Source: Aminobacterium sp. MB27-C1
GTDB taxonomy: Bacteria; Synergistota; Synergistia; Synergistales; Aminobacteriaceae
NCBI RefSeq assembly: GCF_030908405.1
Contig: NZ_CP133089.1
Location: 1,054,001-1,118,000 of the forward strand
Reading direction: 5' to 3'
DNA length: 64,000 nt
Made by a program: the position numbers and the translations under genes. Below the pieces are notes generated by a model. It ran no database searches, had not been told where the DNA came from, and worked only from the letters and a program-made list of their open reading frames with translations. Positions 1 to 64,000 of the stretch are shown here, piece after piece. Numbering within the stretch: the first letter of the stretch is position 1; each line of letters starts with the position of its first letter.

Positions 1-1
1 A

Positions 2-571
2 GGAACGGATTTGCCTCGTATCTTAAGTGAAGGTGAAGTAGAGCGGATTTTAGAAGCGTGTGCTGGGAATTCTTTTTTTGACATCCGCGATAGAGCTCTT
101 CTTGAAACTGCATATAGCTGTGGCTTGAGAGCCAGCGAACTTTGTGCAATATGTATAAGGGATATAGATTTTTCAGGTCGCACATTACGCATCTTGGGTA
201 AGGGCGAAAAGGAGAGAAGCATACCCTTTTTAGGTGAAGTTAGTCGTCGCGTGCGTTTTTACATCGAAACGGCACGACCACAAAATTCTCGTTCCCAAGA
301 AGTGTTTCTTTCTAAAACATCAAAACCATTACGGCGTGAAGATATATGGAGAATTATAAAAAAGAGAGGGAAGATCGCTGGAATAGCTACTTCACGTTTG
401 TTCCCTCATATAATGAGGCATTCCTTCGCTACTCATTTACTAAGGCGAGGGATGGATCTTCGTACGTTACAAGAGCTATTAGGACATGCCTCTATTGCCA
501 CTACGGAAAAATATGTACATTTTGACCTGGAACTAAGAGACATATATGATAGGGCTCATCCACGAGCATAA
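2..571 (+). CDS. xerD: Tyrosine recombinase XerD/XerC-type, 5'-truncated by the window edge
   Basis: Site-specific tyrosine recombinase, presumably the chromosome-dimer resolvase acting at dif with a partner Xer protein. The reading frame is open to the left edge (the codons before the TTG at 11 continue as G-T-D-L-P-R), so the N-terminal SAM-like core-binding domain lies outside and only the catalytic domain is seen. Catalytic residues are visible: Arg in SCGLRASEL, the H-x-x-R box HIMRHSFATHLL, the second His in LLGHASIATT and the nucleophile Tyr in TEKYVHF. It ends 17 bases before the next gene and heads a nucleoside-salvage cluster, an order resembling xerD-pupG-pdp neighbourhoods of Firmicutes. 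XerC and XerD cannot be told apart from this half alone. Confidence 0.9.
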   Translation, partial: GTDLPRILSEGEVERILEACAGNSFFDIRDRALLETAYSCGLRASELCAICIRDIDFSGRTLRILGKGEKERSIPFLGEVSRRVRFYIETARPQNSRSQEVFLSKTSKPLRREDIWRIIKKRGKIAGIATSRLFPHIMRHSFATHLLRRGMDLRTLQELLGHASIATTEKYVHFDLELRDIYDRAHPRA

Positions 572-588
572 ATTCGGAGGTGTTCCAT

Positions 589-1422
589 ATGAGCTATAAC
601 GAAAATATTCTTGAAGCTCTCTCTTACATTCAAAAAAAAGTTTCTTGTCTTCCAGAGGCAGTTCTTGTCTTAGGTTCTGGACTTGGTGGTTTAGCAGATT
701 CTATTGAGGATCCTATTATAGTTCCTTATAAGGAGATTCCTCATTGGCCACTTTCTACAGCCCCAGGTCATGCAGGGCGTTTAGTTTTTGGACTTTTGGA
801 TAATACGTATGTAGCTGTTATGCAGGGACGCATTCATTTTTATGAAGGCTATTCCATGAAAGATGTTACCTTCCCTGTGCGTGTTTTTGGAGAATGGGGT
901 GTCCCCTATTATTTAGCAAGCAATGCCTCTGGTGGAATTAATCTCTCTTATCTCCCCGGTGATATGGTTATGCTATACGATCATATCAATTTTATGGGAA
1001 CTAATCCGCTTGTCGGGCCTGTTATTTCTGCTAAAGAAGAAAGATTTCCCGATATGTCATATACCTACGATAGAGACATTCTTCGATTGGCAGATGAAGT
1101 TGCAAAAGAAAACAACTTGCTAGTTCATCGAGGAGTATATATAGCCTTTTCTGGCCCTTCGTATGAAACTCCTGCTGAAATTCGTATGGCTCGTGTTATG
1201 GGAGCCGATGTGGTAGGTATGTCTACCGTTCCTGAAACAATTGTCGCTCACGCCATGGGAATGAAAGTCTTTGCTGTTTCGTGCGTTGCTAATTATGCTG
1301 CAGGAGTAACGTCTCAAAAACTCTCTGAAGAAGAAGTGATAAGAGAGATGGGCAAAGCAACGGGAAAGCTGACAACATTATTGCGAGGACTTTTGCAAAA
1401 AATTGGTGATCTAAATGTTTGA
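589..1422 (+). CDS. punA: Purine-nucleoside phosphorylase, class I (PNP/MTAP family)
   Basis: Phosphorolysis of purine (deoxy)nucleosides to base plus (deoxy)ribose-1-phosphate in cytosolic salvage. The 277-residue product has the class-I trimeric PNP hallmarks: VLVLGSGLGGLADSIE near the N-terminus (phosphate site), PGHAGRLVFG, the MQGRIHFYEGY strand, ASGGINLSYLPGDMVML, AFSGPSYETPAEIRMAR, and VGMSTVPETIVAHAMGMKV. A GTG at 580 is in frame, but GGAGG at 576-580 places the ATG at 589 at ideal spacing (8 bases), so 589 is chosen. Its last 8 bases overlap the next gene, indicating translational coupling with pyrimidine phosphorylase. Confidence 0.93.
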   Translation: MSYNENILEALSYIQKKVSCLPEAVLVLGSGLGGLADSIEDPIIVPYKEIPHWPLSTAPGHAGRLVFGLLDNTYVAVMQGRIHFYEGYSMKDVTFPVRVFGEWGVPYYLASNASGGINLSYLPGDMVMLYDHINFMGTNPLVGPVISAKEERFPDMSYTYDRDILRLADEVAKENNLLVHRGVYIAFSGPSYETPAEIRMARVMGADVVGMSTVPETIVAHAMGMKVFAVSCVANYAAGVTSQKLSEEEVIREMGKATGKLTTLLRGLLQKIGDLNV

Positions 1423-2722
1423 TATTCTCTCTTTTCTTGAAGAGAAAAGAGAAGGTATCTCTCATAAATCTGAGGACATAGAGTTCTTTGTTAACGAATT
1501 TCACAAAGGTAAAATCCCTGATTATCAGGTTAGCGCGTGGTTGACATCTGTTTTTCACAAAGGAATGAGTCAGCAAGAGATAAAAAGTTTTACTCTGGCT
1601 CTTGCTCACTCTGGGGACATTGTACCTTTTCCTCGCGGTTTTAATGCTGTAGATAAGCATAGTACTGGAGGTGTAGGAGACAAAACGACACTTATAGTTG
1701 TGCCTCTTGTCGCTGCGTCAGGTCTTCCTGTAGCTAAGTTGTCTGGTCGCGGACTGGGATTTACGGGAGGAACAGTAGATAAACTTGAGTCTATTCCTAA
1801 TATGAATGTGCACCTTTCTACAGAAACTTTTTTAAAACAAGTAGAAAGAATCGGATGTGCAATATCTGGTCATTCCATGGAGTTGGCTCCAGCAGAGGGG
1901 AAATTTTACGCTCTACGCGATGTGACAGCTACAGTTCCTTCTCTTCCTCTTATCTGCAGTAGTATTGTAAGCAAAAAAATGGCGGGAGGAGCATCTAAGT
2001 TCGTTTTTGATGTGAAATGTGGGCAAGGAGCTTTTATGCAGACTTTTCCTGAAGCACGCGCCTTAGCTCAGGCTTTGGTCTCCCTTTCAGCATCGTTAAA
2101 CCATCCAAGCATGGCTATTATAAGTGCTATGGATCAACCTTTGGGTGAATGGATTGGAAATAGTATGGAGGTATATGAAGCTATCAAAACACTTCAAGGA
2201 GAGGGGCCATCTGATACGGAGTTATTATCTTTACATCTCGCAGGAGCCATGATTGTTCTGGGTGGAAAAGCAACTTCTCTCGAAGAAGGAGTAGCAATTG
2301 CCCATGAAAATCTTGTAAATGGTCAAGCATTGCAAAAGATGGAAGACCTTATAGAGGCACAAGAAGGAGAGAAAAAAGTTTGTATTTCTCCAGAAAAGTA
2401 TCTGAGACCAGCAAAAGAGAAATACACTCTTTATGCCTCAAAAAGTGGTTTCTTAGCTGAACTTAACGCCAGAAAAATAGGTGAGGGAGTTAAGAGAATA
2501 GGTGGGGGACGCACAGAACAAGGCGATCATATTGATCTCTCTGTATCTGTTCATTTACGAGCAAAACAAGGTGATTTTGTAGAAAAAGGTAATCCAATTT
2601 TTGATGTTTACTATACAGATAATAAAAAATTACAACGAGCTAAACCCTTTTTTGAACGTTCTATACATTTGGTTGACATAAAGCCTTCAATTCAAAATCT
2701 AATAATGGAGATAGTTTCTTAA
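1415..2722 (+). CDS. pdp: Pyrimidine-nucleoside phosphorylase / thymidine phosphorylase
   Basis: Phosphorolysis of thymidine, deoxyuridine and possibly uridine. The 435 residues match the usual family length. Visible are the glycosyltransferase-3 N-terminal helical domain, the phosphate/substrate signature DKHSTGGVGDKTTL, KLSGRGLGFTGGTVDKLES, the KKMAGGASKFVFDVKCG segment, and a C-terminal PYNP domain. It overlaps punA by 8 bases and shares one base with the downstream peptidase gene (TAATG). With punA it forms a nucleoside-salvage pair producing pentose-1-phosphates for catabolism. Confidence 0.95.
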   Translation: MFDILSFLEEKREGISHKSEDIEFFVNEFHKGKIPDYQVSAWLTSVFHKGMSQQEIKSFTLALAHSGDIVPFPRGFNAVDKHSTGGVGDKTTLIVVPLVAASGLPVAKLSGRGLGFTGGTVDKLESIPNMNVHLSTETFLKQVERIGCAISGHSMELAPAEGKFYALRDVTATVPSLPLICSSIVSKKMAGGASKFVFDVKCGQGAFMQTFPEARALAQALVSLSASLNHPSMAIISAMDQPLGEWIGNSMEVYEAIKTLQGEGPSDTELLSLHLAGAMIVLGGKATSLEEGVAIAHENLVNGQALQKMEDLIEAQEGEKKVCISPEKYLRPAKEKYTLYASKSGFLAELNARKIGEGVKRIGGGRTEQGDHIDLSVSVHLRAKQGDFVEKGNPIFDVYYTDNKKLQRAKPFFERSIHLVDIKPSIQNLIMEIVS

Positions 2723-3648
2723 TGCAGAAAAAAAATCTTTTCTTTTTTAAAAACGTCGTATATTGCGTTATCGCTTTATTTTTTCTCGGGAATGTAGCTT
2801 ATGGGGGTGAAATGAAAGTGCTGGCACCTTCATCTGTGAAGATAGGAGTTCCTTTTTTGATTCGATTTAAAACAGAAGCGACAGATGTTCAAGGAACTCT
2901 TTATTGGTGTGATCAAAAAATCCCATTGTATCTCGCAGAAAAAAACGATTTTACACAAACTCTTCTTTTGGGAACAAGTGTTAAAACTGCTGTGCCAGGT
3001 AGAGCAACGCTTCGTATTGAAACCCTTATGGGGAATGGTATAAAAAATTTTGCACTTCCTATTGAAGTTCTATTTAAAGCGTATCCTGAAGAACATTTAT
3101 CGTTGCCACAAAAGATGGTTACGCCTCCTTCGGAGGTTATTCCAAGAATAAAACGTGAGCGACAGGAAGTACGGAAAGTCTTACTCGATATTAATAACGA
3201 GAACTACTTGGAATTACCTTTGCAAAAGCCAGTAATAGGAGACATTACAAGTACCTATGGAAAGAAACGTGTGCTTAATGGGCGTCCTTCTAATCCCCAT
3301 ACAGGAATCGATTTAAGAGCATCGATAGGAACGGAAGTACGTGCAGTAGCAAATGGAACGGTTACCCTTGTAGCTGATCATTATTTTAGTGGAAAAACTA
3401 TTTATATAAATTCAGGTTATGGTGTTGTTGCAATGTATTGTCATCTCTCAGAATTTCTTGTGCAAACAGGAGATTCTGTCTCAAAAGGGGATATTATTGC
3501 AAAAACAGGAGTAACTGGTCGAATAACAGGACCACATCTTCATTTTAGTCTTGCGCTGCAAGGGCAACTTGTAGACCCTATATCGCTCTTTTCTCTTGAT
3601 GAACAGACGTTTTTAGAGAAAAATAAAGAAGTTCTTTTTAACTGGTAG
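2722..3648 (+). CDS. M23/LytM-family metallopeptidase, exported or membrane-anchored
   Basis: Predicted peptidoglycan endopeptidase of the LytM/DUF3887-like class, 308 residues. A short charged N-terminus is followed by a hydrophobic stretch (VVYCVIALFFLGNVAYG), giving a signal peptide or anchor. A middle beta-rich region precedes the C-terminal M23 domain, where the zinc ligands appear: His193 and Asp197 in NPHTGIDLRA and the H-x-H of GPHLHFSLAL (about residues 272-274). All catalytic residues are therefore present, so it could be active rather than an EnvC/NlpD-type activator. Start codon overlaps the pdp stop (TAATG). Confidence 0.88.
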   Translation: MQKKNLFFFKNVVYCVIALFFLGNVAYGGEMKVLAPSSVKIGVPFLIRFKTEATDVQGTLYWCDQKIPLYLAEKNDFTQTLLLGTSVKTAVPGRATLRIETLMGNGIKNFALPIEVLFKAYPEEHLSLPQKMVTPPSEVIPRIKRERQEVRKVLLDINNENYLELPLQKPVIGDITSTYGKKRVLNGRPSNPHTGIDLRASIGTEVRAVANGTVTLVADHYFSGKTIYINSGYGVVAMYCHLSEFLVQTGDSVSKGDIIAKTGVTGRITGPHLHFSLALQGQLVDPISLFSLDEQTFLEKNKEVLFNW

Positions 3649-3659
3649 GAGGGTTGAGG

Positions 3660-4154
3660 ATGAATAGTGAGGAGTATGCATATACGTCAATTATCGTTTT
3701 TTGTTTCATTGTTGATAAGAATAAAATTCTCTTGATACGAAGAAACAAGGAACCATACGCAGCGACACTTACTGTTCCTGGCGGAAAAAAAGAAAAAAGA
3801 GAAAGTCTTACTCAGGCATGCATTAGAGAAGTTCAGGAAGAAACAGGACTTACTCCATGTTCTCTTGAGCTAGCTGGTATAGTCCATAATTTTCAGGAAA
3901 ACAATTCAAATGAGACTCTTACTTTTTATTTTACCTGCCGTTCATATTCGGGAGAATTAAGGAGCGGAGAAGAAGGAACAGTTGAATGGTTCGACATAGA
4001 TGAAAGTTTTACCCTTCACGATGTGAACCTGTTCTATTTACAGATTGCACCATTTGTTTTTTCAGGCAAAAAAATCCCCTTTGAAGGTCAAATTGTGCTT
4101 TCTGAAGAAGGCGAAATAATACAGACAACGATTGATTATTTGAAAGCTTTATAA
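3660..4154 (+). CDS. Nudix hydrolase
   Basis: Hydrolase of nucleoside diphosphates linked to another moiety, substrate unknown; MutT/8-oxo-dGTP-type activity is possible. 164 residues. The Nudix box GX5EX7REUXEEXGU is complete: GGKKEKRESLTQ followed by ACIREVQEETGL. AGGAGGG at 3647-3653 sits directly before an in-frame TTG but 6 bases before the ATG at 3660, so the ATG is used. It is tightly packed between the M23 peptidase and the SUI1-like gene, suggesting a common transcript. Confidence 0.9.
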   Translation: MNSEEYAYTSIIVFCFIVDKNKILLIRRNKEPYAATLTVPGGKKEKRESLTQACIREVQEETGLTPCSLELAGIVHNFQENNSNETLTFYFTCRSYSGELRSGEEGTVEWFDIDESFTLHDVNLFYLQIAPFVFSGKKIPFEGQIVLSEEGEIIQTTIDYLKAL

Positions 4155-4167
4155 AGGTGAATGTAAA

Positions 4168-4560
4168 ATGACCCGACAGAAAAAAAAGACTGCGCCTATA
4201 GATAACGAAGAGCTCTATAATCCTATTTTCAAAAATACCTTTAAGGTTACTGATGCTCATTCATCGCAGCAAGAAAAAAAAGTGAAAGAAGAAAAAAAAG
4301 TACTAACAACATACCAAGAAGTTCTAAAGGGCAAAATAGTTTTGAGAATAGAACGGAAGGGACGAGCGGGTAAAACTGTTACTCTTATAGAAACATCTTT
4401 TGGAAACCAAGACGAAAAAAATCTACTCGCAAAATTTTTGAGAAAACAACTTGGATGTGGTAGTTCTTTAGAGGGGTATATCATAGTAGTGCAGGGCGAT
4501 CAACGGGAACGAATAAAAGAACTCCTGATAGAAGAAGGAGCTAAACAAGTAAAATTGTAA
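4168..4560 (+). CDS. SUI1/YciH-family translation factor-like protein
   Basis: A 130-residue protein whose C-terminal half carries the SUI1/eIF1 fold: LRIERKGRAGKTVTLIE, a central helix (LLAKFLRKQLGCGSS), and a closing strand-helix (IIVVQGDQRERIKELL). YciH proteins affect translation-initiation stringency in bacteria; that role is inferred here. The N-terminal 45 residues are Lys/Glu-rich and look unstructured. Last gene of the leftmost + strand cluster, followed immediately by a bidirectional hairpin. Confidence 0.82.
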   Translation: MTRQKKKTAPIDNEELYNPIFKNTFKVTDAHSSQQEKKVKEEKKVLTTYQEVLKGKIVLRIERKGRAGKTVTLIETSFGNQDEKNLLAKFLRKQLGCGSSLEGYIIVVQGDQRERIKELLIEEGAKQVKL

Positions 4561-4597
4561 AAAAGAGGGGCGTTTTTGTATTCCACGCCCCTTTTTC
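4561..4597. terminator. Bidirectional rho-independent terminator
   Basis: GGGGCG (4567-4572) pairs with CGCCCC (4586-4591). The stem is flanked by A-rich sequence on the left and TTTTT (4592-4596) on the right, extending the pairing. It serves the + strand SUI1-like gene and the convergent rubrerythrin gene. Confidence 0.8.
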
Positions 4598-4601
4598 CCT
4601 T

Positions 4602-5156
4602 TTAAAATTTTAAATACTTCTCTTTAGCTAATCCACAAACAGGACATTTATTGGGTGCATCGTTAAGTATAGTATGCCCACATACAGGGCAGACGTACAC
4701 ATCTTTAAATTCCATATCTTTGCCACTACGTGCAGCATTTTGTGCTTTTGAGAAAAGTTTGGAATGAAGCTTCTCAGCTTCTAAAGCGTAGGTAAAAGAA
4801 CGAACTGCATCTTTTTCTCCTTGAAATCGGGCAGTTTCAAGATAAACAGGGTACATTTGATCGATTTCAAAATCTTCTCCCATAATAGCTCCAGTGAGGT
4901 TTTCTGCAGTCTCTTTATTGCCAAAAACACCACCGGCCGTTACTGGGTGATCTGTAACATCCCCATCAAGAACAGTAAAATGATTTCGAGCATGAACCAA
5001 CTCAGCATACGCTATAGCCTCAAAAAGTTTGGCAATGTTTGGGAAACCTTCTTTACGGGCTACTTCCCCCCATAATAAGTAACGCATATGGGCCATGCTT
5101 TCACCACCATATGCTGAGCGAAGGAAATCAATTGTCATTGGATTTTTAACAGCCAT
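4602..5156 (-). CDS. rbr: Rubrerythrin
   Basis: Non-haem diiron peroxidase that reduces H2O2 in anaerobes, taking electrons through its rubredoxin domain. 184 residues. The N-terminal ferritin-like four-helix bundle shows diiron carboxylate helices (YGGESMAHMRYLLWGEVA and AIAYAELVHARNHF, then EAEKLHSKLF). The C-terminal domain has two C-P-V-C-G knuckles (VCPVCGHTIL, KCPVCGLAKEK) that bind the single rubredoxin iron. GGAGG lies just upstream of the ATG (5164-5168 on the + strand as its complement). Monocistronic, facing a shared terminator. It marks an oxygen-sensitive lifestyle. Confidence 0.95.
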   Translation of the reverse strand: MAVKNPMTIDFLRSAYGGESMAHMRYLLWGEVARKEGFPNIAKLFEAIAYAELVHARNHFTVLDGDVTDHPVTAGGVFGNKETAENLTGAIMGEDFEIDQMYPVYLETARFQGEKDAVRSFTYALEAEKLHSKLFSKAQNAARSGKDMEFKDVYVCPVCGHTILNDAPNKCPVCGLAKEKYLKF

Positions 5157-5513
5157 TCCTCAAACCTCCTTGATATATAAAGATACCAACGATGGTCTAA
5201 TTATGGTAAAAACTCTATTTATTAATAATATCATAAAGGGAAAATTTATTATTTCTTGGGGTAAAGTTTAGATATAAAGATATACAGATATACAGATATT
5301 AGTCAAGGGGAGATATTCCATAGGGACAAGCTCAATTGTACCACAATTTAATAAAAGAATAGAACAGGACGTTACCTTTTTAATCACAACTTAACTACAC
5401 TGTGGTAAGTGTGTGTAGCAATGTGTGTAGCAAAGTGTTTATAAGGCTTTAAGGGTACAAATTCCAGTAATCGGCTTCTGAAAAGTCTGTAATATCAAGG
5501 CTCCGTAAAAAAA
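5157..5513. other. AT-rich intergenic region between rbr and tRNA-Sec
   Basis: No gene is seen in these 357 bases. They should contain the rbr promoter (reading leftward) and the 3' trailer of tRNA-Sec. Notable are near-repeats of AGATATAC around 5270-5300 and an exact 12-base tandem duplication TGTGTGTAGCAA at 5410-5433. No convincing -35/-10 pair for rbr could be chosen by eye. Confidence 0.6.
5410..5433. repeat. Exact 12-bp tandem duplication
   Basis: TGTGTGTAGCAA occurs twice head-to-tail (5410-5421 and 5422-5433) in noncoding sequence about 80 bases beyond the 3' end of tRNA-Sec. Function unknown; probably a slippage or duplication product. Confidence 0.8.
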
Positions 5514-5612
5514 TGGCGGAGGCGTGTGAGAATCGAACTCACCAAAGACGGCCAACGCCGCCTCTCGACCGGGTTTGAAGCCCGGGGGCCTCACCAGAGA
5601 CCACTCGCCTCC
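5514..5612 (-). tRNA. selC: tRNA-Sec (anticodon TCA)
   Basis: A 99-nt selenocysteine tRNA read leftward. Features seen: acceptor GGAGGCG paired with CGCCTCC, discriminator G and encoded CCA; a long 6-bp D stem (GGTCTC/GAGGCC); anticodon stem-loop CCGGG-CTTCAAA-CCCGG giving TCA; a 7-bp variable arm (AGGCGGC/GCCGTCT); and T arm GTGAG-TTCGATT-CTCAC. The eighth acceptor pair expected for bacterial tRNA-Sec would be A-A here, i.e. mismatched. It implies that selA, selB, selD and selenoproteins occur elsewhere in the genome; none was seen in the window. Confidence 0.93.
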
Positions 5613-5627
5613 ATAGAACAATTGAAT

Positions 5628-5656
5628 ATTGTAAAGGGCGATTGAGAAAAAGTCTA
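5628..5656 (-). promoter_or_regulatory. Predicted sigma70-type promoter for tRNA-Sec
   Basis: Reading leftward: -35 TAGACT (complement of 5651-5656), 17-base spacer, -10 TACAAT (complement of 5628-5633). Transcription would start about 8 bases before the mature tRNA 5' end at 5612. Confidence 0.5.
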
Positions 5657-5667
5657 GTCATGATAAG

Positions 5668-5676
5668 TGTTATAAT
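5668..5676 (+). promoter_or_regulatory. Possible extended -10 promoter for the amidohydrolase-queT pair
   Basis: TGTTATAAT at 5668-5676 forms an extended -10 element; no good -35 is visible. It would give an untranslated leader of roughly 100 bases before the ATG at 5783. Confidence 0.35.
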
Positions 5677-5782
5677 TATTCTTCCTTTCTCTAAATGGTT
5701 TTTCATATAAGGTTTCCCTCTTGAAAGACATATGGCATAATTCATTCAAATAGCTGGAATAAAAGAAAGGGGAGACGCATAA

Positions 5783-7027
5783 ATGCTTGAGAGTAAAGTT
5801 TCAAGAATACAGCGCGATATAGAGACAATGGCTCGCTTTACAGCCACTCCCGGTTTAGGAATGACAAGACTTTCCTTTACAGAAGAAGATAAAAAAACGA
5901 GAGAGTTCATTTGTTCAGAAATGGAAAACGCAGGGTTGCATGTTTATACTGATGCGGCAGGTAGTATCTTCGGACGCAGAGAGGGAACACAAAAAGATGC
6001 TCCTTTAGTTATGATTGGCTCTCATTTTGACTCTGTTAAAAATGGTGGTAATTTTGATGGACCCGCTGGTATTGTTACAGCCCTTGAAATAGCCAGAATT
6101 TTGTACGAAAACAATATTTCAACGGCAAATCCTATAGAATTTGTAGCAATGATTGAAGAAGAAGGAACACGTTTCGGCGCAGGTTTGTATGGCAGCAGAG
6201 CAATGACAGGCAAAGTTCCTCATAGTGAAATAGAGTCTTTTCGCGACGCTGATGGAGTTTCTCTTGGAGAAGCTATGGAAAAATTTGGCCTTGATCCACT
6301 TAAAATAAAGGATGCTATTCGAAACCCTGAAGATTTAAAAGCGTTTATAGAATTGCACATTGAGCAAGGGCCAGTTTTGGAATCGGAGAGTCTGGACGTG
6401 GGGTTTGTTAGCACCATCGTCGGAATCACTCGTTATGACATAGAAATTGAGGGACGAGCAGACCACGCAGGAACCACCCCTATGCATATGAGAAAAGATG
6501 CTCTTCTTGCTTCTTTTGAGGTTGCTAAAGCGATACATGATGCAGCCTATGCAAAGGGTGAAGGAACAGTTGGAACTGTCGGGAAACTTGTGGTTTATCC
6601 AGGTGGAGCTAACATCGTTCCTGGTAAGGTGTTCTTTACTGTCGATATCCGTTCAGTAGAACAAGGAAATATAGAAGATGTAGTGAAAGAAATGAAAGAG
6701 ACTCTTGAGTATGTTTCTCATCAGATGGGTGTTTCTGTCCATATGGAGCAAAAACTTGCTATTCCTCCTGTACATCTTGCAGATGAAATACGAGGTATTT
6801 TTGAAGAGGAAGCCGTTGGAAGAAATATTCGTTATAGACATATGGTTAGCGGAGCAGGGCACGATGCAATGATTATGGCTTCTCTTACAAATGTTGGACT
6901 TATATTCGTGCCAAGTAAAGATGGACGAAGTCATTGTCCAGAAGAATGGACAGATTATGAACAACTCAAAAAGGGAATAGACATAGCTTTAGGAGCTATC
7001 TTAAGATTATCAGAGGCAAATATATAG
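5783..7027 (+). CDS. M20-family Zn-dependent hydrolase (N-carbamoyl-L-amino-acid hydrolase / allantoate amidohydrolase type)
   Basis: Hydrolyses the C-N bond of N-carbamoyl or related substrates, releasing an amino acid; exact substrate unknown. 414 residues, the usual size. Metal-binding and catalytic segments are present: IGSHFDSVKNGGNFDGPAGI (His and bridging Asp), MIEEEGTRFGAGLYGSRAM (catalytic Glu-Glu), ELHIEQGPVLE (His ligand), DHAGTTPMHMRKDAL in the dimerisation domain, and GAGHDAMIMA near the C-terminus. ATG has a good AAAGGGGAGA site. The gene is followed 20 bases later by a QueT-like transporter. An amino-acid-fermenting organism would fit such salvage. Confidence 0.87.
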   Translation: MLESKVSRIQRDIETMARFTATPGLGMTRLSFTEEDKKTREFICSEMENAGLHVYTDAAGSIFGRREGTQKDAPLVMIGSHFDSVKNGGNFDGPAGIVTALEIARILYENNISTANPIEFVAMIEEEGTRFGAGLYGSRAMTGKVPHSEIESFRDADGVSLGEAMEKFGLDPLKIKDAIRNPEDLKAFIELHIEQGPVLESESLDVGFVSTIVGITRYDIEIEGRADHAGTTPMHMRKDALLASFEVAKAIHDAAYAKGEGTVGTVGKLVVYPGGANIVPGKVFFTVDIRSVEQGNIEDVVKEMKETLEYVSHQMGVSVHMEQKLAIPPVHLADEIRGIFEEEAVGRNIRYRHMVSGAGHDAMIMASLTNVGLIFVPSKDGRSHCPEEWTDYEQLKKGIDIALGAILRLSEANI

Positions 7028-7047
7028 CTTTAAGGAGATTTAGTTTA

Positions 7048-7539
7048 ATGAATAAAAAGATAGAAGAATTTTTGACAGTGAAAAATATAGTTATTGCATC
7101 TCTCATCGCTGCAATCTATGCCACAACAACAATACTTTTGGCCCCTATCTCCTATGGCCCCATACAGGTGCGAGTTGCTGAGGCCTTGACTTTGCTACCA
7201 TATCTTTGGCCTCAGGCGATTCCAGGGCTCTTCATTGGCTGTCTGATTTCAAATTTTGCAGGAGGGTTTGGGCTTATCGATGTCGTTTTTGGAAGTTTAG
7301 CGACGTTGCTTGCCGCTTTGGTAACAAGTCGTATGCCTAATCCTTACTTGGCGGCTCTTCCCCCGGTCATTTTTAATGCGCTCATTGTCGGTGGATACCT
7401 TTCAGTACTTGCAAAAATGCCTTTTCTTTACACTGCAATGTATGTAGGATTGGGAGAAATCATCGCTTGTGGTTTCCTGGGAATTCCACTTATTATTTTC
7501 TTGGAGAAAAAATTTATAAAAGAAAAGCGAGAACGTTAA
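7048..7539 (+). CDS. queT: QueT/DUF988-family transporter (queuosine-precursor ECF S-component type)
   Basis: Small integral-membrane protein of 163 residues with about five to six hydrophobic segments. The N-terminal pattern ATTTILLAPISYGPIQVRVA followed by EALTLLPYLWPQAIPGLFIG is characteristic of the QueT family, which acts as the substrate-binding S-component of ECF transporters for queuosine precursors (preQ1/preQ0). The 20-base gap upstream leaves no space for a preQ1 riboswitch directly before the gene. No ECF energising genes are adjacent, so a group-II arrangement with a shared module is likely (inference). The stop codon lies inside a terminator hairpin. Confidence 0.83.
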   Translation: MNKKIEEFLTVKNIVIASLIAAIYATTTILLAPISYGPIQVRVAEALTLLPYLWPQAIPGLFIGCLISNFAGGFGLIDVVFGSLATLLAALVTSRMPNPYLAALPPVIFNALIVGGYLSVLAKMPFLYTAMYVGLGEIIACGFLGIPLIIFLEKKFIKEKRER

Positions 7540-7558
7540 ACGCTCCCGCTTTTCTTAA
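7521..7558. terminator. Bidirectional rho-independent terminator
   Basis: Stem 7521-7536 pairs with 7540-7555 (16 positions, two non-Watson-Crick) with A-rich and T-rich flanks. It spans the queT stop codon and also terminates cysS coming from the right. Confidence 0.75.
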
Positions 7559-7566
7559 TTTTATAT

Positions 7567-8982
7567 TTATAGTTGTTTTTTCCACTTCGTTCCTTCTGGG
7601 GTGTCTTCCAGTATTATTCCTTTTTTTGCAAGTTCATCTCTGATAGCATCTGATTTTGCGAAGTCTTTCGATTTTCTGGCTGCTGTTCTTTCTTCTATCA
7701 TGGCTTCTATTTCAGAAACATTCAATGTTTCTTCTTGCGCTTCAAAACCTAAAATCCCCATGATATTATCAATTTTTCTAAAGAATTGTTCCGCCGCTTT
7801 GCATGCCTCTTCATCGAGAGTTGTATTTTCTTTAAGATACGTATTAACTGAGCGAACAACTTCAAATACAGCTCCTAAGGCTCCTGCTGTATTGAAATCG
7901 TCATTCATCTCTTCATAAAACTTATTCTCAGCCTGTTTGATTTCATCAACAAAAACTTGAGTTCCCTCTTTTTTTGTCATCTCTCGATTTTGAAGAGCAT
8001 ATTGGAGGTCTGTCCAGCAGTTCCTTAAACGCTCTACTGCTCCAGTTGCCTGGCTTAATCCTTCTTCAGAGAAGTTAATGGGTGAGCGATAGTGCGCACT
8101 AAGCATAAAATATCTAATCGCAAGGGGAGAAAATTTCTTACGTGCATTTCTCACTGTCAAGAAATTTCCTAGAGATTTAGACATCTTTTCTTTGTTGATC
8201 AAAAGATATCCATTGTGGAGCCAATAACGGACAAATTGAACACCTGTTGCCGCCTCTGCCTGTGCAACCTCGTTTTCATGATGAGGAAAAATAAGGTCAC
8301 ATCCACCAGAGTGAATATCAAAAGTATCCCCTAAATATTTAGTTGACATAACACTGCACTCGATATGCCAACCAGGTCGTCCCATTCCCCATGGGCTCTC
8401 CCATGCTGGTTCACCTGGTTTTTGAGATTTCCACAAAGCAAAATCAAGAGGATGACGTTTCCGCTCATTAATATCAATACGAGCTCCTGATTGCAGATCC
8501 TCAATACTTTGTTTTGAAAGCTTGCCATACTCAGTGAAACTTTCTACGCTGAAAAAGACATCCCCGTTAACAACATAAGCATGTCCCTTCTCGACAAGAA
8601 TTTCAACTGTACGAACAATATCTTCCATATGCTCTGTAGCGCGAGGATGGATAGTAGCTCGTCTGACACCGAGAGAGTCAGTATCTTCAAAGTATTCTTT
8701 GATAAATCTGTCAGCTAGCTCTTTTACAGTTATACCCTCTTCATTAGCGCGATTTATCATTTTGTCATCAATATCTGTAAAATTTTGTACGAAAGTTACC
8801 TTATACCCAAGATCTTCCAGATAGCGACGAAATACATCAAAAACGATAAACGGACGAGCGTTCCCTATATGAAAATAATCGTACACTGTAGGGCCGCAAC
8901 TATAAAAACCGACCTCTCCCTCTTTTAAAGGAACGAATGGTTCTTTTTTTCGAGTTAGATCATTGTAAATCACAAGACCCAA
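7567..8982 (-). CDS. cysS: Cysteinyl-tRNA synthetase
   Basis: Class-I synthetase charging tRNA-Cys. About 471 residues. The HIGH motif appears in YDYFHIGNARPFIVFDVF and KMSKS in NKEKMSKSLGNFLTVR. The zinc site includes Cys in FYSCGPTVYDY and in WHIECSVMS plus FPHHENEVAQ. An ATG lies at 8997, but GGAGGTG (8989-8995 on the complement) falls after it and 8 bases before the in-frame TTG at 8982, so TTG is the preferred start (protein beginning M-G-L-V-I-Y-N-D-L). No T-box leader is seen in the short divergent region shared with uvrC. Confidence 0.95.
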   Translation of the reverse strand: MGLVIYNDLTRKKEPFVPLKEGEVGFYSCGPTVYDYFHIGNARPFIVFDVFRRYLEDLGYKVTFVQNFTDIDDKMINRANEEGITVKELADRFIKEYFEDTDSLGVRRATIHPRATEHMEDIVRTVEILVEKGHAYVVNGDVFFSVESFTEYGKLSKQSIEDLQSGARIDINERKRHPLDFALWKSQKPGEPAWESPWGMGRPGWHIECSVMSTKYLGDTFDIHSGGCDLIFPHHENEVAQAEAATGVQFVRYWLHNGYLLINKEKMSKSLGNFLTVRNARKKFSPLAIRYFMLSAHYRSPINFSEEGLSQATGAVERLRNCWTDLQYALQNREMTKKEGTQVFVDEIKQAENKFYEEMNDDFNTAGALGAVFEVVRSVNTYLKENTTLDEEACKAAEQFFRKIDNIMGILGFEAQEETLNVSEIEAMIEERTAARKSKDFAKSDAIRDELAKKGIILEDTPEGTKWKKQL

Positions 8983-8997
8983 TCTATACACCTCCAT

Positions 8998-9103
8998 TTG
9001 CTAGAATACATTATAATGTAGTGTTACATATATAAAAATATGATATTTACGCAAAAGGAATTACTTTATATAACGATACCATAATTTAAACAGTGGTGGA
9101 CTA
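8998..9103. promoter_or_regulatory. Divergent promoter region of cysS and uvrC
   Basis: For uvrC, TTTACG (9046-9051), a 17-base spacer and TATAAC (9069-9074) form a reasonable promoter. ATTATAAT at about 9009-9016 is close to palindromic and could provide a -10 for cysS on the other strand, though its -35 is poor. Confidence 0.45.
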
Positions 9104-10579
9104 ATGATAAAACAAAATTTGAAAAATACGATTAAAAATCTTCCTCTTCGTCCAGGTGTTTATATCATGCGCGATGAGGAAGGTAATATAATTTATGTGG
9201 GAAAGGCAAAATCTTTACGAAAAAGGGTTTCTTCCTATTTCAGACATCAAGGTTTTGCCTCTCCTCGATTGCGTAAACTTGTAGAAACTATCGCTGATAT
9301 TTCTATTATACGAACTGAGTCAGAAGCAGAAGCGCTTATTGTAGAATCAAGACTTATTAAAAAATACAAACCATTTTTTAATATAGACCTAAAAATGAAT
9401 GAACGTTATCCGTACATAAAGATAACGGACGAAACCTTTCCTCGCCTTATCATTACTCGACACCGAGATAATGATGGGTCTACTTATTTAGGCCCTTTTA
9501 TTAGTGCAAAGGACGTTCGAGCACTATTAAGAGTTGCAGAGCGATATTTTCCGTTGCGAAGTTGTAAGTCAGAGGTGAAGCCTGATAAGAAGAGGCGTCC
9601 ATGTCTAGATTATTCTTTAGGGAGATGTCTTGCCCCATGTGCAGGTTTATGCAGTGAAGCAGAATATAGAGAAAGAGTGGATGATGTTATTCTTTTATTA
9701 ACGGGCAAATCATCTGAGCTTGTAGAACGTATTCGTAAAAGAATGGATGAAGCGGCTCTCAATCTTGATTTTGAAAAAGCGGCCCGACATCGCGATGCTA
9801 TACGAGCAATTTGGCGTTTATCTCGTCAAAGAGTGGCTTCTAGTCTTCAAGAAGATATAGATATTGAAACATGGGATGCACTGAATAAATTACAAAATCT
9901 TCTCCATATGGATATCCTGCCATGGCGAATTGATGGTTTTGATATTTCACACATGTCTGGACATGAAACGTATGGAGTAGCTGTTGTTTTTGAACAAGGT
10001 GTATCTAATCCTTCTCTCTATCGTCGCTTTAAAATACGGACAGTTGAAGGAATAGACGACTTCAGATCTATAGAAGAAGTTGTAAAACGTCGTTATACCA
10101 AAGTATTAGAGAATAATGAACCTCTTCCTCAGCTTATTCTTATAGATGGTGGTCCCGTGCAGTTAGAATTTGCAAAAAAGGCGCTACAAGATTTGGATAT
10201 AATCAATATCCCAGTTATTTCTCTGGCGAAAAGAGAGGAACTGATATACCATAACGAAAAAGAATCTCCAATTAGGCTTGAGTGGACTGACCCTGTGCTT
10301 CAACTTCTGCAGAGAGTTCGTGATGAATCTCACCGTTTTGCTGTGAAAAGTCACAGACGAGGACGAAGTGTCGCTCTGACACGATCAGTTTTAGAAGAAA
10401 TTCCCGGAGTTGGCAAACACACTGCAGCCATGTTGCTTTCTAATTTTGGCAGCGTAAAAAAGATAGCAGTTCTCTCTCCTGATGAGTTAATGAAAGTTAA
10501 AGGTATCGGACCCGCTTTAGCATTAAAAATAGCTACATTTTTTAGAGGTGAAGACAATGAGCCTGAAGCAGACTCGTGA
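9104..10579 (+). CDS. uvrC: Excinuclease ABC subunit C, short form
   Basis: Dual-incision nuclease of nucleotide excision repair, acting with UvrAB. 491 residues against about 600 in typical family members. Domains: GIY-YIG nuclease (PGVYIMRDEEGNIIYVGKAK, residues about 15-90), Cys cluster (RPCLDYSLGRCLAPCAGLC), UVR/UvrB-binding helix pair (about 205-236), RNase H-like nuclease (from DGFDISHMSG, about 276), and a C-terminal helix-hairpin-helix pair (IPGVGKHTAAML and VKGIGPALALKIA). The catalytic Asp/His set (DGFDIS, LILIDGGP, RDESHRF) is intact. Only about 37 residues separate UVR and nuclease domains, where E. coli UvrC has about 158. Overlaps ribD by 23 bases. Confidence 0.93.
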   Translation: MIKQNLKNTIKNLPLRPGVYIMRDEEGNIIYVGKAKSLRKRVSSYFRHQGFASPRLRKLVETIADISIIRTESEAEALIVESRLIKKYKPFFNIDLKMNERYPYIKITDETFPRLIITRHRDNDGSTYLGPFISAKDVRALLRVAERYFPLRSCKSEVKPDKKRRPCLDYSLGRCLAPCAGLCSEAEYRERVDDVILLLTGKSSELVERIRKRMDEAALNLDFEKAARHRDAIRAIWRLSRQRVASSLQEDIDIETWDALNKLQNLLHMDILPWRIDGFDISHMSGHETYGVAVVFEQGVSNPSLYRRFKIRTVEGIDDFRSIEEVVKRRYTKVLENNEPLPQLILIDGGPVQLEFAKKALQDLDIINIPVISLAKREELIYHNEKESPIRLEWTDPVLQLLQRVRDESHRFAVKSHRRGRSVALTRSVLEEIPGVGKHTAAMLLSNFGSVKKIAVLSPDELMKVKGIGPALALKIATFFRGEDNEPEADS

Positions 10580-11666
10580 TGACGAATACTATATGCGAAG
10601 AGCATTGAGCTTGGCACGAAGAGGAACAGGGCATACATCTCCTAACCCTCTTGTCGGATGTGTGATAGTCAAAAATGAACAAATAATAGCTGAAGGGTAT
10701 CATCATGCTTATGGTATGCCCCATGCTGAAGTGGAAGCGTTGAGACAAGCTGGCAATAGGGCAGAAGGTGCTACTGCTTATGTAAACTTGGAACCATGTG
10801 CTCATTATGGTAAAACTCCTCCGTGCGCGCCTCAACTTGTAGAAGCAGGTGTAAAACGTGTTGTTATAGGAATGGTTGATCCTCATGCTGTAGTAAATGG
10901 GAAAGGGATTGATATTCTTAAGTTGCACAATGTTGAAGTAAAAACAGGAATAATAGAGGAAGAATGTAAATGGTTAAATAGAGGGTTCATAAGAAGAATA
11001 AAAAATAATAGACCATGGTTTACACTTAAAACTGCCTCTACAATAGATGGGAAAATTGCCCTTCCCAATGGTGAAAGCCAATGGATTACGTCAGATGAAG
11101 CTAGAAACAGAGCCCATTTGCTTAGAGCAGAACATGATGCCATTCTTGTTGGCATCCAGACCGTACTTTGTGACGATCCATCGTTAACAGTTCGACACAC
11201 TTGCGGAAAATCGCCACTTCGTGTTGTTGTTGATACACACTTAAGAACTCCTCAAAACGCTTCCATACTTAAAAATGAAGCAGCAGTTATTTTAGCCGGA
11301 GAGTCAGCTCGAAATACAAAAGAACATTATATTTTAGAAAAAGCAGGAGCTGAGTTGTTTTTTATTCCTGAAAGAGATAATCATGTTGATTTATTACACG
11401 CTGTAAAGGTTTTGGGGAATAGAGGCATTAATTCAGTTCTTGTAGAAGGTGGAGCTACAATAGCCTCTGCCTTTTTTAAAGAAAATTTAGTTGATGGAGT
11501 TTCTCTTTTTATCGCACCAACCATAATGGGGCAAGGCATTTCTCTTTTTGAAAGAATTGTAGTACCATCACTAGATAAACTCATTCGTATAACTGTCCGT
11601 AATGTTTCTAAAGCAGGACAGGACATATGGATAGAGGGGGTGCCTGAATGTTCACTGGACTTGTAG
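10557..11666 (+). CDS. ribD: Riboflavin biosynthesis deaminase/reductase RibD
   Basis: Bifunctional enzyme for the second and third steps of riboflavin synthesis: deamination of the GTP-derived diaminopyrimidine, then NADPH reduction of the ribosyl group. 369 residues. The N-terminal CMP/dCMP-deaminase-type zinc domain shows MPHAEVEALRQAG and EPCAHYGKTPPCAPQLV. The C-terminal RibD_C reductase domain starts near residue 150 (RPWFTLKTASTIDGKIALP). ATG at 10557 has AGAGGTG 6 bases upstream; an earlier in-frame GTG at 10548 overlaps that site and is rejected. First of four rib genes in pathway-complete order; no FMN riboswitch is seen because the cluster follows uvrC without a gap. Confidence 0.95.
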   Translation: MSLKQTRDDEYYMRRALSLARRGTGHTSPNPLVGCVIVKNEQIIAEGYHHAYGMPHAEVEALRQAGNRAEGATAYVNLEPCAHYGKTPPCAPQLVEAGVKRVVIGMVDPHAVVNGKGIDILKLHNVEVKTGIIEEECKWLNRGFIRRIKNNRPWFTLKTASTIDGKIALPNGESQWITSDEARNRAHLLRAEHDAILVGIQTVLCDDPSLTVRHTCGKSPLRVVVDTHLRTPQNASILKNEAAVILAGESARNTKEHYILEKAGAELFFIPERDNHVDLLHAVKVLGNRGINSVLVEGGATIASAFFKENLVDGVSLFIAPTIMGQGISLFERIVVPSLDKLIRITVRNVSKAGQDIWIEGVPECSLDL

Positions 11667-12298
11667 AGAGTATAGGCAAGCTTGTTTCTATAACGCCTTC
11701 AAAAGATGTTTATCATCTTAAGATTGAGGCTCCAGATATTGCTAGTGAACTTATTTTTGGTCAGTCGGTAGCTGTTTCTGGTGCTTGCGTGACTGTGACT
11801 TCTCACGATAATCGCTTTTTCAGCGCTGACATTATGCCGGAAACACAGAAACGAACTAAATTCCGTCTTTCAAAGCCAGGCAGCCTTGTTAATCTCGAGC
11901 GAGCGTTAACGGCTTCAGGGCGTTTTGATGGTCACATAGTAAGTGGGCACATTGATGGCATCGGAAGAGTTGCAGAAATTATTTCAATGGGAATAACTCA
12001 CGTTATGAGAGTCGAGACAGATGAGTCTATTGCACAAATGATTGTAGAAAAAGGATCTATAGCTATTGACGGAGTCAGTTTGACGGTTATAGATGCGATG
12101 TCAAATTCTTTCTCTGTCGGTCTTATTCCTACAACATTACAAGAATGTACATTGGGTACTATTCAAGAAGGAGAAATTTTAAATATAGAAACAGACATTT
12201 TGGGCAAATATGTTTTAAAATTTATGAATCTACAAAGAAGTAATAAGCCCGTATCATCAAACTTGACAATGGAACAATTAAGAGAAATGGGTTGGTAG
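11648..12298 (+). CDS. ribE: Riboflavin synthase alpha chain
   Basis: Dismutates two 6,7-dimethyl-8-ribityllumazine molecules into riboflavin. 216 residues with two lumazine-binding repeats: the canonical N-terminus MFTGLVESIGKL, SVAVSGACVTVTS in repeat one, FDGHIVSGHIDGIG at the junction and GSIAIDGVSLTVIDA in repeat two. Overlaps ribD by 19 bases, so the two are probably translationally coupled. Confidence 0.95.
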   Translation: MFTGLVESIGKLVSITPSKDVYHLKIEAPDIASELIFGQSVAVSGACVTVTSHDNRFFSADIMPETQKRTKFRLSKPGSLVNLERALTASGRFDGHIVSGHIDGIGRVAEIISMGITHVMRVETDESIAQMIVEKGSIAIDGVSLTVIDAMSNSFSVGLIPTTLQECTLGTIQEGEILNIETDILGKYVLKFMNLQRSNKPVSSNLTMEQLREMGW

Positions 12299-12335
12299 CA
12301 ATTTATTATAGAGAGAGGAAAGGATCGAGGCTCTA

Positions 12336-13577
12336 ATGAATAAAAGATGTGAACATGATTTTAGCTTAATAGAGGAAGCCATTGAAGATGTTAAAAATGG
12401 CAAGATGGTTATTGTTGTTGATGACGATAACAGAGAGAATGAGGGAGATATCGTTGTAGCTGCAGAAAAAGCTACAACGGAAATTATAAACTTCATGACC
12501 AAAGAGGCCAGAGGATTGGTCTGTGTTCCTATTACTGCTGATAGAGCACAATGTCTCCATTTGGAGCCAATGTCAAAAGATAATACTGATCGTCATGGAA
12601 CAGCTTTCCTTATTAGCGTAGATGCAAAAGAAGGAACTACGACAGGTATCTCAGCTTCGGAAAGAGCCATAACTGCTCGGCTCCTTGCAAATCCCGAAGC
12701 CAAGCCAGACGATTTTTTACGTCCAGGACATATGTTTCCTCTCGCTGCAAAAAAAGGTGGCGTTCTGAAACGTGCAGGACATACAGAAGCTGCTGTTGAT
12801 TTAGCTTGGATGGCAGGATTAACACCTGCTGGCGTTATTTGTGAGATTATGAACTCAGATGGAAGCATGGCACGTTTACCTGAACTCAAAGAGTTTGCTA
12901 AAGCTCATGGAATTCGTATTATATCAATCGAAGACTTGATTCGTTATAGAAGTTGCCGCGAAAAACTTGTAGAAAAAGTGGCGGAAGTTAAACTTCCTAC
13001 GGCTTATGGTGATTTTACTGCCTATGCCTACCACAACATTCTCGATGAAGATCAGGATCGTGTTCATATAGCCTTAGTAAAAGGCGATGTTCGAGATGTA
13101 GAAGATGTTCTTGTTCGAGTACACTCTGAATGTTTAACTGGCGATGTCTTCGGATCACTTCGCTGTGATTGTGGCCCTCAACTTCATGCAGCTATGCAAA
13201 GAGTCGAAGAAGAAGGACGAGGAGTTGTCTTATATATGAGACAAGAGGGACGGGGAATAGGTATTGTCAATAAATTGAAGGCCTACCAACTACAAGAGAA
13301 GGGGCTAGATACTGTAGAGGCTAATGAAGCCTTGGGATACGCCGCAGATTTACGAGATTACGGTGTAGGTGCTCAGATTTTACAAGATCTTGGATTGAGT
13401 TCTATTCGATTAATGACAAATAATCCCAGAAAAGTTGTTGGCTTGCAAGGGTATGGATTAAAAATTACGGCACGTGTTCCTCTCGTAATTGAACCTAACA
13501 AATTTAATCAGCGTTACTTGAATACGAAAGAAGAAAAACTTGGTCACGTGCTTCATCTTAAGGATATACTCCGCTAG
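12336..13577 (+). CDS. ribBA: Bifunctional DHBP synthase / GTP cyclohydrolase II
   Basis: Provides both precursors of riboflavin. 413 residues. N-terminal RibB domain (about 1-205): acidic metal site [36 protein letters not shown]-terminal RibA domain (about 210-405): [20 protein letters not shown] with the three zinc cysteines, and [18 protein letters not shown]. The start at 12336 follows AGGAAAGGATCGAGG-like purines at acceptable spacing. Lies between ribE and ribH. Confidence 0.96.
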
Positions 13578-13598
13578 AGAAGGAAAGGGGGAACATGT

Positions 13599-15364
<1,766 letters not shown>

Positions 15365-15394
15365 AAAAATCGTTTTTTTATGTAAAATGTAGAT

Positions 15395-15435
15395 AAGGAA
15401 GATCATCTCAAATGAGATGATCTTCCTTAATTTTT
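15395..15435 (+). terminator. Rho-independent terminator of the uvrC-rib-serS transcript
   Basis: A perfect 16-base inverted repeat (15395-15410 with 15413-15428; realistically 14 bp with a 6-base loop) is followed by AATTTTT. Confidence 0.88.
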
Positions 15436-15485
15436 AAATAAATAATGCAAAAGCTTTGTAAAATTGGTAGAATAGCTCGGAGAGC

Positions 15486-17264
15486 TTGTTTTTACTTATT
15501 TTAGAAGGAAGGGTGGGGCTTGCCATAGTCAAAATAATGTCTCTCATTGCAGAGATAAACCTTTATACTCTATTGCTTGTACTCGTCGTTGCTTGCTTCT
15601 TGTTTCAAAGACTATGCAGGCGTTCTCTAGAAAATAGCCAATATAACTATCTTAGGGATATTTTGCTTGTGGGAGCCTGGATGCTTAGTGGTATTTGGTC
15701 AGGCGATCCCGAAGTTACGCTTATCACTGGTATAGCAGTTATAGCTGCTGTGGTAGGTATGTATCAGCATTTTTATCCGCACAAAAAGCTTAGGTGGATT
15801 TATTTCATAATTGGAATTATTTTTGCTCTCTCTGGACCTAGAATAACGTTTTTAGGTTTGCCACAAGGCGAATACCTCTATTTATCTAACTTTATATCCA
15901 TAGCCATTACTGGAATATGGATATCAGTTTTTCCTATTCTTATTCAGGAACTCGATAATATTCCAGGTATGGCTGGTCACCTTTTAGCTGTAACATTCTC
16001 CATTTTACTTTTAGCGACAGCATTTTCGGGGCAATATCTGCCAGATGCTTTCTATACAAGTATGACTGGTTTACTTATGCTGGGTGTTTTTTGGAGCCGG
16101 CATGGACATATGTATCGTCGATTAGGGGAGTCTTTGTCTGCTTTTTGGGGAGTTCTTGTTGCTGGAACATCTTTGTTAGGTGTAAGTAAGGGAATTACTT
16201 TTAGTACAATGATGGTGTTGCCTTTAGGGCTTTTTGCTATTCCTCTAATGGAAACATCACTTCATTTTGCCAGCACAATACTTTCTGCAAATCCAAAGGG
16301 TGCAATGGTAATTTACCGCAGTCTTGTTGCAAGAGGTATCGATCATCCCAGTGCAGTTAAATTTATTACATCAATTTGTGCCTTAGTAGGAGTTCTTATA
16401 GCCATGTTTCAACTTACCGCAGGAAAACAAGCCATATTGTTAGTTAGCGTTACCGTCTTTTTTGCTGGTTTGACACTTATACCGGTATTTTCCAGACTTC
16501 TGCGTCAAAAGAAAATTTCTGGAGAGCGTCCTGAGCTATGGGGAGTTTCTCTAGACAATGTTTCAATGAATTATGCCATAGCTAAAGTCAAATCTCTTTT
16601 GGGGCAAAACAATGGATGCTCTCTCATCTCTACTGTAAACTCATTAGCTGTTCAAACGGCTTTGAAAGATAGAGAATATAAAAAGATTGTATCTCAAGCT
16701 GCCTTAACTTTAGCGGATGGTACTGGGTTAATGTGGGCTTTGCGTTTTCTTGGCAGACCTGTGCAAGAACGAATTACCGGCATAGATTTCCTAATTCAGT
16801 TGTGTCGTACGGCAAGTGTTGAAGGTTGGCCTGTTTATTTTTTAGGAGGAAAACCTGGTGTTGCTAATGCAGCAGTAGAAAAATTGAAAGGACAATACTC
16901 CGATTTAAAAATATCGGGAGTGCATGATGGATATTTTTCTTCTGGTACAGAGGAGGAGGCCATCATTCGAGAGATTAAAGAAAATAAAACATGCCTTCTC
17001 TTTGTTGGCATGGGGCTTCCTCGCCAAGAGAAATGGATTTATGCCCATCGTGAAGATTTGGGAAATCTTGTTGCCATAGGTGTAGGCGGCTCTTTTGATG
17101 TTATTTCAGGGAAATTAACTCGGGCACCTCTTCTCATACAGAAAGCAGGACTTGAATGGTTATATCGTCTTGTGCAAGAACCTTGGAGGTGGAAAAGGGA
17201 TCTTGAACTTTTTACCTTTGCGGTTCGAGTTCTTTTGACAAAAATAGGTATAGTCAGGAGGTAA
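15486..17264 (+). CDS. Fusion of degenerate TagO/MraY-like membrane domain with WecG/TagA/CpsF glycosyltransferase
   Basis: 592 residues. The first ~345 carry about nine to ten hydrophobic segments whose spacing and motifs resemble polyprenyl-phosphate HexNAc-1-P transferases (IPLMETSLHFASTIL then LVARGIDHPSAVKF, compare IPLFDT...HHRLL in TagO). The Asp-Asp pair and the N-x-x-D-G loop are replaced (GMYQHFYPHKK, ELDNIPGMAGHLL). Residues ~352-592 are a WecG/TagA domain with STVNSLAVQTAL, LADGTGLMWALRF (catalytic Asp) and FVGMGLPRQEKWI, so N-acetylmannosaminyl-type transfer to a lipid-linked sugar is likely. Start uncertain: TTG 15486 or ATG 15537. Confidence 0.82.
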   Translation: MFLLILEGRVGLAIVKIMSLIAEINLYTLLLVLVVACFLFQRLCRRSLENSQYNYLRDILLVGAWMLSGIWSGDPEVTLITGIAVIAAVVGMYQHFYPHKKLRWIYFIIGIIFALSGPRITFLGLPQGEYLYLSNFISIAITGIWISVFPILIQELDNIPGMAGHLLAVTFSILLLATAFSGQYLPDAFYTSMTGLLMLGVFWSRHGHMYRRLGESLSAFWGVLVAGTSLLGVSKGITFSTMMVLPLGLFAIPLMETSLHFASTILSANPKGAMVIYRSLVARGIDHPSAVKFITSICALVGVLIAMFQLTAGKQAILLVSVTVFFAGLTLIPVFSRLLRQKKISGERPELWGVSLDNVSMNYAIAKVKSLLGQNNGCSLISTVNSLAVQTALKDREYKKIVSQAALTLADGTGLMWALRFLGRPVQERITGIDFLIQLCRTASVEGWPVYFLGGKPGVANAAVEKLKGQYSDLKISGVHDGYFSSGTEEEAIIREIKENKTCLLFVGMGLPRQEKWIYAHREDLGNLVAIGVGGSFDVISGKLTRAPLLIQKAGLEWLYRLVQEPWRWKRDLELFTFAVRVLLTKIGIVRR

Positions 17265-17271
17265 CAGCACA

Positions 17272-17730
17272 TTGAACACTTGCGCCAGAGAATTAATGCA
17301 TCGTGATCTTACCGCAGTCATGGAAGAAGATTCTATACAAGATGCTGTTCATATTCTTTATAGTCACAACTTATCCGGGTTGCCCGTAGTGAGGGAAGAT
17401 TGGGAACTTGTCGGGTATTTATCTGAATCTGATATTCTGCAAGCAGCAATTCCGACATATCTGGAAATTCTTGCACAAAGCTCCTTCCTGAATAATGGTG
17501 AAATTCATCTCGTTGATCGTTTCAAAAATTTAGGCAAAAGACTCGTCAGGGATTTTATGACAAAAGATCCATTTTATGTAGAACCTTCTGCAAGTCTCAT
17601 GACAGTCGCAGATCTTATGTTAAGGAAGAGTATTAAAAGACTTCCTGTAGTTGAAAATGATAAATTCATCGGCATTATCAACAGAGAAGCATTTTGCGAG
17701 TTTGTAATGGAGGAACGGGAAAGTGAGTAA
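17272..17730 (+). CDS. CBS-domain pair protein
   Basis: 152 residues comprising two CBS motifs (about 8-60 and 95-148), which bind adenine nucleotides and usually regulate a partner. Recognisable are HNLSGLPVVREDWELVGYLS then ESDILQA, and MTKDPFYVEPSASLMTVADL with KRLPVVENDKFIGIINREA. TTG start with GGAGG ten bases upstream. It overlaps the first ATPase-operon gene by 8 bases, so a role in sensing adenylate state for that operon is conceivable but unproven. Confidence 0.85.
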   Translation: MNTCARELMHRDLTAVMEEDSIQDAVHILYSHNLSGLPVVREDWELVGYLSESDILQAAIPTYLEILAQSSFLNNGEIHLVDRFKNLGKRLVRDFMTKDPFYVEPSASLMTVADLMLRKSIKRLPVVENDKFIGIINREAFCEFVMEERESE

Positions 17731-18046
17731 CAATGAGGTCCAATCTGTGGAAGAACAGATTGAAGCCCTTCGTTGCCAACTTGAAAATGAATATAAAACG
17801 GAAGAAAAGAGATTGTTAGAAGAGAAACAAAAAGCCTACGAACGTCTTGATGAAATGGAAAAACAGACGATCCAGGAAATAGAAAATGAGTGGCAAAACA
17901 AAGAAGCTCGGGTAAAACAACAAACCATCGATTATGAAAAAGAAATTCGTCAAGATCTTTCAAGCCTAATGAACGATATAAGTAAATCCATAAAAATAAA
18001 AAGTTTAGTAGAAGAGGCAGTTGCTCTCGTACTAAATAAAAAATAA
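17723..18046 (+). CDS. V/A-type ATPase peripheral-stalk subunit G/H-like (coiled coil)
   Basis: A 107-residue, highly charged, almost wholly helical protein (EEQIEALRCQLENEYKTEEK, then long E/K/Q heptads). Composition, size and location immediately upstream of subunit I match the NtpF/AhaH peripheral-stalk subunit that pairs with subunit E. GTG start at 17723 within the end of the CBS gene. Assignment rests mainly on position and coiled-coil character. Confidence 0.65.
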   Translation: MSNNEVQSVEEQIEALRCQLENEYKTEEKRLLEEKQKAYERLDEMEKQTIQEIENEWQNKEARVKQQTIDYEKEIRQDLSSLMNDISKSIKIKSLVEEAVALVLNKK

Positions 18047-18105
18047 CAACAGAATAGCATTATTACTGTGGAGGGGGGTGGGCTGAGAGAAAGGAAGATG
18101 CTCTC

Positions 18106-20013
18106 TTGATTCGTGATATGCTCAGACTTGCCATATGGGGAGTTACAAGTCGAAAAACCGAAATCATAGAAAAATTACATGATTTCGGCGTTTTGCATCT
18201 TGAGTTCCCACGTTCCACAGAAATGACAACACCTCAGCTTGATCAGCTCAGACTTTTAAGAGGAAAGCTTTTGGGGATGTTAGAATCATTAGAATGGAAA
18301 GAATGGTCTGAACTAACAGAAAATGATATAACTACATCTCGCGAAAAAATCAAATTACCCTTTAATGAAATAATGACTGAGATAAATGAAAGTCTCGATA
18401 AATTTTCTGAGCGACTTACTCAGACGATAGAAGAGAGAAATTCTTTACGTGAGTTATATCTCAAATTGAAGAGATCACAAGACATTCTTTATCATTTTCA
18501 TTCCTTTGTGAAAGAAGAAGCAGATCAAGGTAATGTTGCTTCGTTGTGGTGGGTTGATAAAAAAGAGATATCGGAAATACTCACCTCTCTTCGTACCGAA
18601 ATTGTACGTGTGACACCTGTAAAAGATAGAGAATACCTTCGTTATCATTCGTATACTCCTAATGAAAATGAGACACTTCTTGCTATAAGCGTTCAGGATT
18701 TAGCTCGTGAAATAGTGACAAATTCTTTGCGTTCATATGGTGCCATACATTGGAAAGCCCCTGCAGGATATGAGCGAGATGTGTTACTTGACTCAACGGA
18801 AGCTATAACAGAAGGATTACGATGGATACCCCTGCGCCTTGAAGAATTGCAAGCTAACTTAAAAGAGACGGCTCGCGTTTGGGGGCCTCATTTCGCATCA
18901 TTATATATTTTGGCAGACGAGCGCTTAGAAGAGCTCCTCGTTGAAAAATCAGCTCATTCTTTTGATAGTGCTTTTCTTATTGAAGGATGGCTTCCTGCGG
19001 ATGAGCTAGAAGCCACACTTACCAATCTAAAAGGAACTTTCGGGAATGAAGTATTTGTTCAGTGGAGATATCCCTCCACTGAAGAATGGAATAAGGTACC
19101 TATATCCCTTTCGAATAAAGCTTTCTTCCGGCCTTACGAGCTTTTTTTAAAATTGCTGCAACCACCTCGTTATAAAACTGCTGACCCTACAGCTATGATT
19201 GCCTTGTTTTTCCCCTTTTTTGGGGGATGTATGGTAGGAGATATGGGGTACGGAGCTATAATTTTGTTATTAGGATGGTGGCTCTACCGAAAAAAAGAGA
19301 AAAGAATTATATCTGATCTAGGATATATACTCATTTCTTTATCGATTTGGAGCATCATTTGGGGACTTGCTTACGGCGAATTTTTTGGTGATGTAGCCCA
19401 TCGTCTTTTCCACCTTGAACCTCTATGGGTAGAACGGTCTCACGCCGTTATGCCTGTCATGGCTTTTACAATAGCATTGGGTGCTGCTCATATTATATTA
19501 GGGTTACTGATAGGTTTTTATGAAGGAATAAAAGCGAAAAATAAACATATATGGATGGAAAAATCTGGAAATCTGCTGGTACTTATTGCTTTGATAAGTA
19601 CCCTAGTGAGTTTGAAAGGATGGCTTCCCCATAGTTTCTTTACAATATCTATGTCTATTTTAATCGTTGGTCTTGTTCTTCTTGTTGTTGGGGGAGGAAT
19701 AGGTGGTCTTGTAGAATCTTTCGGTGCTGTGGGAAACATTTTAAGTTACGTGCGTATCGCCGCAATAGGACTTTCATCTGCTATACTTGCTCTTGTTGCA
19801 TCAAAGTTTGTTGATGTTTTTGGCCTTTCGATCTTAGGTTTATTCCTTGCTTTATGTATTCATTTACTCAATTTTGTTCTAGCTATAGGTGGGGCAAGTA
19901 TACACTCAGCCCGATTACATTATGTAGAGTTTATGGGGAAATTTTACTCTGGTGGCGGTAAAGACTACAAACCATTTTCACGGAGGAGGGAACTTCGATG
20001 GAAAAAGGAATAA
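18106..20013 (+). CDS. ntpI: V/A-type ATPase subunit I (a-subunit homologue)
   Basis: Membrane stator carrying the ion half-channels. 635 residues: an N-terminal cytoplasmic arm with coiled coils (about 1-330) and a C-terminal half with seven to eight membrane segments, including PTAMIALFFPFFGGCMVGDM, YGAIILLLGWWLY and the conserved NILSYVRIAAIGLSSAILA helix with the channel arginine. TTG start preceded by GGAAG. Overlaps the c-subunit gene by 16 bases. Confidence 0.92.
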   Translation: MIRDMLRLAIWGVTSRKTEIIEKLHDFGVLHLEFPRSTEMTTPQLDQLRLLRGKLLGMLESLEWKEWSELTENDITTSREKIKLPFNEIMTEINESLDKFSERLTQTIEERNSLRELYLKLKRSQDILYHFHSFVKEEADQGNVASLWWVDKKEISEILTSLRTEIVRVTPVKDREYLRYHSYTPNENETLLAISVQDLAREIVTNSLRSYGAIHWKAPAGYERDVLLDSTEAITEGLRWIPLRLEELQANLKETARVWGPHFASLYILADERLEELLVEKSAHSFDSAFLIEGWLPADELEATLTNLKGTFGNEVFVQWRYPSTEEWNKVPISLSNKAFFRPYELFLKLLQPPRYKTADPTAMIALFFPFFGGCMVGDMGYGAIILLLGWWLYRKKEKRIISDLGYILISLSIWSIIWGLAYGEFFGDVAHRLFHLEPLWVERSHAVMPVMAFTIALGAAHIILGLLIGFYEGIKAKNKHIWMEKSGNLLVLIALISTLVSLKGWLPHSFFTISMSILIVGLVLLVVGGGIGGLVESFGAVGNILSYVRIAAIGLSSAILALVASKFVDVFGLSILGLFLALCIHLLNFVLAIGGASIHSARLHYVEFMGKFYSGGGKDYKPFSRRRELRWKKE

Positions 20014-20216
20014 TAGCACTTGCAGCAGCCTTGGCTGTTGGAATCCCTGCTTTTGCTACAGCTATGGCGCAGGCCAAGATAGGTAGTGCAGGAGCAGGAA
20101 CAATAGCTGAAAAGCCTGAAACGGCTGGTGTAATGATTATTCTTGAAGCTATACCCGAAACTATGGTTATACTTGGTTTCGTTGTAGCTATCATGTTGAT
20201 TTTACAATTTGCCTAG
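19998..20216 (+). CDS. ntpK: V/A-type ATPase subunit K (c-ring proteolipid), single hairpin
   Basis: 72 residues folding as one two-helix hairpin, unlike the 16-kDa double hairpin of Enterococcus NtpK. Helix one contains Gln25 (TAMAQAKIG) and helix two the ion-binding Glu54 followed by Thr55 (AIPETMVILG). A Gln in helix one plus Glu-Thr/Ser in helix two are the hallmarks of Na+-binding c-subunits, so Na+ coupling is suspected. Strong AGGAGGG site inside the subunit I gene. Confidence 0.92.
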   Translation: MEKGIIALAAALAVGIPAFATAMAQAKIGSAGAGTIAEKPETAGVMIILEAIPETMVILGFVVAIMLILQFA

Positions 20217-20227
20217 GGGAGATACTC

Positions 20228-20869
20228 TTGGGAGATTTAGTAGCGAGCCAGAATTTGGCCCAATTTATGGATGCTCTGCGAAAAGAACACGAAGAAAGAA
20301 TCGAAACTTTAAAAAAACAGGTCGAAAATGATATTGCTGATGCTATCTCGCTTCGCCGTAGAAGTGTCGAAAAGCGTATTGTCGAGATTCGATCTGCACA
20401 TGATTTAGAAGCAGAAAGATTATTTCAGCGGAATCAACAGAACATCTGTAATCAATTGCGAAAGGATTTTTTTGTTGAATATAATCGCTTAGCGTCAGAA
20501 ATAGAGATGCAGGTAGAAACTGAACTTAAAGAGCTTAAACGCCAACCAGCAAAATATAAAAAGGTTATGGAAAGCATGTTGAATGAAGCTCTTTCTGTTT
20601 GTCCTGCTCCATGTGATGTTATCGTTCACCCCGGGGATGAACCTTTTTTCAATCAAAAGAAAGAGGTTCGCACCGTGAAAGTTGATACAGCCTTAGAATC
20701 ATGGGGTGGCTGTATAGTTATGTCAGAAAAGGGTGACTTTATTGTTGATAACACCTTCAAAACAAGATGGGAAAAGCTTGCGCCCTCTATCATTAGGAAA
20801 TTTGCGATACAAGTTGGGCAGATTCTTGGGAAAACTGAGCTTCTCTCACGAAAATTACGGTTATCTTAA
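20228..20869 (+). CDS. ntpE: V/A-type ATPase subunit E
   Basis: Peripheral-stalk subunit, 213 residues. Long charged N-terminal helix (about 10-115) and a C-terminal alpha/beta domain with the family pattern SWGGCIVMSEKGDFIVDNTF. TTG start 11 bases after the c-subunit stop with GGGGAGAT upstream. Its 3' end overlaps the subunit C gene by about 44 bases. Confidence 0.88.
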   Translation: MGDLVASQNLAQFMDALRKEHEERIETLKKQVENDIADAISLRRRSVEKRIVEIRSAHDLEAERLFQRNQQNICNQLRKDFFVEYNRLASEIEMQVETELKELKRQPAKYKKVMESMLNEALSVCPAPCDVIVHPGDEPFFNQKKEVRTVKVDTALESWGGCIVMSEKGDFIVDNTFKTRWEKLAPSIIRKFAIQVGQILGKTELLSRKLRLS

Positions 20870-21872
20870 CGCCTGCCTTCGAGGGAGAGTTTCTCGCCTT
20901 TTTAAAACAGATGATTATGAAACTATCGCTCGTGGTGACCTAAAGGCTTTTGAACAATTTTTGCTAGAAAGTCCTTATGCTGAGAGTTTTCGCCAAAAGT
21001 TGGTAACACTTCGAAGTGGAACACTGCGACGAATAGAATCGGCGATAGCTCGTGAAGTTTCTCTCCAATTGCGTTTTCTTGGAGATACGGCGCAAGGGGA
21101 AGCAAAAGACCTTTTAGGAGTAATTTTAGCCCGTTCTGACCTAATGAACGGGCGGCTTCTTTTGCGCGCTCTATACACTGACAGTAAACATGGAGAAGAA
21201 CCACAATGGCATGATTATGGGAACTTATCAGCAAACTTCTACAGTGATATATGGCAGAATACAGCAACAGCAACGGATATTATCTCTCGATGTCGGATAC
21301 AAGCCCATCCATACGCTCTTGCTTTAAGCTCTTCTTTTGTGGAACTTGAACGGACAAAAGATCTCATGAAAGCAGAAAGAGTATTACTAACATCAATGCT
21401 TAAGCTTTTTCAGGAGAATGTAAATAAATATTCTTCCAGCAATAGTACTATCCTTTGTGAGTATCTCGGACGATCTATAGATATGTGGAATCTTGGTATA
21501 TGGCTTCGGCAACGCTCGGGCTTTATTCCATCTGAGACAGCTTTAAAACTATATCTTCAAAATGGCCAATGGCTTACTATTAAAAAATTATCTCAAGCTA
21601 CAGTTTTGATGGAGCTTGTACATCAGACTCCATGGCAAGCAATTATTAGAGCTATTGAGAATAGCACTCCTCAAGAATTTCAGCGCGCACTGTTTGTTCA
21701 ATTTATAAAATGGCAAGCTGATCTTTTTCGAGCTAATCCTCTTGGCGTCGAAGTGGGAATGGGATATATAGCCAAATACATTATTGAATGGCAGAATTTA
21801 AATCTTTTATCTGTTGGAATCTCAATGGGGTTACCGGAAAAAGAACTTTTATCTCGTCTTATTCCAGTTTAA
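20826..21872 (+). CDS. ntpC: V/A-type ATPase subunit C (d-subunit homologue)
   Basis: Central-stalk socket joining the rotor shaft to the c-ring. The family N-terminus YGYLNACLRGRVSRLF is clear, so translation should begin just before it: the in-frame TTG at 20826 (protein M-G-K-L-S-F-S-H-E-N-Y-G-Y) gives 348 residues, the expected length. The longer open frame back to 20733 lies inside the subunit E gene and is not credible as coding. Helical throughout. Confidence 0.85.
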   Translation: MGKLSFSHENYGYLNACLRGRVSRLFKTDDYETIARGDLKAFEQFLLESPYAESFRQKLVTLRSGTLRRIESAIAREVSLQLRFLGDTAQGEAKDLLGVILARSDLMNGRLLLRALYTDSKHGEEPQWHDYGNLSANFYSDIWQNTATATDIISRCRIQAHPYALALSSSFVELERTKDLMKAERVLLTSMLKLFQENVNKYSSSNSTILCEYLGRSIDMWNLGIWLRQRSGFIPSETALKLYLQNGQWLTIKKLSQATVLMELVHQTPWQAIIRAIENSTPQEFQRALFVQFIKWQADLFRANPLGVEVGMGYIAKYIIEWQNLNLLSVGISMGLPEKELLSRLIPV

Positions 21873-21898
21873 AGTTAACTTGAAGGACGTGGTTATAA

Positions 21899-22165
21899 AT
21901 GGTTACGCAAGAAAAAAGAGCTATAGCCGTAGGTTCGCAGTTATTTGTAGATCTCTGGAGTCTCGAAGGTTTTGAAGGAATTATATGTGAGAACCCTTCG
22001 GAGATACATGTTGTTTATCGAGAATTACTTGATGAATCTATAGCTTTTATTATTGCGGAAGAGACATGGTTTAGAAATCTGCCCGATAATTACAGAAAAC
22101 GATTTGAAAAAATGCAAAATCCTGTTTGGATACCTTTCCCATCGTTACAGATAGAAACGGACTGA
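21899..22165 (+). CDS. ntpG: V/A-type ATPase subunit F
   Basis: Small 88-residue rotor-shaft subunit. Recognised from its place between subunits C and A and from the alpha/beta pattern IAVGSQLFVDLWSLEGFEG, SIAFIIAEETWF and IPFPSL close to the C-terminus. Slightly shorter than the ~100-residue norm. In the Enterococcus nomenclature this position is ntpG. Confidence 0.75.
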   Translation: MVTQEKRAIAVGSQLFVDLWSLEGFEGIICENPSEIHVVYRELLDESIAFIIAEETWFRNLPDNYRKRFEKMQNPVWIPFPSLQIETD

Positions 22166-22175
22166 GGTGAAAATA

Positions 22176-23942
22176 ATGAGTACACCTTCTTCTGGAATTA
22201 TAACTGGTATATCTGGTCCTGTTATACGTGCTTTTATTCATGCGCCAGTTAAGATGTTTGAAGTTGCTTACGTAGGAAAAAGCAAACTTCTCGGTGAAGT
22301 TATCAGAATCCAGGAAGAATATGTAGATATACAAGTTTATGAAGATACTGGTGGAGTTGCTAAAGGGGAACCTGTTTCTTTTACAGGTGAACTTTTAGCC
22401 GTGGATTTAGGCCCTGGTATTCTTAGCAGCGTACTTGATGGAATAGGTCGTCCATTAAAAGTATTAGGGAAAGATAATATTTACCTTCAAAAAGGAATAC
22501 ACCTTGCAACTATAGATTTTAAGAAAAAATGGCACTTTATCCCTTTAGTCAAAGCGGGCGATAGAGTTGAATCGGGATCGTTTCTTGGATATGTCATAGA
22601 AGGTTCTTATTTACGCCACACTATTATGGCTCCTCCCGGTACTCGTTCGTCAACTGTTCTTTGGGTTGCTTCAGAAGGGGAATATACTGTAGAAGAAAGA
22701 ATATGCCATCTTGATACTGGCGAAGAATTATCCATGAAGCAACGATGGGAAGTTCGCCATGCGCGGCCTGTATTAAATAGACTTCCTTTCGATAAACCAC
22801 TCTTAACTGGACAACGGATTCTTGACACGCTATTTCCTATTGCTATAGGAGGAGCCGCAGTACTTCCTGGAGGCTTTGGCACAGGGAAAACAGTGACTCA
22901 ACAGTCATTGGCTAAATGGTGTAATGCTGACATTATCGTCTATATAGGTTGTGGAGAACGGGGAAATGAGATGACAGAAGTTCTTGAAGAATTTCCAGAG
23001 CTTACAGATCCATTTCATGACGCTCCTCTTATGGAACGAATGGTACTTATTGCAAATACTTCTAACATGCCTGTTGCTGCGCGCGAAGCCAGTATCTATC
23101 TTGGTATGACGTTGGCAGAATATTTTAGAGACATGGGGTATAACGTTGCTATAATGGCAGATTCTACCTCTCGATGGGCAGAAGCACTCAGAGAAATAGG
23201 GGGAAGGCTTGAAGAAATGCCCGGGGAAGAGGGATATCCCGCATACCTGGGAACCCGCCTTGCGCAATATTACGAACGGGCAGGTAGAGCGACATTGTTG
23301 GGATTCCCCGAACGAGAAGGTTCTGTAACTGTTATTAATGCAGTATCACCTCCAGGAGGAGATTTTTCTGAACCTGTCACTCAGGCAAGTCTCCGCTTAT
23401 CCGGTGCCTTTTGGGGGCTTGATAAGCGTTTAGCTCAACAACGTCATTTCCCAGCGATAAATTGGCAACAAAGTTATACTCTTTATGACGACAGCCTAGC
23501 TCCAGTTTTTGAAAAAGAATTAGGTCCCGAATGGAAAAAACTGAAAAGTTATTTAAAAGGAATGCTTGATCGAGAAAAAGTTCTTACAGACCTTGTTCAG
23601 CTTGTAGGTCGGGATGGCCTTTCTGAGAAAGATAAATGGTTATTGGCTCAAGTTGAAACGATAAAAGTTGTATATTTGCAGCAAAATGCTTTTAGCGATA
23701 TAGACGCAAGCTGTTCTATGAAAAAACAGCTTATGCTCCTTAAATTATTACACAGTCTTGATGATATGGTTCAAGGGAGAATAGAATCAGGTTTGCTCTA
23801 TGATCAAATAGCAGATTTTCCCTTGAGAGTAGAACTTTTACGATTGCGAGAAGTTTCTGAAAAAGATATGGAACAACGATATGAATTATGGTTGAAAAAC
23901 TTTGATGCAAAGCTCAATAGTTTGGTGGTGGTTCCTGAATGA
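22176..23942 (+). CDS. ntpA: V/A-type ATPase catalytic subunit A
   Basis: ATP-hydrolysing/synthesising subunit, 588 residues. Contains the N-terminal barrel (ISGPVIRAFIHAPVKMFEVA), the V-type non-homologous insert region (about 115-200), Walker A PGGFGTGKTVTQQSLAKW, Walker B region YNVAIMADSTSRWAEALREI with the arginine-rich loop, and VSPPGGDFSEPVTQ. ATG at 22176 has GAGGTG 7 bases upstream; the earlier GTG at 22167 overlaps that site and is rejected. ATGA overlap with subunit B. Confidence 0.96.
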   Translation: MSTPSSGIITGISGPVIRAFIHAPVKMFEVAYVGKSKLLGEVIRIQEEYVDIQVYEDTGGVAKGEPVSFTGELLAVDLGPGILSSVLDGIGRPLKVLGKDNIYLQKGIHLATIDFKKKWHFIPLVKAGDRVESGSFLGYVIEGSYLRHTIMAPPGTRSSTVLWVASEGEYTVEERICHLDTGEELSMKQRWEVRHARPVLNRLPFDKPLLTGQRILDTLFPIAIGGAAVLPGGFGTGKTVTQQSLAKWCNADIIVYIGCGERGNEMTEVLEEFPELTDPFHDAPLMERMVLIANTSNMPVAAREASIYLGMTLAEYFRDMGYNVAIMADSTSRWAEALREIGGRLEEMPGEEGYPAYLGTRLAQYYERAGRATLLGFPEREGSVTVINAVSPPGGDFSEPVTQASLRLSGAFWGLDKRLAQQRHFPAINWQQSYTLYDDSLAPVFEKELGPEWKKLKSYLKGMLDREKVLTDLVQLVGRDGLSEKDKWLLAQVETIKVVYLQQNAFSDIDASCSMKKQLMLLKLLHSLDDMVQGRIESGLLYDQIADFPLRVELLRLREVSEKDMEQRYELWLKNFDAKLNSLVVVPE

Positions 23943-25318
23943 AGCTCTTTTTAGAAGGTTATCGTTCCATTTCAGAAATAGCAGGACCGCTTATTTTTGT
24001 CTCTGGCATACGTGAAGCAGGTTATGCTGAACTTGTTCGTATAGAAACACCAACAGGTGTTCGATCTGGCCAAATATTACAAATACAAGATGATATTTGT
24101 GTTGTTCAGGTTTTTGATGGGACAATGGGACTCAATGCAGGACAAACTACAGTATGGCTTGATCGTAATGTTGTTAAAATGCCAGTGGGACTATCGCTTA
24201 TCGGGCAAGTCCTTAACGGGAGAGGTCGTCCTATGGATGGCACATCTCTTACATTCGTCGACAAAGAACTCCCCATAACAGGTATGCCTATTAATCCCGT
24301 TCGCAGAACAAGTCCGAATGCTTATGTTGAAACAGGCATATCGACAATAGATATTATGAACACGTTAGTGAGAGGACAAAAGTTGCCAATTTTCTCTGGT
24401 TCGGGACTTCCTGCCAATGAGATTGCTGCTCAAATTGTGCAACAAGCACGTGTTCCCGGACGCGAATCTGAATTTCTTGTTATCTTTGCAGCAATGGGAA
24501 TCACAAGAAGAGAAGCACGTTACTTTATAGATACTTTTGAAGCAACTGGCGCCATAAATAATGGTATTTTCTTTATGAACCTTGCAAGTGACTCAGCTGT
24601 TGAAAGATTATTGACGCCTCGTATGGCCTTAACAGCCGCTGAATATTTTGCTTTTGAAAAAGGCTACGATGTTCTCGTTGTTATGACAGATATGCTGTAT
24701 TATTGCGAATCTCTTCGAGAAATAAGTGCTGCGCGAGAAGAAGTTCCTGGACGACGCGGTTACCCAGGATATATGTACTCAGATTTGGCTGAAATTTATG
24801 AAAGAGCCGGCTGTGTTGAAAATTGTTCGGGAAGTGTTACGCAAATTCCTATTATTACGATGCCTGATGATGATATGACCCATCCTGTTGTTGACCTGTC
24901 AGGCTATATAACAGAAGGACAGATTGTTCTTGATAGAGGACTTCATGACAGAGGTGCATATCCTCCCATCAATGTTCTTCCCAGTTTGAGTCGATTAATG
25001 AATAAAGGGATTGGTAAGGGAAAGACATTCGATTATCATAGATCTCTTGCAGATCAGTTATACGCTTCATATGCCAAGGCACAAGAGCTTTCGCGCCTTC
25101 GATTAATAGTAGGCGACGACGGACTTACTGAAACAGAACACCTCTATTTGAAATTTGGAGAAAAATTTGAGAAAAGTTTTGTCGATCAGAGGGTGACCCA
25201 TCGGACAATAGCAGAATCAGTTGAAATAGCTTGGCAATGTCTTGCTGAACTGCCTCCAAGGGAACTCTATCGACTTCCAGAACACTATATAACAGAAAAG
25301 CTGGGAACCCATGAGTAA
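23939..25318 (+). CDS. ntpB: V/A-type ATPase regulatory subunit B
   Basis: Non-catalytic nucleotide-binding partner of subunit A, 459 residues. The degenerate P-loop region reads FSGSGLPANEIAAQIVQQA (no G-K-T), as expected for B. Other conserved pieces: VLNGRGRPMDG, NAYVETGISTIDIMNTLVRG, MTDMLYYCESLREIS and YPGYMYSDLAEIYERAG. Overlaps subunit A by 4 bases and subunit D by 8. Confidence 0.96.
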   Translation: MKLFLEGYRSISEIAGPLIFVSGIREAGYAELVRIETPTGVRSGQILQIQDDICVVQVFDGTMGLNAGQTTVWLDRNVVKMPVGLSLIGQVLNGRGRPMDGTSLTFVDKELPITGMPINPVRRTSPNAYVETGISTIDIMNTLVRGQKLPIFSGSGLPANEIAAQIVQQARVPGRESEFLVIFAAMGITRREARYFIDTFEATGAINNGIFFMNLASDSAVERLLTPRMALTAAEYFAFEKGYDVLVVMTDMLYYCESLREISAAREEVPGRRGYPGYMYSDLAEIYERAGCVENCSGSVTQIPIITMPDDDMTHPVVDLSGYITEGQIVLDRGLHDRGAYPPINVLPSLSRLMNKGIGKGKTFDYHRSLADQLYASYAKAQELSRLRLIVGDDGLTETEHLYLKFGEKFEKSFVDQRVTHRTIAESVEIAWQCLAELPPRELYRLPEHYITEKLGTHE

Positions 25319-25964
25319 GGGGATTCGACCACCAACAAGAGAACAGTTGCTGGATATTCGTCGTCAAATGACTACGGTTCAATATGGGAAGCAGCTTTTA
25401 GAGAAAAAAAGAGATGCATTGCTACGTGCTTTAGAAGAAGATCGTCGAAATTTTAAAAAGCTTGATGCCCTTTTCAGAGAACATATAAAGCGTATTTCCT
25501 TTGTTTATACTTTAGTCCGAATGTACGAGGGGCAATCTGTTATGCAACTGTTGAAACCTGATGTTGGAAGTTTGAGAGTAACTTCAGAGCGGCATACTCT
25601 CATGGGATGCCGTTTTGCTCAATTTAAGCGAATTGAAGACCGTCGTTTTTCCTTATCAGGCTTAACATATGATCCGGCGATGACATCTCTCTATCTTGAC
25701 GAACTTCTCGACGAAATGAAAAAAGTAGAAAATAAAATATGGACATACATTAATTTAAAGGCTAAACTAACTTCTTTAGAAAAAGAACTATCTAAAACTA
25801 TGATGAAGATAAATACTCTTCAATACAATCTGCTTCCTGAACTGCAAGAAGAAGAGAGCAGAATTCGTGATATTTTGTCAGAAAGAGAACGCCAAGAGCG
25901 TTATGCAATAAAAAAATTATCTAAAAAGAAAAAAAATAAAGTTTATTCTCTTCCACAGAAGTGA
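25311..25964 (+). CDS. ntpD: V/A-type ATPase subunit D (rotor shaft)
   Basis: Central rotor shaft forming a long antiparallel coiled coil, 217 residues. Typical N-terminus (RPPTREQLLDIRRQMTTVQYG then KQLLEKKRDALL) and C-terminal helix with a basic tail (IKKLSKKKKNKVY). Final gene of the nine-gene ATPase operon; rlmH starts 6 bases beyond its stop. Confidence 0.92.
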   Translation: MSKGIRPPTREQLLDIRRQMTTVQYGKQLLEKKRDALLRALEEDRRNFKKLDALFREHIKRISFVYTLVRMYEGQSVMQLLKPDVGSLRVTSERHTLMGCRFAQFKRIEDRRFSLSGLTYDPAMTSLYLDELLDEMKKVENKIWTYINLKAKLTSLEKELSKTMMKINTLQYNLLPELQEEESRIRDILSERERQERYAIKKLSKKKKNKVYSLPQK

Positions 25965-25969
25965 TTCAA

Positions 25970-26434
25970 ATGAAAGTTGTTATAATAGTGGTGAGCCAAC
26001 CAAAAAACCGGAACATTGCAGATTTAATATCCGGATATATGAAGCGTTGTCGTCCGTATATTCCTCTGGAGCTAGAATATGTACCAGAGGCTCGTGGTGT
26101 CTCTTTGGCAGAGAAAGCTAGAGAACAGGAATCAGATGCTCTTTTAAAACGGATAAAAGAACGCGACTATCTTGTCTTATTAGATGAAAAAGGGCAAGAG
26201 TTTACCAGTCCCACCTTTTCTCAATGGTTCTATAAACGAGTAGGGGAAGTAAGGGGGAGACTGGTATTTGTTATTGGCGGTGCATATGGAGTGTCAGAGA
26301 GAGTGAAAGAACGTAGCCAAGAGAAAATATCACTTTCTCAATTGACGTTTCCTCATGAATTGTGTTTACTTTTTCTTACGGAACAGGTATATCGGGCTAT
26401 CGCTATTCATGAGAGAATGTCGTATCATCATTAA
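25970..26434 (+). CDS. rlmH: 23S rRNA pseudouridine-1915 N3-methyltransferase RlmH
   Basis: SPOUT-class SAM-dependent methyltransferase acting on helix 69 of 70S ribosomes. 154 residues. Diagnostic features: [19 protein letters not shown], the knot glycine loop [34 protein letters not shown], and the C-terminal Y-H-H. ATG at 25970 is preferred to the GTG at 25961, which would overlap the ATPase D stop. Confidence 0.93.
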
Positions 26435-26462
26435 TCATTTTGATAAAGGGGAGTTATGTGTT

Positions 26463-26771
26463 ATGAAAATGGATAAAATTATGAAGCAAGCTCAGAAAAT
26501 GCAGGCTCAAATGATGAGAATACAAGAAGAACTTGCCCAGGAAAGAGTAGAAGGTAATGCAGGGGGCGGAATGGTCACAGTAGTCGCCAATGGGCAAGGG
26601 GATATTGTCTCTGTAAAAATTGAAAAGGAAGTTGTCAATCCTGATGATATTGAGATGCTTGAAGATCTTGTTCTTGCGGCAGTTTCTGATGCTCTTAAAA
26701 ATAGCAGAGAGTTAGCAAACGCAAGGATGGGGCAAGTATCTGGTGCACTTGGAGCATTGGGGTTAATGTAA
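26463..26771 (+). CDS. ybaB: YbaB/EbfC nucleoid-associated protein
   Basis: 102-residue dimeric DNA-binding protein of the YbaB family, usually next to recR as here. Pattern: [20 protein letters not shown], then [20 protein letters not shown] and [29 protein letters not shown] ends 9 bases before the ATG at 26463; in-frame sequence further upstream lies inside rlmH and lacks support. Confidence 0.92.
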
Positions 26772-26772
26772 C

Positions 26773-27393
26773 GTGGCACTTCCAGAGTCACTGTTACAAC
26801 TTGTTACGCTTTTAAAACGCTTGCCGGGAGTTGGAGAAAAAAGTGCCCGGAGGATGGCTTTTTATATTATTCAGCAGCCAGCTTCTTTCTCTGAGGAACT
26901 GGCTGCTTCTCTCCATGGTTTAAAAGACCGCTTATATGAGTGTTCCCAGTGTGGAAATATTACTGACGTCGACCCGTGCGCTATTTGTACAGATCCGTTT
27001 CGTGAAAAAAATATTCTCTGCGTAGTTGAATCTGCTGAAGATTTGTTAAGTATGGAGCAAGCTGGAATTTACAATGGTTTATACCATGTATTAAGAGGGA
27101 AGATATCTCCTCTTGACGGAGAAGACTTACCCCCTTCGGAGTATGAACGTTTAAGAGAGCGTATTATACGTACTCGAGTTCAAGAAGTCATAATAGCAAC
27201 TAACCCTCGAGTTGAAGGTGATTTGACATTCTATTCCCTTCTCTCGGAACTTGAAAATCTTGACATTAAAATCAGTCGCTTAGCCTATGGACTTCCCGTA
27301 GGCGGCAGTATAGAATTTGCCGACAGGATTACATTGCATGCAGCCTTTGAATCTCGTGTGGATGTGAAGAAGAGTATAAATAAGAGGAGGTGA
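26773..27393 (+). CDS. recR: Recombination protein RecR
   Basis: Loads RecA at gaps with RecF/RecO. 206 residues: N-terminal helix-hairpin-helix (LLKRLPGVGEKSARRMAFYI), four-Cys zinc finger (CSQCGNITDVDPCAICTD), Toprim domain (ILCVVESAEDLLSMEQAG ... ILATNP-like IIATNPRVEGD), and C-terminal Walker-B-like SRLAYGLPVGGSIEFAD. GTG start one base after the ybaB stop. Confidence 0.95.
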   Translation: MALPESLLQLVTLLKRLPGVGEKSARRMAFYIIQQPASFSEELAASLHGLKDRLYECSQCGNITDVDPCAICTDPFREKNILCVVESAEDLLSMEQAGIYNGLYHVLRGKISPLDGEDLPPSEYERLRERIIRTRVQEVIIATNPRVEGDLTFYSLLSELENLDIKISRLAYGLPVGGSIEFADRITLHAAFESRVDVKKSINKRR

Positions 27394-27401
27394 GAGGATT
27401 C

Positions 27402-28574
27402 ATGGCTGATGGTTTTGGAAGTGTTATACGAAGAGCATGTAGAATTCTTGTAATGTTGTTTTTTGGGATAGCTGGATATCAACTTGCAATGTTATTTATC
27501 CCATTTATTCCAGCACCCTTATCTGAGTCTGTTCGTGCATGGCTACCAGTTTGGCTAGCAAAACAGATGTTTTTCGTTATGGGGTGTGTCGCAGTATTTG
27601 CCCTCATAGGATGGGCTATTACGCCTTTACTTCTTAAAGGACTTGGCTTTATAGGGGCCTTATTTGAATTTCACCTTAAAAATTTGAGTTGGCAAGATAT
27701 TTCTTCTGCTATTTTAGGCCTTATCGTCGGTTTGCTGATCGCAAATCTCATAGCGGTTCCTTTTTTTGATCTGCCTGTAGGAAGTTATATCGCTGTGGTT
27801 CTCAATATTGTTCTTGGATATCTTGGAGCAAGAATTTTTTGGAAGAGGCAAGAAGATATCCGAGGTGTTTTTAATTTAGGAGCCCTTAAGGAGCGCCTTT
27901 CAACTAAGAAATTTCGTAATAAAAAAGGGTTACCAACTGAAGAAATTGAAGAAGAATGGTGCGCTCCGAGAAAAATACTCGATACAAGTGTCATTATTGA
28001 TGGGCGAATTCTCGACATTGCAAGAACAGGATTTATGGAAGGAGTCCTAGTTTTACCGCGTTTTGTACTGTTAGAGCTTCAAGCCGTTGCAGACTCCACA
28101 GATCCAGCTCGTAGAACTCGTGGGCGAAGAGGACTAGATGTGGTAAATGAATTGCAAAAACTTTCTACCCTTGAAGTAGAGATAATGGAAACTACTTTAA
28201 AACAATTAAAGGTTGATACCGTAGATAGTGGCCTTGTTGCGTTAGCCCAGCAAATAAGCGGAGAAATCTTAACAACGGATTATAACCTTAATAAGATTGC
28301 TCAGATTCAGGGAGTAATCGTTTTGAACGTCAATGATCTCGCGAATGCCTTAAAACCGATGCTTTTACCAGGCGAATCCATTATTGTCGATGTAATTAGA
28401 GAAGGGAAAGAGCCTCATCAAGGAGTCGGCTATCTTGACGATGGAACAATGCTTGTTGTTGAAGATGGAGAAGATTATGTTGGTAAACGTGTAGAAGTTG
28501 TTGTTACTTCTATGCTTCAGACGTCTGCAGGACGTATGGTCTTTGGACGAATACGCCGTGAGGTTCGGGCATGA
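27402..28574 (+). CDS. PIN/TRAM-domain membrane protein (YacL-like)
   Basis: 390 residues. Four hydrophobic segments in the first ~155 residues, then a PIN nuclease-like domain (ILDTSVIIDGRILDIARTG, LLELQAVADSTDPARR, ILTTDYNLNKIAQIQG retain the acidic metal site) and a C-terminal TRAM RNA-binding domain (LPGESIIVDVIREGKEPHQ onward). Same architecture and ispD/ispF/gltX neighbourhood as YacL of Firmicutes, whose function is unclear. ATG 27402 preferred over GTG 27390, which overlaps the GGAGG. Confidence 0.88.
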   Translation: MADGFGSVIRRACRILVMLFFGIAGYQLAMLFIPFIPAPLSESVRAWLPVWLAKQMFFVMGCVAVFALIGWAITPLLLKGLGFIGALFEFHLKNLSWQDISSAILGLIVGLLIANLIAVPFFDLPVGSYIAVVLNIVLGYLGARIFWKRQEDIRGVFNLGALKERLSTKKFRNKKGLPTEEIEEEWCAPRKILDTSVIIDGRILDIARTGFMEGVLVLPRFVLLELQAVADSTDPARRTRGRRGLDVVNELQKLSTLEVEIMETTLKQLKVDTVDSGLVALAQQISGEILTTDYNLNKIAQIQGVIVLNVNDLANALKPMLLPGESIIVDVIREGKEPHQGVGYLDDGTMLVVEDGEDYVGKRVEVVVTSMLQTSAGRMVFGRIRREVRA

Positions 28575-29776
28575 GCGCAATAAAAGAGAAAAAAATAAAA
28601 CGATTTTCTTTTATTATAGCGGCAGCAGGTTTGGGAGAGCGCATGGGTGGCTCTCCCAAACAATTTCGTAATCTTGGAGAAAAACCTCTTTGGCAATGGA
28701 GCCTTTCCGTTACAGAAGAACTTTTAGAAGAGAAAAAAATAAATGAAGTTATTGTTGTTGTTCCTGGTTTTGCCGTAGAAAGAGTAAAAAAAGAAGTAGC
28801 AAAAATTACTCGGTTCCCGTTATGTTATGTTGTAATAGCCGGAGGAACAACACGAACAGAATCTGTTAAAAAAGCCTTGAAATCGGCTCATGAAGAGTTT
28901 GTTCTTATACATGATGCTGCAAGACCCTTTCTATCCGTCAAATTATGCGAAAGAATAATGGACACTGTTTCTTCAGAACATGGTGTCATTCCGGTTCTTC
29001 CTGTAACAGATGCTCTGAAAAAAATAGAGAGACTTGAAAAAAATATTATGGTATCTTCTGTATCTAGAGATAAAATGTATCGGACACAAACCCCTCAAGC
29101 CTTTCCTCGAGCGACTTTACTGGAAATGTTGAAAGACAATGTGTCATATAAAGATGAAGCTGAGGTGTGGGTAAAGTCAAAGTGTTTGTTAGAAACAGTG
29201 GAAGGTGATTCACTGAATATGAAAATGACATATCCTGATGATTTTAAAATTGCAGAAATTCTTGTTGAAAGAAAAAAAGAATACCGAACAGGTCATGGTT
29301 TTGACATCCATCCTCTCGTGCCTTCAAGAATTTTGATTTTAGGAGGGGTTCCTATTGATTCTCCTTTAGGGCTTGACGGATATTCTGATGGGGATGTTTT
29401 AACTCATACAGTAATGGATGCTTTATTAGGTGCAGCTGGACTTCCTGATATAGGCAGAATCTTCCCTGCAAATGATCCTATATATAAAGATGCTTATTCG
29501 TTTGAGCTGCTCCAAGAAGTTCTCGCCCTTCTTCAAAAAGAAAACTGGAAAATTGAATGGATAGACGTTACCCTACAAGCCCAAGTTCCACATTTAGCTC
29601 CGTATATTGACGTCATTATCCAGAAACTTGAAAGTGCTTTTGCGCAAATTCAAGAACAAAAGAATATAATACATATCAAAATAAAATCAGGAGAACATAT
29701 TGGGCCGGTTGGACGCGCTGAATGTATGATGTGTTCGGCAGTTGCAACTCTTTCTCGTAACGGGAGGTTACATTAA
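28571..29776 (+). CDS. ispDF: Bifunctional IspD/IspF, MEP isoprenoid pathway
   Basis: 401-residue natural fusion. N-terminal IspD (CDP-ME synthase, about 10-235): IIAAAGLGERMGGSPKQF, VLIHDAARPFLS and MYRTQTPQAFPR. C-terminal IspF (MEcPP synthase, about 240-400): RTGHGFDIHPLVPSRILIL, GYSDGDVLTHTVMDALLGAA (metal His) and GPVGRAECMMC. It covers steps three and five, IspE being elsewhere, as in the IspDF fusions of epsilonproteobacteria. Overlaps the PIN-TRAM gene (ATGA) and shares one base with gltX. Confidence 0.95.
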   Translation: MSAIKEKKIKRFSFIIAAAGLGERMGGSPKQFRNLGEKPLWQWSLSVTEELLEEKKINEVIVVVPGFAVERVKKEVAKITRFPLCYVVIAGGTTRTESVKKALKSAHEEFVLIHDAARPFLSVKLCERIMDTVSSEHGVIPVLPVTDALKKIERLEKNIMVSSVSRDKMYRTQTPQAFPRATLLEMLKDNVSYKDEAEVWVKSKCLLETVEGDSLNMKMTYPDDFKIAEILVERKKEYRTGHGFDIHPLVPSRILILGGVPIDSPLGLDGYSDGDVLTHTVMDALLGAAGLPDIGRIFPANDPIYKDAYSFELLQEVLALLQKENWKIEWIDVTLQAQVPHLAPYIDVIIQKLESAFAQIQEQKNIIHIKIKSGEHIGPVGRAECMMCSAVATLSRNGRLH

Positions 29777-31185
29777 TGATTCGAACTCGATTTGCACCTT
29801 CTCCGACAGGATTACTCCATATAGGGGGAGCAAGAACAGCTCTCTTTAATTGGTTGTTTGCGAAAAAAAATGGAGGAGAATTTATTTTACGAATAGAAGA
29901 TACTGACCAAGAACGATCTCGGCAAGAATATACCGATATGATTTATGAAGATATGTCATGGTTGGGATTAGTTCCTGACGAAAGCCCCTGGAATGGCGGC
30001 GAATGTGGGCCTTATATTCAAAGTGAACGAAGAGATATTTATGAACATTATCTTGCAATCTTAAAAGAAACTGGAGCTGTATATCCCTGTTTCTGCTCCC
30101 CGGAACAACTGGAAGAGGATCGTAAGATACAGCTGCAAAATGGAAACCCTCCTCGATATAATGGCCGTTGCAGATCTCTTACAACAGAAGAAATTGACAA
30201 GAGAATTTCTAGTGGAGAGCGCCCGTGTTGGCGTTTCGCTGTTCCTGATTCAGGAACTTTTATTTTAAAAGATATAGTTCATGGTGACATTTCCTTTAAC
30301 TATTCCGAAATAGGTGATTTTATAGTAGAAAGGTCAGATGGTTGGCCTACATATCTTTTTACAGCAGCTCTAGATGACGCCCTTATGCATATTACTCATG
30401 TCATACGGGGCGACGAACATATAAAAAATGCTGTTCTTCAGACGCTGATACAAGAAAATTTAGGGTTGGGTTCTCCATTATATGGACATGTTCCGATGAT
30501 AATAAGCATTGATAGACAAAAGTTAAGTAAACGAACTGGAGCCCAATCTGTTAGAGAGTTTAGAGAAAAAGGTTTTTTACCAGAAGCACTCATTGCCTAT
30601 CTTTCTACTCTGAGTTGGTCTGCAGATGCTTCCGTAAATCTTCTATCGCAAAAAGAAATAATTGATGCATTCTCTATAGATCATGTTTCATCATCTTCGC
30701 CAGTTCATGATGAAACACATTTAAACTATTGGCAAACTGAAGCTTTGCGTGCAAGAGGAGCACAGTGGATGTTTAATGAACTTGTAAGATTAAACCCTTC
30801 AATTCCTTCTCTTGTTGAAGGAATGAATAAAAATTTCGTTATTTTGTTGCTTGAAGATATTTCTGGGGGTTGCCTTACGCCTCATGACGTTTTAGAATCT
30901 TCCAAATGGCTTTTTGCCTCGCCAGATTCGTTTCATGAGAATAAAAGTATTTCACCTGATTGGATGCCAGAGATTATTAATGTCCTTCGCGAAATAACTG
31001 AATGGGAACCAAGTGTCCTCGATAAAACTCTTAGAAGCTGGCAAAAAGAAAAGGGGCTAAAAGGGAAAGAATTTTTCCATCCATTGAGACTTCTTCTCTC
31101 AGGAGAAGAAAAGGGGCCAGCTATCCCCTTGGAAATGGCAGCGTTGGGTAAAGAGAATACTATCCAACGACTAGGAAAAGCATAG
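29776..31185 (+). CDS. gltX: Glutamyl-tRNA synthetase
   Basis: Class-I synthetase, 469 residues, either discriminating or non-discriminating (not decidable by eye). HIGH motif in PSPTGLLHIGGARTALFNW, zinc cluster C-x-C...C (YPCFCSPEQLEED ... NGRC), KMSKS variant RQKLSKRTGAQSV. C-terminal anticodon-binding domain is somewhat short. Start codon shares a base with the ispDF stop. Confidence 0.94.
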   Translation: MIRTRFAPSPTGLLHIGGARTALFNWLFAKKNGGEFILRIEDTDQERSRQEYTDMIYEDMSWLGLVPDESPWNGGECGPYIQSERRDIYEHYLAILKETGAVYPCFCSPEQLEEDRKIQLQNGNPPRYNGRCRSLTTEEIDKRISSGERPCWRFAVPDSGTFILKDIVHGDISFNYSEIGDFIVERSDGWPTYLFTAALDDALMHITHVIRGDEHIKNAVLQTLIQENLGLGSPLYGHVPMIISIDRQKLSKRTGAQSVREFREKGFLPEALIAYLSTLSWSADASVNLLSQKEIIDAFSIDHVSSSSPVHDETHLNYWQTEALRARGAQWMFNELVRLNPSIPSLVEGMNKNFVILLLEDISGGCLTPHDVLESSKWLFASPDSFHENKSISPDWMPEIINVLREITEWEPSVLDKTLRSWQKEKGLKGKEFFHPLRLLLSGEEKGPAIPLEMAALGKENTIQRLGKA

Positions 31186-31210
31186 AGAAATAGAAAGAGG
31201 AGGTTCTTTA

Positions 31211-32686
31211 ATGTCTATTGAAACCAAATTTGTACCCTATGAGGGTTTTACTTTTGATGATGTGTTGCTTGTCCCTGGATATAGTGAAGTCGTTCCTGCT
31301 AACGTAGATGTAAAATCATACATCACGCCGGATATCCAGGTTAATGCTCCTATTTGTAGTGCTGCTATGGACACAGTTACAGATGGTAGGCTTGCTATAG
31401 CTATAGCACGTGAAGGTGGCGTAGGTATTGTTCATAGAAATATGCCCTTTGATAGGCAGGCAAAAGAAGTAGACATGGTCAAAAGATCAGAAGCAGGAGT
31501 TATTGTTGATCCTTTCTTTCTTCACCCAGAGGATAAAGTCAAAGAAGCATTGGAATTGATGGAGCATTATCACATTTCTGGAGTTCCAATAGTAGACAAT
31601 AACCAAAAGCTCGTAGGAATTATCACAAACAGAGACCTCCGTTTCGTAACAAATTATGAACAGGATATTTCTGCTATCATGACTCATGAGCATTTAGTAA
31701 CAGCTCCCGAAGGAACCACTCTTGAAGAAGCTAAAGATATTCTTATGAAACATAAAATTGAGAAATTACCCCTCGTCGATAAAGAACAGAAATTAAAAGG
31801 ACTCATCACAATAAAAGATATCCAAAAGGTAAAGGATTTTCCAAACGCATGTAAAGATCTTCACGGACGTCTTCGTGTAGGAGCAGCTGTAGGTTCCAGC
31901 AGAGATGTTTTCGATAGGGTAGAAGCTCTCGTTAGAAGTGGAGTAGATATTATCGTTGTTGATACAGCGCACGGACATTCTTCAAAAGTTCTTCAGACAG
32001 TAAGAGATATACGAAAAAAATATAAAGACTTGCCTCTTATCGGTGGTAACATTGCTACTGCAGAAGCAGCAGAAGCTTTAATTGACGCTGGAGTTGATGC
32101 AGTAAAGGTTGGAGTAGGACCTGGTTCCATATGTACCACCCGTGTTATTGCTGGCATTGGTGTTCCACAGCTTTCTGCTGTCTTTAACGTTTCTCAGGTA
32201 GCCCACGCCCGAGGAAGAAAAGTAATAGCAGATGGTGGAATTCGTTATTCAGGAGACATTGTAAAAGCTTTAGCTGGTGGCGCAGATACTGTAATGATAG
32301 GATCTCTGTTTGCAGGAACAGAGGAAAGCCCCGGCGAGGTTGTAATTTATAGAGGACGCTCATTTAAAGGCTATCGCGGAATGGGATCATTGGGTGCAAT
32401 GAAAAATGGATGCAGCAAAGATCGCTATTTCCAAGAATCAGCAACAAGTGAGAAGCTGGTTCCAGAAGGAATTGAAGGTCTTGCCCCTCATAAAGGTCCT
32501 ATAGCTGGCGTTGTTTACCAACTTGTTGGTGGATTGCGTGCCGGAATGGGATATGTTGGAGCAAAAACAATAGAGGATTTACATAAAATTGCTCGATTTG
32601 TTAAAATAACACCAGCGGCTGTAAAAGAAAGCCACCCTCACGATGTAGTCGTGACCAAGGAGGCCCCTAATTACTGGATTGAATAG
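31211..32686 (+). CDS. guaB: IMP dehydrogenase
   Basis: Oxidises IMP to XMP, committing to guanine nucleotides. 491 residues. (beta/alpha)8 barrel interrupted by two CBS modules (about 95-205). Catalytic cysteine loop [15 protein letters not shown], nucleotide site [20 protein letters not shown], and flap [18 protein letters not shown] precedes the ATG by 6-8 bases. Confidence 0.97.
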
Positions 32687-32698
32687 AAGGTGTCTATT

Positions 32699-32887
32699 AT
32701 GTATGTTTGCAGGATTTTAGATCGTGATAAGAAAGCTTTAACTACATATTGGGAAGGTGTTCTTGAGCTTCCAAATTTGATCGAAGAAGTCCTTGCAGAT
32801 AGACTGCTAAAAGATAACAACATTGAAGAATATGAAGCTTCCCTCCCTGATTGGTGGGGAACATTCATAGGCGAAAATTATTTATAG
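32699..32887 (+). CDS. Small hypothetical protein
   Basis: 62-residue ORF beginning 12 bases after guaB with AGAAGG 8 bases before its ATG (an in-frame GTG at 32690 is less suitable). Sequence is acidic and mostly helical (CRILDRDKKALTTYWEGVLE, LADRLLKDNNIEEYE, then a Trp-rich end DWWGTFIGENYL). No family recognised. Position and SD support a real gene, but a 66-codon antisense frame also exists over the same stretch. Confidence 0.5.
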   Translation: MYVCRILDRDKKALTTYWEGVLELPNLIEEVLADRLLKDNNIEEYEASLPDWWGTFIGENYL

Positions 32888-32889
32888 AG

Positions 32890-32919
32890 TTGTAAGAAAA
32901 CCATAAAACATGTTATACT
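32890..32919 (+). promoter_or_regulatory. Predicted promoter of the rimP-nusA-infB operon
   Basis: TTGTAA (32890-32895), an 18-base spacer and TATACT (32914-32919). Transcription would begin near 32926, giving a leader of about 110 bases before rimP that contains a terminator-like hairpin. Confidence 0.6.
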
Positions 32920-32963
32920 AAGCAGGAATACATGGTGAGAGGGAAGTTATGCGTGGTTATTAC

Positions 32964-32996
32964 CAAAGAGTGGGTTTGTCCCACTCTTTGTTTTTT
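32964..32996 (+). promoter_or_regulatory. Attenuator-like terminator hairpin in the rimP leader
   Basis: Perfect 11-bp stem CAAAGAGTGGG / CCCACTCTTTG (32964-32974 with 32980-32990), 5-base loop, then six T residues (32991-32996). It sits between the predicted promoter and rimP, so it must be read through for operon expression. A reading frame from ATG 32932 runs through it in phase with rimP, so translation could affect folding. Leaders with terminators upstream of rimP-nusA are known in other bacteria and fit autoregulation by NusA (inference). Confidence 0.7.
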
Positions 32997-33036
32997 GTGT
33001 AACTCTCGGCCTCTAGCTCTAAAAGGAGGAAAGGTT

Positions 33037-33519
33037 ATGGCAGAGCCTGCGTTTAAAAAAGAAGATTTATCCATTTCTCTTCGCCATATTGTAGAAAATC
33101 TAGGATATGAATGCGTCGGCATTGTTTTCGCAAAAGAATCAAATAATCTTTACATCAAAGTCTATCTCGACGTTCTCGGTGGAATAACGGTAAAAGATTG
33201 TGAAACAGTTTCTCGTAGTCTAAGCCACTTTCTTGATGAACATGATTCTGCTCTTCCTAATCGTTATTTCTTAGAAGTGGGTTCAGCAGGTTTAGACAGG
33301 CCGCTTTTCACACTCGACGACTACGCGCGTTTTGAAGGGAAAAAAGCAAAAATTCGTTGCCTTCCAATAAAAGAAGGGCGAAAGCGCTTTAAGGGAATAA
33401 TAAGTTCCGTAAACAAGGAGAAACAGAGTATATTGATCCAACTTGATGATTCAACAGAAGAAGAGGAAATACAGTTTGATCTTATTCAAAAAGGGAACCT
33501 TGTTTACGAAGGAGAGTAA
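33037..33519 (+). CDS. rimP: Ribosome maturation factor RimP
   Basis: 30S maturation factor, 160 residues. Pattern: NLGYECVGIVFAKESNNLYI, then VYLDVLGGITVKDCETVSRS and the conserved YFLEVGSAGLDRPLFTLDDY, followed by the SH3-like C-terminal domain. ATG 33037 follows AAAAGGAGG at a good distance. An upstream in-frame ATG (32932) would add 35 residues encoded by the attenuator and is not favoured. First gene of a ten-gene translation/ribosome operon. Confidence 0.92.
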   Translation: MAEPAFKKEDLSISLRHIVENLGYECVGIVFAKESNNLYIKVYLDVLGGITVKDCETVSRSLSHFLDEHDSALPNRYFLEVGSAGLDRPLFTLDDYARFEGKKAKIRCLPIKEGRKRFKGIISSVNKEKQSILIQLDDSTEEEEIQFDLIQKGNLVYEGE

Positions 33520-33562
33520 TAAATAACAACAGATGGGGAATTGTTAGAGGAGGAGGAGAAAT

Positions 33563-34651
33563 ATGCAGCTTGGGCGTGATTTCGTCCGTGCATTAAAACA
33601 GCTAACTGCGGAACGGGGATTGACTGCTGAGGTAATAGCATCTAGCCTCGAAGCAGCACTTATTTCTGCGTACAAAAAATATCAGGGCGGAGACCAAAAT
33701 GTCGAGGTTCATATAGACCTTGATAGCGGAAACGTTTCCATCTGTGAAGTACGGCTCATAGTTGACGATGTCGTTAATCCTGACACCGAAATATCAATTG
33801 AAAAAGTTCGTGAACTTGGTTATACAGATGTAGAAGTTAACGAATATATTAGAATCGAAAGAAATCCCGAGAATTTTGGCCGCATAGCTGCCCAAACGGC
33901 ACGGCAGGTAATCATACAAAAATTAAAAGACGCAGAACGTCAGATTATTTTCGAAGAATTTTCTGGCAAGGTTGGAGATCTTGTTAACGGAATTATTTTT
34001 AAATCGGAAAATGATCAGGTACTTGTTCGTCTTAATGATCGCACAGAAGCTATTTTACCGCGCGAAGAGCGCATTATAAACGAACGCTATATACCTGGCG
34101 AACGACTTAAATTTTACCTGCTTGATGTTAGACAGACAACTCGTGGACCGAGAATAGTAGTTTCACGAACACACCCGGGGTTGCTCAGAACATTACTCGA
34201 ACTTGAAGTGCCTGAAATACAGGAAGGCATTATTGAAATTAAGGGTATTGTACGGGAAGCAGGTACGAGAGCTAAAGTGGCAGTTCAAACGCTTGATAGC
34301 AATGTTGATCCTGTGGGCGCATGTGTCGGGAGCAATGGTGCTCGAATCAAGTCTATCAGTCAGGAGCTTTCAGGTGAAAAGATTGATGTTATTATATGGA
34401 ACAGCGATCCGTTAATCTTCATACGTAATTCGCTTTCACCTGCAAAAATAGTCAAGATTGAGCCTGTTCTTGAGCAGGATAAGGCAGTTACAGTCTATGC
34501 TCGACCTGATCAACTCTCTCTTGCTATTGGAAAAGCTGGCCAAAATGTTCGGTTAGCAGCACGATTAACAAGCTGGAAAATCGATATTAAGGCACTTGAA
34601 CCGGAACGTATGCCTACGCTTCAAGATATTTTTCAGGATATTATAGATTAA
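33563..34651 (+). CDS. nusA: Transcription termination/antitermination factor NusA
   Basis: RNA polymerase elongation factor promoting pausing and intrinsic termination. 362 residues: N-terminal RNAP-binding domain (about 1-130), S1 domain (GDLVNGIIFKSENDQVLVRL), and two KH domains (GACVGSNGARIKSISQELSG and LAIGKAGQNVRLAARLTSWK). It lacks the C-terminal acidic repeats of E. coli NusA, as in Firmicutes. GGAGGAGGAG precedes the ATG. Confidence 0.96.
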   Translation: MQLGRDFVRALKQLTAERGLTAEVIASSLEAALISAYKKYQGGDQNVEVHIDLDSGNVSICEVRLIVDDVVNPDTEISIEKVRELGYTDVEVNEYIRIERNPENFGRIAAQTARQVIIQKLKDAERQIIFEEFSGKVGDLVNGIIFKSENDQVLVRLNDRTEAILPREERIINERYIPGERLKFYLLDVRQTTRGPRIVVSRTHPGLLRTLLELEVPEIQEGIIEIKGIVREAGTRAKVAVQTLDSNVDPVGACVGSNGARIKSISQELSGEKIDVIIWNSDPLIFIRNSLSPAKIVKIEPVLEQDKAVTVYARPDQLSLAIGKAGQNVRLAARLTSWKIDIKALEPERMPTLQDIFQDIID

Positions 34652-34666
34652 GAGGTGTTGCCCTTA

Positions 34667-34942
34667 ATGACTGAAGCGAAGCGCAAGAGACCGAGAACTT
34701 GTATTGGATGTCACTCTGAAAGTCCTAAGAGAACTCTTGTTCGTGTTGTCCGTTCTCCAGATGGTATAGTTACTATCGATCAAAGTGGGAAAAAACCTGG
34801 CCGAGGGGCCTACCTCTGTTTAAACAGAGAGTGTATAGAACTAGCTCGAAAAAAGAAGGCACTATCGAGAGCTTTACGGTGTGAAGTGGATGAAAAAATC
34901 TACGATGAACTGCTCTCGTTGATTTTGGAGCAAGAACTATGA
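34667..34942 (+). CDS. ylxR: YlxR-family RNA-binding protein (RnpM)
   Basis: 91 residues. Family signature RTCIGCHSESPKRTLVRVVR, then KKPGRGAYLCLNRECIELA. YlxR homologues bind RNA and were reported to modulate RNase P, hence RnpM. ATG 34667 chosen because GAGGTG sits about 9 bases before it, while the in-frame TTG 34655 directly abuts that site. Overlaps ylxQ by 4 bases. Confidence 0.9.
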   Translation: MTEAKRKRPRTCIGCHSESPKRTLVRVVRSPDGIVTIDQSGKKPGRGAYLCLNRECIELARKKKALSRALRCEVDEKIYDELLSLILEQEL

Positions 34943-35271
34943 TAGAGGAGAAGATCTCTTCTTTTTTAGGCCTAGCTCGTCGGTCAGGGCAGCTTGTAAT
35001 AGGAGCAGACGAGATTAACAAAAAACTAAAAGGAAATAAAGAGGGGCTACTCGTTCTTTTGGCGTCAGATGCTTCCGTTGCAGTAAGGCGAAGCGTCATA
35101 GCGAAAGCTAAGCGGGGGCAATGTGATTTGAGAGACATACCCCTCACTTGCGGAGAGGTATCAAGGGCCATAGGAACCACAAGTACGCAAGTTGTGGCTT
35201 TGCCACTACATAGCGGCCTTGGGGAGAAAATACAAGCCCTGCTAGCGGAAGGGGGAAATGTGCTTGAGTAA
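34939..35271 (+). CDS. ylxQ: L7Ae-family K-turn RNA-binding protein YlxQ
   Basis: 110 residues of the ribosomal L7Ae/L30e/Gadd45 fold: SSFLGLARRSGQLVIGADEI, GLLVLLASDASVAVRRSV and TSTQVVALPLHSGLGEKIQ. YlxQ-like proteins bind kink-turn RNA. ATGA overlap with ylxR; its 3' end overlaps the infB start. Confidence 0.88.
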   Translation: MIEEKISSFLGLARRSGQLVIGADEINKKLKGNKEGLLVLLASDASVAVRRSVIAKAKRGQCDLRDIPLTCGEVSRAIGTTSTQVVALPLHSGLGEKIQALLAEGGNVLE

Positions 35272-37258
35272 AATAAGAGTATATGAATTAGCCAAGATGT
35301 TAGGAATAAGTAATAAAGATTTGTTGACAATGCTAGAGGATCTTGGCATTGAAGCTAAAACACATATGAGCTCTATTGATAACGATGTTGCTCAACTTAT
35401 TGAAGAAGCGATTCACGACAAAAAAACTCAACAACCACCTATAGCAGAGAAAGAGGAAACAAAGGTGAAGGAAAAACTGATCATAAGCGTTCGAGAGACC
35501 GCAACAGTAAAAGATGTAGCAACACAGATGGGTATTCCTGTAGCAGAAGCTGTCAAAGCTTTAGTAGATGAAGGTATTATGGCTCCCGCAGGGACTCAAG
35601 TTAACGAGTCTATTCTCGTTGTACTCGGCGAAGCTTACGATGTAGATTTTGAGTTTGAGGAAAGCACTTCAACATCGAAAGAAACAGCGGCTGAAGAAGG
35701 TCAGAGTGTTTCTCGTGGTAAGCCAATTTTCCATGGTGATCACATGGAGCTTCGCCCGCCTATCGTAACTGTTATGGGACATGTTGACCATGGGAAAACA
35801 ACGTTACTCGACTATATACGTAAAACGAATATTACTGCACGTGAGGCAGGCGGTATTACTCAGCATATCGGTGCTTCCACTGTTATGTATGAAGATAAGA
35901 AAATAGTGTTTCTTGACACTCCTGGACACGAAGCTTTTACAGCAATGAGAGCTCGTGGGGCTCAGGCTACTGATATCGCGATCCTTGTAGTCGCTGCTGA
36001 CGACGGTCTTATGCCACAAACCAGAGAGGCTATTAACCACGCTCAAGCAGCGGGTGTTCCTATTGTTGTCGCCGTAAATAAAATTGATAAACCCGCAGCA
36101 CGCCCAGACCGCGTAAGACAGCAGTTGTCAGATGTTGGGCTGGTTCCGGAAGAGTGGGGCGGAGATACAATTATGGTCGATGTTTCGGCTAAGTCAGGAG
36201 AGGGTGTTCCCCAACTCTTAGAGATGGTTCTTCTTGTTGCAGAAATGGGCGAACTTAAAGCTGATCCTACAGTTACTCCTGAGGGCATTGTCATAGAAGC
36301 GAATCTTGATAAAGGTAAAGGACCTGTTGCAACAGTAATTGTGCAGCAAGGAACGCTTCGTAAAGGAGATATCATCCTTCTTGATACGACATGGGGAAAA
36401 ATAAGAGCTATGCTTGATGCTCGTGGTCGGCAGCTAGCAAAAGCTGGTCCTAGCACCCCAGTAGAAGTCTTGGGCCTTACATCTGTTCCGCAACCTGGTG
36501 AGCATTTCATTCTTGTGGATAGTGAAAAAACAGCCCGAGATGAAATATCGAAACGCGAGCAGGAAAAACGTGATTCCGAAGGCACAGCCGCAAAACGTCT
36601 TACCCTTGAAGAACTCTATTCCCAAATGAAAGAGGGAGAAATTCCACAACTTAACTTGTTGGTAAAAAGTGACGTCCAGGGAACAAATGAAGCTCTGTGC
36701 GCTGCTTTAGAAAAAATGGGCACTAATGAGGTCGGAATTAATATTATTCATAGAGGCGTTGGACGAATTGCTGAGTCTGATATTATGCTCGCTACAGCTT
36801 CTAATGCAGTTGTCATCGGATTTAACGTGAGACCAGATAAGAATGCTCAAAAAATAGCTGAAACAGAGGGCGTGCAGATTCGTCTTTACGATGTAATTTA
36901 TGATGTAATTGATGACATTAAAGCAGCTCTTGAAGGAATGCTCGCACCTACAATACGTGAAGAGGTAATAGGCCAAGCTGAGATAAGACAAGTTATCAAA
37001 GTCCCCAAAGCTGGTAAAATTGCGGGTTGTTACGTAACTGAAGGTACTATAAAACGAAATGCCAAAGTTAGGATTATCCGCGATGGAGTCGTTCTTTGGG
37101 CTGGAGCACTTGCTAATTTAAAGCGCTTTAAAGATGAAGCCAAAGAAGTAAATGCAGGCTATGAATGTGGAGTAAACTTCACTAATTATCAGGACTTTAG
37201 AGAAGGGGACATTATCGAAGCTTTTGAAATAGTGGAGGAAAAACGGCATCTTGAATAA
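35264..37258 (+). CDS. infB: Translation initiation factor IF-2
   Basis: GTPase that delivers fMet-tRNA to the 30S subunit. 664 residues. Two IF2_N-type modules (about 1-55 and 70-130, separated by a short linker), then the G domain with VTVMGHVDHGKTTLLDYIRK, FLDTPGHEAFTAMRARG and VAVNKIDKPAARP, and domains II-IV to the C-terminus. TTG 35264 is chosen: AAGGGGG lies 8 bases upstream and the protein then begins with the canonical M-S-K-I-R-V-Y-E-L-A. The ATG at 35258 is too close to that site. Confidence 0.95.
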   Translation: MSKIRVYELAKMLGISNKDLLTMLEDLGIEAKTHMSSIDNDVAQLIEEAIHDKKTQQPPIAEKEETKVKEKLIISVRETATVKDVATQMGIPVAEAVKALVDEGIMAPAGTQVNESILVVLGEAYDVDFEFEESTSTSKETAAEEGQSVSRGKPIFHGDHMELRPPIVTVMGHVDHGKTTLLDYIRKTNITAREAGGITQHIGASTVMYEDKKIVFLDTPGHEAFTAMRARGAQATDIAILVVAADDGLMPQTREAINHAQAAGVPIVVAVNKIDKPAARPDRVRQQLSDVGLVPEEWGGDTIMVDVSAKSGEGVPQLLEMVLLVAEMGELKADPTVTPEGIVIEANLDKGKGPVATVIVQQGTLRKGDIILLDTTWGKIRAMLDARGRQLAKAGPSTPVEVLGLTSVPQPGEHFILVDSEKTARDEISKREQEKRDSEGTAAKRLTLEELYSQMKEGEIPQLNLLVKSDVQGTNEALCAALEKMGTNEVGINIIHRGVGRIAESDIMLATASNAVVIGFNVRPDKNAQKIAETEGVQIRLYDVIYDVIDDIKAALEGMLAPTIREEVIGQAEIRQVIKVPKAGKIAGCYVTEGTIKRNAKVRIIRDGVVLWAGALANLKRFKDEAKEVNAGYECGVNFTNYQDFREGDIIEAFEIVEEKRHLE

Positions 37259-37605
37259 TGAAAAATAACGAGAAAATAGTACCTTATATCGGTTTTTTTC
37301 AAATTCAAATAGATATTCCTGCATGCCGAAGCGTAAAAGAACGCCGACAAGTAATTCGTTCGCTTATTGATAAAATTCGTCGACGCTGGAACGTATCTGC
37401 TCTTGATCTTGGCCCAGAAAATCGATGGGATCAAGCATATATAGCATTTTCACTTGTAGGAAATTCGTACGGAATGTGCAAAGACCGTATAGAGATAATA
37501 AAGAATTTTATTGAGCGAGAAGAAGATATGGCGGCGTTTACAATTATACATTTTTGGCAAGAGGTAGATGCATATGACGAGTTATCGAATGCAGAGAGTG
37601 AATAA
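37258..37605 (+). CDS. ylxP: DUF503 family protein YlxP
   Basis: 115 residues; conserved core FFQIQIDIPACRSVKERRQV, then RSLIDKIRRRWNVSALDLG and DQAYIAFSLVGNS. YlxP is regularly found between infB and rbfA; its biochemical role is not established. Starts on the last base of infB; its 3' end overlaps rbfA. Confidence 0.88.
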   Translation: MKNNEKIVPYIGFFQIQIDIPACRSVKERRQVIRSLIDKIRRRWNVSALDLGPENRWDQAYIAFSLVGNSYGMCKDRIEIIKNFIEREEDMAAFTIIHFWQEVDAYDELSNAESE

Positions 37606-37954
37606 GCAACTCCAACGAGAAATCAGTTTGCTTCTAGAGTATAAAATAAAAAACGATGTAGCTAAAGAAGCTATCATTACAGAGGTTTCGTGTACTAAAG
37701 ACCTCGAAATGGCAACTGTTTTCTTTATCACCCTCGATAAACAACAGCGAAAAACGGTCCTCAAGGCGTTACAGAGTGTTGCTGGTCCTATACGTTCTCT
37801 CTTAGGGAAACGTTTACGTCTTCGACAGATACCAGAAATACGATTTGAAGTAGATCCTTCTGTAGATTATGGACGGCATATTGATGCGCTGTTAGACAGT
37901 ATTAAAGAGGATTCATTGCCTGAGGATGAAGAAAGAGATGGAATCGAAGAATAA
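37574..37954 (+). CDS. rbfA: Ribosome-binding factor A
   Basis: Late 30S maturation factor with a KH-like fold, 126 residues: RMQRVNKQLQREISLLLEYK, ITEVSCTKDLEMATVFFITL and LRLRQIPEIRFEVDPSVDYG. GAGG at 37561-37564 favours ATG 37574 over ATG 37568. An acidic C-terminal tail overlaps the nrnA start. Confidence 0.92.
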   Translation: MTSYRMQRVNKQLQREISLLLEYKIKNDVAKEAIITEVSCTKDLEMATVFFITLDKQQRKTVLKALQSVAGPIRSLLGKRLRLRQIPEIRFEVDPSVDYGRHIDALLDSIKEDSLPEDEERDGIEE

Positions 37955-38927
37955 CGTTACACTAGAAAAAGTTTTTTCTTTATTATGTGCTTCGCCATCA
38001 TGGGTCATTCTTACCCATCAAAAGCCTGATGGAGATGCGGTAGGTTCAGCATCGTCTCTCGCTGCATATGGTATGGAAAATGGGAAAAAGATTCGTTGGG
38101 GAGGGGGTAATCCTCTCCCACCAACGTATTCTTTTTTGCCATTAAGTGAAACTTATGAGGTTTTTAACCGCGCAGAAGACCTTTTACCCCTTTCTAAAGA
38201 TACTCTTATTATCTCTTTAGATACGAGTAACATTGAACGTTCTATTCCCGAACTTGAAAAAATTCATAATGACGCTCAAATTATAAATATAGACCATCAT
38301 GGAGATAACACTCTTTATGGTGATTATAATTACATAGATGAAAATGCCTCTTCACTAGGAGAAATACTTTGGCATATGTTCCATCTTTGTAATGCATCGT
38401 ACAGTTGCAATTCTGCAATTGGTCTTTATACAGCTATTGTCACGGATAGCGGGAAATTCTCTTTTTCTTCAACATCGCCTCGTACTCATGAAGCTGCTGC
38501 TGAATTAATCAAAAAAGGCGTTTTACCCGCAGAAATCAGCCATAAAATTTTCTACAATCAGCCTATTGAAAGCATGAAACTTTGGGGGAAAGCCTTTGAA
38601 AGAGTGGAACTTGCTGGTCACTCGAAAATTTCCGTTTCTTGGCTTACATTAGAAGATTTTTTACAACTCAATTCTTCTCCTGCCGATACAGAAGGCCTTG
38701 TTAATGAACTTCTTAGAGTTAAAGACGTAGAATTTGCAATTCTCCTCGTTGAGGAAGAAGATCAGATTCGAATTAGTTTACGTTCTCGTGGCGTTATTTC
38801 TGCCCGTGATATTGCCCATCGTTTCGAAGGCGGTGGTCATATGCAAGCAGCAGGATGTCGAATAGAGGCTCCTCTTTCTCAAGCAATTCAAATCATAACT
38901 AAAGCAGTTGAAGAGGCTATGCAATGA
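37926..38927 (+). CDS. nrnA: DHH/DHHA1 phosphoesterase, NrnA-like (nanoRNase / pAp phosphatase)
   Basis: 333 residues. Degrades 2-5-nt RNA and possibly 3'-phosphoadenosine 5'-phosphate. DHH-domain motifs: ILTHQKPDGDAVGSASSLAA, TLIISLDTSNIER and INIDHHGDN; the DHHA1 domain ends with the GGGHMQAAGCRIEAP glycine motif. Consistently placed between rbfA and truB in many bacteria. Start at 37926 or 37938 is undecided. Confidence 0.92.
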   Translation: MKKEMESKNNVTLEKVFSLLCASPSWVILTHQKPDGDAVGSASSLAAYGMENGKKIRWGGGNPLPPTYSFLPLSETYEVFNRAEDLLPLSKDTLIISLDTSNIERSIPELEKIHNDAQIINIDHHGDNTLYGDYNYIDENASSLGEILWHMFHLCNASYSCNSAIGLYTAIVTDSGKFSFSSTSPRTHEAAAELIKKGVLPAEISHKIFYNQPIESMKLWGKAFERVELAGHSKISVSWLTLEDFLQLNSSPADTEGLVNELLRVKDVEFAILLVEEEDQIRISLRSRGVISARDIAHRFEGGGHMQAAGCRIEAPLSQAIQIITKAVEEAMQ

Positions 38928-39841
38928 TTAGTGGGCTTATCCTTATCGATAAACCTAGAGGGATACGTAGCACTCATTGCGTTTCCACCCTTCGCAATAT
39001 TTTGAAAAATAAGATAAAAGTGGGGCATGGAGGCACTCTTGACTCTACTGCAGACGGCCTTCTTGTACTTCTAGTGGGAAGCGCAACGAGACTATCTAAT
39101 TACGTTATGATGTTACCTAAAGAATACTCTGTTACAATCCAACTTGGAACAATAACAGATACCTTAGATTATGGGGGAGAGGTGCTTGCAAAAAATTATT
39201 TCAAGCATATTTCCGAAAAGGATATAGATGTATTGTTACCAGCCTTTCTTGGAACAAGAATGCAAAAACCACCGGTAATTTCTGCTCTCAAACTTCAAGG
39301 GAAAAGAGCTTCTGATTTAAAACGTAGCGGCCTTGAGCCAGAAATGCTTCCTCGTCCTGTTACGATTACATCTATTTGTCGCATATCAAGCTTAAATACA
39401 GAAGGTCAGGTTTCCCTTTATATAAAATGCCACAAAGGAACCTATGTTCGGAGTATTGTAAGAGATATAGGGACGATGTTAGGATGTGGCGCGTCTGTCC
39501 TCAAACTTACCCGTGTAAAAACAGGTTTTATGTCGTTAGATCAAGCTCTTCCTTTTGATGAAATGATTAAAATCAATGAAAAAAATATTAGTGAAACGAT
39601 ATTACCAATACAAAATTTCATAAAGCATTTTACTCTTTACGATATTGCAGAACCTCTGGAAGTAGAACTTAAAAACGGAAAGATTATTCCACTTACAGAG
39701 TTACAGTGTATATCGAGAGGAATGGTTTTTGCCCAAGATGCAGTATGTGCAGCTGGCAAAAACTTAGTTTCTCTGGGAATATTAAGATATCGTAATAATA
39801 AGGCTTTTTTTAAGCCACAAACTAATCTCTTCTTAGAATAA
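38924..39841 (+). CDS. truB: tRNA pseudouridine-55 synthase
   Basis: Makes psi-55 in the T loop of tRNAs. 305 residues: LILIDKPRGIRSTHCVSTLR, catalytic-Asp motif VGHGGTLDSTADGLLVLLVG, YVMMLPKEYSVTIQLG, and RVKTGFMSLDQALPFDEM near the C-terminus. The motif reads T-L-D-S-T-A in place of the common T-L-D-P-x-A. ATGA overlap with nrnA. Confidence 0.94.
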   Translation: MISGLILIDKPRGIRSTHCVSTLRNILKNKIKVGHGGTLDSTADGLLVLLVGSATRLSNYVMMLPKEYSVTIQLGTITDTLDYGGEVLAKNYFKHISEKDIDVLLPAFLGTRMQKPPVISALKLQGKRASDLKRSGLEPEMLPRPVTITSICRISSLNTEGQVSLYIKCHKGTYVRSIVRDIGTMLGCGASVLKLTRVKTGFMSLDQALPFDEMIKINEKNISETILPIQNFIKHFTLYDIAEPLEVELKNGKIIPLTELQCISRGMVFAQDAVCAAGKNLVSLGILRYRNNKAFFKPQTNLFLE

Positions 39842-39859
39842 CATAAAGAGGTATATGTA

Positions 39860-40783
39860 ATGATTCAGGTCTTAGGAGCTTTTGATGGTTTTCATAAAGG
39901 ACATCAGTTACTTCTTAAAGAGGCTGAACGTCTCTCTAAAGAAATAAATGACACGTGGGGAGTTGTTACTTTTTCCCCACATCCTCAATATATTTTTAAT
40001 CCAGAGCGTCTGTTTCTTCTCTTTAGCGAAATAGAAAAAAGACATATAGCGTCAGCACTTCAAATACCAAATATTCTTTGGGTACCTTTTGATGAATATT
40101 TAGCAACACTGAACCCTCAAGATTTCTTGAAGCGTTTGGAAAGTCTAACATCGGTATCTGGTATTGTAGTCGGTGAAAATTTCCGTTTCGGTGCTGGTCG
40201 AAAAGGTGATATTGCTTTTTTACGCCAATATTGCCATGAAAAGAACATTCTGTTTTCTCCTGTTCCTACTCTGGAAATAGACGGTCTTGCCGTAAGTAGT
40301 ACCGTTATACGAAGTGAAGTTCTTTCTGGACGAATGCAAATGGCCAAGTACCTGCTTGGATACCCATTTTTTATATATGAAACAGTTATAGAGGGACATC
40401 ATCGAGGAAGAGAATTAGGCTTTCCTACAGCTAACCTAGCCGTTCCTACCCGTAAAATTATTCCCCCTAGCGGGGTCTATGCAGCTACAGTTGTTCTAGA
40501 CAGTACTTTTTATCCAGGAGCACTCAATATAGGTTCAAATCCTACTTTTACTGATGTAAAAGGTCTCAGGATAGAAGTCCATATTCCAGGCTTTACAGGG
40601 GACCTCTACGGCAAAAAAATAATGGTGTTCATAGAAGAATATTTACGGGGAGAACAACGTTTTGCAAATCGTCAGGCATTATCAAAACAGCTTGCTCGTG
40701 ATGCAGAACTTTCAACTGAATATTTTGAGAAAAACACAGTAAAAGACGAACCACTCTACAGACGTTTCAGTTGCCAGCTTTAA
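39860..40783 (+). CDS. ribF: Bifunctional riboflavin kinase / FAD synthetase
   Basis: Makes FMN and FAD from riboflavin, completing the route begun by the rib genes at 10.5-14 kb. 307 residues. N-terminal nucleotidyltransferase: GAFDGFHKGHQLLLKEAERL, WGVVTFSPHP, GIVVGENFRFGAGRKGD, and SSTVIRSEVLSGRM. C-terminal flavokinase: GHHRGRELGFPTANLAVP then RKIIPPSGVYA. Last gene of the nusA operon; its 3' end overlaps the convergent umuC by 17 bases, with no terminator between. Confidence 0.95.
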   Translation: MIQVLGAFDGFHKGHQLLLKEAERLSKEINDTWGVVTFSPHPQYIFNPERLFLLFSEIEKRHIASALQIPNILWVPFDEYLATLNPQDFLKRLESLTSVSGIVVGENFRFGAGRKGDIAFLRQYCHEKNILFSPVPTLEIDGLAVSSTVIRSEVLSGRMQMAKYLLGYPFFIYETVIEGHHRGRELGFPTANLAVPTRKIIPPSGVYAATVVLDSTFYPGALNIGSNPTFTDVKGLRIEVHIPGFTGDLYGKKIMVFIEEYLRGEQRFANRQALSKQLARDAELSTEYFEKNTVKDEPLYRRFSCQL

Positions 40784-42056
40784 GAGATGGAATATCTTCC
40801 CAACGAGTAGTATATGAAGGGGACTTTCGATCGGACCGGGGAACCCAATTTTTCTCCGGTTCCGAATAAAAAATAGCAGGTGTAATAATGTTTTTCCTAA
40901 AATTCATATTAATTCTATCGATAACTTTCATTAAGGTTTGCTTTTTCTTCTGGCTTACTTTCGATAGATCTTCAAAAAGATACTCCTGTCTATAATTTTG
41001 CGATATTAATTTCGCTAGAATTACTCCAGCTTTTACATAACAAAGTCCGTCTTTGTAAATTTGAGCTAAGCCTGTAAGGGCAAGTTTTATAAGATCGGGC
41101 GTGTAATTTGTAGGATATGGGGCAGCAATCTCAATAGAATTAGAATAAAAAGAGGGGAGAAAACGATTGGTAGCAATAAAAATATTTATTTCACTTGCCA
41201 AAGCTCCTTCTTGCCGAAGGCGGATTCCTGCAGAAGAGACAAAGTAGGTTATGGCTGTTTCTAAATCATTATAATTTCGTACCTCCCTGCCAAAAGAGCG
41301 CGAAACTTGTATGCTTTTTTGCATTACTTCTGTTTCTTTTATCTTTATACAAGGAATCCCACGAAGTTCCCATACTGTCTTTAAACCGGAAACACCTGTA
41401 ATTTTTAGGATGCGTTCATCATTTATATCCCGCATATCTTTTGCCGTTCTAATTCTGTTTTTTATTAATCGCTCTGCAAACTTTTTCCCTACTCCCCAAA
41501 TATCATTTATAGAGACATTTGCCAAAAACATATCTTTTTCCGCAGAAGATAGAGATAAAAGGTTATACCATCCTTTCGTTTCCTCATGTTTTTTAGCATA
41601 TTCAGCGGCGAGTTTAGCAAGAGTTTTCGATGTAGCTGCACCTATGGAAATAGGGATTCCGGCCCATCGGTAGACTTGATCGCGTATATAAGCTAACGTT
41701 TTCGATAACTGAGAGCGACTCGACAAATCTAACGTTAAAAAGGCTTCATCTATAGAGTATTTCTCTAAAAAGGGTGTATTCTGACCCAAGATAGCCATCA
41801 CCCTTTCAGAAATATCATGATAAAGTTCGAAATTACTTGAAAAAACTGTAATCCCATAATGACGACAAGCATTTTCTATTTGAAAGAAAGGAACTCCCAT
41901 AGAAATACCCAGCGCTTTAGCTTCATTAGAACGGGAAACAACACATCCATCATTACTAGAAAGCACTATAACTGGTCTATTTTGTAGATCTGGTCTGTAA
42001 AGCTTTTCACATGAAACAAAAAAATTATTACAATCACAGAGAATTATTGGCTTCAT
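40767..42056 (-). CDS. umuC: Y-family DNA polymerase, UmuC (Pol V catalytic subunit) type
   Basis: Error-prone translesion polymerase, 429 residues. N-terminal palm/finger motifs: ILCDCNNFFVSCEKLYRPDL (first metal Asp), VVSRSNEAKALGISMG, and LEKYSIDEAFLTLDLS with the catalytic Asp-Glu; then a thumb HhH (VSINDIWGVGKKFAERL) and a C-terminal UmuC extension. ATG 42056 (protein M-K-P-I-I-L-C-D) is chosen, preceded by AGCAGGA; an ATG at 42071 is possible. Its 5' end overlaps the UmuD-like gene. Confidence 0.92.
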   Translation of the reverse strand: MKPIILCDCNNFFVSCEKLYRPDLQNRPVIVLSSNDGCVVSRSNEAKALGISMGVPFFQIENACRHYGITVFSSNFELYHDISERVMAILGQNTPFLEKYSIDEAFLTLDLSSRSQLSKTLAYIRDQVYRWAGIPISIGAATSKTLAKLAAEYAKKHEETKGWYNLLSLSSAEKDMFLANVSINDIWGVGKKFAERLIKNRIRTAKDMRDINDERILKITGVSGLKTVWELRGIPCIKIKETEVMQKSIQVSRSFGREVRNYNDLETAITYFVSSAGIRLRQEGALASEINIFIATNRFLPSFYSNSIEIAAPYPTNYTPDLIKLALTGLAQIYKDGLCYVKAGVILAKLISQNYRQEYLFEDLSKVSQKKKQTLMKVIDRINMNFRKNIITPAIFYSEPEKNWVPRSDRKSPSYTTRWEDIPSLKAGN

Positions 42057-42324
42057 ATGTTCCTGCTTCATGACAAAACCACGTCACAACCCCCCAAATG
42101 TCTTCTTCTTTTATATTCTTAAAAGAAATTCGTTTAAAACCCTGATTCTCATCATAGACAACAACTTGATCCCCCGAAGAAGGCCGAATAGAACGATCAA
42201 CGATACATATTGTTGTGTCTTCTCTAAATAAAAAAGTAGCAAGAGGTGTGGGAATAAGAATATTTAACAGTTCTTCATGTATAGACGGTGGTTTCTTATC
42301 CGTTCGAGTAAATTGTATTCCCAT
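42034..42324 (-). CDS. UmuD-like S24-fold protein lacking the catalytic serine
   Basis: 96 residues aligned by eye to the C-terminal domain of UmuD: IPTPLATFLF, CIVDRSIRPSSGDQVVV, the strand with the Lys64 position (NQGFKRISF) and the final IWGVVTWF. The G-D-S-M segment carrying the nucleophilic Ser is absent; the strand with REDTT runs directly into ICIVDRS. No N-terminal cleavage arm is evident. It could be a pre-processed, non-cleaving UmuD'-like partner of UmuC (inference). GGGAGGGA lies 7 bases before the ATG, so it is well translated. Confidence 0.75.
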   Translation of the reverse strand: MGIQFTRTDKKPPSIHEELLNILIPTPLATFLFREDTTICIVDRSIRPSSGDQVVVYDENQGFKRISFKNIKEEDIWGVVTWFCHEAGTYEANNSL

Positions 42325-42349
42325 GTTAGTATCCCTCCCTCCATGTTTA

Positions 42350-43057
42350 TTAAATTCCTCTTTTAGGTATGACGCTTACTGACATAACCTTTCCACAAAT
42401 TCTAAAAAAATCCATATTCCCGGCATCCATTTCTTCTGCAATCTCTTCTTTGGAAATAATAATTGGCGGATACTTGCCAGGATTAGAAGAACGCAATTCG
42501 ATATGATCTTTATATTCGTAATACCATTTAACTGCCAAATCTCCACGACGTCCCCATTTAACTAGAATAGAATCACCGTTATAGACAGGCTCTTCAGGGT
42601 TAATGGTGATACGAGCTCCATCTGGGATTCCAGCCTCCTGCATGCTGTCTCCCTCAACTTTAACGGCATAGGGGCGTTGTTCTCCTATTCGTCCAAGATC
42701 ATCTTTCGCAACAAATAGAGAAGTGGAGGATTCAGGAATAACGTCGTCCATATCTCCAAACCCCCACCCCGCACAAGCAACAAGGGAAGAATCCAATAGA
42801 GGAACCGCTACGACAGCTTCTTTTTCAAAATTCCAAAGTGAACCATCAGCGTTATCACATGTTTCTTCTCCCATCAGATAACCTACAGTTGTATCTAGTG
42901 TCTCGGCAAGTGCCGACAAATGAGAGGCGTCTGGCAAACGTCTTTCTTTTTCCCAACGAAGAATAGTATGAAAAGAAACGTGTATCATTTCAGCAAGTTC
43001 AATTTGAGTAAACCCTCTCTTTACTCTTAATTCAGCAAGTTTATCTCCGGAAAACAT
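42350..43057 (-). CDS. LexA/CI-type autocleaving repressor (HTH + S24 peptidase)
   Basis: 235 residues. XRE-type helix-turn-helix at 6-60 (RGFTQIELAEMIHVSFHTIL). C-terminal S24 domain with Ser138 in VKVEGDSMQEAGIPDG and Lys177 in DLAVKWYYE; Ala96-Gly97 in VACAGWGF is a plausible self-cleavage bond. The layout predicts RecA-stimulated autocleavage that would derepress the downstream UmuD-like and umuC genes on the same strand. Distinct from canonical winged-helix LexA, closer to phage CI or HdiR-like repressors. Confidence 0.87.
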   Translation of the reverse strand: MFSGDKLAELRVKRGFTQIELAEMIHVSFHTILRWEKERRLPDASHLSALAETLDTTVGYLMGEETCDNADGSLWNFEKEAVVAVPLLDSSLVACAGWGFGDMDDVIPESSTSLFVAKDDLGRIGEQRPYAVKVEGDSMQEAGIPDGARITINPEEPVYNGDSILVKWGRRGDLAVKWYYEYKDHIELRSSNPGKYPPIIISKEEIAEEMDAGNMDFFRICGKVMSVSVIPKRGI

Positions 43058-43068
43058 CTAATCACCCT

Positions 43069-43111
43069 CTTTATATTCTTTATATACTATCCAAATAGCT
43101 ATAAAAAACAA
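43069..43111 (-). promoter_or_regulatory. Predicted promoter/operator of the repressor-umuDC cassette
   Basis: Reading leftward: -35 TTGTTT (complement of 43106-43111), 16-base spacer, -10 TAGTAT (complement of 43084-43089). Two copies of CTTTATA with 9-base periodicity (43069-43075 and 43078-43084) lie just downstream of the -10 and may be the autorepressor operator. Confidence 0.45.
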
Positions 43112-43133
43112 GGGGGAATCTCAAAAAGATGTG

Positions 43134-43162
43134 TTGCACTAAAAAGTAGCACGTGATAACAT
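43134..43162 (+). promoter_or_regulatory. Predicted promoter for tRNA-Arg(CCT)
   Basis: TTGCAC (43134-43139), 17-base spacer, TAACAT (43157-43162); transcription would start about 10 bases before the tRNA. Confidence 0.45.
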
Positions 43163-43178
43163 AATCGCCGTCCTGAGC

Positions 43179-43254
43179 GGGCCTGTAGCTCAGTGGATAG
43201 AGCGACGGCCTCCTAAGCCGTAGGTCAGGCGTTCGAATCGCCTCAGGCTCGCCA
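43179..43254 (+). tRNA. tRNA-Arg (anticodon CCT)
   Basis: 76 nt. Acceptor GGGCCTG/CAGGCTC with a G-U pair, anticodon stem-loop ACGGC-CTCCTAA-GCCGT, T arm AGGCG-TTCGAAT-CGCCT, discriminator G, encoded CCA. Reads AGG codons. Confidence 0.95.
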
Positions 43255-43279
43255 TTATAAACAAAATCAATTTTTAGAG

Positions 43280-43309
43280 TTGTCAAATAACGATGAAAGC
43301 GGGTATAAT
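43280..43309 (+). promoter_or_regulatory. Strong predicted promoter for the DUF1850-TRAP genes
   Basis: TTGTCA (43280-43285), 18-base spacer, perfect TATAAT (43304-43309). It lies 25 bases after tRNA-Arg and would start transcription near 43316. Confidence 0.65.
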
Positions 43310-43449
43310 CCTCACGGGGTCACGTTAATAAAAGGCGCATCCGGGAGGGGGGGAAAGCGACGTTTGATTGGCGTGCTTTAAAAATTTTCACTCTTTTAAT
43401 TTTTCTATCTATTTTCTATCTACTTTTCGTTCCTGTTCACTTCTTATCT

Positions 43450-43863
43450 TTGCGAACTCAAGATCAAAAAATTTGGTCAGCACCAGTTCCTTCTGGAACT
43501 AAAATAGTAACCGGATTCGTTCACTCCGTTGAAAAAACTCCTGTTGAGGATGTTTATATTGTGTCAGGTGGTCGTATTTGGCTTTGGGAGGAGCGTTTTC
43601 GATCTCATAACGCAGGGCTTCCAACCGAACCTCCTAAACATGGGCGATTTTTATTGCACAAAGATTGGATGATTGTCCAAGGAAGTTCTTATGAGTGGGA
43701 AACATTACGAGTTCGCATAGGCGATAGCCAAATAGGGAAAAACTGGTTTTCGTCTACTATGACTGGTAAACTTGACCTTTTCCAAACAATACCTAATAGC
43801 CTTCTCTACGTTGAAATGAAACAGGTTCCTCTATTTTTTAAAAAGATGCCTTTTACTTTTTAA
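43450..43863 (+). CDS. DUF1850 protein, TRAP-TAXI-associated
   Basis: Recognised from the DUF1850 core TGFVHSVEKTPVEDVYIVSG followed by RIWLWEERFRSHNAGLP. These small proteins accompany fused TRAP permeases; function unknown. The only canonical start in frame is the TTG at 43450 (137 residues), but the same frame is open back to 43309 and encodes a convincing membrane anchor (IFTLLIFLSIFYLLFVPVHF) with a GGAGGGGGG site at 43344-43352. The true N-terminus is therefore probably upstream, using a non-standard start, or an indel is present. Confidence 0.75.
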   Translation: MRTQDQKIWSAPVPSGTKIVTGFVHSVEKTPVEDVYIVSGGRIWLWEERFRSHNAGLPTEPPKHGRFLLHKDWMIVQGSSYEWETLRVRIGDSQIGKNWFSSTMTGKLDLFQTIPNSLLYVEMKQVPLFFKKMPFTF

Positions 43864-43894
43864 TTAAGTTCATCACGACTGGAGGTGGAGATAT

Positions 43895-45865
43895 TTGGGT
43901 GAAGTAAACAACAAGCAAAACGTAAACACCGAAACAGCTCAGAATTCAGAAATTAACCTTGATGAACTCCGACGCCAGTTTGACACGGAAGCTCGCTATC
44001 GTGACCTTTTCGGTTGGCAGGGCCTCGTAATAACAGCTTTAGCCGTAGGTATGTCTCTTTTCCATTTTTACACATCCGGTTTCGGGCTCCTCTTAGCAAT
44101 GAAACAACGTTCTTTACACTTAGCTTTTGTTCTTGTTCTCGTCTATCTTTTGTACCCAGCTCGTGAAACAAGCAAGAAAGATGGCATTCCATGGTATGAT
44201 TTCATACTTGCAGCAATGGCAGCTTTCTCAACTCTTTATCTCTTCGTTGAATTTGAAGAAATGGTAAATAGAGCAGGGTTGCCAACAACCATGGATATTA
44301 TTGTTGGTTTTATGGGTATTATTCTGCTATTAGAAGCAACGCGCAGAGTGTCGAGTCCCATTTTGCCATGTATAGCCATATTCTTTCTTTTCTACTGTTA
44401 TTTTGGACGCTATTTCCCTCAAATGTTCCAACACAGAGGTTTCAACATCCAAAGAATTATTAACCATATGTATTTAGGTACAGAGGGTGTATTTGGCATT
44501 CCTCTTGGTGTTTCTGCTACCTTTGTGTTCATGTTTATTCTTTTTGGTTCCGTTCTGGAACAAACGGGAATGGGCCGTTTTATTATTGACTTGGCTATGG
44601 CCCTTGCTGGAGGCGCAACAGGGGGCCCAGCTAAAGTTGCTGTGTTGAGTTCCGGTTTTATGGGCTCAATATCAGGGTCATCAGTCGCCAATGTATGTAC
44701 TACGGGGATGTTTACCATTCCTCTTATGAAAAGTGTAGGATATAAACCTCATTTTGCAGGTGCCGTTGAAGCAGTAGCATCAACAGGAGGACAAATTATG
44801 CCTCCTGTTATGGGCGCAGCCGCCTTTATAATGGCCCAGTTCATGGGAGTTCCTTATGTTCATGTTGCTTTGGCCGCTGTGGTACCAGCCCTGTTATATT
44901 ACTTTGCAGTTATGGTACAGGTACACCTTGAGGCTACACGTCTGGGTTTAACTGGATTACCTAGAGAAAAACTTCCTAAGCTTTTCAAATTGTTAAAAGC
45001 AAAGGGACATCTTTTATTGCCTCTTATAGCTATCGTCTATTTCTTGCTGTCAGGCTACACGCCTTTAAAGGCAGCGTATTATGGAATCATAATCAGTATT
45101 GCTGTTTCTTTCTTAAATAAAGAGACACGCCTTACGCCGCAAAAGCTCAAACTTGCTCTTGAAAGCGGAGCAAAAGGAGCACTGGGCGTAGCATGTGCTT
45201 GCGCTACAGTGGGAATTATTGTAGGAACAGCAACGTTAACTGGTTTGGGATTGCGAATAGCAAGTGCAATTGTAGCCATAGCCGGAGGAAAACTTCTTCC
45301 CACGTTGTTGCTAACCATGATTGCGTGTATCTTGCTTGGTGCAGGGCTTCCTACAACGGCAAACTTCATTGTTACAAGTACAATGGCTGCTCCAGCTCTT
45401 TTCCAGTTAGGTGTTCCTCCAATGGCAGCGTACATGTTTGTTCTCTACTTTGGTATTGCTGCGGATCTTAGCCCCCCTGTCGCACTCGCAGCTTATGCAG
45501 GTGCTGGAATTGCAGGAGCTGAACCAATGCGTACAGGAGTTACAGCTGTAAAACTGGCCTTAGCGGGTTTTATAGTTCCTTATATTTATGTGTTCAATCC
45601 AATGCTTGTGCTTGTCAATTTCAGCCCATTACCGTTTACTATGGCCATAATAACCGCTATTTTGGGCGTATTTTTACTTGGAATGAGCACTATTGGATAT
45701 TACAAGGCTCCTATGGCTTGGTGGAAACGCATTATAGCGTTGGGTGGAGCTCTTGGGTTACTAATCCCGGGGTGGCAAACTGACTTGATAGGATTGATAA
45801 TCCTCATCGGAATCCATATTTTACAAAAAATGGAAGTCAAGAAAAAAACCGGGATGGTGTCGTAA
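43895..45865 (+). CDS. TRAP transporter fused permease (4TM/12TM, TAXI type)
   Basis: 656-residue fusion of the small (DctQ-like) and large (DctM-like) TRAP permease subunits, working with an extracytoplasmic TAXI-family binding protein and an ion gradient. At least 16 hydrophobic segments. Signature stretches: GGATGGPAKVAVLSSGFMGS then ISGSSVANVCTTGMFTIPL, VEAVASTGGQIMPPVMGAAA, and ILLGAGLPTTANFIVTSTMA. TTG start with GGAGGTGGAG upstream. No binding-protein gene is adjacent. Likely imports small organic acids or amino acids. Confidence 0.92.
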   Translation: MGEVNNKQNVNTETAQNSEINLDELRRQFDTEARYRDLFGWQGLVITALAVGMSLFHFYTSGFGLLLAMKQRSLHLAFVLVLVYLLYPARETSKKDGIPWYDFILAAMAAFSTLYLFVEFEEMVNRAGLPTTMDIIVGFMGIILLLEATRRVSSPILPCIAIFFLFYCYFGRYFPQMFQHRGFNIQRIINHMYLGTEGVFGIPLGVSATFVFMFILFGSVLEQTGMGRFIIDLAMALAGGATGGPAKVAVLSSGFMGSISGSSVANVCTTGMFTIPLMKSVGYKPHFAGAVEAVASTGGQIMPPVMGAAAFIMAQFMGVPYVHVALAAVVPALLYYFAVMVQVHLEATRLGLTGLPREKLPKLFKLLKAKGHLLLPLIAIVYFLLSGYTPLKAAYYGIIISIAVSFLNKETRLTPQKLKLALESGAKGALGVACACATVGIIVGTATLTGLGLRIASAIVAIAGGKLLPTLLLTMIACILLGAGLPTTANFIVTSTMAAPALFQLGVPPMAAYMFVLYFGIAADLSPPVALAAYAGAGIAGAEPMRTGVTAVKLALAGFIVPYIYVFNPMLVLVNFSPLPFTMAIITAILGVFLLGMSTIGYYKAPMAWWKRIIALGGALGLLIPGWQTDLIGLIILIGIHILQKMEVKKKTGMVS

Positions 45866-45868
45866 TAT

Positions 45869-45896
45869 TTTACAAGTTTTCAAGTTGTGCTAAAAT
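45869..45896 (+). promoter_or_regulatory. Predicted ileS promoter
   Basis: TTTACA (45869-45874), 16-base spacer, TAAAAT (45891-45896). It precedes, not follows, the terminator-like hairpin at 45914, so that hairpin may lie in the ileS leader. Confidence 0.45.
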
Positions 45897-45913
45897 CAAC
45901 AAGTTACGAATTT

Positions 45914-45943
45914 GCCGTCTCTGTTTTTTAGAGACGGCCTTTT
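45914..45943 (+). terminator. Terminator-like hairpin between TRAP permease and ileS
   Basis: GCCGTCTCT (45914-45922) pairs perfectly with AGAGACGGC (45930-45938) around a T-rich loop, followed by CTTTT. It ends TRAP transcription; if the promoter at 45869 is real it could also attenuate ileS. Confidence 0.75.
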
Positions 45944-45968
45944 CCTATTTGAAAGGAGGTAAATAACA

Positions 45969-48749
45969 TTGGCTACAGATTATAAGGACACACTCAAGTT
46001 GCCCAAGACATCTTTCCCAATGAGAGCAAACCTGGCCAAACGAGAGCCTGAATATCTCAAGTTCTGGAAGGATATCGACGTTTATCACGAAATGTTAAAA
46101 CAACAGGAAGGGAAAGAGTCCTTCATTCTACATGACGGACCTCCCTATGCAAATGGGAATATACATATAGGAACAGCATTCAACAAAATCCTCAAGGATT
46201 TTATTCCCAAATACAAAGTAATGAAAGGTTACTATGCTCCCTACGTTCCTGGGTGGGATACACACGGACTTCCTATAGAACTTCATGTTCTTAAAACCCA
46301 TGGGATTACAAAAGACGCCATTGATCCTGTTGAACTCAGAGAAAAATGTACAAAATATGCGCACGAATTTCTTGATATTCAGAGAAATGATTTTATACGC
46401 CTTGGTGTAATAGGTGATTGGGAAAATCCATATATTACACTTAACCCAGAGTATGAAGCCGCTCAATTGAGCACTTTTGCAGATCTCGTTGAGAAAGGCC
46501 TCGTTTATAAAGGTCACAAACCTGTTTATTGGTGTATAGATTGCCAAACAGCTCTAGCTGCCGCAGAGATAGAGTATTGGGATGAAGTGTCTCCATCTGT
46601 CTTTATCGCTTACTCTATGCCTGAAATTGGCAACAAAATCGATGTGTTAAAAAATCGTGATGTTAATGTTATCGTTTGGACAACCACACCGTGGACACTC
46701 CCTGCAAGTATGGCAGTAGCCCTTGGGCCCGGCTATGACTATGTATTTGTTGAGAGTGGAGATAAGGTTTATCTTTTAGCGGAAGCTCTTCTCGATTCTG
46801 TTGCGAAAGAAACAGGTCTTCAGTTTGGTGAAATTCTTTATCGTTGCAAGGGAAGGGAACTAGAAAAAGAGAAAGCAATTCATCCTTTCTATTCCGATAG
46901 AGTTACTCCATTGCTTCTTGCTGATTACATCTTGCTCGATACTGGTACTGGTTGTGTTCATACGGCACCAGGTCATGGTGTTGAAGACTATGAGACTGGC
47001 GTTCGATATGGAATAGAAATTTACAACCCAGTCGATGGTAGCGGTCACTTCTTAGAAGAAACACCAATCGTTGGCGGTCTTTCCCTTGACGAAGGCGCCA
47101 AAAAAGTTCTTTCTATACTTACAGATAACGGTCGTCTTCTTGGTGAAGGTAAGATTATGCACTCTTATCCTCACTGCTGGAGATGTAAAAAACCTGTTAT
47201 TTTCAGATCGACAGAGCAGTGGTTTATAGCTGTTTCCCAGTTTAGAAAAGAAGCCCTTGATATTATCGATAAAGGGGTACAGTGGATTCCAGATTGGGGA
47301 AAAGATCGCATTTATAACATGGTTCGTGACCGTTCTGATTGGTGTATCAGCCGTCAGAGAGTTTGGGGAGTTCCAATTCCCGCCTTCTATTGCGAGGATT
47401 GCGGTGAACTTATTTTAAAACCTGAGCTTATCAGAGCCGTACAGGAAAAAGTCAAGAAAGAGGGTTCAACTATTTGGTGGAAACTTACACCGGAAGAACT
47501 GCTTGGCGATTTAGCTGTATGTCCAGCCTGTGGAAGCCATCATCTGGTAAAAGATTCGAATATTATGGACGTTTGGTTCGACTCAGGTGTCAGCCATTTC
47601 TCAGTTCTCGAAACACGTCCAGAGTTGAGATGGCCTGCCGATTTATATCTTGAAGGTAGTGACCAGCACAGAGGATGGTTCCAAACCTCGTTGCTTACTT
47701 CTGTTGCCACTCGTCATCAAGCTCCTTATAAGAGTGTTCTCACTCACGGTTTCATTGTTGACGGAGAAGGCAAAAAGATGTCTAAATCTATTGGTAATGT
47801 TATAAGACCGCAAGAAGTCATCGATAAATATGGCGCCGATATCTTGAGATTGTGGGTTGCTTCTACAGACTATAGAAACGACATTCGTATTTCTGATGGC
47901 ATTATCAAGAGCTTAACGGAATCTTATCGACGTATTCGAAACACTGCCAGATACTTATTGGGGAACCTTTCCGACTTCAATCCTCATAAAGATTCTGTAG
48001 CTTACGATGAACTTATGGAAATAGATAAGTGGATCTTGTCAAAGCTCAATGAGGTTATCGAACGTGCAACTCAGGGCTTTGAAGATTATGAATTCCATGT
48101 ACCGACTTTTGTCATTCATCAGTTCTGTGTAACCGAGCTGAGCTCATTCTTCCTTGATGTAAGCAAAGATCGGCTTTACGCTGATGAAACCGATTCGATT
48201 TCCAGACGTGGCTGTCAGACTGTAATGTGGCAAATACTTGATACTCTAACTCGCTTACTGGCTCCTATTCTGAGCTTTACTGCTGAAGAAATTTGGCAGG
48301 AAATGAAAAATATGGATCCTGACTTGCCTAAGAGTGTATTTTTATCCTCTTGGCCAGAAGTAAATTCTTCTGAAATAAATGCTCAACTTGACGAAAAGTG
48401 GGATCGAGTTCTAACCATGCGAGGAGCTATTAGCCGAGCATTGGAATCTGCCAGAACAACTGGTGTCATCGGTCACTCACTGGAAGCTCGTGTTGAAGCT
48501 CAAATATCCAAAGAGTATGAGCATTCACAATTTACTGATGAAGAGTGGTCTATGTTCGCTATTGTTTCAGACTTTAAGTGGGTAGAAAAACCTTCTGATT
48601 TAGCCATAATGTGGCAAGATGAAGAAACTGGATTAACGATTGCTGTCGATAAAGCCAAAGGCGAAAAATGCCCACGATGCTGGAAATACTCAGAAGAAGT
48701 TGATGAAAGAGGATTATGTCCTCGCTGCGCACGAGTGTTAAAAGATTAG
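45969..48749 (+). CDS. ileS: Isoleucyl-tRNA synthetase
   Basis: 926-residue bacterial-type enzyme. HIGH motif in DGPPYANGNIHIGTAFNKIL; CP1 editing domain (about 190-400) with VWTTTPWTLPASMAV and HTAPGHGVEDYETG; KMSKS in GEGKKMSKSIGNVI; C-terminal zinc finger CPRCWKYSEEVDERGLCPRC. TTG start with AAAGGAGG about 8 bases upstream. Preceded by a hairpin but no T-box, and followed by its own terminator. Confidence 0.97.
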   Translation: MATDYKDTLKLPKTSFPMRANLAKREPEYLKFWKDIDVYHEMLKQQEGKESFILHDGPPYANGNIHIGTAFNKILKDFIPKYKVMKGYYAPYVPGWDTHGLPIELHVLKTHGITKDAIDPVELREKCTKYAHEFLDIQRNDFIRLGVIGDWENPYITLNPEYEAAQLSTFADLVEKGLVYKGHKPVYWCIDCQTALAAAEIEYWDEVSPSVFIAYSMPEIGNKIDVLKNRDVNVIVWTTTPWTLPASMAVALGPGYDYVFVESGDKVYLLAEALLDSVAKETGLQFGEILYRCKGRELEKEKAIHPFYSDRVTPLLLADYILLDTGTGCVHTAPGHGVEDYETGVRYGIEIYNPVDGSGHFLEETPIVGGLSLDEGAKKVLSILTDNGRLLGEGKIMHSYPHCWRCKKPVIFRSTEQWFIAVSQFRKEALDIIDKGVQWIPDWGKDRIYNMVRDRSDWCISRQRVWGVPIPAFYCEDCGELILKPELIRAVQEKVKKEGSTIWWKLTPEELLGDLAVCPACGSHHLVKDSNIMDVWFDSGVSHFSVLETRPELRWPADLYLEGSDQHRGWFQTSLLTSVATRHQAPYKSVLTHGFIVDGEGKKMSKSIGNVIRPQEVIDKYGADILRLWVASTDYRNDIRISDGIIKSLTESYRRIRNTARYLLGNLSDFNPHKDSVAYDELMEIDKWILSKLNEVIERATQGFEDYEFHVPTFVIHQFCVTELSSFFLDVSKDRLYADETDSISRRGCQTVMWQILDTLTRLLAPILSFTAEEIWQEMKNMDPDLPKSVFLSSWPEVNSSEINAQLDEKWDRVLTMRGAISRALESARTTGVIGHSLEARVEAQISKEYEHSQFTDEEWSMFAIVSDFKWVEKPSDLAIMWQDEETGLTIAVDKAKGEKCPRCWKYSEEVDERGLCPRCARVLKD

Positions 48750-48769
48750 TTTCATACTAATAGAACAAA

Positions 48770-48803
48770 ACAGAGGCGAGATCCTTTTCTCGCCTCTGTT
48801 TTT
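48770..48803 (+). terminator. Rho-independent terminator after ileS
   Basis: Perfect 12-bp stem ACAGAGGCGAGA / TCTCGCCTCTGT (48770-48781 with 48788-48799), 6-base loop, then TTTT. It lies 17 bases before the next start codon. Confidence 0.88.
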
Positions 48804-48819
48804 AGTAAGGCAGGTTACC

Positions 48820-49821
48820 ATGTCTGAAAAAGAAAATAAAGAGCTTTGGGAAGGCAATGAAAATAGCGAGGAAGTTCAAGAAAATAGTAACGAAGGGAAA
48901 ATTCTAACCTCTCCTCAAGAGAAAGATGCAAATCTGCGTCTTGATCTCTTTCTTGCCAATGAATTAGGGCTGACCCGCAATTATATTCAAAAGCTTATTC
49001 ATATGGGAAATGTTGAGATTTTAAATCTTCAGCGTAAGCTCAAGGCGGCGTTGAAAGTGTCGCCTGAAATGCAGATTGTCGTAACTTTGCCACCCATAGA
49101 AACATTGGAAGTCGAGCCTGAACCTGTCTCTTTTGAAGTCGCATATGAGGATTCGTCTCTTCTCGTTATAAACAAACCTTCTGGACTCGTAGTACATCCA
49201 GCGCCAGGAAATTGGCATGGGACGTTGGTTCATGGTTTACTTTATGCCTACCCTGATATGAGAAAATTTGACGAAGAGGTTCGTCCAGGTATTGTTCATC
49301 GCCTTGATGGAGGAACATCCGGTCTTCTTGTTGTTGCCAGAAACCGCAATGTTCTTTTACTTCTTCAGGAACAATTTCGTTCTCGCTCTGTTGAGAAAAA
49401 ATATCTCGCTTTATGTCGCGGAACTCCACATAGGAAAACAGGTCTTATAGACGCGCCTATAGGCCGTAGCCATCGCAACAGAGTTATGATGGCTGTTACT
49501 GAGTCAGGTCGGCCGTCACTAACGGAATATAGAGTGCTTTGGAGCCAAAAAAACTATAGCCTTATAGAATGTACCCTCCATACGGGGCGTACCCATCAAA
49601 TTCGCGTACATCTCAAACATATTGGATGCCCACTTGTTGGTGATGAACTCTATGGAACTAAAGAGTGTCTTCAAAAGACGCCAGGCAGAATTTTTCTTCA
49701 TGCCTGGAAACTTACGTTTACACATCCGATAACTGGCCGAGAAATGAAATTCAGGGCCGAACTTCCCCAAGAGCTATCTCTTTTTCTGAAAAATATTCTT
49801 TCCAGCGATCGGGCTCGATAA
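48820..49821 (+). CDS. rluD: RluA/RluD-family pseudouridine synthase
   Basis: 333 residues. N-terminal S4 RNA-binding domain (DANLRLDLFLANELGLTRNY then IQKLIHMGNVEI), catalytic HRLDGGTSGLLVVARN with the nucleophilic Asp, and HTGRTHQIRVHLKHIGCPL then VGDELYG. Likely modifies 23S rRNA helix 69 (RluD-like), though the exact target cannot be read off. A 20-residue-plus acidic N-terminal extension is unusual. Its 3' end overlaps the convergent rqcH gene by 71 bases. Confidence 0.92.
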   Translation: MSEKENKELWEGNENSEEVQENSNEGKILTSPQEKDANLRLDLFLANELGLTRNYIQKLIHMGNVEILNLQRKLKAALKVSPEMQIVVTLPPIETLEVEPEPVSFEVAYEDSSLLVINKPSGLVVHPAPGNWHGTLVHGLLYAYPDMRKFDEEVRPGIVHRLDGGTSGLLVVARNRNVLLLLQEQFRSRSVEKKYLALCRGTPHRKTGLIDAPIGRSHRNRVMMAVTESGRPSLTEYRVLWSQKNYSLIECTLHTGRTHQIRVHLKHIGCPLVGDELYGTKECLQKTPGRIFLHAWKLTFTHPITGREMKFRAELPQELSLFLKNILSSDRAR

Positions 49822-51463
49822 GAATTGTTTCCGGATGAGTATAAGTAACGTGAGCTATGCCGCTTCCGGGAATATGTCGCACATGTTTCCGTTCCGTATA
49901 ATCTACTTGTACTTTGGTAGAATGGCGAGCTTTACTGAAAAAGGCGGCCAATGAAGCAGCTAGTACCAATAAATCGGTCCCTTCAAGATTTTCCTTTCGT
50001 GCTTCTGGATGTTTAATAATGACATGCGAACCTGGAATTTCATGCACATGAAGCCATATATCTCCAGCAGTTGCTTCTTGAAAAGTAACATGTCGGTTTC
50101 CTCGAGCATTCAGACCAACAAGAATAAGAGCTTCCTCATAAGAGAGACGAAGATGAGGTGGAGTTGAAGACTCTTTTTTCGAACGTTTCCTCTTTTTATT
50201 TTTATTAGGAACAAGCCACTCTTTTATATCCCGGCACACGGAATCAATCATTGATGGAACCTCAAGTTCTTCAATAATATCTATCTGATCTTGAAGCTCC
50301 GATATTTTATCTGTCAGTTCAGAGATTTCACGCTCGATTTTTTCAAGATCTCCCTTTGCTTTTTTGTACTTTTTAAAGTAAACAGCAGCATTATCAGAAG
50401 CGTTTTTTTTGGGATCTAAAGGGATCTGTAGTGTAATTTCCCCATCTTCTGTCCAACCTGTAAGAGAAATGTTTTCTGTTCGAGGTGGAATTTTATATAG
50501 ATTGGCTAGCAGCAATTCACCACAATTTTTATACCACGGTGCTTTTTCTGATTCTGAACGTTGCTTCTCTATGCCCTTACGATGTCGCTCAAGAGATTTT
50601 ATCTCTTTCTTTATAACCTTCAGCGTATCTTTCTTAAGCCTGTTGCTTTTATCCCAAAGTAAAGGATCGACCACAAAGTCTTTAGACACAATAAGGGCCT
50701 TATTTTCGCTCACAGGTATCATATCTTCCAATAAAAGGGGAAAGATCGTAACATAGTTCTTCCACGTCTGTATAAGGCTATTTTTGAGGGTCTCTTCGTT
50801 GTAAAGTTTTGCAATATTGCCTATCCATTCGCCTGATGTAAAAAGAGATTGATGAGCTTTTATAAATTGTCTAAGCCCTTTACCAATTCCCTTCATCATA
50901 GCGATATCTTCATAAGCAGAGTCTTCCGGTTGAATATCAAAAGGAGATGGCCCTTGAAGTGGAGGAGGAGTAATGTAGGGATGAGAGGGCACAACCGTTC
51001 TGTACCTGTTAATTTCTGGATGGATATGTTTAACACAATCAATGATAGTGTTATTTTCGTCAAGAAGAATAAGATTACTATTCCTTTCCATGCATTCAAA
51101 AACAAGAGAATTTTCTACATCAAAACCTGCTCCTACCTTGCGAGAAAATTTTAATATTAAAAGTCTGTCAAAATCTATTTGTTCAACAGCAGTTAGCTCG
51201 CCTTTTACAAGATGGCTTTTAAGGGCATCTGCAAAGCGAAGTTTCCCCGATGAAAAACGCTTCATTAAATCAAGATCTTCTTCATCGATAAGACAACATC
51301 CGAAATGCTGAGGATGCCAACTTATCAAAAGAGAAAGAGTCTGAGAAGAGAAGCGAAGTGCTAACCATGTATCTCCGCTCTCCACACGAAAAAGCCGTTG
51401 CCCAAGAAACATTTCTTTCATTTCTATAATCCATTTAGAGACAAATTCTGCACCATATATCAT
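49751..51463 (-). CDS. rqcH: NFACT-family protein RqcH (ribosome quality control)
   Basis: 570 residues. Binds stalled 50S-peptidyl-tRNA complexes and directs C-terminal alanine tailing. N-terminal NFACT-N domain with the DR motif (EQIDFDRLLILKFSRKV), central HhH and coiled-coil arms (LEKIEREISELTDKISELQD), basic linker (NKNKKRKRSKKE) and NFACT-R domain (LVGLNARGNRHVTFQEAT, DIWLHVHEIPGSHVIIK). Formerly annotated as fibronectin-binding protein. Good AAAGGAA site upstream. Confidence 0.93.
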   Translation of the reverse strand: MIYGAEFVSKWIIEMKEMFLGQRLFRVESGDTWLALRFSSQTLSLLISWHPQHFGCCLIDEEDLDLMKRFSSGKLRFADALKSHLVKGELTAVEQIDFDRLLILKFSRKVGAGFDVENSLVFECMERNSNLILLDENNTIIDCVKHIHPEINRYRTVVPSHPYITPPPLQGPSPFDIQPEDSAYEDIAMMKGIGKGLRQFIKAHQSLFTSGEWIGNIAKLYNEETLKNSLIQTWKNYVTIFPLLLEDMIPVSENKALIVSKDFVVDPLLWDKSNRLKKDTLKVIKKEIKSLERHRKGIEKQRSESEKAPWYKNCGELLLANLYKIPPRTENISLTGWTEDGEITLQIPLDPKKNASDNAAVYFKKYKKAKGDLEKIEREISELTDKISELQDQIDIIEELEVPSMIDSVCRDIKEWLVPNKNKKRKRSKKESSTPPHLRLSYEEALILVGLNARGNRHVTFQEATAGDIWLHVHEIPGSHVIIKHPEARKENLEGTDLLVLAASLAAFFSKARHSTKVQVDYTERKHVRHIPGSGIAHVTYTHPETILIEPDRWKEYFSEKEIALGEVRP

Positions 51464-51567
51464 TTTAAAATTCCTTTCTTACGCTTTATGTATTAGAATA
51501 TATAGATAAACACTCTAAGGGAAAGAAGTCAATGAGAGACAACTTCTCATAATATCCAGAAATAAGC

Positions 51568-51596
51568 TTGACAACTTCCCTTTCGATTATTACAAT
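51568..51596 (+). promoter_or_regulatory. Predicted strong promoter for tRNA-Ala/tRNA-Pro
   Basis: Consensus TTGACA (51568-51573), 17-base spacer, TACAAT (51591-51596); start expected about 12 bases before tRNA-Ala. Confidence 0.75.
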
Positions 51597-51614
51597 ATTC
51601 GCCGTTGATTGCTT

Positions 51615-51689
51615 GGGGCTGTAGCGCAGGGGGAGCGCGCTTCCTTCGCACGGAAGAGGCCGGGGGTTCAAATCCCCCCAGCTCCACCA
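51615..51689 (+). tRNA. tRNA-Ala (anticodon CGC)
   Basis: 75 nt. Acceptor GGGGCTG/CAGCTCC, anticodon stem-loop CTTCC-TTCGCAC-GGAAG, discriminator A and encoded CCA. The G-U pair at 3-70 expected for alanine identity is present (G3 with T70). Confidence 0.95.
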
Positions 51690-51699
51690 GTGCTTATCA

Positions 51700-51777
51700 C
51701 GGGGCGTAGCGCAGTCTGGTTAGCGCACCTGCTTTGGGAGCAGGGGGTCGAAGGTTCGAATCCTTTCGCCCCGACCA
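51700..51777 (+). tRNA. tRNA-Pro (anticodon TGG)
   Basis: 78 nt. Acceptor CGGGGCG/CGCCCCG, anticodon stem-loop CCTGC-TTTGGGA-GCAGG, discriminator A, encoded CCA. Ten bases after tRNA-Ala, hence co-transcribed. Confidence 0.95.
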
Positions 51778-51785
51778 TTTTAGAT

Positions 51786-51824
51786 AAAGAGGAAATTGCA
51801 AAAAGCAATTTCCTCTTTTTTTGA
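51786..51824. terminator. Bidirectional terminator after the tRNA-Ala/Pro pair
   Basis: Perfect 14-bp stem (51786-51799 with 51805-51818), A-rich loop and left flank, T-run on the right. Also serves the convergent crotonase gene. Confidence 0.88.
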
Positions 51825-51829
51825 CTTTT

Positions 51830-52609
51830 TTATCTTTCTTTCCAGTGAGGGGAACGTTTTTCAAAAAAAGCAGAAATTCCTTCTAGAGCGTCTTCTGTAG
51901 TGCAGAGTCTCGCAAAAACCTCATTAGCGTAGGCAAATTGTTTTTCATATTCCATATCTTGTAATGTATAAAAGCCTTGCTTAGCCATTTGTATTGCGAG
52001 TGGACTTTTCTGAGCCAGTTCAGAAGCCCAACTTCTCGTTTCATCTTCTAGTCTATCGAAAGGTACAACCTTATTAATCAAACCAAGAGAAAGAGCTTCT
52101 TGAGCATGAATAAGATTCCCATATAACACCATTTCTAAAGCCTTTTTGCGCCCTACAGACTTAGATACGGCAATTACAGGACCAACACAATGAAGACCCA
52201 CATTAATCGCTGTCAATCCCATTCGTGCGTCTTCTGAAGCAACCGCAAGATCCGCTGCAGCGATAAGTCCTAAACCATTTGCAGCAGCGACACCATGAAC
52301 CTGGGCAATAACAGGCTTTTTCATCTTAGAGATTGTCACAAAAGATTTTTCCATTCTTTCAACCCACTCTCGATACTCCAACGGGTTCTGTTCAGGAAAT
52401 TCCTTAAGATCTATACCGGCACAAAAAACTCTTCCTGCACCCTTTACAATAATTACTCGTATATCTTTATCTTCATCAAGTTCAAGAAGAGCTTTATCAA
52501 GTTCACATGCCATCTGGCTATTAAAAGTATTGAGATTTTCTGGACGATTCAATGTTATTCGCCCTACACGATCTTCCCACTTTTCAATAGTTATCTCTTT
52601 ATAGCTCAT
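51830..52609 (-). CDS. Enoyl-CoA hydratase/isomerase (crotonase) family protein, ECHDC3-like
   Basis: 259 residues with the crotonase fold: oxyanion-hole segment VFCAGIDLKEF and HGVAAANGLGLIAAADLAVA, then INVGLHCVGPVIAVSKSVGR. The two hydratase glutamates (Glu144 and Glu164 of rat mitochondrial crotonase) fall at Gly and Ala here, so ordinary enoyl-CoA hydration is unlikely. The pattern resembles ECHDC3-type members. Substrate unknown. Monocistronic, AAGGAGG before the ATG. Confidence 0.85.
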   Translation of the reverse strand: MSYKEITIEKWEDRVGRITLNRPENLNTFNSQMACELDKALLELDEDKDIRVIIVKGAGRVFCAGIDLKEFPEQNPLEYREWVERMEKSFVTISKMKKPVIAQVHGVAAANGLGLIAAADLAVASEDARMGLTAINVGLHCVGPVIAVSKSVGRKKALEMVLYGNLIHAQEALSLGLINKVVPFDRLEDETRSWASELAQKSPLAIQMAKQGFYTLQDMEYEKQFAYANEVFARLCTTEDALEGISAFFEKRSPHWKER

Positions 52610-52751
52610 TCTGCTCTTACCTCCTTGTTATAGTAATAGAGCTGCTACTTTGTGTAACCATATAAAATGATACTATCAATGCTCATAGCAGTCTTATTTT
52701 CTGTTACAACAGTTTAAATAATTTTTACATCAAATTTCTATCAAAAAAAGG

Positions 52752-52780
52752 TTGCAGGAAACTCGGTCATATGGTAGTAT
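52752..52780 (+). promoter_or_regulatory. Predicted promoter of the five-tRNA cluster
   Basis: TTGCAG (52752-52757), 17-base spacer, TAGTAT (52775-52780); start expected near 52787, about 30 bases before tRNA-Gly. Confidence 0.6.
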
Positions 52781-52816
52781 TTCCCGTGCTGAACGAAGTC
52801 AACTTCGTTGCGACGA

Positions 52817-52893
52817 GCGGGAATAGCTCAGTTGGCTAGAGCGATGGCCTTCCAAGCCGTAGGTCGCGGGTTCGAATCCCGTTTCCCGCTCCA
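52817..52893 (+). tRNA. tRNA-Gly (anticodon TCC)
   Basis: 77 nt. Acceptor GCGGGAA/TTCCCGC, anticodon stem-loop ATGGC-CTTCCAA-GCCGT, discriminator T, encoded CCA. First of a five-tRNA cluster. Confidence 0.95.
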
Positions 52894-52914
52894 GTTTTAT
52901 TGTAACATTCGCAG

Positions 52915-52991
<77 letters not shown>

Positions 52992-53012
52992 CTTGAATCT
53001 TGATATGGATAT

Positions 53013-53090
53013 GGTGAGCGTAGCTCAATTGGTTAGAGTACTGGACTGTGGCTCCAGATGTTGGGGGTTCAAGTCCCCTCGCTCACCCCA
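53013..53090 (+). tRNA. tRNA-His (anticodon GTG)
   Basis: 78 nt counting the extra 5' G(-1) at 53013 that pairs with C73, the histidine identity element. Acceptor GTGAGCG/CGCTCAC, anticodon stem-loop CTGGA-CTGTGGC-TCCAG, encoded CCA. Confidence 0.95.
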
Positions 53091-53108
53091 TTTTTTAAAA
53101 TGCGGTAC

Positions 53109-53185
53109 GCGCCCGTAGCTCAGCTGGATAGAGCGACGGACTTCGGATCCGTAGGTCGCGGGTTCGACTCCTGCCGGGCGCGCCA
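53109..53185 (+). tRNA. tRNA-Arg (anticodon TCG)
   Basis: 77 nt. Acceptor GCGCCCG/CGGGCGC, anticodon stem-loop ACGGA-CTTCGGA-TCCGT, discriminator G, encoded CCA. An unmodified T34 would read CGA/CGG. Confidence 0.94.
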
Positions 53186-53221
53186 TTAGTATTCGCATAA
53201 AATAAATGAATAGCTCTTCGT

Positions 53222-53297
53222 GGACCGTTAGCTCAATTGGCAGAGCACCTGACTCTTAATCAGGGGGTTACAGGTTCGATTCCTGTACGGTCCACCA
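53222..53297 (+). tRNA. tRNA-Lys (anticodon CTT)
   Basis: 76 nt. Acceptor GGACCGT/ACGGTCC, anticodon stem-loop CCTGA-CTCTTAA-TCAGG, discriminator A, encoded CCA. Its 3' half overlaps, on the opposite strand, the last codons of the metallophosphoesterase gene. Confidence 0.95.
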
Positions 53298-54435
53298 TTT
53301 TTTTGTCTGAAACCAAATCTATTATTGTCAGCTCGGGAAAAGCCAAGATTCGCACAGGAGGCCCCCATGTACCGGTCCCTCGACTTACATAAAGCCAAGA
53401 CCCCTTTCCAAGATCCAGCATTCCAACAGTGTGTTTATAGAAAAGCCAAGTAAATACCATAAAAGGGAAGAGTTGGCCATGGTGTACGTGCCCTGAAAGT
53501 TGTAAATCAAATTTTCCTACAGCATCACGATGTACTAATGGGCGATGTTTAAGTAACAATGTAAAACGAGATGTGTCAGCTTCCTGTAATAGCTCGCTTT
53601 CGTCTATCTCTGTTTGTCCTAAAATAAAATGCCCACCCGGATCATCTACCCCTGCAATAGAAATGGGACCTACAGGAACTATTGCCCCTCTTAACACTTC
53701 AAAGCCAGCGCGCCCTGTAAAATCAAGAGCATGTTCTATACCTGCATAAAACTCATGATTTCCAGTAACAGCAAATTTCCCATAAGGCGGATTAAAGTGG
53801 AGCATCATCTCAGAAATTGTTTCTATATCTTCAATTTCTCCATCAAGAAGATCTCCCGTCGAAACAATTACATCTGGATTTTCTTCTTGTATTTGTTGCA
53901 TAATCTGTTGCAACATTTTTTTATTTATAAGCATGCCAAGATGCAAGTCTGATATTTGCAGAATTCGAAAACGTTCAATACCTTCAGGTAACTTTTTGGT
54001 TGGAAATTCAATGTTGATACTTCGTATTTTCATGCTCTCTTTATAACCATAATAAGTTAGAAGTAATGCTATTAAAGCAGCCAGGAAAAGCTCCCAAAAA
54101 GGGAATGGGAAAGAAATCGGTAAAATAACAAGTAATATATCGAAGAGAACAGAGATAAGGATGAAATAGAAACCAAAGGCTATCCCTGTAAGACTTATCC
54201 AAGCTAAAATAGTATGAACCTTGTAGAGCAGTGGAGAAGACCAGCGAGCTGGAATTACTGAAACTACGATAAATGCTGTTCCTAAGCCCCAGGCAATAGC
54301 AAGAGTTTTCCACGAAAAGGGGGGAAGCCCTTTCAATTGAAAGTAAAAGTAGAGAAAAAAAGAAAGGGCTGCATATAAACCAATATAGGCAGCGATAAAA
54401 CCGCCTTCAGATCGTTTAATTCTAGGCAAAGTCAT
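53260..54435 (-). CDS. Membrane-anchored metallophosphoesterase (YkuE/YaeI-like)
   Basis: 391 residues. About four membrane segments in the first 145, then a calcineurin-like domain with LQISDLHLGM (D-x-H), VIVSTGDLLDG (G-D-x-x-D), VTGNHEFYAG (G-N-H-E), LLLKHRPLVH and QLSGHVHHGQLFPF (G-H-x-H). Such proteins can hydrolyse UDP-diacylglucosamine or other envelope phosphodiesters; substrate unknown. The final ~12 codons lie in the antisense of tRNA-Lys, so the end of the protein is set by the tRNA sequence. Six bases after cls, hence an operon. Confidence 0.9.
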   Translation of the reverse strand: MTLPRIKRSEGGFIAAYIGLYAALSFFLYFYFQLKGLPPFSWKTLAIAWGLGTAFIVVSVIPARWSSPLLYKVHTILAWISLTGIAFGFYFILISVLFDILLVILPISFPFPFWELFLAALIALLLTYYGYKESMKIRSINIEFPTKKLPEGIERFRILQISDLHLGMLINKKMLQQIMQQIQEENPDVIVSTGDLLDGEIEDIETISEMMLHFNPPYGKFAVTGNHEFYAGIEHALDFTGRAGFEVLRGAIVPVGPISIAGVDDPGGHFILGQTEIDESELLQEADTSRFTLLLKHRPLVHRDAVGKFDLQLSGHVHHGQLFPFMVFTWLFYKHTVGMLDLGKGSWLYVSRGTGTWGPPVRILAFPELTIIDLVSDKKMVDRTGIEPVTP

Positions 54436-54441
54436 GCTCCT

Positions 54442-56067
54442 TTATAATAGCGCCGACCAAAGCCTTCCTAGAGATTCCCGAACTCGCTCATGAAGAGGCC
54501 GCTCAGATCGGGAACGTAAATCAAGTTCAGTGCAAACCTTAAGATCTTCAAGGAATTGTTTTTCAAACTCTTTCGTCTTCATCCTGTTATAAATGAAAAC
54601 CTGCACTTCAAAATTTATATCGAGGCTTCGGTTATCGAGATTTGTGGTTCCTACAGAAACCCACTTACCATCAACCATCATAAGTTTTGAATGGATAAAA
54701 CCATTGCCATAAGTAAATATACGAACACCTGCCCGAAGTAAATCGTCTATATTCGATCGAGTTGCCCAAAAAACTACCTTATGGTCAGGTCGAGAAGGAA
54801 TAATAATTCGTACATCTACACCACTTAGAGCAGCTGTCGTAAGGGCTGTTTTCAGGCTATCATCAGGGACAAGGTAGGGTGTTGTAATCCAGACGCGTTT
54901 TCGTGCTGCTGTAATAAAATAAAAGTATCCTTGCAATATTGCACGCCAATCTGAATCAGGACCGCTTGCTGCCACTTGAATCGGCATTGTTGTTTCTGGA
55001 AGTGCGCTACCATTTAAATAAGTTTCTGTTTCAGGCAAGCTATGTCCTGTACAGAAAAACCAATCGTTTAGAAAGACTTCGTGAAGAGAAGCAACAGCCT
55101 CGCCATGAATGCGAATGTGCGTATCTCTCCAAAATCCCATCTTGGGATTTAAACCACGATATGTGTCTCCTATGTTAAGGCCTCCCGTAAAAGCCACCTT
55201 GCCATCAACAACAATAATTTTTCGGTGGTTACGAAAGTTCAAATCACGACGAACCATCGGGAAGGAAACGGGTAAAAACGGTTGAGCATCTATACCTTGT
55301 TCCCTAAGTTTCTTTACGAAACGGCGCCCTAAACGCCAACTACCGACACTATCATATATAACTCGAACACTAACACCTTCAGCAGCTTTCTGTTGAAGAA
55401 TTTCAAGAAGTTTTTCTCCAGTTTTGTCATTAGCTATCGAGAAATACTCTAAATGAATATAGTGCTTTGCCTCTTGTAAAGCTTCAGCTATAGCAGGAAA
55501 AACTTCATCACCATTAAGCAGCATATCGACCGAATTTCGATAGGTTAGGCGACTATGAGATGTTTGCTCTAGTAAAGAAACAAGTCGACATGGAATATCT
55601 TCACTATAGAGATCAAGGGCAGGAGCAGGACATTCCCTAAAAATAGAGCGATAAAACCGTTTTTTCTTATAACGCTTAAAAACCGCTCTTCGTTTGGGAT
55701 CCGGGCCTAAAAGAAAATAAAACAAAAAACCTATGACGGGGACAAGGATTAAAGCCAAAAGCCAGGCAATAGTACGGTCTGGGTTTTTTTCTTCCATAAA
55801 AATAACGCCGGCAGCTGCAATAATATAAAGTGTAAAAATGTAGGGAATGTAGTCGAGAAAAAGCAGCCATCCCATATGAACAAGTTTGAAGAAAGTAGGA
55901 GCTACTGCAATTTCTCCTTCGATTGTCATGACAGCGAGTGATTCTATATTGATCCATACCCATGGGATAGAGAAGAGGATAGCAAGAATAAAAATCGTTA
56001 CGAGCAATGCTTTTAAGGAAAAACGCAATGGAAGTTCCTCCTTCCTTCTGCTTTTAACTTTGAACAT
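54442..56067 (-). CDS. cls: Cardiolipin synthase (phospholipase D superfamily)
   Basis: Condenses two phosphatidylglycerols into cardiolipin and glycerol at the membrane. 541 residues: two to three N-terminal membrane helices, the conserved GFLFYFLLGPDPKRRAVFKR region, and two HKD motifs (NHRKIIVVDGKVAFTGGLNI and FIHSKLMMVDGKWVSVGTTN). First gene of a two-gene leftward operon with the metallophosphoesterase. Confidence 0.95.
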   Translation of the reverse strand: MFKVKSRRKEELPLRFSLKALLVTIFILAILFSIPWVWINIESLAVMTIEGEIAVAPTFFKLVHMGWLLFLDYIPYIFTLYIIAAAGVIFMEEKNPDRTIAWLLALILVPVIGFLFYFLLGPDPKRRAVFKRYKKKRFYRSIFRECPAPALDLYSEDIPCRLVSLLEQTSHSRLTYRNSVDMLLNGDEVFPAIAEALQEAKHYIHLEYFSIANDKTGEKLLEILQQKAAEGVSVRVIYDSVGSWRLGRRFVKKLREQGIDAQPFLPVSFPMVRRDLNFRNHRKIIVVDGKVAFTGGLNIGDTYRGLNPKMGFWRDTHIRIHGEAVASLHEVFLNDWFFCTGHSLPETETYLNGSALPETTMPIQVAASGPDSDWRAILQGYFYFITAARKRVWITTPYLVPDDSLKTALTTAALSGVDVRIIIPSRPDHKVVFWATRSNIDDLLRAGVRIFTYGNGFIHSKLMMVDGKWVSVGTTNLDNRSLDINFEVQVFIYNRMKTKEFEKQFLEDLKVCTELDLRSRSERPLHERVRESLGRLWSALL

Positions 56068-56122
56068 TATGATTATAGCTGAAAGAAGGGATATACCAAC
56101 AGCCTCTTCACATCTCTATAAA

Positions 56123-56152
56123 TTGATGGTATTATTCCACAGGCATTACAGT
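56123..56152 (+). promoter_or_regulatory. Possible promoter for tRNA-Leu
   Basis: TTGATG (56123-56128), 18-base spacer, TACAGT (56147-56152); start would fall about 17 bases before the tRNA. Weak -10. Confidence 0.35.
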
Positions 56153-56175
56153 AATTGAAACACTTCATTCTATGT

Positions 56176-56260
56176 GCGAGAGTGGCGGAACTGGTAGACG
56201 CGCTGGACTTAGGATCCAGTGGATTCCTCCATAGGGGTTCGAGTCCCCTCTCTCGCACCA
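56176..56260 (+). tRNA. tRNA-Leu (anticodon TAG)
   Basis: 85 nt. Acceptor GCGAGAG/CTCTCGC, anticodon stem-loop CTGGA-CTTAGGA-TCCAG, long class-II variable arm, T arm GGGG-TTCGAGT-CCCC, discriminator A, encoded CCA. An integrase remnant starts just 3' of it, marking it as the probable attachment site of the island to the right. Confidence 0.95.
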
Positions 56261-56355
56261 TATCTTTTCTAAAACCTCAAGGTATATAGTTATATTAATA
56301 TTAGGGAGTTAGCTCCAAGATTACGACAATCGTCGATTATTGTTTGTGATTTTAC

Positions 56356-56382
56356 AAATTTGATATTAAATTTGATATTAAA
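56356..56382. repeat. 12-bp tandem repeat, 2.25 copies
   Basis: AAATTTGATATT occurs at 56356-56367 and 56368-56379 and is followed by AAA. It lies between tRNA-Leu and the integrase remnant. Function unknown. Confidence 0.8.
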
Positions 56383-56459
56383 GCAAAAGATTTAAGCAGA
56401 TGTTGCTCAAGCAGCACAACATCTGGGTGTAACTCCAAGAAAGTACCTCACTTAACAAA

Positions 56460-57822
56460 CAGTCTGATTGTTGGTATTAAAGATATTTTGTCCCCGAAAA
56501 ATTCAGACCTATTTTAGATTTGACCGAAATACACAAATGCTTTCATACGAAATCCCCTGAAATTGCAAACTTGAAAGCCCAAGTGCTAGACATTATTCTT
56601 TTTTTGTTTTTCAAAACGCCAGGTGTTGTTAACTGCCCCTCACTCAAGCCTAATCTAATGGAAAAGATTGATATTGATAATGATAATGATAATGTATGTA
56701 AGTATGATGTTGCCCCTTCTCAGGCCACTGATCCAAGTTCCTTCGACGAAATAATCTATCATCTTTTATTCCTCATAATCATTCATACCAGTATTCCTTC
56801 TCAAAACCGGTGTTGGATCAAGCAAGCTTCTAAGTGAGGCTTTAGAAATCTACATTAAAAAAATCAAAATGGGGGGCTGGAAGAACAGAACAGAGAAAAC
56901 TAAAATACCCAGGATTCGCGCAATCTTACATATTTTACCCGACCTTCCATTGAAGGTGCTCCCACTAGATCACTTACGTTTTTATAGACGCGCTTGTATG
57001 AAACTCCCAAGCAACGGGTATAAGAAACAAAACGATTAAAGAAATTCTATTAATGAGTATACCGGAAAATGAACGTAAAGCACCCAAGACTATTCAACAC
57101 AATCTTGAGCTTTTCAGAGGATTCTTACACTGGGCAACTAATCTAGGATATATATTTATGGGATGGACAAGGTTCTTACATTCAAATCAACGAAACGGAC
57201 CATGAACTCCGAGATATTCTGGATGACGAAGATATAGAAAAGATTCTCAGGTTTCTTGCATATACGATTGATGCCGATGTCACCCGTCCCATTTCTGGGT
57301 TCTCCTGATAGTCCTCTTTTCGGCGACAAGACTTGAAGAAATCTCATGTTTAGAGGTGAATGATTGGTGTATTGAAGATGACGATGACATACCATGCTTT
57401 AATATACATCGTAAAGGGGATAGCAAAAACACAAACAGCATATTTACGGAAACAACAATATGCTTTAACATATATAATAAAGGAAATAGATGACTTAAGA
57501 TACGCTGGATCAATAGGCTCGTACCAATTCATCCATTACTTTTCATTGAACTAAATATCATGGCTTGTGTCTCGAGTATTAAAAATAGAGAAAAAGTTTT
57601 ACAATTATTTGCTATACAGTCATATACAAACTACAGTTTCTTAAAGTTGGTAAATCTTTGGTATGTCAGCTTGTCAGACACAAGAACCCGTGGTCAGACT
57701 TGCAGCCGATTTGGAATATGTCGAAACCGTATCATCCAAGAGATATCTATGAAGTGGTTAAGAAGATTTCTTACAATGTGGACTTCTCTCCAATAAAGAA
57801 TTCGCATTTCATCGTCCATTGA
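56460..57822 (+). pseudogene. Degraded phage/island-type tyrosine recombinase (integrase)
   Basis: No intact frame, but consecutive pieces in different frames translate to an integrase in the right order: VPEKFRPILDLTEIHKCFHT (N-terminal region, ~56490); LLSEALEIYIKKIKMGGWKN and RRACMKLPSNGYKKQND (core-binding domain, ~56827-57040); NKTIKEILLMSIPENERKAP then TIQHNLELFRGFLHWATNLG (~57034-57150); LFSATRLEEISCLEVNDW with the first catalytic Arg (~57310-57370); RLVPIHPLLFIEL (~57520-57555); and KPYHPRDIYEVVKKISYNVD (to a stop near 57822). At least four frameshifts or stops separate them, and the catalytic H-x-x-R and Tyr boxes are not recognisable. Position directly 3' of tRNA-Leu fits an inactivated island integrase. 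Confidence 0.8.
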
Positions 57823-58530
57823 GCATGGAGCAAATAGAACTCAAAAAGAGATCCACAAGAAGGATCAGCACAGGATGAAAAGAAAATCTATACTCTTTGT
57901 TTCAAGAACTTCTCTTTAGAGTTTTATCACATATATAGTTCTAATTTGCTCTTTGATATTTATTTAGTCATCTCTAAAATCCTCCGGATATACATGGATA
58001 AAATCAGATTTTTGATAATAAGCCGGAAAACCCATAAAATTATTATGGATTGGGGGTAATTTTGTCAAGACATTCGACATGGATGATCTATAAATTATCC
58101 CGTACTACATGTAGTGAGAGTTTTCGGTTGATCTCTACACTTAATCCGCTGGTATAAATCTTAGATTTCAAAGCTCCTGACAACAATCTTACGACCTGAA
58201 AGAAGCAAAACAAACACGAGGATGTATATGAACGTTCTTTGGCGTTCAAGGGCGTTTTTAGGGTAGTCATCTGAAGATTCTTTAGGAGCTTATATCTATT
58301 TTCTGCTAAAACTATTGTTTGAGAAGCGAGAGAGGAATTCTTTTCACAAAATACCTTAAGGAATAATTGAGTGTCAGAGCTGCTTCATGTTAACGGGGCA
58401 ACTTTGCTTTTTTGTGAAAACTACTTGTTTTAAAACTATTTCTTTGGCCTTTACTTCCGCGAAAAAATAAATCAGAGGTGCCTATAACAGTGACTCTTAT
58501 TTACATCGGGGAAACGGAGGGGGATTAGTT
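57823..58530. other. Unassigned AT-rich stretch between integrase remnant and island genes
   Basis: About 700 bases without a supportable gene. Only short frames occur, the longest a 60-codon frame on the minus strand (58088-58270) resembling no family I can name. The right end should contain the promoter for the 58531 gene; no convincing -35/-10 pair could be picked. May hold further decayed mobile DNA. Confidence 0.5.
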
Positions 58531-61500
58531 TTGTTCTTCATAGGTTTCTTATCATTTGTGATAGCCGGTGGTATTGCAACGGCAGTAATCATTCATAAGG
58601 TCAACAGCAATTCTAACGCAATTTCAGAAATCACTTTTCAAACAGAGAAAAGAATCTATCATGCTATTTCAAAGATTGAAAAAGATCTTAGAGATAATAT
58701 TCAGTCTATCCATGAAGGAAAAGTACAGCTCATACAATCCTTAGAAAAAAGCAGAAACGACAATTACCAAAAACTTGCTGAAGAATTTGTTGATAAATGG
58801 GATGAATCGCGCCTTCAGTTTATCCAGGATAACAAAAATTTAGTTCGAAAGTCGTTAGAGGGAATATCGACACTAGAAGGACAGATAAAGGAACTGGAGA
58901 CATCTATATCAAATGATGTTGATAATCTAAGTGAAGAAGCTCAAAAAATGTTGGCAGAGCAACAAGAATTCAAAGAATTACTCAAAGGATATCCTCCCCA
59001 ACTATTGAATTCCATTTCCACCATTGGTGACTACATCAAGGCACAAAAACAACAGCTGGGGAATATTATCGCCGAAAAACTTGAAACAATAACTGAAAGA
59101 TTAGAAGCAATAAAGCGAATCTCTCAATCTGACAAACAAGAGATCACAGAATTATTAAGGTCTAGTGTAGACCCAGTAATTGACTGTCTTAAACGAATAA
59201 CCAGAGATACAACACAGTCCAGAGAAGATCACGAAAGTTTTGCAGCTCTGATCAACAAGGATTACAATACCCTCCTGAATTTCAGTGAATACTCTCAGGA
59301 AAAGACATTGGCCATAAAAAAATTATTCCAGGAACTTCAAGACAATTCATTAAAGACAACCGAACTTAATAAGTATCTTGAAAATGGAAAGGAAGGCATT
59401 CAGCGTATCATTGAAACCTCTCTAAGTACAATACAGAAAGATATTTATGCTTCGGTTTGCGGGATAAAACATATAGAAGACAAAATATCCGAACTAGAGA
59501 AAAATCTTCAAAGTATTTCATCTATCATGGCCAACACTTCGACTCCAGAAATACTGGTGGAGCCACGACCCGGAACAGAGAATCCATCTAAGGAAAAGGA
59601 ACCCGAACCGGAAAGCAGGAAAGCCGACACAGTTAAAGAAGGAATAGATCCTATTCCTTCTACAGGATTTTCCGGATCTCAACAACCCTTTCTTCTTGAA
59701 AAACCTGTTCCAATTCAGGGACCTTCAACACCTAGCGAAGAACAGCCCCTCCATATCCCTTCATATGGAAGGGACCCTTTGCCGAATATTGGGGAAATAA
59801 TTAACGGAGAAAAAGTCAAACCAGATCCCCGGAAAAGAGGGGGAAGGCGTCCCGGATCGAAGGGAACACCCAATAACGAAGAAGCCAAAAGAGTATTTCC
59901 TGAAATGTACTGTATTAAAAGGGCTGGCCGTTGGGAAGTGATTCTAAAACTCCCGAAGCAAATTCTTAAACTAACTCAGAGGAATCTAGCTGATATCACT
60001 ATTAACAAGGAACCTGTCAGATTTGATCCCCGAAGGGGTGAATGTCTCATAAATAAACTGGAAACTGAATGCGCCGTGACTTCTGACGTATATCATTCGT
60101 CTCATAAACAGTTCGGAAACGGAGAATATCTTCTGTTCAAGCTGCGCAAGAAAGGGGCTGGAGATGCAAGATTTGTAGAGAAATATTCAGATGGAGTATA
60201 TCTCTGTATTGTACCTGAGGACTTTTCAGTTGACAGAAGCAGGAGCTGTGTGGAACACATTACCCCTGAAAAAGTTTCTATTCCAGGACATCTTGTGCAT
60301 TTTTTTAATCCTTCTCCTGAAAAAGGTATCTTTTTTCACAAACCAGATGGCAAAATTCTGGAAATCCCAACTTACTTCCAGAAATTTTCTCTTGAGGGGA
60401 ACAAGTTAGCCTTTGTTACTGAAGAAGACTTCTTCATTAATGAATTGCCGGCAATAGTATCTAATGTACCCAGATACTGGAACCAAGTGGACCAAATAGT
60501 ACTGAGGCATGAAATAGCGGGAGAATACCGACCGAAAGAAGTTATTATCCCTGCTGACGAAGGGGAAAGAAAACGAATAATACTGCCAAAAAGCATGAAA
60601 ACAAGAGGCGGGCATTTTTCAGTCCTGCTTTACAACAAATGTACCGATTTAATAGAAAGTCATCCTTTTTATTTTCATCGTGATATTGCATCGATCGAAA
60701 CTTCGGGATATGCCCCTTACGCAGAAAAGACTCCTTCTGAAATTTATATGAAAATATCTCATACACCGGGCATGGTCTTTACCCCCTTAGATAAAGTGAC
60801 TTCTCAGAATGTGGAATATGAAACAAAACAGGGAGAAACATCCATAGTTTTTCCGCAATGCCCGGAAATACAAACCTTTCAGTGGAAAATTGAACAGGAA
60901 GATTCAGACACTGTTTCTTTTTCCTTCGATTTTCCCGGATTTTACTGGTCTATAGGAAATTGCCAGAATCCAGGTCGATTGACCAAAGAACAGATTGAAT
61001 TAAGTTTTAAAGATCTCAAGGCCACTGCCGGAAAGATGCTCTATGTTCAAGCCCCTGGAGATGCGGATAAATTCCGTGCGATTCTCCAATATTCCAATTC
61101 AATTCGAAGAAAGATGAATTTTAATTCAGAGACCGGATTTTGGGAAATAAATATTTCTGTACTGGGGCAAAAGATAGTAGCAGAAAAAAAAGAATATGCT
61201 AATCGACGAATTCCGTTAGTAATTTCTTTTTATAAGCAAGATGGTTTCCATCAAAAACATATTGGGAACTTTATAGAGAAACGAATTTGCAAGTACTGTG
61301 GAGAGAAGATCCCTGCGGATCAGCTCAAACAACATTTTAAAGAAAATCACATAAAGGAAATCTTCAATGAAAACTTCCGGGAAACAAGCTATGAAGAATT
61401 AAAGGCTATTGATAAGTCTTTGCCTGAAGCTATTTACAAATGTCCCTATTGTCCGTTTTATTCTAAAAAAGATGGATATGAAAATCCTAACGATGTCATA

Positions 61501-61713
61501 TGTAAACATATCCAAGAAAAACATCATGGCGAAGTTATTTCATTTACCCCTGTTAGCGACGTAACAGAAATCCGGGAAAACGTACTCACTCATTTATGTG
61601 AAACATGGCGATGCAAAATATGCGCCAAGGATTTTACAGATCAGGAAGAAATGTTAAGACACTTATTCAAGAAACACCTGAATTCTCTTCTTGATGATAC
61701 TAAGGAGGTATAG
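58531..61713 (+). CDS. Large membrane-anchored coiled-coil protein with three C-terminal C2H2-type zinc fingers; putative defence component
   Basis: 1060 residues, no family firmly recognised. In order: one N-terminal membrane helix (FFIGFLSFVIAGGIATAVII), coiled coil to ~330, Pro/Glu-rich linker (~335-425), basic patch (RKRGGRRPGSKGTP), a long beta-rich region (~455-910) and three zinc fingers: CKYCGEKIPADQLKQHFKENH (Cx2C-x11-Hx4H, ~920), CPYC...CKHIQEKH (~970) and CKICAKDF...RHLFKKH (Cx2C-x12-Hx4H, 1028-1049). TTG start with GGAGGGGG 8 bases upstream. It precedes a helicase gene by 2 bases. Size and partner recall DruH of type III Druantia, which needs profile confirmation. Confidence 0.75.
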   Translation: MFFIGFLSFVIAGGIATAVIIHKVNSNSNAISEITFQTEKRIYHAISKIEKDLRDNIQSIHEGKVQLIQSLEKSRNDNYQKLAEEFVDKWDESRLQFIQDNKNLVRKSLEGISTLEGQIKELETSISNDVDNLSEEAQKMLAEQQEFKELLKGYPPQLLNSISTIGDYIKAQKQQLGNIIAEKLETITERLEAIKRISQSDKQEITELLRSSVDPVIDCLKRITRDTTQSREDHESFAALINKDYNTLLNFSEYSQEKTLAIKKLFQELQDNSLKTTELNKYLENGKEGIQRIIETSLSTIQKDIYASVCGIKHIEDKISELEKNLQSISSIMANTSTPEILVEPRPGTENPSKEKEPEPESRKADTVKEGIDPIPSTGFSGSQQPFLLEKPVPIQGPSTPSEEQPLHIPSYGRDPLPNIGEIINGEKVKPDPRKRGGRRPGSKGTPNNEEAKRVFPEMYCIKRAGRWEVILKLPKQILKLTQRNLADITINKEPVRFDPRRGECLINKLETECAVTSDVYHSSHKQFGNGEYLLFKLRKKGAGDARFVEKYSDGVYLCIVPEDFSVDRSRSCVEHITPEKVSIPGHLVHFFNPSPEKGIFFHKPDGKILEIPTYFQKFSLEGNKLAFVTEEDFFINELPAIVSNVPRYWNQVDQIVLRHEIAGEYRPKEVIIPADEGERKRIILPKSMKTRGGHFSVLLYNKCTDLIESHPFYFHRDIASIETSGYAPYAEKTPSEIYMKISHTPGMVFTPLDKVTSQNVEYETKQGETSIVFPQCPEIQTFQWKIEQEDSDTVSFSFDFPGFYWSIGNCQNPGRLTKEQIELSFKDLKATAGKMLYVQAPGDADKFRAILQYSNSIRRKMNFNSETGFWEINISVLGQKIVAEKKEYANRRIPLVISFYKQDGFHQKHIGNFIEKRICKYCGEKIPADQLKQHFKENHIKEIFNENFRETSYEELKAIDKSLPEAIYKCPYCPFYSKKDGYENPNDVICKHIQEKHHGEVISFTPVSDVTEIRENVLTHLCETWRCKICAKDFTDQEEMLRHLFKKHLNSLLDDTKEV

Positions 61714-61715
61714 GT

Positions 61716-64000
61716 TTGAATCCTCTTGAACTTTGTAGAACAGTGGAAGAAAGATACCGCAGCTACCTAATGACAACATATCGGTTCAAGGATCCGGAAT
61801 TTAATTCTTCTTTTGGAACAGCCCTTGCCAGAAGTAACCTTGCTAAAGGGCCTTACCTTGAAGCTTCCCCGCCCTTTATGAAGGGGGGAAAACCAAAGGA
61901 CCTTTTTCTGGAATTGCTGGGCCATCCTGTAGATAAAGGATTTCTTGATGCAGTAAAAGGAAACAGAAATCTGTATTTACACCAGGAACGCTCAGTAAAA
62001 GCGGTTCATTCGAATCAGAACGTTATTGTATCAACGGGAACCGGGAGCGGGAAGACAGAATCTTTTCTGCTGCCGATTCTGCTTCACCTCTATCAGGAAT
62101 ATGAAATGGGAACTCTGGCTCCTGGAGTCAGGGCCCTTATCCTTTATCCAATGAATGCCCTCGCAAATGATCAGAGAGATCGTCTTGGGGAGATATCAGA
62201 AATTATTTATCAAAGTGATTCCTCCTTTAGATTCACCTTTGGACAATACATTGGGGAAACCCCCCAAAACATAAAAGATCATCACAGAGGTGGCGAGACA
62301 AGGGCAAGAGAACGCCGACCTGGAGAACTTGTTTTTCGCGAGGAAATGAGACAAACTCCTCCACACATACTTCTTACCAATTTTTCAATGCTTGAATACC
62401 TGCTTCTTCGCCCGGATGATCATCCATTGTTCTCAGGAGAATCAGCGAGGAAGTGGAAATTTATCGTCTTAGATGAAGTTCATCAATATCGTGGATCTAT
62501 CGGCATCGAGATGTCAATGCTTCTCAGACGTCTTAAACAGAGGCTTTTTGAAGAAGGGAAAACGAGTTCCTTTACGTGTATCGGTACCAGTGCAACCCTA
62601 GCGGACGGTGAAAAGGGATTTCCTGCCGTTGCTGAATTTGCTTCAACCCTCTATGGTGAACCATTCTTGAAAGAAAACATAATTGAGGGCGCAACTCAGA
62701 AAATACAAGATAAATCTACATATACTTTGACGGCTGAAGATTATCTTAAAATTGCTTCTAAGATTTATGAAGAGGACCAACTTCAGAAAACTCTTGATGA
62801 TACAGTTGGCAAGTACAATATTGTTCCCTTGGATGAAGGTAAACCGCTGGAAATACAGTTAGGCCATCTGTTACTGCACGATAACAGGAGTTTTAGAATA
62901 AGGACTTTGGTCGAAGGAAATCCTACAGATGTCCAGGAACTTGCTGATGTTGTGTTTGATGACATTCCCGTAGATGAGAGAAACAAAGCCCTCTATGCTC
63001 TTATTGAATGCCTTTCCTGGGCAAAAGATCCCCAGAATGAGGAACCCTTTGGTTCTCCCCGGTACCATTTTTTCTTGAGAGCGCTTGAGGGCGCTTTTAT
63101 CAGTTATCTGCCGGAGAAAAAAGTTTCAATTGACAGGTCTTTCGGATCCTCGGAGGGTATGATGTTTGAAACTGCTGTGTGCAGAGAATGTGGTCAGGCT
63201 TATTTTGTAGGCAGACTTATTTCTGATGGATCTATGCAGTATTTTAAAGAAGCAGTAAAAGATCCTGGCGATAGCAAGTACCAAATCGACTACTTAAGAC
63301 CCCTCGAAAAGGATTTTGAAGAAGAAATGGAAGAGAACCACCCGAATGAAGATTTGGATATTGGATATCTATGCCCTGTCTGCGGCGCTTATGGAGAGTT
63401 TACTCCTCCCGACTGTGGCCACAAAGAAAATATTATGCTACGAGTAATTCTTGAAGCGTCTTCTGATGATCCAAGATCTCAAGACAGGCCCTTTAAGTGT
63501 CAGGCATGCGGAGCTTCCTCTCCCAATACGCCTATAAGGAACGTGGTCTCCGGAAGCGATGCCCCACATTCTGTAATTGCAACAACACTCCATGAATGTT
63601 TGCCGGAAGATAGAAGAAAACTATTAGCCTTTGCTGATGGTAGGCAAGAAGCCGCATTCTTCGCATGGTACCTGGAGAATACTTATGATGGGTTTTTCCA
63701 GAGACATCTTATCCATGTTGCCTTGAAAAAACTTAGCGATATTGACACCGAAGAAATATCGGTGGAAGACCTGGTATCTCAACTGATGAAAGTGTCTTCG
63801 GGCTATAAACTCTTTGGTAAGAATGTAACAATAACCAAGAAGAAAGAACAGTGCTGGACTTGGATTCTGAAAGAATTCTTCGAGACAAGCAGGAGGGTTT
63901 CCCTTGAAGGAGTTGGCTTGCTTCAGTGGAATTTAAAACTTCCCGAAGATTTTCCTGTTCCGACAGAGCTGCTTGAGTTACCCTTTGAATTTACACACGA
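61716..64000 (+). CDS. DEVH-box helicase of the YprA/DUF1998-like type (DruE-like), 3'-truncated by the window edge
   Basis: Open for 761 codons to the window end. TTG start with AAGGAGG 7 bases upstream, two bases after the previous stop. Motif I STGTGSGKTESFLLPIL (~106), Ia LYPMNALANDQRDRL, motif II LDEVHQYRG (~253) and III GTSATLA. Before the second RecA domain come Cys pairs CRECGQAY (~488), CPVCGAYGE (~552) and CQACGASSP (~595), then AFADGRQEAAFFAWYLE (~640), all typical of large YprA/DUF1998-class helicases found in defence systems (Druantia DruE, DISARM DrmA) and in MrfA. Remaining helicase motifs and any DUF1998 domain lie outside. The pairing with the 58531 gene argues for a joint function on DNA. 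Confidence 0.85.
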   Translation, partial: MNPLELCRTVEERYRSYLMTTYRFKDPEFNSSFGTALARSNLAKGPYLEASPPFMKGGKPKDLFLELLGHPVDKGFLDAVKGNRNLYLHQERSVKAVHSNQNVIVSTGTGSGKTESFLLPILLHLYQEYEMGTLAPGVRALILYPMNALANDQRDRLGEISEIIYQSDSSFRFTFGQYIGETPQNIKDHHRGGETRARERRPGELVFREEMRQTPPHILLTNFSMLEYLLLRPDDHPLFSGESARKWKFIVLDEVHQYRGSIGIEMSMLLRRLKQRLFEEGKTSSFTCIGTSATLADGEKGFPAVAEFASTLYGEPFLKENIIEGATQKIQDKSTYTLTAEDYLKIASKIYEEDQLQKTLDDTVGKYNIVPLDEGKPLEIQLGHLLLHDNRSFRIRTLVEGNPTDVQELADVVFDDIPVDERNKALYALIECLSWAKDPQNEEPFGSPRYHFFLRALEGAFISYLPEKKVSIDRSFGSSEGMMFETAVCRECGQAYFVGRLISDGSMQYFKEAVKDPGDSKYQIDYLRPLEKDFEEEMEENHPNEDLDIGYLCPVCGAYGEFTPPDCGHKENIMLRVILEASSDDPRSQDRPFKCQACGASSPNTPIRNVVSGSDAPHSVIATTLHECLPEDRRKLLAFADGRQEAAFFAWYLENTYDGFFQRHLIHVALKKLSDIDTEEISVEDLVSQLMKVSSGYKLFGKNVTITKKKEQCWTWILKEFFETSRRVSLEGVGLLQWNLKLPEDFPVPTELLELPFEFTH

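Follow-up and report, generated by a model that had tools for sequence, protein, structure and literature searches.

The window, a stretch of 64,000 nucleotides from Aminobacterium sp. MB27-C1 (NZ_CP133089.1, positions 1,054,001 to 1,118,000), carries a gene for a protein with three C2H2-like zinc fingers, directly followed by a gene for a DruE-type helicase of the YprA family. We consider it fairly probable that the pair is a two-gene Druantia-like phage-defence cassette, in which the finger protein stands in DruH's place as sensor and loader. The defence role is supported because the genes lie in an island or beside CRISPR genes, are patchily distributed and include a helicase of this family. 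The finger protein may act as the sensor, since an Ig-like, divergent partner precedes the helicase, as DruH does in Druantia III. Throughout, we infer that the pair has a defence function and that the finger protein senses, binds zinc, docks and loads the helicase. The sequence-only reading that drew attention to the fingers did not include the beta-rich core of the protein, the downstream helicase or the tRNA-Leu island that holds both genes.

The finger protein has 1060 amino acids and is encoded on the forward strand (58531..61713) from a TTG start, with a GGAGGGG ribosome-binding site at 58517-58523, 7 nt before the start; the gene is supported by the open reading frame list, the sequence and relatives in other phyla. 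Residues 3-21 (58537..58593) form the lone hydrophobic segment, with a maximal Kyte-Doolittle 19-residue mean of 2.41, and fit a membrane helix; nothing comparable is present in the relatives. Residues ~30-338 (58618..59544) contain three prolines only and have a hydrophobic period of 3.5-3.6, evidence for, though not proof of, a long helical or coiled-coil stretch. The membrane helix and the ~300-residue coiled coil claimed earlier are thus borne out as a hydrophobic segment and a helical stretch, the coiled coil itself being unproven. This stretch is not conserved as such among the relatives. It gives weak matches to the coiled-coil parts of the ZorA and JetC models and to tape-measure proteins, and these library matches are low-complexity coiled-coil similarity.

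A linker rich in proline and charged residues (residues 340-455, 59548..59895) leads into a beta-rich core of ~440 residues (residues ~455-894, 59893..61212), which is common to all relatives. The fingers do cap the C-terminus, as had been claimed; it is this core that separates them from the coiled coil. The AlphaFold2 model of the core is of moderate confidence (pLDDT 62) and resembles tandem Ig-like domains in Foldseek and VIA-align comparisons (best Z 7.6), a likeness for which the tool warns of a common arrangement. The fold search is dominated by antibody Ig domains at Z 7-7.6, which may reflect the common arrangement alone.

The three finger motifs have exactly the spacings x11, x18 and x12 that were read from the translation before. 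Finger 1 (residues 920-940, 61288..61350) has the ligands C920-x2-C923-x11-H935-x4-H940, finger 2 (residues 971-998, 61441..61524) has C971-x2-C974-x18-H993-x4-H998 and finger 3 (residues 1028-1049, 61612..61677), which also has the classical hydrophobic pattern, has C1028-x2-C1031-x12-H1044-x4-H1049. Among all window open reading frames of at least 60 amino acids on both strands, this one alone matches CxxC-x11-18-H-x3-5-H. Shuffling the whole protein 20,000 times, and its C-terminal 170 residues another 20,000 times, never yielded three such motifs.

Conservation of the cysteines and histidines was compared across homologues at about 26% overall identity. In an alignment of the five finger-bearing sequences 23 of the 151 gap-free columns are invariant, and these include 11 of the 12 ligand columns (hypergeometric P about 1e-9). 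None of the other six cysteines and histidines in the finger region of the window protein is conserved. The exception among the ligands is the last one of finger 2, a histidine in the window protein, which is a cysteine in G285, G355 and G983 (H-x4-C) and a shifted histidine in G399. A sixth family member, from G363, retains both core and helicase and has lost the finger region. The fingers are therefore usual in the family and not indispensable.

The finger region (residues 895-1060) was modelled with AlphaFold2 from the alignment of the five sequences. The model has a mean pLDDT of 82.9 and forms a beta-beta-alpha unit at each finger (pLDDT ~75-93), so the secondary structure expected of the three sites is predicted at every one of them; the Foldseek matches are weak (E 0.05-1), the best being C2H2 arrays such as those of CTCF and Kaiso. 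The fingers lie below the curated cut-offs in a Pfam search, and a sequence search of solved structures gave weak finger matches and nothing else. The absence of fingers from the G363 protein and the unreached Pfam cut-offs are what might be expected if the CxxC and HxH sites were relics or chance patterns that bind no zinc. We regard this as extremely improbable: the ligands are kept at 26% identity, three of three sites adopt the beta-beta-alpha fold in the model and the shuffled sequences never reach three motifs. From the alignment and the model, the three are real zinc fingers, which would be expected to bind zinc.

The fingers do not have the appearance of a classical tandem C2H2 array for reading DNA, as the sequence-only reading might suggest. 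They share the beta-beta-alpha units and the CxxC...H...H ligands of eukaryotic arrays such as CTCF and Kaiso, their best fold matches. They differ from these in having long structured spacers (30 and 29 residues) with conserved motifs of their own (SLPxxIYKC and DEIRENV) in place of TGEKP-type linkers, one elongated finger and weak fold scores, and at pI 6.4-8.6 the region is close to neutral. Among bacterial proteins, Ros/MucR proteins also use C2H2 coordination. They are small transcription regulators with a single finger of 9-residue spacer (C-x2-C-x9-H) inside a larger globular domain (PMC9779718), in contrast to the three fingers and x11, x18 and x12 spacings found here.

The fingers may bind DNA or RNA. 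A plausible alternative, which we hold at somewhat less than even confidence, is that they serve as docking sites for protein, either the DruE-type helicase or further copies of themselves, and do not contact nucleic acid. The missing TGEKP linkers, the structured spacers and the near-neutral charge would fit such a function, as would the pairing of the partners always with the same helicase clade in spite of their differing N termini. Against it, the best Foldseek matches, weak as they are, are to DNA-binding arrays, and the G363 protein, which has no fingers, is paired with that helicase clade all the same.

The helicase gene (61716..64000, forward strand) runs past the end of the window to L002:12420 (G000:C1:1120419) and encodes 1567 amino acids, recognised by PADLOC and Pfam. 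Its start lies 2 nt downstream of the stop codon of the finger protein gene and its ribosome-binding site (AAGGAGG, 61702..61708) lies inside the 3' end of that gene, so the arrangement makes translational coupling of the two likely. The best PADLOC model is DruE1 (E 4e-172), the Pfam domains DEAD, Helicase_C and MZB (DUF1998) are all above their cut-offs, and the Walker A, DEVH, SAT and QRVGRAGR motifs are intact. The product is classed on these matches as a DruE/YprA-family helicase. The MZB domain ends at residue 1536 of 1567; the 31 residues that remain include no C-terminal nuclease. The type III DruE of Escherichia coli has 413 residues beyond MZB, which are reported to hold PLD domains (PMC12458937, PMC13192584).

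Of 188 genomes in the phylum of the window genome, 1 carries the cassette; apart from it, the finger protein gave coiled-coil similarity only. A wider genome sample yielded relatives in G355, G285, G363, G399 and G983; G454 has a fragment comprising part of the core, with no helicase adjoining. The window genome, G355, G285 together with G399, G363 and G983 represent five different phyla. Matches in G100 and G148 were rejected as coiled-coil similarity only, and one in G313 (E 0.004) was not upheld, with 0 of 149 genomes of that phylum having a relative. The viral contigs, plasmids and phages that were searched contain no relative of the finger protein, and a helicase scan of the genome contigs gave a single weak, unrelated match (L006).

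The partner is followed directly by the helicase in all five relatives with readable flanks. These helicases have 1556-1576 amino acids, and the copy in G285 is frameshifted and was left out of the helicase tree. The four readable ones are 42-48% identical to the window helicase and form one clade with it (support 100/100), apart from the Druantia type III sequences (that of E. coli among them), which group in a clade of their own, and from the cyanobacterial plasmid and ARMADA-like sequences. The nearest sequence outside the clade comes from the phylum of the window genome (G043; support 100/97, on a long branch). The partners diverge faster than the helicases, with identities of about 26% versus 47%.

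The constant unit of the partner family is the Ig-like core, usually with the fingers, and the N terminus varies. G285 and G399 have a soluble coiled coil, G363 has a low-complexity stretch and G983 has a DUF1156 DNA methyltransferase, a family labelled as anti-phage-associated by NCBI. Docking at the membrane, which had been offered as the general role, does not extend to the relatives: among those compared, a hydrophobic N-terminal helix is found in the window protein only, and membrane location therefore cannot, on this comparison, be the conserved function.

The methyltransferase raises the unlikely alternative of a restriction-like system, in which the finger protein would tell self from non-self DNA by DUF1156 methylation encoded elsewhere or fused to it. 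The fusion in G983 and the gene order DUF1156-DUF499-DruH-DruE on a Rhodobacter plasmid are consistent with this; on the other side, a single fusion has been seen and no methyltransferase gene was recognised beside the cassette in the window island or in the other relatives read. The fusion arrangement itself is seen at L056:3-4358, where a DUF1156-type DNA methyltransferase is joined to the Ig-like core and three fingers and is followed by a DruE-type helicase. The plasmid genes (L031:1-12802, NZ_CP023549.1) include a DruH-like protein of the STY4851/ECs_5259 kind between DUF499 and DruE, and their order makes a link between DUF1156 methyltransferases and Druantia III possible.

The cassette lies between a tRNA-Leu gene (56176..56260, forward strand, found with ARAGORN) and a repeat of that gene's 3' end. 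A 29-bp direct repeat at 56233..56261 has a perfect second copy at L002:15973-16001, 13,739 bp away. A tRNA flanked by a direct repeat of its own 3' end is the usual sign of an integrated element. The two repeats are probably attL and attR, and the 13.7-kb stretch from the tRNA to the second repeat reads as an integrated island that holds the cassette. The 2.3 kb between the tRNA and the cassette (56262-58530) contains no convincing gene. Short fragments there that by eye resemble a broken tyrosine recombinase were not accepted as an integrase, as Pfam, PHROGs and tblastn gave them no support.

Downstream of the helicase and beyond the window, L002:13513-15867 holds RNase_H_2 (YprB/MrfB-like), YprA/MrfA-like DEAD and MZB fragments, which appear to be a decayed MrfAB pair within the island. 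YprA/MrfA-type helicases also serve in repair, and these adjoining remnants could be taken to suggest that the cassette is a DNA-repair or maintenance pair and has no part in defence. We judge this quite improbable, since the helicase of the cassette resembles DruE models most closely and not the repair type, and the island setting and the distribution in 1 of 188 genomes of the phylum fit defence better. In G399 the cassette is adjoined by a WYL regulator and by type III-D CRISPR genes; the latter (Csx7-like, TIGR03986 RAMPs and Csx19, L042:897-5715) are directly upstream.

Druantia type III resembles the cassette in several respects. Both have two genes in the same order, with a large partner (~1000 amino acids) ahead of a DruE-type helicase, a setting in mobile islands and a partner that is more divergent than the helicase; for DruH and DruE this has been reported (PMC13192584). 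DruH has been proposed to be a phage sensor through three Ig-like domains (PMC13192584), and Ig-like domains are likewise predicted in the finger protein, at the moderate pLDDT and Z scores given above. Unlike DruH, the finger protein bears C2H2-like fingers and has no detectable DruH sequence relation, and the helicase, unlike type III DruE, has no C-terminal PLD domains and falls in a clade separate from the type III sequences. At E<1 the finger protein has no match among the DruH (YjiT family) models, the E. coli control matching DruH3 at E=0, and hhalign of the finger protein against a DruH alignment gave a probability of 0.1%, that is, no relation. Because no Druantia partner model in PADLOC matches and the DruH profile comparison is negative, the parallel with DruH extends to position and predicted fold and no further. 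By its defining partner the cassette is not Druantia III as far as these searches go. We call it, by analogy, a variant that may work like Druantia III.

Other Druantia types are no closer in their partners. The best single DruE profile is DruE1 and some of types I, II and IV have coiled-coil partners, which is similar to what is seen here. The models of their partners (DruA-D, DruM/F/G, DruF/DruL) have no match in the finger protein at E<1 and none in the relatives at E<0.1, no further cassette gene is seen beyond the finger protein and the helicase, and the helicase does not have the C-terminal inactive Vsr domain that PMC12458937 reports for types I and II. The Druantia III-like or 'III-B' branch of Bell et al. 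(PMC12458937) has a DruE-like helicase that in most cases carries no nuclease domain, as here; the description consulted mentions no finger-bearing partner. Actinobacterial plasmid helicases were rejected as representatives of this branch, their gene order being ARMADA-like. A current defence-finding library, PADLOC-DB 2.0.0, misses the finger-protein partner, and no paper in the collection searched names Druantia together with C2H2.

Under the Druantia-like reading a phage product or a replication structure is probably what the Ig-like core recognises, and the three C2H2-like fingers would let the protein dock to either DNA or the helicase. The finger protein would then load or switch on the DruE-type helicase, which would act on phage DNA. 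In the window genome the membrane helix and the long coiled coil would tether the sensor at the membrane; in other lineages a DNA methyltransferase or a cytoplasmic coiled coil would take the place of this tether. The cassette shows no evident nuclease, and the finishing step could be unwinding by itself, the work of a nuclease of the host or some activity that has escaped recognition.

With just under even confidence we propose that such cassettes form a distinct YprA/DruE-based phage-defence class, not yet described and present in at least five bacterial phyla. Its recognition subunit would unite a sensor core of Ig-like domains with three eukaryote-like C2H2 fingers and an N terminus that can be exchanged (membrane tether, coiled coil or DNA methyltransferase). 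Several different partners of DruE helicases are known, and how each discriminates phage from host DNA is an open question of the field. A fixed module of Ig-like core and fingers with swappable N termini would show which part contacts the helicase and which part serves location or self-marking. If the proposal is true, several C2H2-like fingers would occur in one bacterial protein, which is unusual, and would do so in immunity rather than in regulation.

Large DruE partners of another family are present in the phylum of the window genome (L053:784-3810 and L054:2547-7163, the latter on the reverse strand). Like the finger protein they lie just before a DruE-type helicase, which is sister to the window clade (100/97); unlike it they have no fingers and no profile similarity to it. 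The two are 36% identical to one another; neither Pfam nor PADLOC matches them, and a relation to DruH could not be detected. The partners in G399 and G285 begin with a segment of ~85 residues ahead of the coiled coil (L042:5747-6000), which has no library match and, by eye, faintly recalls a RelE/ParE-like pattern.
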